From contig CAIPKZ010000270.1 of NCBI GenBank assembly GCA_903865775.1, positions 1 to 36,874 on the forward strand: a stretch of DNA of 36,874 bases, written 5' to 3'. Below are positions 1-36,874 of the stretch, in pieces (the stretch's first letter is position 1; each line of letters opens with the position of its first letter). The notes under the pieces were generated by a model that made no database searches, had not been told where the DNA came from, and worked only from the letters and a program-made list of their open reading frames with translations. This stretch comes from an uncultured Prolixibacteraceae bacterium. GTDB taxonomy: Bacteria; Bacteroidota; Bacteroidia; Bacteroidales; Prolixibacteraceae. Position numbers and translations under genes: made by a program.

Positions 1-178
1 AACAAATTATAAACATATGAAAATCTCCATCAACCGAATCAACCTGAAGGCCGCTTTCGCGAACATACTCAAAATCGCTCCGAAACAAAAAATGCACTTC
101 CTGTCCGGCTTTTGCAAGCCTACCACCATAAAATCCGCCCAATGCGCCTGTCCCGATCACCCCGTATCTGATTGCCAT
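1..178 (-). CDS. panE: 2-dehydropantoate 2-reductase-like protein (5' end only)
   Basis: The reverse strand encodes a protein beginning MAIRYGVIGTGALGGFYGGR, cut off by the window edge after about 59 residues. The GxGxxGG dinucleotide-binding loop directly after the first strand (residues 8-14) and the following GGRLAKAGQEVHFLFR stretch are typical of the NADP-binding N-terminus of the ApbA/PanE family, which reduces ketopantoate to pantoate for pantothenate and CoA synthesis. The start is the ATG whose complement is at 176-178, about 10 residues before the loop, as in the family. A -7-like box lies 26 bp upstream (204-211). Other ApbA-fold reductases cannot be excluded because the C-terminal substrate-binding domain is outside the window. 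Confidence 0.75.
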   Translation of the reverse strand, partial: MAIRYGVIGTGALGGFYGGRLAKAGQEVHFLFRSDFEYVRESGLQVDSVDGDFHMFIIC

Positions 179-203
179 CTTGAATTGCAGTTATGAATGG
201 TGG

Positions 204-211
204 CAAAAATA
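204..211 (-). promoter_or_regulatory. Bacteroidota -7 promoter box (TATTTTTG)
   Basis: On the reverse strand this octamer matches the Bacteroidota sigma-70 -7 consensus TAnnTTTG and would start transcription about 20 bases before the ketopantoate reductase ATG. No clear TTTG -33 box is seen at the usual 19-bp spacing, so this is tentative. The rest of the 181-419 gap shows no gene. Confidence 0.35.
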
Positions 212-419
212 AGAACAAACGAATCATAAAAACAGCCCGTGGGCCAGATTATCTTCCGGTAGTAACACAAAAATCACACGGAAGAATTCAGGACAATTTG
301 AATTTGCCAATTCAAAATTCCATACCCAGCTCTCAACAATATTTCGATTTGATTTGTTATTACACACATTAAAAAAAGTGTTAAGCCGACATTAAATAAT
401 CAATCTAAATTAAGGACTT

Positions 420-962
420 ATGAATTTAATTTTAAGCATTTCACTCGGATTGTTGGGTTTGATTGTATTGCTGCTGATCGTTGCATTATTTCTGAAAAAA
501 GAATATGCCGTTGTTCGTGAAATCAGCATCAGCAAACACAAACAGCTTGTTTTTGATTACCTGAAACTGTTGAAAAATCAGGACAATTTCAGCAAATGGG
601 CCTTGATGGATCCCTACATGAAAAAGGATTTTATGGGTACTGACGGTACTGTTGGATTCGTTTCATCCTGGGAAAGCAATAACAAAAATGTGGGACAGGG
701 AGAGCAGGAAATCAAAAAAATTACCGAAGGTGAACGCATTGATTTCGAAATCCGGTTTATCAAACCATTTGCCGGAGTAGCAAAAGCCACTATGTCAACC
801 CTATCGGTTTCACCGAATGAAACCATTGTAAAATGGGGATTCGACAGTCAAATGAAGTATCCGATGAACCTGATGCTTCTGTTCATGAATATGGAAAAAA
901 TGGTTGGGAATGATCTGGGAACCGGCCTTTCAAACCTGAAAAACATTCTGGAGAAATCATAA
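420..962 (+). CDS. SRPBCC family protein with N-terminal membrane helix
   Basis: A 180-residue protein. Residues 4-25 form one strongly hydrophobic helix followed by KK, so the protein is probably anchored in the inner membrane with the remainder in one compartment. The remainder has the pattern of the SRPBCC/polyketide-cyclase-like ligand-binding fold: an early strand (VVREISISK), a helix with a Trp (FSKWALMDPYM), a GTVGFVSSWES strand, and a long C-terminal amphipathic helix (GTGLSNLKNILEKS). Proteins of this type bind hydrophobic ligands, but none can be named from sequence. It is followed after 37 bp by a DoxX-like gene and the two probably form one transcript. Family assignment is by pattern; the ligand is unknown. 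Confidence 0.7.
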   Translation: MNLILSISLGLLGLIVLLLIVALFLKKEYAVVREISISKHKQLVFDYLKLLKNQDNFSKWALMDPYMKKDFMGTDGTVGFVSSWESNNKNVGQGEQEIKKITEGERIDFEIRFIKPFAGVAKATMSTLSVSPNETIVKWGFDSQMKYPMNLMLLFMNMEKMVGNDLGTGLSNLKNILEKS

Positions 963-999
963 ATACATTCATAACCAATCATCTAAAATTTAATTCACT

Positions 1000-1377
1000 A
1001 TGAAAATCGCAGTAATCATTGTTCGTGTCCTGATGGGATCGATGTTTGCATTCGCATCCATCGCTTTTTTCTTTAAATTAATTCCTCAACCTGAATTGTC
1101 AGGTAGTGCTAAAATTTTTAATGAAGGAATTGCCGCCTCGGTTTATTTAATGCCAACCGTAAAAATCTTTGAACTCCTTTGCGCCATTGCGTTTCTTTCC
1201 GGAAGGTTTGTTCCGCTTGCCACTGTTGTTATTTTCCCAATCATGCTGAATATTCTTTTGTACCATGCATTTGTGGATACTTCAGGACTGCCGGTTGGAG
1301 TTGTTTTTATGCTTGGAAACCTGTTTCTGGCTTATTCAAACCGCGACAAGTACAAGGCTTTTTTGGCTGCCAAATAA
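1000..1377 (+). CDS. DoxX-like integral membrane protein
   Basis: A 125-residue, very hydrophobic protein with four predicted membrane helices (about residues 4-24, 46-66, 70-90 and 97-115). Length, the RVLMGSMFAFASIAFFFKL opening and the short charged C-terminus fit small DoxX/DUF-type membrane proteins. Such proteins often accompany redox or stress genes but have no agreed biochemical role. It lies 37 bp after the SRPBCC gene on the same strand and is probably co-transcribed with it. No catalytic motif is visible. Downstream is a MITE-like hairpin that probably ends the transcript. Confidence 0.6.
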   Translation: MKIAVIIVRVLMGSMFAFASIAFFFKLIPQPELSGSAKIFNEGIAASVYLMPTVKIFELLCAIAFLSGRFVPLATVVIFPIMLNILLYHAFVDTSGLPVGVVFMLGNLFLAYSNRDKYKAFLAAK

Positions 1378-1404
1378 GAAATCGGGTTTACTCTGGAAAA
1401 CTTA

Positions 1405-1537
1405 TGAGGCTGTCTCAAAAGTCAAAACACTTGCGAATCAGGTCATCCCGAATTTATTTCGGGATCTGGTAAACAATGCGTTGGGATCCTGAAACAAGTT
1501 CAGGATGACGGTATCAATGATTTTTGAGACAGCCTCA
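1405..1537. repeat. MITE-like nested inverted repeat, 133 bp
   Basis: The ends are perfect 16-bp inverted repeats (TGAGGCTGTCTCAAAA at 1405-1420, its complement at 1522-1537). Inside are two related hairpins, 1445-1465 and 1486-1506, which are themselves near-inverse copies of each other (the GTCATCC...GGATC type repeat common in intergenic DNA). The unit could fold as one long cruciform. There is no coding capacity and no clear target duplication. It sits between the convergent DoxX and MFS genes, so its RNA could act as a two-way terminator. The termini look like insertion-sequence ends, which is why a miniature transposable element is inferred. Confidence 0.75.
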
Positions 1538-1560
1538 TTCTTTTCAATTTGAATTACTAT

Positions 1561-2754
1561 TTAACTCTGGTTATTCAATGCCTTAACACGCGAAACCAAA
1601 AGCGTAATTCCAATTCCAAAAACACCAATCAAGGCAAAAGAATAGCGTAAACCAAATGCCTCTGAGATATGTCCAATCAAAGGTGGTCCCATTAAAAACC
1701 CAAGAAATCCTACACTCGAAACGGTAGCAATTGCAATTCCGGGAGGAATTACCGGATGACGGCCTGCTGCACTGTAAACAGTGGGAACAATGCTTGAAAC
1801 GCCCAGACCAACCATCATAAAGGCGATGGTACTTGTTATCAGGTACGGCAGAAATACTGCGGTAAACAATCCTGACGAAATCAAGACTCCACAGATTTGC
1901 ATCAACAGTTTCCTTCCAATTTTTGAGATCAGATAATCAGCAAGGAACCTACCTGTAGCCATCATGATCATAAAAGAGGTATACCCCAGAATTACCAATG
2001 AGGACGGCGCTTGTACAATATCTTTGAAATAAATGCCACTCCAGTCAAACATGATTCCTTCGCTGGCCATACTGCAAAAGGCAATGATTCCCAACTGGAA
2101 CAAATCGTGATCTGGTCTACTGAAAAATTTTCGTTTAGGTTCGACAAGTCGTTGAGCTAAAGAAGTTTTCACCAGAAAAGGAAAATTAATCCATACGATC
2201 GTCCAAACCAGCAATACAACAGTCACGAAATGCCAGTAAACAGTCATTTTCAGATTAATCATCAAAATTCCGATCAATGCCCCGGTAAAACCAGCCAGAC
2301 TCCAGCCTCCGTGAAAAGAAGACATGATTGGCCGGCCATAAATGCGTTCGGTTAGCACACCCTGCGTGTTAGTGGCAATGTTGCACATGTTTCCGAACAC
2401 ACCGAAAATAAACAAGGCAATGGCCAATTGCCAGCCTTCACGAACCAAACCCACATTAGTCAGACAAATGGTATATCCCGGCAAAGCAAACATCAAAACC
2501 TTTCGGCTGCTGAAACGGGTAACGAGCCTACCAGAGATTGGCATCATCAGGAAAATCCCTATGGGCAAAGCAAACAGAATGGTGCCAAACATAGCGTCAT
2601 TCAAATGAAGGGCGGTTTTAATATCCGGAATACGGCTGGCCCACGACGAAAAGCAAAGCCCCAGACTGAAATACACCAGCGCAACAGCAAGCCGAATCCG
2701 TTTTTTGTCGGGAAGTATTTCAGATGGATTGGTTATGGATATATTTTCTGTCAT
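1561..2754 (-). CDS. MFS transporter, YbjJ-like
   Basis: A 397-residue major facilitator superfamily protein with about twelve membrane helices. After a short cytoplasmic N-terminus comes LVYFSLGLCFSSWASRIPDI, the opening motif shared with E. coli YbjJ-type and fucose-permease-like carriers. The segment SGRLVTRFSSRKVLMFALP in the loop after helix 2 corresponds to the MFS signature. SFHGGWSLAGFTGALIG (about residues 145-160) is the helix-5 motif of the same subfamily. The substrate is unknown. The gene is monocistronic here: convergent with the DoxX gene and preceded by its own -7-like box at 2784-2791. The length is usual for the family. Confidence 0.85.
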   Translation of the reverse strand: MTENISITNPSEILPDKKRIRLAVALVYFSLGLCFSSWASRIPDIKTALHLNDAMFGTILFALPIGIFLMMPISGRLVTRFSSRKVLMFALPGYTICLTNVGLVREGWQLAIALFIFGVFGNMCNIATNTQGVLTERIYGRPIMSSFHGGWSLAGFTGALIGILMINLKMTVYWHFVTVVLLVWTIVWINFPFLVKTSLAQRLVEPKRKFFSRPDHDLFQLGIIAFCSMASEGIMFDWSGIYFKDIVQAPSSLVILGYTSFMIMMATGRFLADYLISKIGRKLLMQICGVLISSGLFTAVFLPYLITSTIAFMMVGLGVSSIVPTVYSAAGRHPVIPPGIAIATVSSVGFLGFLMGPPLIGHISEAFGLRYSFALIGVFGIGITLLVSRVKALNNQS

Positions 2755-2783
2755 GTGTTTTTAAAACGAAATCTAATCAGGCA

Positions 2784-2791
2784 CAAAAGTA
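2784..2791 (-). promoter_or_regulatory. Bacteroidota -7 promoter box (TACTTTTG)
   Basis: A full match to TAnnTTTG on the reverse strand, 29 bp before the MFS transporter ATG. No good -33 box is found at standard spacing. Confidence 0.4.
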
Positions 2792-2812
2792 GGAAAACCC
2801 TGAGATGAATAA

Positions 2813-2956
2813 TTATTTGTTCAAAAGATTAACGGTTTGTTAGGAAAAGGTCTGAAAGATATTCACCAGTTATTTGCCGAAATTCAGGAACTTACCAAAA
2901 AAGTCCGCAAAGAGTTGTATTGGTTGCTGGTCGGGGAATTCAGGCATTTTGAATAA
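2813..2956 (+). pseudogene. Possible C-terminal coding remnant
   Basis: An open stretch of about 47 codons without an ATG ends at TAA 2954-2956 and reads ...LLGKGLKDIHQLFAEIQELTK... with a hydrophobic tail (LYWLLVGEF). The amphipathic, protein-like composition suggests the 3' end of a lost gene, but no family was recognised. It lies between an MFS promoter and an ORF6N pseudogene, in a stretch that also carries mobile-element debris. It may be chance. Confidence 0.2.
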
Positions 2957-2997
2957 GTCAGTTCACCATAGTCATCAAATGAGGATGGACTAATTAC

Positions 2998-3345
2998 TCA
3001 AAATCCAATGGGTTTTCTGTTTTTTTTCGACTCTTTTTGGCTTGCCATTTCGGTTAGCGCCTGATAAATGTCGTTGAATTGCATATTCGTTTCAATCATG
3101 AAGATTTCGAGTTTTTGGTTGAGTTCTGAGTAACCCAAGGAATATTGCCTTAATGCAATAAAAGCCCGGACGATTTGTATGTTAATATCAATTGCTTTGT
3201 TGCTGCGCAAGACACTTGCAAGCATTGTAACTCCGTGCTCTGTGAATGCAAAAGGAAGTTTTCTATGTCCACCCCAACTTGATGTCACAATTTGTGAGAT
3301 CAAGTTTTCGAACTCTAACTTTGTAAAATGAGATGGAATCCTTAT
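2998..3345 (-). pseudogene. 5'-truncated ORF6N-domain protein
   Basis: The reverse strand retains the second half of an ORF6N (KilA-N-related, phage-derived DNA-binding) protein: FENLISQIVTSSWGGHRKLP, then FAFTEHGVTMLASVLRS, NIQIVRAFIALRQ, and the usual C-terminal end in RKPIGF. The family normally begins about 60 residues earlier, with a YLIRGQ...LD.DLAELYGV segment, which is absent. Reading upstream in frame gives RIPSHF.TKLEFENL directly joined, then a stop near 3346-3348, so the N-terminal half and a few residues inside the linker have been deleted. A TTG at 3301-3303 could start a 101-residue fragment, but loss of the DNA-binding half argues for a dead gene. A MITE-like element begins 70 bp away. 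Confidence 0.75.
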
Positions 3346-3416
3346 CTATCGACAAATACATTGTTTTTCGGGATTATAAATCCTGGTTAACAAGTGCTGA
3401 TTGAAATGCAAGGTCT

Positions 3417-3564
3417 CGTCCCATCCGGGCAATGCTGTTAAGTTAAGCTGCCGACAGGGTTGTTAATTACTATCGGGGCAATTGGAAAACCCTGTCGGTG
3501 GTTGAATACCCCGACAGTGGTTAAACAAAAAGCCTTAACTTAATGACATTGCCCATCCGGGACG
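3417..3564. repeat. MITE-like element with 31-bp imperfect terminal inverted repeats, 148 bp
   Basis: The outer arms are 3417-3447 and 3534-3564. Both read outside-in as CGTCCC-four bases-GGGCAATG-three bases-TTAAGTTAAG, differing only in the two short variable blocks. Between them an inner pair CCGACAGGGTT (3451-3461) and its complement (3488-3498) plus two further CCCCGACAGT-type pieces make a second hairpin. The arms resemble insertion-sequence ends; there is no open reading frame inside. The right arm runs into a spurious in-frame ATG at 3543 ahead of the FIST gene. The rest of 3348-3752 is AT-rich, with the hairpin noted separately. Confidence 0.7.
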
Positions 3565-3652
3565 AAATATTTTACCCTATTTTCTGTTTCTACCCTTCAA
3601 TTTTTCCTCCGGCTAATTTAAACAGTCACATAATTCTTTTCTTGGCATGGAA

Positions 3653-3688
3653 TTATAATATAAAGACTAATTTATCTTTATATTATAA
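3653..3688. promoter_or_regulatory. Perfect 13-bp AT hairpin upstream of the FIST operon
   Basis: The arms TTATAATATAAAG (3653-3665) and its exact complement (3676-3688) are separated by 10 bases, 65 bp before the FIST start codon. Position and symmetry suggest an operator or a 5'-leader structure; no known regulator site was recognised. It could also be the terminator-like remnant of the neighbouring mobile element. Confidence 0.4.
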
Positions 3689-3752
3689 AACTTTCTGCCA
3701 TGCTTTTTGTTTTACACTTTTGATAAGAAAAAATCTGTATTTATTAGAGCAC

Positions 3753-4895
3753 ATGAAAACAGAACAGCGCATTTATTCAGAGGGAGAAGGATGGGTTACA
3801 AAGTCGGATAACAGTTTAGGTACGCTTGCACAGCTGGTATTTTTATTTGGTAACCGTGAATTACTCAAGCAACAGCAGCCTATTGATTTAATCAGAGAAA
3901 CATATCCGAATGCTGAAATAGTCGGTTGTTCTACTTCAGGAGAAATTTACCAGGAAGAAGTTTACAATCAAAATATTGTTTGTACTGCAGTTTGGTTTGA
4001 GAAAACTAAGATTGAAATTGTAAAGGAGGTTGTTCATTCGATGGATGACAGTTTCAGTGTAGGTGAAAAACTGGCATCAAAGCTCGATAAAGAACATCTT
4101 GTTCACATCATGGTGCTTTCGGAAGGACTGAATATCAATGGCAGTGAACTCACCAAAGGAATAAATAAACAACTCAACGACCGCATTTCTATTACCGGTG
4201 GTTTGGCTGGTGATCAGGATCAGTTTTCAGAAACAGTAATTGTACACAATCAGGCCGGCGAAAAGAACCTGGTGGTGGCAATTGGATTTTACGGAGAAAA
4301 CCTACGGGTTGGATACGGATCGATGGGTGGCTGGGATTCGTTTGGGGTCGACCGCGAAGTAACCAAATCGAAAGCAAATATTCTTTATGAATTGGATGGT
4401 CAGCCAGCGCTCGAGCTTTACAAACGCTACCTGGGAGCACATGCGGCAAATTTGCCGGCTTCCGCACTCTTGTTTCCGTTAAGTCTTCGTTTAAATAACA
4501 TAGAAACACCTTTGGTTCGTACGGTCTTGTCGGTTAATGAGGCCGATGGAAGTATGGTTTTTGCCGGCGATATTCCTCAGGGTGAATACGTTCGTCTGAT
4601 GAAAGCCAGTTCCGACCGCCTGATCGACGGGGCAAACGACGCCGCTGAAATGTCGAAAATCAGTCTGCGAGATTCCGATGCCGACCTGGCCATCCTGATC
4701 AGTTGTGTGGGCCGAAAATTAGTTTTAAAACAGCGGGTGGAAGAAGAACTTGAAATCATTCGTGAAGTGGTTGGAAATAAAACTGCAATGACCGGCTTTT
4801 ATTCTTACGGAGAAATAAGTCCTACCAAGCCTTTCGATCAGCATTGTGAACTTCACAACCAAACCATGACCATTACATTGTTCAAGGAAATCTAA
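3753..4895 (+). CDS. FIST domain sensor protein (NosP-like)
   Basis: A 380-residue protein with FIST_N followed by FIST_C, the usual length of two-domain FIST proteins. Recognisable pieces are AEIVGCSTSGEI (about residues 53-65), ITGGLAGDQDQF (about 147-158), GQPALELYKRYLG (about 219-231) and the C-terminal TGFYSYGEISP. FIST proteins are cytoplasmic ligand sensors; the NosP branch binds haem and nitric oxide and controls a neighbouring NahK-type hybrid kinase. The next gene is such a kinase, 24 bp downstream, so this protein probably modulates it. The start at 3753 was chosen because the family homology begins at about MKTEQRIYSEG. An in-frame ATG at 3543 lies inside a mobile-element repeat and adds 70 unrelated residues. 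The ligand is inferred from context only. Confidence 0.85.
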   Translation: MKTEQRIYSEGEGWVTKSDNSLGTLAQLVFLFGNRELLKQQQPIDLIRETYPNAEIVGCSTSGEIYQEEVYNQNIVCTAVWFEKTKIEIVKEVVHSMDDSFSVGEKLASKLDKEHLVHIMVLSEGLNINGSELTKGINKQLNDRISITGGLAGDQDQFSETVIVHNQAGEKNLVVAIGFYGENLRVGYGSMGGWDSFGVDREVTKSKANILYELDGQPALELYKRYLGAHAANLPASALLFPLSLRLNNIETPLVRTVLSVNEADGSMVFAGDIPQGEYVRLMKASSDRLIDGANDAAEMSKISLRDSDADLAILISCVGRKLVLKQRVEEELEIIREVVGNKTAMTGFYSYGEISPTKPFDQHCELHNQTMTITLFKEI

Positions 4896-4919
4896 ATCTG
4901 GTGCCTTTTTAAAATCAAC

Positions 4920-7900
4920 ATGAATAAACTACTGACACGCCAGATTAAAAGGCACTTCGGTTCATTGGAAAACCTACCAATCGAACTGGAAGGAATTATA
5001 GCTGACATCAATAATTCCTATGAAAACTTTGAAGACGATGCTGAATTGCTTCAAAATTCCATTGAAATAAGTTCTCAGGAGCTTCGAACTGCCTATGAGA
5101 AGCACAAACAGGATGCCGAAACACAAAAGGAAACCTTCAGCAAGATTCAACATGCCATATCTGCTTTCAATACCGATTACAAAAAAATAATCATCGAAGA
5201 TGAGCCTACTTCTTCTGAAAACAATCTTCTGTTCAATTCACTGATCCGCTTAATTGAGGAACGGAAACAAGCCGATAATGAAATAAAGAAACTTTCGCTG
5301 GCCATCGAACAGAGTCCTGTTGTTATTATTATTGCCGATCTAAAGGGGAACATCGAATATGTCAATCCTGCTTTTAATGCTGTTACAGGATACCAGTTTG
5401 ATGAGATTTTAGGGCAAAATATGAGAATTCTAAAGTCAGGGGAAACCAGCCCAACGGTTTATGCGGATTTATGGGTCACCATTACTGCAGGTAACGACTG
5501 GCATGGCGAATGGATTAATAAAAAGAAAAATGGAGAATTGTATTGGGAAAATGTTGCTGTCACCCCCGTTCGTGATATCAATGGAGAAATCACGAATTAC
5601 CTGGCCATAAAGCAAGATATTACCCAACGAAAACAAATAGAAGATGAAATCAGAGACCTCAACGCAAACCTGGAAATCAGCATTACAGAGCGGACAGCCG
5701 AACTTACCAGAGCGAATAAATACCTGAATGATGAAATTGAGGAACGGAAACGCATTGAACTTGCCTTAATTAAAAGCGAAAAAAGCTACCGCACAGTCGT
5801 CGAAAATGTAAACGAAATCATCTTTCAGACTGATACCGAAGGATTGTGGATATTCCTGAACAAATCATGGGAATCAATTACTGGCTTCAGTGTGCAGGAA
5901 TCCTTAGGCCAGCTGATTTCAACCCACATTCATCCTGAAGACTGGGACATGGGCGGTGAATTATTCAAGCAATTAATCAGCCGGCAAAATGATTTCTGCC
6001 AAAACGAAATCAGGTTTATCACCAAAGACGGTGGATTTCGGTGGATAGAAGTTTTTGCACGCGTTGCATTAAATGACAACGATGAAGTTACCGGCACTTA
6101 TGGCACGCTGATGGATATCACTGAGCGCAAAAATGCTGAGGATAAAATAAATCACATATCAGATCGCTTAGCCTTAGCATTGCGCATTGGTGGCACAGGA
6201 GTGTGGGAATGCAATTTGGAAAAGAATATTCTATTGTGGGATAATCAAATGTTTGCTCTCTACGGAATGAAGGATGAGAATTTCGGCATTGGTTACGAAG
6301 TCTGGCTAAATAATCTTCATCCGGATGACAAATTACGTGCAGACGAAGAAGTCCAAATGTCAATACAAGGTGAAAAAGAGTTTGATACCGAATTCAGGGT
6401 AATCTGGCCAGATGGCTCGATACACTATATCAGAGCTATGGCTAAGGTTCTGCGCGACGATTCCGGTCGTGCACTCGGTTTGATTGGTACCAATTCTGAT
6501 ATCACCGATCAAAAGCTGGCAGCCGACTTTCAAAACGAAATGCTTCAGTTATCCACCAAACTGACCGGTATTGCCAGTTCCGAGATTAATAAGGCACTCG
6601 AACTTGCTTTGTCAAGAATTGGCCAGTTCCTGAATGCCGATCGTTCATACATTTTCGAATTCGACTCCTCTCAGGTTTATATGAACAATACGTTTGAATG
6701 GTGCAGTCCGGGAGTTATTCCGCACTTAAAGGATCTTCAGAATATTCCGGTGGAAATGATGCCGAATTTAATGGAAAACCTGAAGAAACACCAAAACATT
6801 GTAATCCCTTCGGTTCAGGAATTACCTGAAAGCTGGCGTGGCGAACGGGAAATATTTGAGCTTCAGAATATAAAATCCTTAGTTACAATTCCGTTGTTGG
6901 TCGAAAACAATATCATTGGTTTTGTAGGTATTGATTCTGTATTAACTCAAAGAGATTATAATTCAAAAGAGATCAATATTCTGAAAGTTTGGAGCAGTAT
7001 GCTGGCCAGTCTGATCCAGAACAAGCGGGCTGAAGGCTTACTGGAACAAACCCGCCAGAATTATGAGACCTTCTTCAATACGATCGACGATTTTCTTTGG
7101 GTACTGGACAAAGAAGGAAACGTTATCCACATGAATAATACGGCCACCAATCGATTGGAATATTCTGCCGAAGAGCTTTTGAACAAACCGGTACTCATGT
7201 TACATCAGCCGGAACGTCGCGACGAAGCTGGCCGGCTTGTAGGAGAAGTGCTGGCCGGAATATCCGAATTCTCCCCGGTTCAGGTGGTATCCAAATCAGG
7301 AAAATCAATTCCGGTTGAAACAAAAGTAAAACCAGGTTTCTGGGATGGCCAAGAAGTGATATTCGCAGTAAGTAAAGACATTTCGAAAATTAAGATTTCA
7401 GAGGAAAAATTTTCCAGGGCATTTCAATCCAACTCAGTCCTGATGGCCATTTCAACCATCAAAGAAGGAATATTTCTGGAGGTGAATGATAGTTTTGTCA
7501 AAAATCTGGGTTATTCACGCGAGGAAATAATAGGAAAGAAGTCTTCCACATTTAAACTTTTAGAAGATAGCGAAGTTAGAAAACACATAGGCGAAAAATT
7601 AATCAACAAAAGTATTTTAAGCGATATCGAAATTGTATTGAGTAAAAAAGATGGGTCCAAAATGATTGGATTGTTTTCGTCTGACACCATCACCATTGGC
7701 GATGATTTATGCATTTTGATAATGATTGTTGATATTTCTTCCCGAAAACAAGCTGAAATTGAGATTCGGAAAACCCGGGAAGAGGCTGAAAAAGCAAACA
7801 TGGCCAAAAGCGAATTCCTCTCGCGAATGAGTCATGAACTCCGGACTCCAATGAATTCAATCCTGGGATTTGCACAACTACTCGAAATGGACGATCTCGA

Positions 7901-8930
7901 TCCGGATCAAACCAAGGGAGTGAAACATATTATGAAAAGCGGGAAACACCTTCTGGACCTGATTAATGAAGTGCTCGAGATTTCACGAATCGAAGCGGGT
8001 CATATTTCGCTCTCAATAGAACCGGTGCTGGTAAGTGAAGTTATTCAGGAAATGATTGAATTTGTGATACCTCTTGCCAGTAATCGTCAAATAAAAATCG
8101 AGTTTGAAGCAACAGCAGACGATCAGATTTTTGTAAAAACCGACCGCCAGCGTTTTAAACAAGTGTTATTGAATTTAATCAACAATGCGATCAAATACAA
8201 CAATCAAGGCGGATCGATCTACCTCAAAGCAGAAATAATGCCGGCAAATCATGAGAATATTCCTCTGGTACGAATTTCGGTTAAAGATACCGGCCACGGA
8301 ATTTCAAGCACCGACATGCCGAAATTATTCATGCCATTTGAACGTATCGGAGCAGATAAAACTTTAACCGAAGGTACCGGACTTGGACTCACAGTCGTCA
8401 AAAGAATAATGGATGCTTTAGGCGGAACGATCGGTATAGAAAGTGTTTTAGACCAGGGAAGTACTTTTTGGATCGAACTTCCATCGATCGAAAGTCCGCT
8501 CGAAAACATTCAGAAAATGGATGGCCTGACAAATTCCGAATCGAATCTGGTGGAAAAAAAAGGTACTATTTTATATATCGAAGACAATACATCCAATATT
8601 GAATTAGTACAACAAATCCTTTCAAAACAGCGTCCACATATTCAATTAACTGCCAAAATGTATGGAAATCAGGCAGTAAAGTCGGCCATTGACCTGAATC
8701 CAGACCTGATTCTTTTGGATCTTGACTTACCCGACATTCATGGAAGTGAAGTTCTCAAACGCCTTCAGGCTGAAGTGAAAACAATGGGAATACCGGTTGT
8801 TATTATCAGTGCTGATGCCATGCCTCAGCAAATTCGAAAATTATTAAAAGCAGGAGTTCAGGATTATCTGACGAAACCGCTTGAAATTAATGATTTCCTG
8901 AAAATTATTGACAAATTCATTGTTGGTTAA
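4920..8930 (+). CDS. Hybrid sensor histidine kinase, 5xPAS-GAF-HisKA-ATPase-REC
   Basis: A 1336-residue soluble kinase without membrane helices. The N-terminal 120 residues (MNKLLTRQIKRHFGSLENLP..., then coiled coil) match the N-terminal helical region of kinases encoded beside FIST/NosP proteins. Then come PAS domains at roughly 125-240, 285-400 and 410-535, a GAF domain at 545-700, PAS domains at 705-825 and 828-945, HisKA with phospho-acceptor His972 (MSHELRTP), the ATPase domain (N box NLINNAIKYN near 1080, DTGHGIS, GTGLGL near 1152), and a receiver from about 1214 with Asp1267 (LILLDLDLP) and the YLTKP lysine. It should autophosphorylate in response to the FIST partner or PAS/GAF ligands and pass phosphate to its own receiver. 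No output or HPt domain is present. It is followed after 50 bp by another hybrid kinase. Confidence 0.93.
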   Translation: MNKLLTRQIKRHFGSLENLPIELEGIIADINNSYENFEDDAELLQNSIEISSQELRTAYEKHKQDAETQKETFSKIQHAISAFNTDYKKIIIEDEPTSSENNLLFNSLIRLIEERKQADNEIKKLSLAIEQSPVVIIIADLKGNIEYVNPAFNAVTGYQFDEILGQNMRILKSGETSPTVYADLWVTITAGNDWHGEWINKKKNGELYWENVAVTPVRDINGEITNYLAIKQDITQRKQIEDEIRDLNANLEISITERTAELTRANKYLNDEIEERKRIELALIKSEKSYRTVVENVNEIIFQTDTEGLWIFLNKSWESITGFSVQESLGQLISTHIHPEDWDMGGELFKQLISRQNDFCQNEIRFITKDGGFRWIEVFARVALNDNDEVTGTYGTLMDITERKNAEDKINHISDRLALALRIGGTGVWECNLEKNILLWDNQMFALYGMKDENFGIGYEVWLNNLHPDDKLRADEEVQMSIQGEKEFDTEFRVIWPDGSIHYIRAMAKVLRDDSGRALGLIGTNSDITDQKLAADFQNEMLQLSTKLTGIASSEINKALELALSRIGQFLNADRSYIFEFDSSQVYMNNTFEWCSPGVIPHLKDLQNIPVEMMPNLMENLKKHQNIVIPSVQELPESWRGEREIFELQNIKSLVTIPLLVENNIIGFVGIDSVLTQRDYNSKEINILKVWSSMLASLIQNKRAEGLLEQTRQNYETFFNTIDDFLWVLDKEGNVIHMNNTATNRLEYSAEELLNKPVLMLHQPERRDEAGRLVGEVLAGISEFSPVQVVSKSGKSIPVETKVKPGFWDGQEVIFAVSKDISKIKISEEKFSRAFQSNSVLMAISTIKEGIFLEVNDSFVKNLGYSREEIIGKKSSTFKLLEDSEVRKHIGEKLINKSILSDIEIVLSKKDGSKMIGLFSSDTITIGDDLCILIMIVDISSRKQAEIEIRKTREEAEKANMAKSEFLSRMSHELRTPMNSILGFAQLLEMDDLDPDQTKGVKHIMKSGKHLLDLINEVLEISRIEAGHISLSIEPVLVSEVIQEMIEFVIPLASNRQIKIEFEATADDQIFVKTDRQRFKQVLLNLINNAIKYNNQGGSIYLKAEIMPANHENIPLVRISVKDTGHGISSTDMPKLFMPFERIGADKTLTEGTGLGLTVVKRIMDALGGTIGIESVLDQGSTFWIELPSIESPLENIQKMDGLTNSESNLVEKKGTILYIEDNTSNIELVQQILSKQRPHIQLTAKMYGNQAVKSAIDLNPDLILLDLDLPDIHGSEVLKRLQAEVKTMGIPVVIISADAMPQQIRKLLKAGVQDYLTKPLEINDFLKIIDKFIVG

Positions 8931-8980
8931 CAACAGAACAAAAATCAGACAGAAAATTTATCCCATTAAGTTAGAAATTC

Positions 8981-10603
8981 ATGATCGACGAATCCATTAA
9001 AGCAGCGAATATTCTGATTGTCGATGATCAGGAAGCAAACATTGATGTATTGACCGGTTTACTCAAGAAACAGGGGTACACAAACATAATGACTACGATT
9101 GATCCAAGGGATGTCATTCCATTATTTGAAAGTTTCAAGCCCGATATTTTATTGCTTGACCTGGCCATGCCATTTCTTTCAGGCTTCGAAGTCATGGAAC
9201 TTTTGAAAGAACATATTGCTCAGAACACCTTTTTCCCCATCCTTGTATTAACTGCCGATGTGACGTTCGAAGCAAAAAAACGTGCACTTTCAGGAGGAGC
9301 AAACGACTTCCTGACCAAACCATTCGATTTGATTGAAGTTGGTTTGCGAATTCAAAATTTACTCTATACCAGTTTTCTTCAGAAACAATTGCAAAACCAA
9401 AATCAAATTCTGGAGCAAAGAGTAAAAGAAAGAACATCTGAACTTGAAATGCAAAATATTGAATTGATTGCTGCCAAAGAAAAAGCTGAAGCCAGTGACC
9501 GGTTAAAAAGTTCTTTTATCAGCAACATTTCGCACGAAATACGAACTCCATTGAATGGAATCTTAGGCTTCGGGCAAATCTTATCCGATGTTGAAATTGA
9601 AGCAGAAGAAAGAGAACTTTACATCAAAATGTTGAAAAGCAGCAGTTCACGACTGATTAATACGATTACTAATTTTCTGGACATTTCATTGTTGACATCA
9701 GGGAATCAAAAAGTATTCAGAAAAGAAATCAACGCAAGTAAAATAATTCAGGAAGTAGTTAAAAAATATGAAGATGACTGCATTAGTAAAAATAACAAAC
9801 TATCAGTTCAGGCACCTACCGATGATATAGAAATCAAACTGGTTACTGATGGTGAAATGGTTGGCAAAATCCTCAATCAGTTGGTTGACAATGCAATTAA
9901 ATTCACACAACAGGGAAACATCCAGCTTGGCTACCAAATAATAAAGGATCAGATCCATTTTTTCGTACGTGATACCGGGATAGGAATCTCTGCAGAAAGC
10001 CAAAAATTAATTTTCGACAATTTTGTACAGGAAGACAATACCGTTACCCGAGGGTATGAAGGTAGCGGTCTTGGACTATCCATAGCCAAAAAATTCGTCG
10101 AATTCCTGGATGGCCAGATCTGGCTTGAGTCGGAAAAAGGAAAAGGTTCGGTCTTTTATTTCTCACTTCCCTGTGAGAAAATAGCTGCCCCGGATAGCAT
10201 TCAGGAAATTGTACCTGAACAAAGCACTGGAAGCCAGCAAACTCTTTTGATTGCCGAAGACAATGACATTAATTTCAAGTATTATAATTTGATCTTAAAA
10301 AATGAATTCATAAAAATTCTTCATGCCTGGAACGGTGTCGAAGCAGTTGATTTAAGTAAACATCATCCTGAGATCAAATTAGTTATGATGGATTTGAAAA
10401 TGCCGGAAATGAATGGTTTTGAAGCTACACGACAAATAAAAGCATTCAGAAGCGACCTCCCGATTATTGTTGTAACAGCCCATTCAGGAAGCGAAGATCA
10501 CCAAAAAGCCATCGATGCAGGATGTGACGATGTGATGATAAAACCGATCAAAAGGGAACTCTTAATAAGTAAACTCAAGGAGTTTGGACTGCTTTTTAAG
10601 TAA
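8981..10603 (+). CDS. Response regulator/histidine kinase hybrid, REC-HisKA-ATPase-REC
   Basis: A 540-residue cytoplasmic protein. The receiver at about 10-125 has the acidic pair DD (ILIVDDQE), Asp60 (ILLLDLAMP) and FLTKP. A coiled coil (about 130-165) leads to HisKA with His185 (ISNISHEIRTP), an ATPase domain (LNQLVDNAIKFT near 300; GYEGSGLGLSIAKKF near 360) and a second receiver with AEDND, Asp471 (LVMMDLKMP) and MIKPIK. It is the last gene of the FIST operon. Having receivers at both ends makes it a likely relay step that accepts phosphate from the upstream kinase. No DNA-binding, cyclase or HPt output domain is present, so the final target must be encoded elsewhere. Confidence 0.92.
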   Translation: MIDESIKAANILIVDDQEANIDVLTGLLKKQGYTNIMTTIDPRDVIPLFESFKPDILLLDLAMPFLSGFEVMELLKEHIAQNTFFPILVLTADVTFEAKKRALSGGANDFLTKPFDLIEVGLRIQNLLYTSFLQKQLQNQNQILEQRVKERTSELEMQNIELIAAKEKAEASDRLKSSFISNISHEIRTPLNGILGFGQILSDVEIEAEERELYIKMLKSSSSRLINTITNFLDISLLTSGNQKVFRKEINASKIIQEVVKKYEDDCISKNNKLSVQAPTDDIEIKLVTDGEMVGKILNQLVDNAIKFTQQGNIQLGYQIIKDQIHFFVRDTGIGISAESQKLIFDNFVQEDNTVTRGYEGSGLGLSIAKKFVEFLDGQIWLESEKGKGSVFYFSLPCEKIAAPDSIQEIVPEQSTGSQQTLLIAEDNDINFKYYNLILKNEFIKILHAWNGVEAVDLSKHHPEIKLVMMDLKMPEMNGFEATRQIKAFRSDLPIIVVTAHSGSEDHQKAIDAGCDDVMIKPIKRELLISKLKEFGLLFK

Positions 10604-10936
10604 TCTAATTTAACACGGCTGGTGTCGATTTGAAATCGAGGAGAAGCAATGAGTCCAGTCGGAGTGCGACTTAAAGTCGCGCCCCGACTCCATTTTCGGC
10701 CCGGCTGGTGTTTTGGAAGGCTATCCTTTGCCGTCAGCTTCAGCGTTCGACTGAGCTCACCCCGAAGGCTGACGGACAAAAAAAAGGCGAATGAATCGTA
10801 TGGCTTTAGCCACAAAAGTTTGGGCTAAAGCCCGAATCTTTTATATTCCTTTTTACCCGTTGACTGAAGTCAACGGCAAAGGATACGAAAGCAATTGCTG
10901 AAATTACCGAATCAGCTAATTTTCAAATCTTCAAAT
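10604..10936. repeat. Gene-free cassette of palindromic repeats between convergent genes
   Basis: This 333-bp stretch has no credible gene. It holds a hairpin at 10657-10689 around the near-perfect palindrome GCGACTTAAAGTCGC (10666-10680), an inverted pair GGCTTTAGCC/GGCTAAAGCC (10802-10811 and 10823-10832), and a perfect palindrome CCGTTGACT-GA-AGTCAACGG (10857-10876). TCCTTTGCCGT (near 10714) and ACGGCAAAGGA (10873-10883) form a longer-range inverted pair. These are typical of dispersed intergenic repeats and probably also terminate both convergent transcripts (hybrid kinase and M16 peptidase). Confidence 0.75.
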
Positions 10937-12214
10937 TTACTTGCTTCCTGCCACAACGGTATAAAAATCTTTAGGATTCAGGTATTGCTGAGCCAGTTGC
11001 AAAAGTTCTGCTGAAGTAATGTTCCGAAGGACTTTCAGGTATTGATCGTAAAACGAGTAATCCAAACCGAAATCGTTAATGGCTTTGAAACTTCCGGCCA
11101 GAGCAAATGGTCCGTCGAAATCGCGCAGAAACTCACCTAAAAGGTAACTTTTTACGGTTTCCATCTCGTTTTCGGATACCGGCTCGGTTTGCAGGCGTTT
11201 CATTTCGAGAGCAATTTCAGTCAGCGTAGGTTCAAGGTATTCGTTTCCCACTTCGGTAGAAATAACCATGTAGCTGGCTTTTTTCAATGGCAGTACAAAG
11301 CTGCCAATTCCGTAGGTATAACCCTTTTCTTCCCGGATATTAGTCATTAGCCGCGATCCGAAATAACCACCCAGAATAGTCACCAAAACCGATAAGGCAT
11401 GGTAATCGGGATGAGTTTTTGGAACCCAGAACTTCCCTACCCTGATGGCTGATTGAATGCCATTCGATTTTTCAACATGATGTCTTTTTTCCGAAGCCGA
11501 CAGGATTTGATATTCAGGCATTATCGCCGTTTTTTGAAGCCAGTCGATTCCGCCAAAGCGTTCATCCAAAAGATTAATTACCTGTTCGTCGATCTTTCCG
11601 GCCGCAATAATATGGCAGTTTCCAGAGTGATAAAACGATTGGTAAAACAGAAGCAAATCTTCCCGGCTGATCCGGTCAAAATCTTCAATCGTGTTGTTAA
11701 TGGCATATGGATGGGCATCTCCAAACATGACCTGAGTAAATTTTTTCTGGCAAAGGGTGCGGACTTTCTCATTTTCAAGCAGAAATTTCTGTTTGTTTTT
11801 TGCAATCAGAACTTCCAGTTCGTGCTCCGGAAAAACAGACCGTTTGATCAGGTCCTCCATCACCTCAAGTACCGCCGGCAGGTGTTTTACCAGGCTCACA
11901 ACATTGACAAACCCCTGGTTCTGATCAACTACCAGCTGAATGTATGCTCCGTAGAAATCGAACTTTTCGGCAATTTCGGAAGCAGAATAATTTGTACTTC
12001 CTTCTTCGAGCATCGAATTGCAAAGGCTTGCCACCAGATTGGTGGTTTGAAACCAGGTTCCAGCCTCAAAAACAAAATCAATTTTAACCACATCCTGTGT
12101 TCCGGCATTCACAAAATGAACCGGAATACCGTTTGAAAGCATTCGTTTTTCGGCCTGTACCATGTCGATGTGTTCAATGGGATTGACCGTGGGTTGTATG
12201 GTGCGATTGAGCAT
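10937..12214 (-). CDS. M16 peptidase-like protein lacking the zinc motif
   Basis: A 425-residue pitrilysin-family protein. The position that carries HxxEH in active members reads SLCNSMLEEGS, so zinc binding and catalysis are lost. The C-terminal substrate-contact motif of the family is kept: GSRLMTNIREEKGYTYGIGS with the Arg/Tyr pair. In M16B enzymes an active and an inactive subunit encoded side by side assemble into one clam-shell heterodimer; here the active partner is the gene immediately upstream on the same strand, only 4 bp away. The start at 12214 was chosen because it follows the partner's stop codon and begins close to family homology; a start at 12322 would overlap the partner by 104 bp and add 36 unlikely residues. 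No clear signal peptide. Confidence 0.88.
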   Translation of the reverse strand: MLNRTIQPTVNPIEHIDMVQAEKRMLSNGIPVHFVNAGTQDVVKIDFVFEAGTWFQTTNLVASLCNSMLEEGSTNYSASEIAEKFDFYGAYIQLVVDQNQGFVNVVSLVKHLPAVLEVMEDLIKRSVFPEHELEVLIAKNKQKFLLENEKVRTLCQKKFTQVMFGDAHPYAINNTIEDFDRISREDLLLFYQSFYHSGNCHIIAAGKIDEQVINLLDERFGGIDWLQKTAIMPEYQILSASEKRHHVEKSNGIQSAIRVGKFWVPKTHPDYHALSVLVTILGGYFGSRLMTNIREEKGYTYGIGSFVLPLKKASYMVISTEVGNEYLEPTLTEIALEMKRLQTEPVSENEMETVKSYLLGEFLRDFDGPFALAGSFKAINDFGLDYSFYDQYLKVLRNITSAELLQLAQQYLNPKDFYTVVAGSK

Positions 12215-12218
12215 AAAT

Positions 12219-13457
12219 TTATTTTTTAGCATGATAATAAAGTACTGAACAGTTTTCGGGTCTGAAAATTTGTTGTGAAACTTCCCGGATTTGTTCCGCA
12301 TCAACCGAGCGGTAACTTTCAACCTGTGAATTGATCAGGCTGGCATCGTCAAGAACTTCATTGGTGGCCAGGTTCATCGCCTTGGTCAGGTAATTCATTT
12401 CGCCGTAAACAATGGTAGCTTCCAGCTTATTTTTCACCTTCTCCAATTCGTAATTACTCACCAGATCCTGCTTCATACTTTCAAGTTCTTTCTCAATTTC
12501 CATCCGGGCAGTTTCAAGTGATATCCCGTTGCTTGGCTTTCCTGAAACAACAAACAATCCAGGCTCATAATCACCCGAAAGGTAGGCATCCAGTTCGGTG
12601 AACAGTTTTTTCTTCTGCACCAGGTTCTTGTACATCCGCGATGAATTTCCGTTTGAAAGCACATCTGAAACAAGATCGGTTGCAAAGTAAACCGGATCGA
12701 GCCGGCCGGCCATGTGGTAGGCCATATAAATGGTATCATTGGGCACATCCCTGATCACCGTCTGTTCACGTAGTTGAGTCTGAACAGGTTCCTGCGGAAT
12801 ATTCCGAGGCTTCACATTCCGGTTTGGTATCGGACCAAACCAGCGTTCTGCCAATTTCACCACCTCGTTAAAATCAACATCGCCGGTAACTACCAGCACC
12901 GCATTGTCGGGAGCATAATTGGCAAAGAAAAAGTCTTTGACCTGCTGCATGGTGGCCTGCTCGATGTGACTGATTTCGCGTCCGATGGTAGGCCACTGGT
13001 ATGGATGAACCTTATAGGCCAACTGACGAAGCAAGGGCCACACATCGCCATACGGTTGATTCAGTTGCCGCTGTTTGAACTCTTCGATGACTACGTTTCG
13101 CTGCACGTCGAGACTCGATTTCGAAAAAGCCAGTTCGAGCATCCGGTCTGATTCGAGCCAGAAACCGGTTTCCAGGTTATTTTTGGGTACGGTCAGGTAA
13201 TAATTGGTCAGATCGTTGGAGGTGAATGCGTTGTTGTCGCCACCGGCTTTCTGAAGTGGTTCGTCGTAGCTTGGAATATTCTTCGAACCGCCAAACATCA
13301 GGTGTTCAAAAAGATGGGCAAACCCGGTGCGATCGGGATGTTCGTCGCGCGAGCCCACGTTGTAGCAAACATCCACAGCTACCATCGGGGTCGTTTGATC
13401 CTGATGGACAATCACGGTCAGCCCGTTTGCTAATTTGGTACGTTCAAAATGTATCAT
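12219..13457 (-). CDS. M16 family zinc metallopeptidase
   Basis: A 412-residue insulinase/pitrilysin-like protease. The zinc motif HLFEH is at His48-Leu-Phe-Glu51-His52, and the distal glutamate is in NVVIEEF (Glu125 or Glu126). The half-length size is that of bacterial M16B/C subunits that need a partner; the partner is the next gene downstream, which has kept the Arg/Tyr motif but lost zinc ligands. No signal peptide is evident (the protein starts MIHFERTKLANGLTVIV), so it may act in the cytoplasm on peptides. No good promoter box was recognised; the upstream gap is filled by an AT-rich repeat. Confidence 0.92.
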   Translation of the reverse strand: MIHFERTKLANGLTVIVHQDQTTPMVAVDVCYNVGSRDEHPDRTGFAHLFEHLMFGGSKNIPSYDEPLQKAGGDNNAFTSNDLTNYYLTVPKNNLETGFWLESDRMLELAFSKSSLDVQRNVVIEEFKQRQLNQPYGDVWPLLRQLAYKVHPYQWPTIGREISHIEQATMQQVKDFFFANYAPDNAVLVVTGDVDFNEVVKLAERWFGPIPNRNVKPRNIPQEPVQTQLREQTVIRDVPNDTIYMAYHMAGRLDPVYFATDLVSDVLSNGNSSRMYKNLVQKKKLFTELDAYLSGDYEPGLFVVSGKPSNGISLETARMEIEKELESMKQDLVSNYELEKVKNKLEATIVYGEMNYLTKAMNLATNEVLDDASLINSQVESYRSVDAEQIREVSQQIFRPENCSVLYYHAKK

Positions 13458-13460
13458 ATA

Positions 13461-13631
13461 ATTTGTCTATTTGAAAATTTGTCAATTTGAAGATTTGAAG
13501 ATTTGAAGGTTCTGGAATTATCTGATTTGAAAATTTGACGATTTGATGATTTGAAAATCAATAAATAAAATTTGGGTAACTTCTTTCATTTTCAAATTGA
13601 CAAATTTTTTCATCTTCACATTTTCAAATTA
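13461..13631. repeat. ATTTGAA-type short repeat array with an 18-bp inverted pair
   Basis: The gap between the M16 gene and the nitronate monooxygenase is built from variations on AATTTGAAG/AATTTGACG. At least nine copies occur on the left half (13461-13556) and complementary copies on the right (13588-13631). The longest exact inverted pair is 13474-13491 with 13591-13608 (18 bp). The right part overlaps the 3' end of the flavoprotein gene and supplies its last codons. This is a low-complexity repeat often seen in this phylum; its origin is unknown. Confidence 0.7.
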
Positions 13632-14563
13632 TCAATGCGTTCTTTGGCTTGCAGGTATTCCTGTATGAGGTTTTCCATGATTGTTTTTACCGGAAGGACT
13701 TCATCGATGATCGATGCCACCTGACCAATTTCCAGTTCACCATTTTCCAGATCGCCTTCGAACATTCCCTTTTTTGCCCGGCCGCGACCAAGCAAAACCC
13801 TCATCGCATCAGCGGAAGCGCCTTCTTTTTCAAGTTGGTTTACTTTCTGAAAGAATTCATTTTTGATCAGCCTAACTGCACCGATTTTTTTCAATGCCAG
13901 TTTCGTATCGCCTTCATTTAAACCGGTTACCAGTTTTTTAAAATCCGGATGAGCCGAAGATTCTTCGGAGATGGCAAACCGCGATCCGATCTGAACACCA
14001 TCGGCGCCCAGAGCCATTGCGGCCAGCATGGCATCGCCGGTTCCAATTCCTCCGGCTGCCAAAAGTGGTAAATTTGTAACCCGCCGAACCGCCGGGATCA
14101 GGGTCATTGTCGTGGTTTCCTCTTTTCCGTTGTGACCGCCAGCTTCAAAGCCTTCAGCCACAATAGCATCCACACCGGCCTCTTCGCATTTCAGTGCAAA
14201 AGCAGAACTGGCAATTACATGCGCCACAATTATTCCACGATCTTTCAGCCATTGTGTGTATTTTTTCGGACTTCCTGCTGAAGTAAAAACAACAGGAACT
14301 TTTTCCTCGGCAATAATTTTCATGATGGCATCCAGTTCAGGATAAAACATCGGAACATTGACGCCAAATGGATTGCTTGTAGCCAGTTTGGTCTTTTGAA
14401 TATGTTCCCGGAGCATTTCAGGATGCATGGAACCTGCACCAAGCAATCCCAATCCGCCGTGGTTACTGACGGCTGATGCCAGCCTCCAGCCACTGCACCA
14501 GACCATTCCACCCTGAATAATTGGATATTTTATTCCAAAAAGTTCACAAATCCGGTTTTCCAT
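13616..14563 (-). CDS. Nitronate monooxygenase / FabK-like FMN enzyme
   Basis: A 315-residue TIM-barrel flavoprotein of the 2-nitropropane dioxygenase family. Visible motifs are YPIIQGGMVWCSG (about residues 13-25), AEGFEAGGHNG (about 136-146), LLAAGGIGTGDAMLAAMALG (about 171-190) and GADGVQIGSRF, which form the FMN phosphate and substrate sites. Members either oxidise alkyl nitronates or, in the FabK branch, reduce enoyl-ACP in fatty-acid synthesis; the AEG.EAGGH motif is shared and does not settle which. The gene is on the same strand as, and upstream of, the M16 pair, but 158 bp of repeat separates them. The last residues (near DNLKM) are encoded inside that repeat. A -7 box is at 14592-14599. 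Confidence 0.88.
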   Translation of the reverse strand: MENRICELFGIKYPIIQGGMVWCSGWRLASAVSNHGGLGLLGAGSMHPEMLREHIQKTKLATSNPFGVNVPMFYPELDAIMKIIAEEKVPVVFTSAGSPKKYTQWLKDRGIIVAHVIASSAFALKCEEAGVDAIVAEGFEAGGHNGKEETTTMTLIPAVRRVTNLPLLAAGGIGTGDAMLAAMALGADGVQIGSRFAISEESSAHPDFKKLVTGLNEGDTKLALKKIGAVRLIKNEFFQKVNQLEKEGASADAMRVLLGRGRAKKGMFEGDLENGELEIGQVASIIDEVLPVKTIMENLIQEYLQAKERIDNLKM

Positions 14564-14591
14564 GACAAAATCTCATTTCAGATATTCGCTG

Positions 14592-14599
14592 CAAAGGTA
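14592..14599 (-). promoter_or_regulatory. Bacteroidota -7 promoter box (TACCTTTG)
   Basis: An exact TAnnTTTG match on the reverse strand, 28 bp before the flavoprotein ATG. The -33 box is not convincing. Confidence 0.45.
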
Positions 14600-14669
14600 G
14601 GAAATTCGATGAGGGAATAGCTGATGCATGGAAGGATTGACTAATGGAATTTACTAAATGAAGAATTAC

Positions 14670-14700
14670 TTTGCAGGTAGATTTGCATCGCTTATTTTCG
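14670..14700 (+). promoter_or_regulatory. Promoter of the CotH gene (-33 TTTG, 19-bp spacer, -7 TATTTTCG)
   Basis: TTTG at 14670-14673 and TATTTTCG at 14693-14700 are exactly 19 bp apart, the preferred spacing of the Bacteroidota housekeeping promoter. The -7 box differs from TAnnTTTG at one position. Transcription would begin near 14707, giving a leader of about 26 bases before the ATG at 14733. Confidence 0.6.
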
Positions 14701-14732
14701 TATTTTTCAGCGCCTAAATCAAAACTACAATC

Positions 14733-17700
14733 ATGATCCGAAAATACTATATTTCAATTTTCATATTGCTGCTTACCGGACTGTGGGCAAACGCCCAGAT
14801 CACATTCGGACCATCCTCCACTTATCTATATTTAAAAGGCAAAGATGCCGGAACATTGCCAGCAAACTGGATGAATAGCAATTACATTCCAACAGGCTGG
14901 TCCACAGGAAATGCACCTTTCTGGTATGGCGATGGCACTGCAGGAACGCAGCTTCCAGATATGCAGAATACTTATTCTACAGTTTATTTGCGATCAACAT
15001 TCACAGCACAAAACATTACAGAACTTCAGGATGTTCTCTTTTCGGTAAATTTTGATGATGGGTTTATTATGTGGATCAATGGGGAGGAAGTTATTGGCCC
15101 GAATGCCCCACTTGACCATCCCTACAACAGTTTCGCAATAAACCAGCACGAATCGGGTATTTTTGAACCATATACCCTTCCTGCTCACGATATGGAATTG
15201 AATGAAGGTGAAAATCTGATTGCAATCCAGGCATTCAATGTAAATCTTGAAAGTTCTGATTTCCATTTCGATCTTCAGGTCAATTCAGCTTATATACCTC
15301 CGCAACCTATCGATACCCTGAAAGTAGTCTTTAGTAAATCCAATGGCTTTTACACCAGTGCCTTCGATCTGAAACTTGATGCACCTGATCCTGCCTATAC
15401 GATTCTTTATACCATTGACGGAACAAATCCCCAGACTTCTTCGACAGTTCAAAACGGTGGATTATCAAAAATTATCAATATTAATCCGGACAATACATCA
15501 GGACGCGATAAAACGCCATGTTACCTTGTTCGGGCATCGCTGAAAAAATCAGGAGAAAACCCCACTTTTCCCCTGACTCAAACCTATATTTTTCTCGATA
15601 AAGTGGTTAAACAAACCAGTCCCGGTGGCAACTGGCCTGCATCAGGATCTTTAAATGGCCAGACCATTGATCTCGAAATGGATACGAAAGTGACTAATGA
15701 TCCCAAATATTCCGGATCAATGATTGAGGCTCTCAAGGATATTCCGTCCATTTCGGTAGTTACTGATTTGAAAAACCTGTTTGACCCCACAACAGGAATC
15801 TATGTAAACGCAGTTAGTCATGGTGATTCCTGGGAACGAATTTGTTCCGTCGAATTGATCAATCCATCCGGAGAGCCGGGGTTTAATATCAATGCAGGTT
15901 TAAGGATCAGAGGAGGCTACAGCCGGCATGGCAATTACCCAAAACATGCATTTCGATTGTTTTTCAGGGATGAGTATGGTGCTCCAAAATTGCAATTTCC
16001 TTTATTTGAAAACGAAGGAGTCAATGAATTTGATAAAATTGATCTGCGCTGTGAGCAAAATTATGCATGGTCACATCCGGGCGACGACAAGAACCGTCAA
16101 ACGGCTGTGCGGGAAGTCTTTTCGCGTGATACCCAACGCGATATGGGACAACCCTATACTCGCAGCCGCTACTATCACCTTTACCTGAACGGTATGTATT
16201 GGGGATTATACCAAACCCAGGAACGATCGGAAGCCAGGTATGCAGAAAGCTATTTGGGAGGCAGCAAAGAAGATTACGATGTAATAAAAGTAAATGGTGA
16301 TTTCAGTTACACCATTGAAGCTACTGATGGAGATAGTGCTTCGTGGAAAAAAATATACGATTTGTGCAACATTGGTTTTACCAGTAATGCAGCCTATTTC
16401 AATATGGAGGGGAAGGACCAGTTTGGAAAACCAAAAAAGAGTGGCGAAGTATTGGTCAATATTGACAATCTGATCGATTATATGCAGATCATATTCTATA
16501 CCGGTAATTTTGATGCCCCAATTTCTGCCTTCTCCGGAAATTTCAATCCAAATAATTTCTATTGTCTTGATCGGCGTGATGATAGATCTTCAGGCTTTAT
16601 TTTCTTTGCACACGATGCAGAACATACCTTGATGATACAAAACCAGGGGCCAGGAGCTGGGCTTAATGAAAACAGAGTTACGGTAACTGGGAACGTGAAT
16701 GATTTCAGTAAATTTCAACCTCAATGGCTTCATTATAAGCTTTCGGCCAACCAGGAATACAAATTGCGGTTTGCAGACCGGGTGTATAAAAACTTCTTCA
16801 ATAAAGGTGTTTTCATGCCTGATGTTGTTCATGATCGGTTTCAGAAAAGAGCAGCCGAGATTACCAAGGCGATCATTGCAGAATCGGCCCGGTGGGGCGA
16901 TTTCACAACGGGTTCTAATCCTCCGTATACTTTTGAAAATTGGAATAATGAAATCAAGGATATTTATGCACGGTTTATGCCATTCAGAACCAATATCGTA
17001 GTTGATCAATTAAAAACTGCCAAATTGTATCCGAGTTTTACACCTCCCACCTACACCAAAGACAATGTTCTGCTCACCGGAAATGGTTATCCCATTTCGG
17101 GTAATTATAAAGTGACAGTTGCCAGTTCAACAGGACTGATTTACTATACGCTTGACGGGAGTGATCCCCGCATGGTTGGAGGAGCTTTGAACAGCGCTGC
17201 CAAATTAATTTCAACCGGTGGAGTTTTGGATCTTCAGGGAACTGCTTTGATCAATTCCCGGGTAAAGCTTGGTCCAGAATGGAGTGCGCTGGCAACAGTA
17301 AAATTCCTGAATGCCAGTGAAGATTACACTAACCTCAAAGTAACCGAATTGCATTATCATCCCACTGATACCATTGCTGACACTGATACTGTTTCCGGAA
17401 AATCATTCGAATTTATTGAATTGAAAAATACCGGAAATAAACCGATCAATCTTACTGGACTGAATTTCAGTTCAGCTATTAACTTCCAGTTTAAAGCCGA
17501 TGAAATACTTGCGCCCAAACAATTTTATGTGATCGCATCCAAACCCAAATGGTTTTTCGAAAGGCACTGGATGGTTCCGTCCGGAAATTTCGAAAAGAAC
17601 TTTTCCAATTCCGGAGAGCAGGTTGTTATTGCTAATCCGGCCGGCACTCCGGTCATCGAATTTCAGTATTTCAATACGGCTCCCTGGGCTACTTTAGCCG

Positions 17701-18095
17701 ATGGAACCGGTAAGTCACTTACTTCAGGAAAAATAAATCCGACCGGAAATCCCAATTCATTTAATTACTGGTCCGCCTCATCGGTATACGATGGGACTCC
17801 TTTTGCCGATGATCAGGGGGTAATTGATGCCATTCCGGAGATAACCACAATGGAAAATTCGGTGGCACTTTATCCAAATCCTACCAAAGGCTTGCTTTAC
17901 CTGAAAGTTAAAGATCCGAAATCTGAAGTCCTGATCGAAATATTCACACTTTCGGGTTCCATGATTTATGACTCGAAGTTTACAGGGAATAGTACGATTG
18001 ATATGCAGCAGTTACATATCAACTCAGGTATTTATCTGGTAAACATCCAATGCAAGGAAAGTAAGTCAGTTCAAAAAGTGATTTATCAGCCGTAA
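14733..18095 (+). CDS. Secreted CotH-kinase-like protein with T9SS sorting domain
   Basis: A 1120-residue multidomain exported protein. Residues 1-21 are a signal peptide ending ANA-Q. The next 170 residues form a beta-rich domain (FSVNFDDGFIMWINGEEV). Then come a chitobiase/hexosaminidase C-terminal-type domain (ILYTIDGTNP near 223), a CotH domain (about 335-690; LRIRGGYSRHG near 390, HLYLNGMYWGLYQTQERSEA near 480, FFAHDAEHTL near 625), a second such module (IYYTLDGSDP near 804), a lamin-tail domain (LKVTELHYHP near 868) and a T9SS sorting domain (VALYPNPTKG near 1044 to the end). CotH proteins can be atypical protein kinases, but catalysis here is unproven. The protein should be exported by Sec and then by T9SS to the cell surface. 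It has its own promoter. Confidence 0.9.
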   Translation: MIRKYYISIFILLLTGLWANAQITFGPSSTYLYLKGKDAGTLPANWMNSNYIPTGWSTGNAPFWYGDGTAGTQLPDMQNTYSTVYLRSTFTAQNITELQDVLFSVNFDDGFIMWINGEEVIGPNAPLDHPYNSFAINQHESGIFEPYTLPAHDMELNEGENLIAIQAFNVNLESSDFHFDLQVNSAYIPPQPIDTLKVVFSKSNGFYTSAFDLKLDAPDPAYTILYTIDGTNPQTSSTVQNGGLSKIININPDNTSGRDKTPCYLVRASLKKSGENPTFPLTQTYIFLDKVVKQTSPGGNWPASGSLNGQTIDLEMDTKVTNDPKYSGSMIEALKDIPSISVVTDLKNLFDPTTGIYVNAVSHGDSWERICSVELINPSGEPGFNINAGLRIRGGYSRHGNYPKHAFRLFFRDEYGAPKLQFPLFENEGVNEFDKIDLRCEQNYAWSHPGDDKNRQTAVREVFSRDTQRDMGQPYTRSRYYHLYLNGMYWGLYQTQERSEARYAESYLGGSKEDYDVIKVNGDFSYTIEATDGDSASWKKIYDLCNIGFTSNAAYFNMEGKDQFGKPKKSGEVLVNIDNLIDYMQIIFYTGNFDAPISAFSGNFNPNNFYCLDRRDDRSSGFIFFAHDAEHTLMIQNQGPGAGLNENRVTVTGNVNDFSKFQPQWLHYKLSANQEYKLRFADRVYKNFFNKGVFMPDVVHDRFQKRAAEITKAIIAESARWGDFTTGSNPPYTFENWNNEIKDIYARFMPFRTNIVVDQLKTAKLYPSFTPPTYTKDNVLLTGNGYPISGNYKVTVASSTGLIYYTLDGSDPRMVGGALNSAAKLISTGGVLDLQGTALINSRVKLGPEWSALATVKFLNASEDYTNLKVTELHYHPTDTIADTDTVSGKSFEFIELKNTGNKPINLTGLNFSSAINFQFKADEILAPKQFYVIASKPKWFFERHWMVPSGNFEKNFSNSGEQVVIANPAGTPVIEFQYFNTAPWATLADGTGKSLTSGKINPTGNPNSFNYWSASSVYDGTPFADDQGVIDAIPEITTMENSVALYPNPTKGLLYLKVKDPKSEVLIEIFTLSGSMIYDSKFTGNSTIDMQQLHINSGIYLVNIQCKESKSVQKVIYQP

Positions 18096-18131
18096 AACAG
18101 TGCTACCAGCGACTAAAGGCTGATCACCGTT

Positions 18132-18920
18132 TCATACTTCTTCGACTATCACCTTTTCCAGTTCGGTAGTGAGTTGAACCAGCGAAATCTTATGCAGCAG
18201 TTCGCCATTGATGGCCAGGGAAATGGTGCCTTTTTCTTCGGAAATTACGATAGCCAATGCATCGGTCATCTCCGAAATACCAACAGCTGCGCGATGCCGA
18301 AGTCCATGAAGCGGATCGAGATCCTGAAGTTCAGTCAAAGGAAGAATGCAGCGGGCGGCAGCAATCCTGTTGCCTAAAATTACTACAGCCCCATCGTGAA
18401 GCGGTGTGTTTTTAAAAAATATGGTTTCAATCAAAGCCGAAGAAATGCGTGCATTTATTTTTTCGCCCGAACGAATGATTTCTTTTAATTCGGAATTGCG
18501 TGGTATCACAATCAGCGCGCCGGTTTTTGAACGGGCCAGATTATCGCAGGCCCTGATAATCTCTTTAATCTGTTGATTTGTCGCCGGCTTAATTTTTTCT
18601 GATGCGAATAGTTTTTCCAATCCAAAATTGTGGCTCAATTGGTAATTGGTTCCGATCAAAAGAAGAAAACGCCTGATTTCCTGCTGGAAAACCACAATCA
18701 ATGCCAGCACTCCCACCCCAATAAACTGTCCCATTAAGGTTCCGAGCAACTCCATATTCATGGCTTTAATGACAAGCCACGCCACATAGATCAGAAAAAA
18801 ACCGATAAAAATGCTGAAAGCCACTGTACCTTTGATAATCCGGTACATCTGGAACAGCAAAAATGCAACCAGCAATATATCAATGATATCTAATACCCGT
18901 AGAGTTATGAAAAGAGTCAT
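18132..18920 (-). CDS. cdaA: Diadenylate cyclase CdaA
   Basis: A 262-residue membrane-anchored enzyme that joins two ATP into cyclic di-AMP. The first 85 residues hold three membrane helices. The DisA_N domain follows with KTGALIVIPR, the catalytic DGA motif (FKNTPLHDGAVVILGNRI) and the RHR motif (GLRHRAAVGISE), all intact. Length and order match CdaA/YbbP. It follows folP on the same strand after 47 bp, and the two probably share a transcript; linkage of cdaA to folP is common in Bacteroidota. The 3' end is 36 bp from the convergent CotH gene. Confidence 0.95.
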   Translation of the reverse strand: MTLFITLRVLDIIDILLVAFLLFQMYRIIKGTVAFSIFIGFFLIYVAWLVIKAMNMELLGTLMGQFIGVGVLALIVVFQQEIRRFLLLIGTNYQLSHNFGLEKLFASEKIKPATNQQIKEIIRACDNLARSKTGALIVIPRNSELKEIIRSGEKINARISSALIETIFFKNTPLHDGAVVILGNRIAAARCILPLTELQDLDPLHGLRHRAAVGISEMTDALAIVISEEKGTISLAINGELLHKISLVQLTTELEKVIVEEV

Positions 18921-18967
18921 TCGAAAAAGTAAAAAGTAAAAATTTTGAATTTAGGAATATGTTTCTC

Positions 18968-19849
18968 TTATTGTTGCGAAGTTGACCGGATCATATCCAG
19001 AATCCGGATTGCCTCTACTGCCTCACGAACATCGTGAACACGCAAAATATCTGTTCCTCCCATCAATGCCAGTGTATTCACAACCGAAGTACCGTTCAAG
19101 GCTTCTTCCGGCTTTGTTCCGAGCAATTTAAATATCATCGATTTACGCGATACACCAACGAGCAAAGGAAGCTGAAATACTTTGAAGGAATCGAGCCGGT
19201 TCAGAAGTTCATAATTGTGCTCCAGAGTTTTACCAAATCCAAATCCCGGATCAATAATCACATCTTTGACACCAGCTTTAGTCAGCCGCTTTACGCAATC
19301 CGTAAAAAACATGGAGATATCCCGGATAATGTCTTCATAAACTGGCTTTTCCTGCATTTTCAGAGGATTTCCGAGCATATGCATTAGAATATACGGAACA
19401 CCTAATTTGCCTACGGTGTCAAACATGTTTTCGTCGAAGTTACCGCCTGTAACATCGTTTACGATGCATGGTCCGCAATCTTCAATCACTTTCATTGCCA
19501 CCCACGAACGATAGGTATCTATGGAAACAAATGCTTTTGGAAATTCTTTCTTTACGGCCTTCACTGCCGGCAACAGGCGTTCAATCTCATCTTTGGTTGA
19601 AATCCCTTCGGAACCCGGCTTAGTTGTGATTGCACCTATATCGATGATTGTACCACCCTGTTCCAGAATTTCTTCGGCCCGTTTCAGGATTTTCTTCTCG
19701 GTCTTATATTTCCCACCATCAAAAAAAGAATCAGGAGTCACATTGATAATGCCCATTACCACAGGTTTCGAAAGATCAATGATTCGACCGTCCAGATTGA
19801 TGGTGCTTTTTCGTTTCAGGAACTTTGTTGCAGTAGTGGTGATTAACAT
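18968..19849 (-). CDS. folP: Dihydropteroate synthase
   Basis: A 293-residue TIM-barrel enzyme that condenses p-aminobenzoate with dihydropterin pyrophosphate in folate synthesis; it is the target of sulfonamides. Motifs in order are VMGIINVTPDSFFDGG, IIDIGAITTKPGSEG, SIDTYRSWVA, IVNDVTGG, ILMHMLGNP, IIDPGFGFGKTLEHN, VGVSRKSM and the C-terminal RVHDV. In the second motif GAITTKPGS replaces the usual G(G)ESTRPG, a variant in the loop that forms the pABA/sulfonamide site. The start at 19849 (MLITTTATKF) places a TACTTTTG promoter box 38 bp upstream; a start at 19918 would put that box inside the coding region and add 23 poorly folding residues. Confidence 0.95.
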   Translation of the reverse strand: MLITTTATKFLKRKSTINLDGRIIDLSKPVVMGIINVTPDSFFDGGKYKTEKKILKRAEEILEQGGTIIDIGAITTKPGSEGISTKDEIERLLPAVKAVKKEFPKAFVSIDTYRSWVAMKVIEDCGPCIVNDVTGGNFDENMFDTVGKLGVPYILMHMLGNPLKMQEKPVYEDIIRDISMFFTDCVKRLTKAGVKDVIIDPGFGFGKTLEHNYELLNRLDSFKVFQLPLLVGVSRKSMIFKLLGTKPEEALNGTSVVNTLALMGGTDILRVHDVREAVEAIRILDMIRSTSQQ

Positions 19850-19886
19850 ACGATAATTATTCGGGAGCTCAAAATCAGATGTCTGA

Positions 19887-19894
19887 CAAAAGTA
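19887..19894 (-). promoter_or_regulatory. folP-cdaA -7 promoter box (TACTTTTG)
   Basis: An exact TAnnTTTG match on the reverse strand with transcription expected near 19880, 31 bases before the folP ATG. A TTTTG lies 14 bp upstream, shorter than usual. On the forward strand TACTTTTA (19929-19936) may be the opposing -7 box for the DUF1599 gene, making this a compact divergent promoter region. Confidence 0.45.
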
Positions 19895-19959
19895 AAATAA
19901 AATGCAATCAAAATACACATAAATTTAATACTTTTAGACCTTGAAAAATGAGGTTAACT

Positions 19960-20496
19960 ATGGAAAAAACAAGCCAGCAATACGACCACGTGATCAGTAT
20001 TTGTCAGGATATTTTTACGAAAAAAATGAAAGATTACGGCATATCCTGGCGTATTCTGCGGCCCAGTTCAATGACCGACCAGATTTACATTAAAGCACAG
20101 CGAATCCGGAGTATTGAACAAAAGGGAATCAGTAAAATTGATGAAGGTATCCGTTCCGAATACATCGGCATCATCAATTACTGCATCATGGCTATTATTC
20201 AGCTTGAAAAAGGAACTTCAGAAATGGACGACCTGACTGAAGAAGAAACCATGAACCTTTATTCCGGAAATTTTCAGGAAGCGAAAGAACTGATGATGGC
20301 TAAAAATCACGATTACGACGAAGCATGGCGAAACATGCGGATGAGTTCGTTTACCGACCTGATCCTGATGAAGTTGAAACGCACCAAACAGATTGAAGAC
20401 AACTTAGGCAAAACCCTCATTTCGGAAGGTATTGAAGCAAATTACCTTGATATGATCAATTATGCCGTTTTTGCGTTAATAAAGATTGAATTCTAA
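19960..20496 (+). CDS. DUF1599 protein with two tandem domain copies
   Basis: A 178-residue protein composed of two homologous halves. Copy 1 (about residues 5-85) contains KDYGISWRILRPSSMTDQI, RIRSIE and YIGIINYCIMAII. Copy 2 (about 98-178) contains HDYDEAWRNMRMSSFTDLI, RTKQIE and YLDMINYAVFALI. DUF1599 is classed as a nucleotide-modification-associated domain, related by pattern to all-alpha NTP pyrophosphohydrolases; its reaction is not established. It typically sits between folP and a BT_3928-type gene in Bacteroidota, as here (next gene 11 bp downstream). The start at 19960 matches the family's M-x-KT-x-QYD opening; an ATG at 19948 adds MRLT and would leave almost no leader after the likely promoter. 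Confidence 0.85.
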   Translation: MEKTSQQYDHVISICQDIFTKKMKDYGISWRILRPSSMTDQIYIKAQRIRSIEQKGISKIDEGIRSEYIGIINYCIMAIIQLEKGTSEMDDLTEEETMNLYSGNFQEAKELMMAKNHDYDEAWRNMRMSSFTDLILMKLKRTKQIEDNLGKTLISEGIEANYLDMINYAVFALIKIEF

Positions 20497-20507
20497 AATA
20501 TCAGCAC

Positions 20508-21653
20508 ATGTTCAAACATTTTGCCCGAATCATCCTTGGCTTGACTTTTATCTTTTCCGGCTTCGTCAAGGGAATTGATCCCTGGGGTTCGGCCTATAAA
20601 TTCACCGACTATTTCAATGCTTTTCACATGCCCTGGATTACCGACATGGCATTTGCCCTAGGCATTTTGCTTGCGGCATGCGAATTTGTTATGGGAACGG
20701 CATTGATTTTTAATTTTTTCCTCCGGATTTGTAGTTGGTTTACGCTGATTTTCATGGTGTTTTTCACCGGACTGACCTTTGTTCTGGCATTAACCAATCC
20801 GGTAACCGATTGCGGATGCTTTGGCGATGCACTCAAAATTACCAACTGGCAAACCTTTTACAAAAACATTGTACTTCTGGCTTTAGCCATATATATATTT
20901 ATTCAGCGGAAGAATTTCACCGGCAAAAACGGGCCAGTTCTATCCATTGCCTTTACCGGGATGACCGTCGTTTTCTATTTCTACCTTGTTGCATATTCAT
21001 ACAACCATTTGCCTATCATCGATTTCAGTCCGTATAAAGTAGGTGTCAATATTCCGGATGCCATGAAAATTCCTGAAGGAGCACCCAAAGCCATCTACAA
21101 AAACAATTTTATCTATAAGAACCTGAAAACCGGCGAAGAAAAGAAATTCACTGAAGCAGACATTCCCTGGAAAGATACGCTCAACTGGAAATATTTCAAA
21201 TCTGAAGATCCAATTGTCGTTCAAACAGGATACACTCCACCGATTCACGATTTCAGGATAGAGACTTTGGATGGTGAAGACATCAAGGATTTTTTCCTGT
21301 ACGACGACAAATACACTTTTGTAGTTATCGCATCGAATCTTCAGAAAACCAACCGGGATGCTATGGCAAATGTAGTTAGTCTGGCCAGGGAAGCTAAAAA
21401 CAGAGGTTATAAATTCTTTCTACTGACAGCCACTTCGCCAGATAATTTTGCGGCCTTTAAAAACGAAACTGCTGCTTCATTCGACTTTTTCAATACCGAC
21501 GAAATTGCCCTGAAAACCATCGTTCGCTCCAATCCCGGATTGATTATTCTAAAAAAAGGCACGATCCTGAAAAAATACCATTACAACGATATTCCCAAAC
21601 CGGAAGAATTGGATAGCCAACTGGACCAGCAAACCGCAAAACCCTTAGAATAG
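20508..21653 (+). CDS. BT_3928 family protein: DoxX/MauE-like membrane domain plus C-terminal soluble domain
   Basis: A 381-residue protein. The N-terminal half has four DoxX/MauE-type membrane helices, opening with GLTFIFSGFVKGIDPWGSAY, and a conserved periplasmic-side cysteine motif NPVTDCGCFGDALK near residue 100. A further helix near 150 is followed by a soluble part of about 200 residues whose TFVVIASNLQKTNRDAM and ATSPDNFAAF segments recall thioredoxin/AhpC-like folds but without a visible CxxC. The combination suggests thiol or quinone redox work at the inner membrane, analogous to MauE or VKOR proteins; the substrate is unknown. It follows the DUF1599 gene after 11 bp and is surely in the same operon. 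Confidence 0.85.
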   Translation: MFKHFARIILGLTFIFSGFVKGIDPWGSAYKFTDYFNAFHMPWITDMAFALGILLAACEFVMGTALIFNFFLRICSWFTLIFMVFFTGLTFVLALTNPVTDCGCFGDALKITNWQTFYKNIVLLALAIYIFIQRKNFTGKNGPVLSIAFTGMTVVFYFYLVAYSYNHLPIIDFSPYKVGVNIPDAMKIPEGAPKAIYKNNFIYKNLKTGEEKKFTEADIPWKDTLNWKYFKSEDPIVVQTGYTPPIHDFRIETLDGEDIKDFFLYDDKYTFVVIASNLQKTNRDAMANVVSLAREAKNRGYKFFLLTATSPDNFAAFKNETAASFDFFNTDEIALKTIVRSNPGLIILKKGTILKKYHYNDIPKPEELDSQLDQQTAKPLE

Positions 21654-21738
21654 AAAGATGTCAGTACTTTTAACGGTTAAATATCAAATACTAAAAACCT
21701 GAAATCTACGTTCGGTTATAAAGCCGAATCCACAATCT

Positions 21739-22869
21739 ATGCGCAAATATTTTATCCTGATTGTCCTTCACACGCTTGTTTCTCAATTGGCATTTAGTCA
21801 GATTGGCGGAGAATATACCTACGACTTCCTGAACCTGACCAATTCGGCCCGGATGGCTGCCCTTGGAGGAAATCAGGTGGCATTGAACGATTCCCTCGAT
21901 CTGAACGTTTCCTTTAACAACCCTTCACTGCTCAGCTCAGGAATGAAAAATATGCTCGCCCTAAACTATGTGGATTATTTCGCAGGAATCAACTATGGTT
22001 ATGCTTCCTACGCTTTCAAAACACCCTTTCCCGGAAACTTCGCAATGGGTATGCATTACATCAACTACGGAAAATTTATAGAAGCACTTCCCAGTGGAGA
22101 ACGAACCGGTGCCACATTTAATGCTGCTGAATATGCGCTAAATATCATCTGGTCAAACGAATTCAAATGGGGGGAAATCCAGAAGAAATCTGTATTACCG
22201 GATTCAACAAGCAAAGTTTATCCGGATTCCATAACTGTTCCGGGTCAGAGAAGACTGGCTTATGGTATTAATCTGAAACCTATCCTTTCTTCATTCGAAA
22301 GCTACCAATCCATTGGTATTGCTGCCGATCTTGGAGTCAGTTATATTAGCCGGAACGGGCAAACCGTTGCAGCATTGGTTGCCCGAAACATCGGCAGCCA
22401 AATTACCACGTATTACGATGGGGCTAATCGCGAATCTATTCCTTTTGACCTTCAGTTTGGTATTTCCAAAAAGCTACTCCATGCCCCAATCCGGTTTGCA
22501 GCAACCATGCAGCATTTACAAAAATGGAATCTGGCCAAACCGGTGGAAGATAAAACCGGAGCTATCACCACCTATACCGAAGAGAAATTTACCCAAAAAT
22601 TTATGCGGCATTTGGTTCTCGGTATTGAACTACTTCCTTCATCAAACTTCACTATTCGGGCTGGATACAACCATCAAATCAGGCAGGAATTACGTTTGGA
22701 CGAAAAAATGTCGACTGTTGGCTTCTCCTGGGGATTCGGAGTCCGGATTTCACGTTTCCAATTCAGTTACGGTTCAGGACGCTACCATCTGGCCGGATCG
22801 AGCAATTTGATTTCGGTTGCCATTAATCTGAACGAAGGATACAATAGAAATAATGTTAGCTCAGAATAG
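21739..22869 (+). CDS. porQ: Type IX secretion system protein PorQ
   Basis: A 376-residue outer-membrane protein. A signal peptide ends at SQLAFSQ (about residue 21), followed by the family start IGGEYTYDFLNLTNSARMAA and LGGNQVALNDSLDLNVSFNN. The remainder alternates beta strands consistent with a PorV/FadL-like barrel (KNMLALNYVDYFAGINYGY, FAMGMHYINYGKF, IRAGYNHQIRQEL). PorQ belongs to the T9SS shuttle/attachment module with PorU, PorV and PorZ that processes cargo at the cell surface. A likely substrate, the CotH protein, is encoded 3.6 kb upstream. The gene follows the BT_3928 gene after 85 bp and may be read from the same transcript or from its own promoter. Confidence 0.9.
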   Translation: MRKYFILIVLHTLVSQLAFSQIGGEYTYDFLNLTNSARMAALGGNQVALNDSLDLNVSFNNPSLLSSGMKNMLALNYVDYFAGINYGYASYAFKTPFPGNFAMGMHYINYGKFIEALPSGERTGATFNAAEYALNIIWSNEFKWGEIQKKSVLPDSTSKVYPDSITVPGQRRLAYGINLKPILSSFESYQSIGIAADLGVSYISRNGQTVAALVARNIGSQITTYYDGANRESIPFDLQFGISKKLLHAPIRFAATMQHLQKWNLAKPVEDKTGAITTYTEEKFTQKFMRHLVLGIELLPSSNFTIRAGYNHQIRQELRLDEKMSTVGFSWGFGVRISRFQFSYGSGRYHLAGSSNLISVAINLNEGYNRNNVSSE

Positions 22870-22999
22870 GTTCCCGAATCCTTGATTATTATTGTATTCA
22901 AACCAACATTAACAGTCCCAATTTCTTTCGCTGATAAAAATCACCGGATAACCCGAATATCCTGTGTTTCTTTGCGCTTCAATTTAAAACTTATTCACT

Positions 23000-23923
23000 A
23001 TGCCATTCATTTCAAACGATAAAATATTTAGCCTGAAATGGTTTCGCGATTACAGCATGATTGTAATCGGAGCATTCATTCTCGCAGTTGGTTTTGTATT
23101 TTTCATTTCTCCTCACCGAATTGTGCCAGGTGGTGTGTATGGTATTGCCATTTTAGTGCATTACATGACTCCCGGTATGTTTTCATTCTGGCCGGAAGGT
23201 ATCCCGATCGGTTTGTTCGGGTTAATCCTGAACATCCCGCTCACCATTGCCGGAATAAAAATTCTGGGACCCCGTTTTGGAGTCAAGACCGTGGTAGGTT
23301 TTATACTTTCTTCCGTTTTCATGGATTTGATTACCTATTTGCGTGTGGATGGCGATGCCCCGCTTGTGCCCGACATTCTTCTTTCGTGCGTTTTTGGTGG
23401 TGTGCTCATCGGATTTGGTATAGGATTAATTTTCAGGGCACGGGCCACTTCAGGAGGATCGGATATCGTTGCCATGATCATTGCAAAATACACGCATATT
23501 CAGCTTGGACAACTCATGATTTATGTGGATTCAACCATTGTTTTGCTCAGTTTGGTCGCCTTCAAAGACTGGCAGATTCCACTCTATTCATGGGTGGTGA
23601 TATACATTACCGGCCGGGCCATCGATTTGGTTTTGGAGGGCGGCGACTACAACAAAGCCCTGATCATCATTTCAGAGAAACACGAAGAAATCAGCCATAA
23701 AATACTGGTTGATCTGGAACGCGGAGGAACCTATCTGAAAGGTTCGGGTATGTCAACCGGAAGTGATAAACACATCATTTACACGGTGGTAAGTCGCCGC
23801 GAAGTGGCGATTCTGGAAGAATTTATCAGCGAAATTGATCCGGATGCATTCATAACCGTAATGGATACCCATGAGATACTCGGTGAAGGATTTCATTCGC
23901 TCAAACATAAAGTTTCGGAATAA
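23000..23923 (+). CDS. YitT family membrane protein (DUF2179)
   Basis: A 307-residue protein with five predicted membrane helices in the first 210 residues, including GAFILAVGFVFFISPHRIVP, GVYGIAILVHY, the conserved FRARATSGGSDIVAMII and LGQLMIYVDSTIVLLS. A C-terminal cytoplasmic DUF2179 domain (about 220-300; KALIIISEKHEEI, GGTYLKGSGMS, YTVVSRREVA) has the ferredoxin-like pattern of a small-molecule sensing domain. YitT proteins are widespread in bacteria with no firmly assigned transport substrate. The gene stands 130 bp after porQ, and the gap shows no strong promoter or terminator. Confidence 0.9.
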   Translation: MPFISNDKIFSLKWFRDYSMIVIGAFILAVGFVFFISPHRIVPGGVYGIAILVHYMTPGMFSFWPEGIPIGLFGLILNIPLTIAGIKILGPRFGVKTVVGFILSSVFMDLITYLRVDGDAPLVPDILLSCVFGGVLIGFGIGLIFRARATSGGSDIVAMIIAKYTHIQLGQLMIYVDSTIVLLSLVAFKDWQIPLYSWVVIYITGRAIDLVLEGGDYNKALIIISEKHEEISHKILVDLERGGTYLKGSGMSTGSDKHIIYTVVSRREVAILEEFISEIDPDAFITVMDTHEILGEGFHSLKHKVSE

Positions 23924-24001
23924 AAAACGTTGCGGGTTGCAGGTTTCGGGTTTGAAATTGTACTTTTACCTTCAGAAATTAATCCTTAAAAAATACTGAT
24001 C

Positions 24002-24283
24002 ATGTTAAAAGTAAACGAATATTTTGGCGGTACAGTAAAATCGATCGCCCTCGATAATACCGAAGGAGTTGCAACAATTGGCGTAATGGAATCCGGAGAA
24101 TATGAATTCGGTACCGGAACCATCGAGCACATGACCATTACCAGTGGAATTTTGGACGTTTTGCTTCCAGGCGAAACCGTTTGGACAACTTACCTGAAAG
24201 GTGAAACTTTCGTAGTGGCCAAAGATGTCAGGTTCAAAGTAAAGGCAGACGGGCAGGTTGCATATTATTGCCTGTATATCTGA
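24002..24283 (+). CDS. ppnP: Pyrimidine/purine nucleoside phosphorylase PpnP
   Basis: A 93-residue cupin-fold enzyme of the DUF1255/PpnP family, full length for the family. The signature is clear: LKVNEYFGGTVKSIA at the start, GVMESGEYEFGTGTIEHMTI in the middle, then LLPGETVWTTYLKGETFVV and the C-terminal AYYCLYI. It splits nucleosides with phosphate into free base and ribose-1-phosphate in salvage metabolism. The 78-bp upstream gap holds a heptamer-type repeat (GTTGCGG, GTTGCAG, GTTTCGG, about 23929-23949) and a TACTTTTA box (23961-23968) that could serve as a promoter. No gene follows for 230 bp. Confidence 0.93.
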   Translation: MLKVNEYFGGTVKSIALDNTEGVATIGVMESGEYEFGTGTIEHMTITSGILDVLLPGETVWTTYLKGETFVVAKDVRFKVKADGQVAYYCLYI

Positions 24284-24461
24284 GTTTTAGGCCATATTAA
24301 GTCGCCAATAGAAACGCAATCGGTTCTTACAAAATTTTTTAATTGACTGTTTTGTCGGCTTGTGAGAGTTTCTCGTTTTGACAGAGCAGAGCCGTTTGAG
24401 AGATCTTTAAAATTTAGTTTTCAGTTTGGCGGGGTTGACAAGTTCGCGTTTTATTGAGAGA

Positions 24462-24469
24462 TAATTTTG
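24462..24469 (+). promoter_or_regulatory. Bacteroidota -7 promoter box (TAATTTTG)
   Basis: An exact TAnnTTTG match 46 bp before the lipoprotein ATG; the nearest TTG is 24 bp upstream, longer than usual. The remaining 24284-24461 sequence shows no gene. Confidence 0.4.
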
Positions 24470-24515
24470 TCCAAAACGTTCATTTTCAAATTGACACAAC
24501 TTAAGCAATTACATA

Positions 24516-24968
24516 ATGAAAAAACTTTTGCCACTCTTATTGGTATTATTACTATTCAGCTGTAACCATAAATCCGAGAAAGCAGCATTAGTGTCACAAA
24601 TTGAATCGTTGACAACTGAAAAAGATAGTTTAGTTAATCTTAAGAATCAATTGGAAATCAAATTTGATTCAATAAATAGAGAATCAAATTTCTGGTATCA
24701 GAATGAAACCCAAGGAAAACATTTTTTAGAAATGGGAATTAAAAATCCGAAGGAATATATTACAAATTCCTTACTCGACAAACCTGAATTAATTCCTTTA
24801 AAACCAATTTTAGGTGGTCAAATGAAATTTCTACAAGTTGAACTTTTAGGCAAAGAAAGTTTGATTGCTTATTATGAGGATGGTCATACAAGTGGTAGAG
24901 CAATTTATAGTTTTGAGCTTAAAAATGGTCGTCTGGACTTCAAATTAATTACATCGTATTTAGAATAA
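24516..24968 (+). CDS. Hypothetical lipoprotein with coiled coil
   Basis: A 150-residue protein not matched to any family I recognise. MKKLLPLLLVLLLFSC is a lipoprotein signal with the lipid-bearing cysteine at residue 16. Residues 22-62 (ALVSQIESLTTEKDSLVNLK...) are heptad-like and probably coil. The C-terminal 80 residues look like a small alpha/beta domain (FLQVELLGKESLIAYYEDG, RAIYSFELKNGRLDFK). Codon choice is markedly more AT-rich than in neighbouring genes, and the gene is alone between non-coding gaps of 232 and 230 bp, which suggests a recent or lineage-specific acquisition. It should be anchored in the inner or outer membrane facing the periplasm. Confidence 0.7.
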   Translation: MKKLLPLLLVLLLFSCNHKSEKAALVSQIESLTTEKDSLVNLKNQLEIKFDSINRESNFWYQNETQGKHFLEMGIKNPKEYITNSLLDKPELIPLKPILGGQMKFLQVELLGKESLIAYYEDGHTSGRAIYSFELKNGRLDFKLITSYLE

Positions 24969-25130
24969 AAACCAATGTCCAACAATGCAAATATAAATAG
25001 TGAAATAATTATCGCAAACCTGGAAAAATCAAATACGGCCAATACTATCAGCAACCTGGCAAGTTCGGCCCCGACTACTCAGGGTGATTATCGGTGTGTA
25101 TCTTTCCGTTCAGGCTGCTTTTCGGCTTGA

Positions 25131-25146
25131 TCCCGAGGACTCGGGA
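25131..25146. terminator. Short GC hairpin between convergent genes
   Basis: TCCCGA-GGAC-TCGGGA forms a small stem between the lipoprotein and hemH 3' ends. There is no T-run, so it may be a dispersed repeat rather than a terminator. The rest of 24969-25198 contains no supported gene, only a start-less 25-codon fragment reading ...YGQYYQQPGKFGPDYSG ending near 25087. Confidence 0.3.
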
Positions 25147-25198
25147 CAGTCTGCCCCTTTGTGTAGCTTCCTCTTTCCTTATGACTATTGACTTTTTC

Positions 25199-26218
25199 CT
25201 AATCTATAAATGGATTCAGGATTTCTTCCATGGCAGCAATCCATTGGGGCGAATCATTCAGACTTTCAACCATCTGCAATTCCTCACCTCCATTTTGCAT
25301 AAACAATTCCTTGTATTCCCAGCCAATTTCCACCGTAGTTTCCAGGCAATCGGCCACAAAAGCCGGAGCTGCAACCAACACTTTTTTATTTCCCGATTTA
25401 GCACGGTTAATCAGGTTTTTATCGGTAAATGGTGTCATCCAATTATTCGAAAGGCGTGACTGAAAAGAGACTGAATACTGATCTTTCTGCAATCCCAAAC
25501 GCTTGACTAACTCACGCGTAGTTTGGTAGCAGGTGGCTTTGTAGCAAAATTGGCCAAACTCCGGCAGACTGGTTTCGCAGTCGCAGGTCTTAATCGATTC
25601 ATCCGGATGATTTTTCTCCAGATGCCGGTTGGGCAAGCCATGATAGGTAAAGATAATATGATCGTAGTTTTCAGGATGATACGACTGAATCCGCGCGGTA
25701 AAGGCATCCAAAAAAGCCGGATGGTCATAAAACTGGTTGATGGCATGAATTTCAGGAATCGTATTCCATTTTTTCACCTGATCCATCACGGCCTGAATGG
25801 CGGTACCATTGGTTGATGAAGCGTATTGCGGAAACATGGGAAAAATAACCAGCCTGTCGTAATTGCCTTTATGAATGGCTGCCATGGCTTTTCCTATGGA
25901 AGGATTTCCATAACGCATGGCCAAATAGACATCAGCCTTTCCAACGAGTTTTGCCTGAAGCTCTTCCTGAACCTGTTCAGAAAAAAACAGTAGTGGAGAT
26001 CCTTTTTCGGTCCATAAGCGTTGATAGAGCTTTGTTGATTTGGGAGCCCGAAAAGGTACAATGATGAGGTTGACCAATATTTTTTGTGCGATCAGCGGAA
26101 GATCAATCACCCTGCGATCGTTCAGGAATTCAAACAGATACCTGCGTACCGCGTTAACTTTTGGCTCGTCAGGAGTCCCGACATTGATGAGTATTACTGC
26201 TGTTTTTTTATTTTTCAT
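25199..26218 (-). CDS. hemH: Ferrochelatase
   Basis: A 339-residue enzyme that inserts ferrous iron into protoporphyrin IX (or coproporphyrin III) at the end of haem synthesis. Motifs include ILINVGTPDEP at the start, YLAMRYGNPSI, FPMFPQYASSTNG, the metal-site His193 in IIFTYHGLPNRHL, the SFQSRLSNNWMTPFTD loop, and Glu293 in ADCLETTVEIGWEY. Four cysteines (TCDCETSL...FCYKATC, about residues 209-227) follow the catalytic His by 15-35 residues and might bind an iron-sulphur cluster, although the known clusters of other bacterial ferrochelatases use partly different positions. The gene is convergent with the lipoprotein gene. Upstream lies a double palindrome (26305-26375). Confidence 0.95.
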   Translation of the reverse strand: MKNKKTAVILINVGTPDEPKVNAVRRYLFEFLNDRRVIDLPLIAQKILVNLIIVPFRAPKSTKLYQRLWTEKGSPLLFFSEQVQEELQAKLVGKADVYLAMRYGNPSIGKAMAAIHKGNYDRLVIFPMFPQYASSTNGTAIQAVMDQVKKWNTIPEIHAINQFYDHPAFLDAFTARIQSYHPENYDHIIFTYHGLPNRHLEKNHPDESIKTCDCETSLPEFGQFCYKATCYQTTRELVKRLGLQKDQYSVSFQSRLSNNWMTPFTDKNLINRAKSGNKKVLVAAPAFVADCLETTVEIGWEYKELFMQNGGEELQMVESLNDSPQWIAAMEEILNPFID

Positions 26219-26304
26219 GTTTCAGATTAATTTCAAGACAACTAATTGTTGATTGATGTTAACAAATGATTCAACAAATTGATCAATCGGAACGGAAACA
26301 ATTT

Positions 26305-26375
26305 GTAGAGACGCACGGCCGTGCGTCTCCGTAATAACCAACCGTACAGGCAGACGCACGGCCGTGCGTCTCTAC
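26305..26375. repeat. Paired perfect palindromes (GAGACGCACGGCCGTGCGTCTC type)
   Basis: Two copies of a 20-22 bp perfect palindrome are present (26308-26329 and 26352-26371). They lie as exact inverted 24-bp arms (26305-26328 and 26352-26375) around a 23-bp spacer. The 71-bp unit can therefore fold either as two small hairpins or as one long one. The GTAGAGACGCACGGCCGTGCGTCTC core is a known type of dispersed intergenic repeat. It lies between the hemH start and the DUF5686 gene end. Confidence 0.85.
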
Positions 26376-26399
26376 TGAAATGACCATTGAATCTAGTTC

Positions 26400-29045
26400 C
26401 TAATTCAGATTCAAACTCACCTTTATCCCAGCCGACCGATATTTCCCGTTTTCGAAACCTGCAACAGCCTCAACATTCAGAATTAAAAACAAATTAGATA
26501 GTCCATAACCTGTTTCTACATAATTCTTCAATTCAGGAGTACTTATGAAGTTTACAAAAAGGTTTTCGGAGGCCGATAAATTTTTAATAACTGGTAAAAG
26601 TTTTAGTAGCATTCGTCTGGCCTGCCAATTTACCTGAGATTCCAGAAATTGAGTGCTGGTTGAAAATTCATAAAAGGGCAGCAGCCTGAAACTGTTTCCG
26701 GACGCTGAAAACATGAAGCTTGTTGGTTGGGTATTAAAATGTTGGAAATCTTCAAAATAGACCTTTCTATTATTGATGAACCAGCCGGTGTTAACCGAAT
26801 ATGAAAAATGGTCACTGATTCCAAAACCGATCTTCTGATGAATACCCAGCTTTACCAAATCGAAACGCGAATCGCTACCAAATACCCCGGAAAAAGCTCC
26901 GGCATACTCAAGAGAATAGGTCGGATATTTGCGCTCAGCATACATTTTTACATGATCGCGAATACGATACCTGAGCCTTGGTGTATATTCCAGAACCATA
27001 CGACTTTCGAACGACTGATGGTTTTCAAGCTGCCACGGAATCAATGTCATATTGTTGATCTGATCGTTGGGTTGTATTTCCCGATCTTCGTATTTAATAA
27101 TTGAAAAATTGGAATGATTGGTTAACTGACTGTTGTCGCTGTAGTCAAGTTCGACATTCAGGTTCAATCCGTTGGCCAGATCGCGGCTGCCCATGAGCTG
27201 CAGATAATCGCGCCGGTAATAACGTTTATAGTTTTGCTCGAGCCAGAGCGTGTAAAAATCGTTGGTCATGGGTTGCATTCCTGAAACCCGGTTAAAATCG
27301 TCGGTAGTGGTTCCTAAACTGAATGAAATCAAACTATTGGTCATTCCATCCAATCGCTGCAGATACGTTAATTTCGTATCCAATTTTTGCCGGGCAAAAG
27401 CATACGAAAAAGTTGGACTCAACCGCTTCATTCGACCCGTGCTGTCTGCCTTGTAATAACTGAAAGGCAATTCCAAACGCAAACCATCGACCGAATTAAA
27501 AGCCAGTGATGTAGGATCGGTCAGTGTTGGAATGGTAAACCGTTTAAATTTCCGGATCGAATCCACCGAGTAATCGTAGGTTTTACCAAACAAGAGGTGT
27601 TTAAGCTTAAACATTCGTTTCGAATCGCGCACCGAATCCTGATATTCCGGAGTGTCCGATACACGCAAAAAAGAATCTTTCCCTGCAAAACTGATTTTCT
27701 CCTTTTCGGTCAGCGGAATTGGCCGAAGCGTCGCCCAATAGGCCGAATCGTTTTTTACCTGCTTTTGGCTAACCTTTATAGTTGACTTTATTTCCAGTGG
27801 TTCGGGCGGACTGTTTCGCTGTGCTTCGGCTTCGATCAAGCGGTTTAATTTCACGGTTTCGCGGTTATTCATCACCGGTTTCTGCATCATGGCATCAATT
27901 CGCTTTTGCGCTTTCGATTTTTCGGCAGTCAGCTGAGCCTCCTTTTCTTCGTGTTTCAGGACTTCAACAAACTGCTGATCCTTCAACTGCTGATCCTTCA
28001 GCCGGTCTAAAAACGTATGATCAAGAGCAGTATTCAGAGTCGTTTGGTATTCTGAAATCGATGCTACATATTTAAAATTCATTTTAAAACCCAGCCCAGA
28101 AAAGCCCATGTCGAAATCGAGACTAACCGGCATCCATGTGTTCTTATTCACTTCAGCATACAATTGATGTACCCTGACCTCCGTCATTGGGATATGCAGT
28201 TTCAGATCAGCTGAATGAATGTTCCAGAATCCATCCGCGATAAAAATATATCCTGAAAATACATCGTTGCCATTTGTTTTTGGAGTCACCCGGATTTTAT
28301 TGATGGTACGTCCCTGGTCTTCAAAAACACCATCGAGACTGAATTGATATACCTTCAGTGCGCTTTTCCCAACCGGAGAAACAACACCGTATTTGTCTGC
28401 ATCATACAAATTATTGGTAATCATGGCCATCGGCGAAGTATTGTTGTCTTTTCCGGATGAGCGCATGGCCAGAACCTGCTGACTGACCTTATCCGGCAAT
28501 TCAAAATCAATTTTACTGACTGTTTCCATCACAAAGGCCTCGTTCTCTTTTACACCGTCCTTTTTCATTTGCTTTTCAAGCAGAAAAGGTATTTTATCGA
28601 ACACTCCGGAACCTTTCAGGTAAACTTTGCAGGAGTATTTCGAAACCTGTTTTTGGTAATAAGGAGCGAGGGCAATCGCCCGCCGCATGATATAATATGC
28701 CGGATCTTCTCCTGAAGCCAATACCTTGACTTCGGGTAGCTGATAATCCTGAAAGACCAGTTGCACGTTAATTTCCTGAAAGGTTTTTCCGATGGTGAGT
28801 TCCATCGTTTGGGTTTGATATCCAAGGTACTGAAATAATACCTTGTATTGTCCTTCCTGAAGTTTCAATTCGTAGTTGCCGTCAATATTCGAAGTGGTTC
28901 CGGAAGACAATTTCGGAATGTAAATATTGGCAAAAGGAACTCCTTTACCTTGCTCGTTGTTGATACGCCCCCGGATTCCCTGAGCAAATACCGGAGCAAA
29001 TGATATACCGCAAAATAAAAGAGAAAGCAGAGTTCGAATCATCAT
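26400..29045 (-). CDS. DUF5686 / carboxypeptidase-regulatory-like outer-membrane protein
   Basis: An 881-residue exported protein. A signal peptide ends at APVFAQ (residue 22). Residues 23-112 are a CarboxypepD_reg-like beta sandwich (GIRGRINNEQGKGVPFANIY, SSGTTSNIDGNYELKL, GYQTQTMELTIG), as found at the N-terminus of TonB-dependent receptors. The rest is the DUF5686 region, beginning DPAYYIMRRAIALAPYY and ending in strand-rich sequence with many aromatic residues, consistent with an outer-membrane barrel. No plug domain is evident, so it is not a classical TonB receptor. Residues near 345 carry a small tandem repeat (LKDQQLKDQQ). Its function is unknown. It begins 27 bp after the MNT gene on the same strand. 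Confidence 0.85.
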   Translation of the reverse strand: MMIRTLLSLLFCGISFAPVFAQGIRGRINNEQGKGVPFANIYIPKLSSGTTSNIDGNYELKLQEGQYKVLFQYLGYQTQTMELTIGKTFQEINVQLVFQDYQLPEVKVLASGEDPAYYIMRRAIALAPYYQKQVSKYSCKVYLKGSGVFDKIPFLLEKQMKKDGVKENEAFVMETVSKIDFELPDKVSQQVLAMRSSGKDNNTSPMAMITNNLYDADKYGVVSPVGKSALKVYQFSLDGVFEDQGRTINKIRVTPKTNGNDVFSGYIFIADGFWNIHSADLKLHIPMTEVRVHQLYAEVNKNTWMPVSLDFDMGFSGLGFKMNFKYVASISEYQTTLNTALDHTFLDRLKDQQLKDQQFVEVLKHEEKEAQLTAEKSKAQKRIDAMMQKPVMNNRETVKLNRLIEAEAQRNSPPEPLEIKSTIKVSQKQVKNDSAYWATLRPIPLTEKEKISFAGKDSFLRVSDTPEYQDSVRDSKRMFKLKHLLFGKTYDYSVDSIRKFKRFTIPTLTDPTSLAFNSVDGLRLELPFSYYKADSTGRMKRLSPTFSYAFARQKLDTKLTYLQRLDGMTNSLISFSLGTTTDDFNRVSGMQPMTNDFYTLWLEQNYKRYYRRDYLQLMGSRDLANGLNLNVELDYSDNSQLTNHSNFSIIKYEDREIQPNDQINNMTLIPWQLENHQSFESRMVLEYTPRLRYRIRDHVKMYAERKYPTYSLEYAGAFSGVFGSDSRFDLVKLGIHQKIGFGISDHFSYSVNTGWFINNRKVYFEDFQHFNTQPTSFMFSASGNSFRLLPFYEFSTSTQFLESQVNWQARRMLLKLLPVIKNLSASENLFVNFISTPELKNYVETGYGLSNLFLILNVEAVAGFENGKYRSAGIKVSLNLN

Positions 29046-29071
29046 GTACGGTCGGTTTTTGAAGTCTGAAA

Positions 29072-29374
29072 CTACCTTTCAAAAAGAACAATCCCAATCC
29101 TCTCAATATGATCAAGCAAATCCTGGTTGGTAAGATATTGGTAAAGTGAAAGATCGAATGTAAAAGGCAGCAACAAATCGTCCAACTCCCAGGAAACCTG
29201 ATTTAAAATCGTCAGATCCAAAGATTCACCCAGTAAAGTCAAATCAACGTCCGAAGCAGGTTTAAAATTTCCTTTTGCTCTTGAGCCGTAAAGAATAACT
29301 TTTTCAACTTCAGTGTGCGTTCGAAAAACAGACCGAATGGCTTCAACGACCTCATCCTGTATACCGTATTTCAT
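29072..29374 (-). CDS. MNT-type nucleotidyltransferase (MntA-like antitoxin)
   Basis: A 100-residue minimal nucleotidyltransferase. The motif GSX10DXD is exact: Gly30-Ser31, then ten residues, then Asp42-Val-Asp44 (GSRAKG...SDVDL); Asp74 (TFDLSLY) may be the third carboxylate. In type VII toxin-antitoxin systems such proteins add AMP to a tyrosine of the paired HEPN toxin and silence it. The HEPN gene is immediately upstream on the same strand (94-bp gap containing a short GCCGGA/TCCGGC stem). The length is normal for the family. The role as antitoxin follows from pairing and motifs, not from direct evidence. Confidence 0.88.
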   Translation of the reverse strand: MKYGIQDEVVEAIRSVFRTHTEVEKVILYGSRAKGNFKPASDVDLTLLGESLDLTILNQVSWELDDLLLPFTFDLSLYQYLTNQDLLDHIERIGIVLFER

Positions 29375-29468
29375 TCGAATATAATTTGTTTTTTAAGGCC
29401 GGATGTAACTCGCATGTCCGGCTGCTGCGGATTCTTTCTTGTTTGTGTTTTTAACGGACATGCTCGTT

Positions 29469-29951
29469 TCATAATTCACCGTCGAATAAACCTGGATTAT
29501 CATCTGATTTCAATGTTCCCATTGTCTGGCTGAATTCCTGAAACAATCCGTAATAATGACCAATAATTTTCAGAATAATCATATTTGCAACTTCCTCATT
29601 GTAAGTGTGTGAAGTTTCGTTACGGCTTTTAATCATGTCCATCCATCCTTCGGCATCACTAATCAAGCCCAATTTAAACGCTTCCCTGGTAGAATCTCTT
29701 GATCCGCCAACGTCATTATTTCCCTGATATTCAGCATAGTCTTTCATCACATTCCAGGCTAACTGATGGGTATATTCAAACCTTTGAATTAAACCTTCCT
29801 TCAATATTTCCTGAACTGACTCATTCGATTGATATTCATTTCCGGTCTTATTCCCATCAACAATATTTACTGCCTTCGTCAATTTGAGAAGTGCCTTTTG
29901 GAAGTTTGAAAACCTCTGCTCCCATCGAATATCTTTTTGTTCTTCTCTCAT
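29469..29951 (-). CDS. HEPN domain protein, HI0074-like (HepT-type toxin candidate)
   Basis: A 160-residue all-helical protein of the nucleotidyltransferase substrate-binding (HI0074) group. FEYTHQLAWNVMKDYAEYQG (about residues 58-77) and SRDSTREAFKLGLI are typical. The RX4HXY motif of HepT RNase toxins is intact: Arg110-Asn-Glu-Thr-Ser-His115-Thr-Tyr117. Arg and His would form the RNase site, and Tyr117 is the position that the partner MNT enzyme adenylylates. The start overlaps the stop of the preceding PAS gene (ATGA), so translation is probably coupled. Having a sensory gene in front of a HEPN/MNT pair is unusual. A non-toxic nucleotidyl-transfer complex is the alternative. Confidence 0.85.
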   Translation of the reverse strand: MREEQKDIRWEQRFSNFQKALLKLTKAVNIVDGNKTGNEYQSNESVQEILKEGLIQRFEYTHQLAWNVMKDYAEYQGNNDVGGSRDSTREAFKLGLISDAEGWMDMIKSRNETSHTYNEEVANMIILKIIGHYYGLFQEFSQTMGTLKSDDNPGLFDGEL

Positions 29952-30304
29952 GGAATGATGGTATCTGACGATTTATCTCTAATGTGGTGCTGCAATTTCT
30001 CCGGAATTTCATACGAAATCTCTACAACGCCTTTGAATTCACCATCTTCAATCCAGGGAGTCTGGTGAATCATTTTATGGATTCCTCTCTTTTCAATGGA
30101 GAAGGAATTAGGGATTGGTTCGGCTAACATTTTTATCAGGAAGGTTCGGGCAGGTTCCGGATGGCATTCAATCAGGCTTTTGCCTATCAAATCACCATCA
30201 CCGGATTTGGCAAATTGCATTTTAGAGCGTTCATTCATGTAAACGACAATCCCCTTCCGGTCGCAAACGGTGATTGCACCTAAAAATCCATCCGTCCAAT
30301 TCAT
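29948..30304 (-). CDS. Stand-alone PAS domain protein
   Basis: A 118-residue protein consisting of one PAS fold: GFLGAITVCDRKGIVVYMNE (first strands), a helix FAKSGDGDLIGKSLIECHPE, then FSIEKRGIHKMIHQTPWIED and GVVEISYEIPEK. The ECHPEPA segment after the GKS helix resembles PAS domains attached to DUF438/hemerythrin-like proteins. No effector domain is present, so it probably senses a ligand or redox state and acts through a partner. It begins 3 bp after the GH16-like gene and its stop overlaps the HEPN start (ATGA), tying it to both. The ligand is unknown. Confidence 0.75.
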   Translation of the reverse strand: MNWTDGFLGAITVCDRKGIVVYMNERSKMQFAKSGDGDLIGKSLIECHPEPARTFLIKMLAEPIPNSFSIEKRGIHKMIHQTPWIEDGEFKGVVEISYEIPEKLQHHIRDKSSDTIIP

Positions 30305-30307
30305 AAC

Positions 30308-31744
30308 TTATACTTTGGCATGCTGATAAAAACGCACCCAATCGATTTCAAACCGGTGAGGCAAGCTATCCGACGGTTCGGCAACCACGATGGATGCCGC
30401 GTTCAAATGCATTTTAAAAGCAGGAACATGATCGGTTACAGTCCAGACAATCCGGTCGTTAATTTTCCAAACCAATGAATGGGCTGACCATTCGAGTCTG
30501 AAAATATAGAATTCACCGGTTTTTAAGCCTGAAATACTTGTGCTTTCGGCATGAATTCCGTGATCAGAATTGGTAAATAATCCTACCCTGTTTTTTGCAC
30601 CCATTTCAACCAGATTAATTTGCGGTGAGTTATCCTCACCCAACAAATAAATCGCATCAACCAAATGATTGTCTGGTGAATATTTCACCTTGGCTTCCAG
30701 TATTCCATGTTTCCACCACTCGGTGGCTGCATTTGAAACGATACCTGAGGTGTAATCGAATTCCTGTTCAACAAATCCGAATGGGATACGCCACTGCATG
30801 CCGGTGGCCTTTTCCTTCCGAACTTCAATTTTCAGAGATTTTCCATCATGCACTACATTTTTGCCATCTGTAAAAGCGTGTAAATCGCCTGGCTGGGAAT
30901 AGTTTTGGCCCAACGATTCATTGGCACGATAGGATTTGGTCATCCATTTCTGCGCATCCAGTTGATTGGTATCAAAACAATCTTCAAAAACCAAATGCCA
31001 TTTTTTGAAAAAATCAAAATCGGCGGAATGCCTGTATTTCAGATATTTAATTAATTGAGGCAACTTCTTCAATTCAGCGAAACGCTTTTCCATTTCCGAA
31101 TCTTCAGTCTTTTCCCATTTGTGTTTATCTTCCAAATAGCCAACCCGTGCAAGAAATTCTTCTGATGCGGTGATTACCTGAAGTTCTTCCAGACGTTTCC
31201 GTTCGGTTGAATCGGTCATCAATTCATAATTTCTAAACGCAGAAGATTGCCTGTATTTCTTAAAAAACTGAACTTCTTCGGAGCTTTTCAAGTTCAGATA
31301 TTCATTAAAAATGGCATATTCCTTCGATTCTTTATCCTTCTTTTTTAATGCCTCAAATGAATGATGCTCGACTGCAGTTTTTAGTTCCTTATATTTAATC
31401 AATATTTCGGAATCCGAAATCTTTTCAAATTTTTTCAGCTCATCAGAATTCAGAGTTGAATAAAATTTCTTCAGCCGGCCATTTTTGCTCAAACTTTTAA
31501 GTTCGTGCAACAAAACCTCTTCTTTGCTTCCTTTCAGACTCAGTTGCTGAATTTCCTTTTTTTTCTGCTTGAATGTGTCTGAATTAACCAGTAAATCAAG
31601 TTTATGGTATTCCTTCAACTCCTCGGATTTCAAAAACTCACCATATTCATGATAGTCCAAGAGCAATGCTTCATGAGCACTTTCAATTTTTTCAGTAGAT
31701 TTTATTAGCCCGAAGGTGCTGGCAAATAGGATTTTAAACGACAT
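30308..31744 (-). CDS. Helical-repeat protein fused to an altered GH16-like domain
   Basis: A 478-residue protein. Residues 25-250 are highly charged, helical and repetitive: at least four degenerate copies of a unit such as FLKSEELKEYHKL...SDTF (37-58), LNSDELKKFEKI (98-109), LKSSEEVQFFKKYRQSSAF (152-170) and LPQLIKYLKYRHSADF (228-243). Residues about 250-478 have a GH16/laminarinase-like jelly roll (FEDCFDTNQLDAQKW, WWKHGILEAKVKYSPDN, FRLEWSAHSLVWKINDRIVW, FEIDWVRFY). The catalytic ExDxxE reads Gln375-Ile-Asn377-Leu-Val-Glu380, so two of three acids are amides and hydrolysis is unlikely. No convincing signal peptide is seen. The start at 31744 is preferred over 31801, which adds a basic, unrelated stretch. 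It leads the PAS-HEPN-MNT genes, 3 bp before PAS. Confidence 0.75.
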   Translation of the reverse strand: MSFKILFASTFGLIKSTEKIESAHEALLLDYHEYGEFLKSEELKEYHKLDLLVNSDTFKQKKKEIQQLSLKGSKEEVLLHELKSLSKNGRLKKFYSTLNSDELKKFEKISDSEILIKYKELKTAVEHHSFEALKKKDKESKEYAIFNEYLNLKSSEEVQFFKKYRQSSAFRNYELMTDSTERKRLEELQVITASEEFLARVGYLEDKHKWEKTEDSEMEKRFAELKKLPQLIKYLKYRHSADFDFFKKWHLVFEDCFDTNQLDAQKWMTKSYRANESLGQNYSQPGDLHAFTDGKNVVHDGKSLKIEVRKEKATGMQWRIPFGFVEQEFDYTSGIVSNAATEWWKHGILEAKVKYSPDNHLVDAIYLLGEDNSPQINLVEMGAKNRVGLFTNSDHGIHAESTSISGLKTGEFYIFRLEWSAHSLVWKINDRIVWTVTDHVPAFKMHLNAASIVVAEPSDSLPHRFEIDWVRFYQHAKV

Positions 31745-31925
31745 AATCGGTTTCTTTATTTTGTCCTGAATTCGAAGTTTTAAAAATAGTAAATAAAACA
31801 AACTTCACCACTATTTTCGGTCACGTGATGAACTTCAGATTTATAAAATGAGTTATGATTCCGGAGGAGTTATTCAACAGGATTATTACTGCCAGCTATA
31901 GCAATTCGTTTCGAAGCATTTGTAG

Positions 31926-32384
31926 TCAGCTTCCAATAATCTTCAAGGCTTCCTTCACATGTTTTTCAGGAGACAGCTGTGATTTAAAAACATGAACCAA
32001 ACATCCGGCAGGATCGAATATATATGTAACTCGGCCAGGTAACAAGCCAAATAAATCGAAGGGAACGCCAAGTAAATGCCTAAGTTCATTTCCCGTATCA
32101 GAAAGTAAGTGAAAAGGTAATTTATGCTTTGTTTTAAACCGCTCGTGCGAATCAGGATTATCGCCGCTGATGCCAAAAACCACTGCTCCCGCATCTTCCA
32201 AATCCTTATACGAATCGCGAAAACTGCAGGCCTCTTTGATGCATCCCGGAGTTTCATCTTTTGGATAAAAAAACAGAATCAGGTATTTTCCGTGAAATGT
32301 TGAAATATCAACAGGTATATGGTTTTCATCGTTCATGATGAAATGTGGCAGATGATCCCCAACAATTAATTTCTTTACGGCCAT
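31926..32384 (-). CDS. bcp: Thiol peroxidase, Bcp/PrxQ type peroxiredoxin
   Basis: A 152-residue peroxiredoxin. FFYPKDETPGCIKEACSFRD contains the peroxidatic Cys48 and, five residues later, the resolving Cys53, the arrangement of the atypical two-cysteine PrxQ/Bcp group. VVFGISGDNPDSHERFKTKH and LPFHLLSDTGNELRHLLGV are also characteristic. It reduces hydrogen and organic peroxides using thioredoxin, and a thioredoxin gene lies 52 bp upstream on the same strand, so the two are probably one unit. The length is normal for the family. The 123-bp gap to the start of the next leftward gene is at 31745-31925 and holds nothing recognisable. Confidence 0.95.
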   Translation of the reverse strand: MAVKKLIVGDHLPHFIMNDENHIPVDISTFHGKYLILFFYPKDETPGCIKEACSFRDSYKDLEDAGAVVFGISGDNPDSHERFKTKHKLPFHLLSDTGNELRHLLGVPFDLFGLLPGRVTYIFDPAGCLVHVFKSQLSPEKHVKEALKIIGS

Positions 32385-32436
32385 AATTTCAATGTTTAAT
32401 TAATTGAATGAAATCCTAATTCCAAAAGTCAGAACA

Positions 32437-32736
32437 TTAAAGCAATTCTTTCAGAGCAATTGAAATATCAGATGTACCCTGAACTCCTTTCCCACTCCAC
32501 TGAATCTTTCCCTGCAGAAACACCACAACGGTCGGAATGTTCCGAACTTCACATGATGTGGCAATTTCAGGAAAATGATCTACATTGACCTTTATGATTC
32601 GTACATGCTCCTTGAACTGTTCTTTCACTTCCTTCAGAATTGGCGGCATCAATCGGCAAGGAACACACCAATCGGCATAAAAATCAACCAAAACAGGTCG
32701 CGCCGAATTTACTATTCGATTAAAACGTCTATTCAT
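32437..32736 (-). CDS. Thioredoxin
   Basis: A 99-residue single-domain thioredoxin with active site WCVPC (Cys24 and Cys27; Val replaces the usual Gly), preceded by PVLVDFYAD and followed by the cis-proline loop RNIPTVVVF. No signal peptide is present, so it is cytoplasmic. It overlaps the end of the upstream DUF6132 gene by 8 bp and is followed by bcp, for which it is the likely reductant. The CVPC variant is common in Bacteroidota thioredoxins. Confidence 0.93.
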   Translation of the reverse strand: MNRRFNRIVNSARPVLVDFYADWCVPCRLMPPILKEVKEQFKEHVRIIKVNVDHFPEIATSCEVRNIPTVVVFLQGKIQWSGKGVQGTSDISIALKELL

Positions 32737-32944
32737 TTTTATTCTTCCATTTCAGGATAAAACTTCCCATCAAATCACCCAACAGATATCCCATAGCCAT
32801 TCCCCATAAAGTAGACCAGTACCATACTGACTTTATCGGACAAGTTCCGCTTGAACAACCTACAAGTTTCCAGTAAAGGAAACCTCCGGCAGCTCCAACT
32901 ATCGTGAAGATAATTTTCAATCCGGATTGCTTGTCAAGTTTCAT
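32729..32944 (-). CDS. DUF6132 family small membrane protein
   Basis: A 71-residue protein with two membrane helices. The core is AAGGFLYWKLVGCSSGTCPI, with two cysteines placed at the end of the first helix, then MAMGYLLGDL. This GCSSGTCPI motif characterises DUF6132 proteins of Bacteroidota; the paired cysteines and the overlap with a thioredoxin gene suggest a thiol-redox role, as yet unproven. The start at 32944 was chosen because family similarity begins at MKLDKQSGLK; a start at 33091 adds 49 residues without family resemblance. The 3' end overlaps the thioredoxin start by 8 bp, implying coupled translation. Confidence 0.8.
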   Translation of the reverse strand: MKLDKQSGLKIIFTIVGAAGGFLYWKLVGCSSGTCPIKSVWYWSTLWGMAMGYLLGDLMGSFILKWKNKNE

Positions 32945-33106
32945 TTTGCTCTGTTTGAGGATAGAAACAATGTGTTTCCAGTTTAGTTCGACAAGTCCAA
33001 TAGATAATGAATAACTGTCATAGATATTTTTTATAGTCCGACTGACCATATCCAAATGAATGAAAATTTCCAATTTCAAACTGAAATTCAATTAGCTGGT
33101 GAAATC

Positions 33107-33146
33107 AAAAAAAAACTCTCCGAATAAATTCCAGAGAGTTTTTTCC
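33107..33146 (-). terminator. Rho-independent terminator of the oxidoreductase operon
   Basis: The stem AAAACTCTC (33112-33120) pairs with GAGAGTTTT (33134-33142). Reading leftwards the stem is followed by a run of nine T, 13 bp after the end of the Gfo/Idh/MocA gene. The forward strand has six T after the stem, so it could work both ways. Confidence 0.8.
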
Positions 33147-33159
33147 TATTTCCTTTTTC

Positions 33160-34506
33160 CTAAATTTTTGGCTCCCAACCTTTCTGATACTCGCGATCCC
33201 AAAGTTTCATTCCTTTCTGATCAAGAATTTGTCCGTTCTCAGAATTAACTTTAAACGGTTTATTGATGCGATAAGAAATATTGGCATAGTGGGTCATCAT
33301 TTGAGTGATGGCGCCTTCTTCGATGGGTGAATTCAATTTGCTTTCCGTTCCACGAATCACGTTGAAAAAGTTTACCACGTGAGTATCTGTCATATCTCCG
33401 CCACCACCAAGGGCAGTTCCGGCTTCGGTACCTGCTGATTTGCTGTCTTTAATTTTCTTTCCTGACCGGTCGAATAGCGAATATCCTTCGCGGTTTACAA
33501 AAACAGAACCTTCTGTTCCATAAATAATTGTGCCACGATCTGAACCATAAGTTTTATAATTGTTCCTGCTTTTCCCGTCCCATTTGATGATCTTGTTTCC
33601 GGGGAAACGCAAAGTTGCATCCATGGTGTCGTACATTTCCCAGCCATCATTCTTAAAATGTCGCTTGGCAGCTTCCACATCCACATATTCAGGATATTTC
33701 ACCTGCAGTGCCCAACGGGCAACGTCCAGTTCATGAGTGGCATTATTGCCTGCTTCTGCAGTTCCCCAATTCCAGCCATACCAGTGCCAGTTGTAATCCC
33801 AGATATCGCTCATATATTCCTGATGTGGAGCCGGGCCCTGCCAGAGTTCCCAATCCAGCCCTTCAGGAATTGCGGCTTTCTTTTGAACAGGACTTTCATT
33901 CCGGCCATTGACATAAAAAGCAATCGCCTTAAACGCATCACCAATAACCCCTTTATGAATTTCACCAATGATCTCCTGTGATGCTTTGTCAGATCGTTGC
34001 TGGTTGCCCATTTGGACTACCTTGCCATATTTTTTCTGAAAAGCGACCAGCAATTCACCTTCGCGCGGGTTGTGACTGCAAGGTTTTTCAATGTAAACAT
34101 GCTTTCCGGCCTGCATCGCCATCCACGTTCCCGGAGCATGCCAATGATCGGGAGCAGCATTGAAAATAGCATCCACACTTTGGTCATTCCAAACTTCGTG
34201 AATATCACTTATCAATGTTGCTTTTCCTGAAATTTTTCCGGCAAGATCCTGACCGACTTTTTCCCTCTGCTTCTTCATTACATCGCAGATGTAGGCCACA
34301 TCGACATTGTTATTTTTATCTTTTAAAGCGGTATAATAGGCGCTGACCCTCCGACCACAGCCCATCATGGCAATATTCAGACGGTCGTTTGCACCGATAA
34401 TCCTGGAATAACTTTTAGCACTGAAGCCTGTTGCCGCTCCGCCAATGGTAACTCCTGCAGCACCAACGGCTACATTTCGAATAAATTCACGACGATTTGT
34501 ACTCAT
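33160..34506 (-). CDS. Tat-exported Gfo/Idh/MocA family oxidoreductase
   Basis: A 448-residue NAD(P)-dependent sugar dehydrogenase-like protein. It begins with a twin-arginine signal (MSTNRREFIRNVAVGAAG). The Rossmann domain follows (LNIAMMGCGRR, about 43-53; ICDV near 73-76), with NAAPDHWHAP and the catalytic-lysine motif EKP at 140-142, then NNATHELDVARWAL in the C-terminal domain. Relatives exported this way oxidise the C3 hydroxyl of glycosides or related sugars. It is the last gene of a leftward group after a DUF1080 protein and a sugar isomerase, and ends at a strong terminator. The 99-bp gap ahead of it contains a palindrome that could lower its expression relative to the first two genes. 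Confidence 0.9.
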   Translation of the reverse strand: MSTNRREFIRNVAVGAAGVTIGGAATGFSAKSYSRIIGANDRLNIAMMGCGRRVSAYYTALKDKNNNVDVAYICDVMKKQREKVGQDLAGKISGKATLISDIHEVWNDQSVDAIFNAAPDHWHAPGTWMAMQAGKHVYIEKPCSHNPREGELLVAFQKKYGKVVQMGNQQRSDKASQEIIGEIHKGVIGDAFKAIAFYVNGRNESPVQKKAAIPEGLDWELWQGPAPHQEYMSDIWDYNWHWYGWNWGTAEAGNNATHELDVARWALQVKYPEYVDVEAAKRHFKNDGWEMYDTMDATLRFPGNKIIKWDGKSRNNYKTYGSDRGTIIYGTEGSVFVNREGYSLFDRSGKKIKDSKSAGTEAGTALGGGGDMTDTHVVNFFNVIRGTESKLNSPIEEGAITQMMTHYANISYRINKPFKVNSENGQILDQKGMKLWDREYQKGWEPKI

Positions 34507-34540
34507 GCTGTATAATTTAGGTTTGTATAGTTAATAATTT

Positions 34541-34577
34541 GCTACAAGCTACAAGCTTGCAGCTTGTAGCTTGTAGC
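34541..34577. repeat. Perfect 17-bp inverted repeat made of GCTTGTA heptamers
   Basis: The arms 34541-34557 and 34561-34577 are exact complements around a 3-base loop, each composed of repeated GCTACAA/GCTTGTA units. Two further GCTTGAA copies follow (about 34583-34597). It lies inside the operon between the isomerase and the oxidoreductase, so the transcript would carry a very stable hairpin there. Confidence 0.8.
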
Positions 34578-34605
34578 CTGACGCTTGAAGCTTGAAGCCC
34601 GGAAT

Positions 34606-35448
34606 TTAATTTATAACGGCTAACACGCCCTTCACATAGCCCAATGATTCGGCCAGTCCGGGAACTGGATCAGCATCATCTTTTTCATACTCAAATGAAA
34701 TGATTCCGGAGAACTTCTTTTTCACCACCGTTTTCAGGAAACCCGGAATGTCGATGACTCCGCGTCCAATTTCGATGGCTTTACCTTCTTTGTCCGAAGT
34801 GGTCACATCTTTCATGTGGATTTCAAAAATACGGTCGAAATAGTCTTTCAGGTCAGCCGACGGGTCGCGTTGAATACGCTGCGTATGACCAATATCCAGA
34901 CAAAGTCCCATCCGGGCATCCATATTCTTAATCAATACGAAGGCACTTTCGCAACTTGGGTAAACTTTATCGCCCGGCCCATGGTTGTGAATGGCCAGCC
35001 GGATGTTGTATTCTTTGACCTTTTTTTCGGCATATGGCAGCATATCATGCTGTGGAACGCCAATAATCATATTCATCCCGGCCTTGCGGGCATACTCAAA
35101 AGCGGCATCCACCTCGGCCTCCGATTTCATATAAATCACTCCGCCTGAACCCAGATCGACTTCGGCATTCTTACATTTCAGCACAACTTCTGCAATCTGC
35201 AAATCCGTTGAATCCAGTTTCAGATGAAAATCTTTGAGCGAGATGTGTTTAATATCCAGTTTTTGGCAAACAGCCAATGCATCATCCAGATTCATTTTCC
35301 GGAGTGTATAAGAAGCAAGGCCCAAACGAACAGCAGATGAGCTTATTTTGTTTGACATGGAAGACTTTGATTGGGCAATGCCTGGCAGGGCGACTGCAGC
35401 TATCCCAAGTCCTGATAATCTTAAAAAATCACGACGATTTGCATTCAT
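34606..35448 (-). CDS. Sugar phosphate isomerase/epimerase-like TIM barrel, Tat-exported
   Basis: A 280-residue protein of the xylose-isomerase-like/AP-endonuclease-2 fold. It starts with a twin-arginine signal (MNANRRDFLRLSGLGIAAVA). The barrel shows VRLGLASYTLRKM, LAIHNHGPGDK (metal-ligand His pair), MGLCLDIGHTQR (metal-ligand Asp and His), FEIHMKDVT and a late FSGIISFEYEKD glutamate, together a normal metal site. In the 3-keto-sugar route such proteins act on oxidised glycosides or sugars as epimerases or lyases. It begins 4 bp after the DUF1080 gene, indicating tight coupling. The exact substrate cannot be read from sequence. Confidence 0.88.
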   Translation of the reverse strand: MNANRRDFLRLSGLGIAAVALPGIAQSKSSMSNKISSSAVRLGLASYTLRKMNLDDALAVCQKLDIKHISLKDFHLKLDSTDLQIAEVVLKCKNAEVDLGSGGVIYMKSEAEVDAAFEYARKAGMNMIIGVPQHDMLPYAEKKVKEYNIRLAIHNHGPGDKVYPSCESAFVLIKNMDARMGLCLDIGHTQRIQRDPSADLKDYFDRIFEIHMKDVTTSDKEGKAIEIGRGVIDIPGFLKTVVKKKFSGIISFEYEKDDADPVPGLAESLGYVKGVLAVIN

Positions 35449-35452
35449 ATTT

Positions 35453-36793
35453 TTAAATTTTTCTGATTTTTAAACTCCTGAATTTGACCTGATCTGAATG
35501 GTATTGCAACAAAATCGGTGCTGCCTTCACCATTCCAAAATTTTCAAAACCTGCAAATTTGCTTTTGGAAACCAGGGACTTAAAACTTTCTGACCCGCGA
35601 ACATATTCCAGCACTTTCATACCATTCAGCCAATGTTCCACCCGGTTGTCCGGATAAACCACAATACGGCCGATATTCCATTCGTCGAAGGGTTTGACAA
35701 AACGTTCCTGTTTGTTGGCAGGAATCAGATCGTAAAGTGATGCCAGTGTCCGGTTTCCGGCGATTCCCATTTTGGCATCCGGATGGTTCTTATCATCGAG
35801 TACCTGATATTCCAGTCCAATGGACGGACCGCCATTTCCGGTAAAATATTTTACACCGCTGTTGGCGCCTTCTGCAAAATTAAATTCAAACTGAAATTCA
35901 AATGCGTCAAATTTTTCATCCGAAACAATATCAGAACCTTTTATCTTTTCGGGTTCACGGCTTGCAATTGACTTAAGCGCCCCATCTTCAACAGTCCAGC
36001 CTTGTTCCGGAAACTGATCTTTTCCAACAGCTTTCCAGCCATTGGTGGACTTACCGTCAAAAAGCAAATGCCATCCTTGCTGCTTTTCAGCTTCACACAA
36101 TGTATTCGGCACTAAATTCACCACAAATACATTTGGAGTCTCAGTCACTTTCAGACCGGTAGTTTTGATCCGGATATTCTTCCAGCGGATTTGTTTTCCC
36201 GGCTGGTCATCCTTGCCGATTGCATGCACCTGGAGGGCGATCAAACCGCTTGGAGTCATATCATCGATCAAATAGGCAACCGGAATATTATTCAACCAGG
36301 TACGAATGCTGTTACCAATGCATTCGATGCGGTAATGATTCCATTCATTCGCCTTAAAAGCAGATTTTCCGGAAGGATTCAATTCGCCGGTGTACAGCCA
36401 TCCGCGGCGGGCCTCATCGTAGATTCCGGCACTCCATGCCCGGTCCGAAGGATCAACCTCGCACTGATAACCATGTACGCGGCCATCCATGATTTCAGGT
36501 TTACTGACACTCCGGAATTGAATGCCCGAATTCATGTCATTGTTGACCAGCAAATCAAGTTCAAGCACAAAATCACCGTAATCCTTATCGGTAACCAGAA
36601 ACGAATTGGGCGTATCTGAAACGGTAGTTCCAACGATTTCTCCATTTTCAACCCCATATTTGGCCTGACCATTCAGCTGATGCCAGCCCGTCAGGTCTTT
36701 CCCGTTGAAAAGTGATTTCCATTCGTCCTTGCTTTGGCCTGAAGCACTCGCGTTTAGTAGGAAAAAAGAAAGTAGAATTTGAAAATATTTCAT
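35453..36793 (-). CDS. Exported protein with two DUF1080 (3-keto-disaccharide hydrolase-type) domains
   Basis: A 446-residue protein with signal peptide MKYFQILLSFFLLNASASG. Two concanavalin-like DUF1080 domains follow: domain 1 (about 22-215) with WKSLFNGKDLTGWHQLNG, VLELDLLVNNDMNSGIQFRS and HGYQCEVDPSDRAWSAGIYD; domain 2 (about 240-446) with WHLLFDGKSTNGWKAVGK, FQFEFNFAEGANSGVKYF and GLEYQVLDD. DUF1080 members related to Bacteroides BT2157 cleave glycosides after C3 oxidation. Being first in an operon with an isomerase and a Gfo/Idh/MocA oxidoreductase supports this role in the periplasm. A promoter box is at 36848-36855. Confidence 0.9.
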   Translation of the reverse strand: MKYFQILLSFFLLNASASGQSKDEWKSLFNGKDLTGWHQLNGQAKYGVENGEIVGTTVSDTPNSFLVTDKDYGDFVLELDLLVNNDMNSGIQFRSVSKPEIMDGRVHGYQCEVDPSDRAWSAGIYDEARRGWLYTGELNPSGKSAFKANEWNHYRIECIGNSIRTWLNNIPVAYLIDDMTPSGLIALQVHAIGKDDQPGKQIRWKNIRIKTTGLKVTETPNVFVVNLVPNTLCEAEKQQGWHLLFDGKSTNGWKAVGKDQFPEQGWTVEDGALKSIASREPEKIKGSDIVSDEKFDAFEFQFEFNFAEGANSGVKYFTGNGGPSIGLEYQVLDDKNHPDAKMGIAGNRTLASLYDLIPANKQERFVKPFDEWNIGRIVVYPDNRVEHWLNGMKVLEYVRGSESFKSLVSKSKFAGFENFGMVKAAPILLQYHSDQVKFRSLKIRKI

Positions 36794-36826
36794 CGTATTT
36801 CTTAGTATTTTGATTTAAGTTTATTT

Positions 36827-36855
36827 TTCCGTGTACGGTAACGGAAACAAAAATA
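36827..36855 (-). promoter_or_regulatory. Promoter -7 box (TATTTTTG) and adjacent TTCCGT/ACGGAA inverted repeat
   Basis: The reverse-strand octamer at 36848-36855 matches TAnnTTTG, 55 bp before the DUF1080 gene; the -33 region would lie just beyond the window edge. TTCCGT (36827-36832) and ACGGAA (36841-36846), immediately downstream of the box, could be an operator over the transcription start or the base of a leader hairpin. Confidence 0.45.
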
Positions 36856-36874
36856 GGTAATTATATGAAATCTA

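Follow-up and report, generated by a model that had tools for sequence, protein, structure and literature searches.

The window, by which we mean the complete stretch of 36,874 nucleotides that was analyzed, carries on its reverse strand a gene whose product joins tandem helical repeats to a head that is related to glycoside hydrolases of family 16 (GH16) and is devoid of their catalytic triad (Table 1). Translation of this gene yields 478 amino acids followed by a stop codon, in agreement with the coordinates and the reading frame given in an initial annotation. The open reading frame is opened by a TTG codon at position 31801, and translation from there would add a stretch beginning with FYLLFL. 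As judged from related sequences, the ATG at position 31744 is the likely translation start, since in two members of the same genus (L157 and L161) only two codons separate the preceding in-frame stop codon from the same ATG. The window genome holds no second copy of the gene (the sole match to the protein is the protein itself), and it possesses five other GH16 genes.

Table 1. Position of the pseudo-GH16 gene, its predicted parts and the adjoining PAS gene in the window.
Feature	Coordinates	Strand	Evidence
Whole gene, pseudo-GH16 protein with helical repeats, 478 aa	30308..31744	-	Translation, relatives, purifying selection
N-terminal peptide, residues 1-16	31697..31744	-	Profile alignment, close relatives, low pLDDT
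Helical repeat region, residues 17-246	31007..31696	-	Structure models, unit profile
Partial unit, residues 30-65 (later half of unit profile)	31550..31657	-	i-E 5.6e-7
Full unit 1, residues 73-140	31325..31528	-	Unit profile (i-E 1.3e-19), model
Full unit 2, residues 140-210	31115..31327	-	Unit profile (i-E 1.7e-23), model
Partial unit, residues 213-248 (first half of unit profile), leading into the head	31001..31108	-	i-E 0.0018
Pseudo-GH16 head, residues 247-478	30311..31006	-	Pfam, fold comparison with 3azy_A
Family-specific hairpin, residues 311-331	30752..30814	-	Invariant W318 and G323, near-invariant F324
Former active-site strand QINLVE, residues 375-380	30605..30622	-	Site read in window protein and relatives
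PAS-only protein, directly downstream of the pseudo-GH16 gene	29948..30304	-	PAS_4 23.0 bits, just under the cut-off of 23.1

The PAS-only protein is a single-domain protein of 118 amino acids that is present in most of the genus genomes searched and has distant relatives elsewhere in the order. A PAS-only gene directly follows the pseudo-GH16 gene in eight of 48 loci (the window, L031, L032, L033, L036, L038, L043 and L044), with a gap of 6 bases in the window and of up to 132 bases elsewhere. L038 comes from the named isolate Draconibacterium aestuarii Z1-6. When the neighbors in these 48 loci were clustered by BLAST, none was conserved throughout the order, and the most frequent cluster occurred in 9 of them. 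Relatives of the PAS protein (41-50% identity) also occur in four genomes (G001, G003, G005 and G012) that have no match to the profile of the helical part. Because such relatives live in genomes without the pseudo-GH16 family, we do not take the PAS protein as a partner and reject the notion of a dedicated pair; it is probably a lineage neighbor. Further downstream, at 29072-29951 on the same strand, a Polbeta nucleotidyltransferase (29072-29374) and an HI0074-type substrate-binding protein (29469-29951) form a HepT/MNT-like pair. In L033, too, the PAS gene is followed by matching genes, which are absent from this place in L031, L032 and L036, so that the pair looks like a mobile insertion. 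Upstream of the pseudo-GH16 gene, a PrxQ-type peroxiredoxin is encoded beside a thioredoxin (31926-32736, reverse strand).

Pfam finds a single domain in the window protein, GH16 (PF00722), matched by residues 294-470 with a score of 25.5 bits (cut-off 22). Neither form of the catalytic motif, ExDxxE or ExDxE, is present. The site instead reads QxNxxE, within the string QINLVE, and the initial annotation had identified Gln375, Asn377 and Glu380 correctly. To place this site among its relatives, we relied on 149 open reading frames matching the profile of the head, reduced to 115 by dropping those with identical last 150 residues. Two of these are gapped at the site, and among the 113 readable rows L076 and L064 are ordinary enzymes (E-D-E, a signal-like start, no match to the repeat unit), leaving 111 pseudoenzymes; contig ends truncate L114 and L105, and L116 is spread over two reading frames. 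Not one of the 111 reads E-D-E, and 36 different combinations are found instead. Over the 113 readable rows, the first position is occupied by H (50), Q (32) or E (20), the second by D (68) or N (32) and the third by K (55), R (18) or E (17); the commonest triad is H-D-K (22 rows), and others include H-N-T, Q-T-K and M-S-H. In the same alignment columns, E-D-E is present in 45 of 47 ordinary GH16 enzymes of the same order, and the two remaining rows (E-D-I) show the ExDxE variant of the motif (EIDIE and EIDVE). These 47 rows consist of L076, L064 and 45 GH16 controls of the order, five of them from the window genome; the controls also match the head profile of the family, were partly drawn from the best loci (at most 30) among 119 genomes, and lean to canonical enzymes.

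QxNxxE is found in all 21 genus genomes that have the site, the window included, one further match in the genus being a fragment without it. The window protein is consequently not an isolated mutant among homologs that keep ExDxxE, a possibility that the initial annotation had raised and that the alignment of homologs rejects. The double change from acid to amide on which that annotation had placed its emphasis holds in so far as the catalytic triad is gone; the amide pair itself is the state of this genus, set within a loss common to the whole family, since the other relatives vary at these positions and never read E-D-E. By all these sequence comparisons, the key point is the loss of the triad and not a special amide site. 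A separate observation concerns L046 (from genome G335), a member from the window's family with 375 amino acids, a similar start (GMIPKSEKI), no match to the repeat unit and I-D-R at the site. It appears to be a divergent or a shortened form; we counted it among the 111 pseudoenzymes and set it apart when the conserved features of the head were scored.

In the structure model, the head keeps the GH16 jelly-roll (3azy_A: Z 23.4, rmsd 2.6 over 215 aligned residues, 21% identity), and Foldseek matches it to 4dfs_A with E 1.7e-14. Upon this common core, several features set the family apart from the enzymes. The stretch from 311 to 331 comprises 19 residues in 110 of 112 family rows, as compared to six or fewer in 35 of the 47 rows of enzymes, where the alignment is in some cases only partial. 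Within it, W318 and G323 are kept in all 111 family rows having a residue there and F324 in 107 of 111, while the three are mostly missing from the enzyme rows. In 111 of 112 family rows, 7 residues make up the loop that connects residue 367 with the former active strand; the commonest length in the enzymes is 14. Lys352 is found in 108 of 112 family rows where 37 of the 47 enzymes have Arg, and Asn429 in all 109 family rows with a residue where 43 of the 47 enzymes have Asp. New features that stay constant while the old catalytic positions vary point to a head that has been rebuilt for a new function, one that would since have been kept.

The part in front of the head is predicted, in a model of the whole protein as well as in one of the helical part alone, to consist of short helices separated by short turns (residues 17-248). 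The whole-protein model (478 residues) has a mean pLDDT of 83.9 and a pTM of 0.64, so that the placement of the head relative to the stalk is unsure. The helical part alone reaches a mean pLDDT of 88.6 (pTM 0.63), with block means of 86-97 across residues 21-240 except for 78 and 68 in the blocks covering 121-140. In this model, a series of helices with lengths of 13, 10, 10 and 14 (or 13) residues recurs, and a fifth helix, 5 or 11 residues long, completes each unit of about 70 residues. With a profile of this unit, two full units and two partial ones are detected in the window protein. The profile derives from members of the family, the window's two full units included, so that these matches and those in the relatives arise partly by construction. 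These two units are 24% identical to each other, as compared to a mean of 20% and a maximum of 32% for shuffled sequences. It is not the window sequence alone that proves the repeat, but its relatives. They have between 0 and 10 unit-profile matches per protein, and their uncut open frames range from 328 to 907 amino acids, short and long members having similar starts. In the two longest (L026 and L136), units are spaced by 67-70 residues and neighboring units are up to 88% and 81% identical, respectively, a near-identity that points to copies duplicated recently and in tandem. The helical-repeat N-terminus described in the initial annotation is thereby substantiated, and the structure prediction that it had suggested for this region gave the tandem of short helices described above.

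The same annotation had not recognized the type of repeat, and the libraries that we searched (Pfam, PDB folds and sequences, and viral folds) likewise hold no known family that matches it. Among 17 members examined with Pfam, no repeat family appears at E 0.1, the additional matches being five unrelated families with one member each (E 0.002-0.094). The helical part matches nothing at E 0.001 among PDB folds or in the viral fold library, and PDB sequences, when searched with a profile, yielded a single stray match (E 0.7). A second fold comparison, made with Foldseek's own candidates only, reached at best Z 6.9 with an rmsd of 9.3 over 209 residues; judged on predicted structures, this value is within the range that helical models attain by chance. 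The absence of relatives in Pfam and PDB does not prove a new fold. That the repeats may bind proteins is something we infer.

The N-terminal peptide is a third conserved element. A family motif, G-x-h-P-x-T-x-K-h-E, spans residues 12-21 and reads G12-L-I-K-S-T-E-K-I-E21 in the window protein, with K replacing P. In the profile alignment of 111 pseudoenzyme rows or one more, G is kept in 84, P in 73, T in 86, K in 68 and E in 99, with 6 to 13 of the rows gapped at these columns. Residues 1-16 share 13-14 of 16 positions (81-88%) with seven close relatives, as compared to identities of 60-68% over the helical part and 69-76% over the head. Both structure models give the peptide low pLDDT, as expected of a free docking peptide. 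The peptide is conserved and hydrophobic. It may dock to a membrane or to a partner.

A signal-like start is lacking, as the initial annotation had stated. By a simple hydrophobicity rule applied to both sets, the best mean hydropathy over 12 residues from any ATG within the first 80 residues, the pseudoenzymes have a median of 1.07 and a maximum of 2.12, and the best-matching GH16 controls a median of 2.70 and a minimum of 1.81. Values of 2.0 or above are attained by 1 of 111 pseudoenzymes and by 43 of 45 controls; the two ranges overlap slightly, as 9 of the 111 reach 1.8 or more and the lowest control 1.81. The 111 rows scored here and for the N-terminal motif differ slightly from those read at the site, in that L080 (no start) and the short piece of L116 are left out and L114 (no site) is included. 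The sole member above 2.0, L115 (from genome G304), has an earlier ATG followed by a hydrophobic stretch, 23 residues ahead of the start that is usual in the family. A signal peptide from a different start, which the initial annotation had named as evidence against its view, is rejected for the window protein by L157 and L161, which leave no room for one upstream of the ATG. Because no signal-like start is present, the pseudo-GH16 protein is presumably cytoplasmic. We dropped a possible link to type IX secretion because sprA is nearly universal in the order (371 of 393 genomes) and thus too common to discriminate.

Whole-protein matches occur in 116 of the 393 genomes of the order and matches to the helical-part profile in 98 of them. 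In the window's genus, the gene is present in 22 of 23 genomes and in all 16 good ones. A sample of 395 genomes from the phylum, searched with the helical profile at E 0.001, gave two matches, namely the window genome and a weak one (E 5.7e-4). A pattern scan with the window protein, which sets the scope of our search beyond the phylum, found 11 loci from named genomes (Prolixibacteraceae, Draconibacterium, Bacteroidales and unplaced Bacteroidota), all with Bacteroidota-type names. Phages gave no match to the protein, nor was a PHROG or a PADLOC match obtained, and four plasmid records match the GH16 head only, at 25-27% identity; we therefore reject an origin from phages or plasmids. Searches of open-licence literature brought up no paper on such a protein.

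For a tree of the heads, we retained 159 rows and 227 columns, left out the motif columns, and used a quick IQ-TREE run under LG+G4 without bootstrap; seven terminal branches received a flag for their length, and five rows were less than half filled. A single branch (SH-aLRT 98) has the 47 enzymes on one side and every pseudoenzyme, also L046, on the other; the rows were aligned to a family-built profile, which possibly favors this split. The position of the pseudoenzymes on one side of one branch suggests a single origin. In comparisons with seven relatives over the helical part and the head, pN (0.14-0.26) is well under pS (0.63-0.88, near saturation), which indicates purifying selection.

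Most likely, the protein serves to hold or to sense something within the cell rather than to digest sugar outside of it. We lean towards a cytoplasmic, non-catalytic tether or receptor composed of a peptide dock, a variable spacer and a binding head. Its N-terminal peptide would attach the protein to a membrane or to a partner, the repeats would serve as a spacer whose length can be adjusted, and the head would hold a ligand (glycan or protein) and leave it uncut. As no signal-like start is present, all of this would take place in the cytoplasm. A more specific version, which we put forward tentatively and consider unlikely as a whole, pictures a ruler or tether of adjustable length that is docked at the inner membrane and made of a five-helix repeat not described before. 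Its repurposed glycosidase head would be offered to a glycan in the cytoplasm, such as a lipid-linked precursor of a polysaccharide or an oligosaccharide that is stored or has been imported, and the status of this glycan would thereby be coupled to a partner in the cell. Such a protein would represent a new class confined to one bacterial order.

Several other readings have to be weighed against the tether or receptor. The head might be a pure protein-protein or structural cap with its sugar cleft closed, the whole protein scaffolding some complex. The constant extra hairpin and the loop of 7 residues (commonly 14 in the enzymes) beside the former active strand could close the cleft, and the former triad positions vary freely, unlike those of a kept binding site; the jelly-roll core is kept, yet this does not exclude a scaffold, and we regard this reading as possible, although not the probable one. 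Considerably less probable is an export without a classical signal peptide, by which the protein would bind its ligand outside of the cell in the manner of eukaryotic glucan-recognition proteins. In its favor, hydrophobic and signal-like starts are common among the ordinary GH16 genes of the order, sprA of type IX secretion is nearly universal there (371 of 393 genomes), the upstream start of L115 would be signal-like, and a GH16 protein of Aedes that is read as glucan-binding is likewise described as having no signal peptide (PMC6403176). Against export stand the starts themselves, since 1 of 111 members reaches at least 2.0 on the hydrophobicity rule versus 43 of 45 controls.

An enzyme with a changed mechanism, acting for example via the His or Lys at the old positions, would fit with H-D-K, a triad more frequent than any other (22 of the 113 rows with a readable site), but 36 triads in 111 rows leave no constant combination, and we consider this reading improbable to a still greater degree. 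The loss of the catalytic residues would also be compatible with the protein being the product of a GH16 gene in decay. Purifying selection, the near-universal presence in the genus and the constant new features of the head refute such decay as far as sequence can tell, and we give it practically no weight.

The presumed tether or receptor is of interest beyond the single locus, as a whole clade of such proteins has neither a catalytic triad nor a signal-like start. Because the Pfam GH16 cut-off is passed, automatic annotation may count the protein as a polysaccharide-degrading enzyme. If the binding reading is true, we are dealing with a bacterial case in which an ordinarily exported glycosidase has turned into an intracellular binding module, one that rides on an expandable repeat without a name in the libraries searched. 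The suggested single origin would make this change of function open to direct test.

The individual parts of the protein can be compared with known systems. With alpha-helical repeats such as TPR, HEAT and Sel1, the stalk shares tandem short helices and a variable copy number; it differs from them in that no curated repeat profile of Pfam matches the window protein or the 17 members. The jelly-roll of the head is that of the bacterial GH16 laminarinases of Thermotoga maritima (3azx/3azy; profile similarity to 3azx_A, E 4.5e-17). Compared to these enzymes, the family has lost ExDxxE, has a longer hairpin and a shorter loop, lacks a signal-like start and carries helical repeats in front; the Thermotoga laminarinases lack the 311-331 stretch in the same way as the enzymes of the order. 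Three of 17 family members match the Pfam family SKN1_KRE6_Sbg1 (best E 1.9e-6), which we take to be the same group as GH16_2. Proteins of this GH16_2 or KRE6-SKN1 type are fungal. They resemble the family in being related to GH16 and in having no signal peptide, as stated for GH16_2 (PMC6827312), and a missing signal peptide is for this reason not by itself new for GH16. The sole characterized member of GH16_2 is described there as a cell-wall glucanase/transglucosylase (PMC6827312).

The eukaryotic non-catalytic GH16 proteins, i.e., the beta-1,3-glucan recognition and Gram-negative binding proteins of GH16_4, share with our family the GH16 fold and sequence and the loss of the catalytic residues. 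A signal peptide and secretion are usual for recognition proteins of this type. GH16 sequences lacking catalytic residues are read as binding proteins (PMC6827312; PMC6403176), and insect sequences without the catalytic glutamates as glucan-binding proteins (PMC6403176). The Aedes protein of the glucan-binding kind, reported in an excerpt of the latter source as devoid of a signal peptide (PMC6403176), resembles the window family, which is without a signal-like start by the hydrophobicity rule. The loss of one or both catalytic residues affects about 9% of GH16_4, 0.7% of GH16_3 and 1% of the other members according to the part cited of PMC6827312. There, the metazoan and fungal losses do not form monophyletic groups (PMC6827312), and the insect losses constitute a paraphyletic group in the corresponding part of PMC6403176. 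In contrast to these metazoan and fungal proteins, the family described here is bacterial, falls on one side of one branch, and carries a helical repeat.
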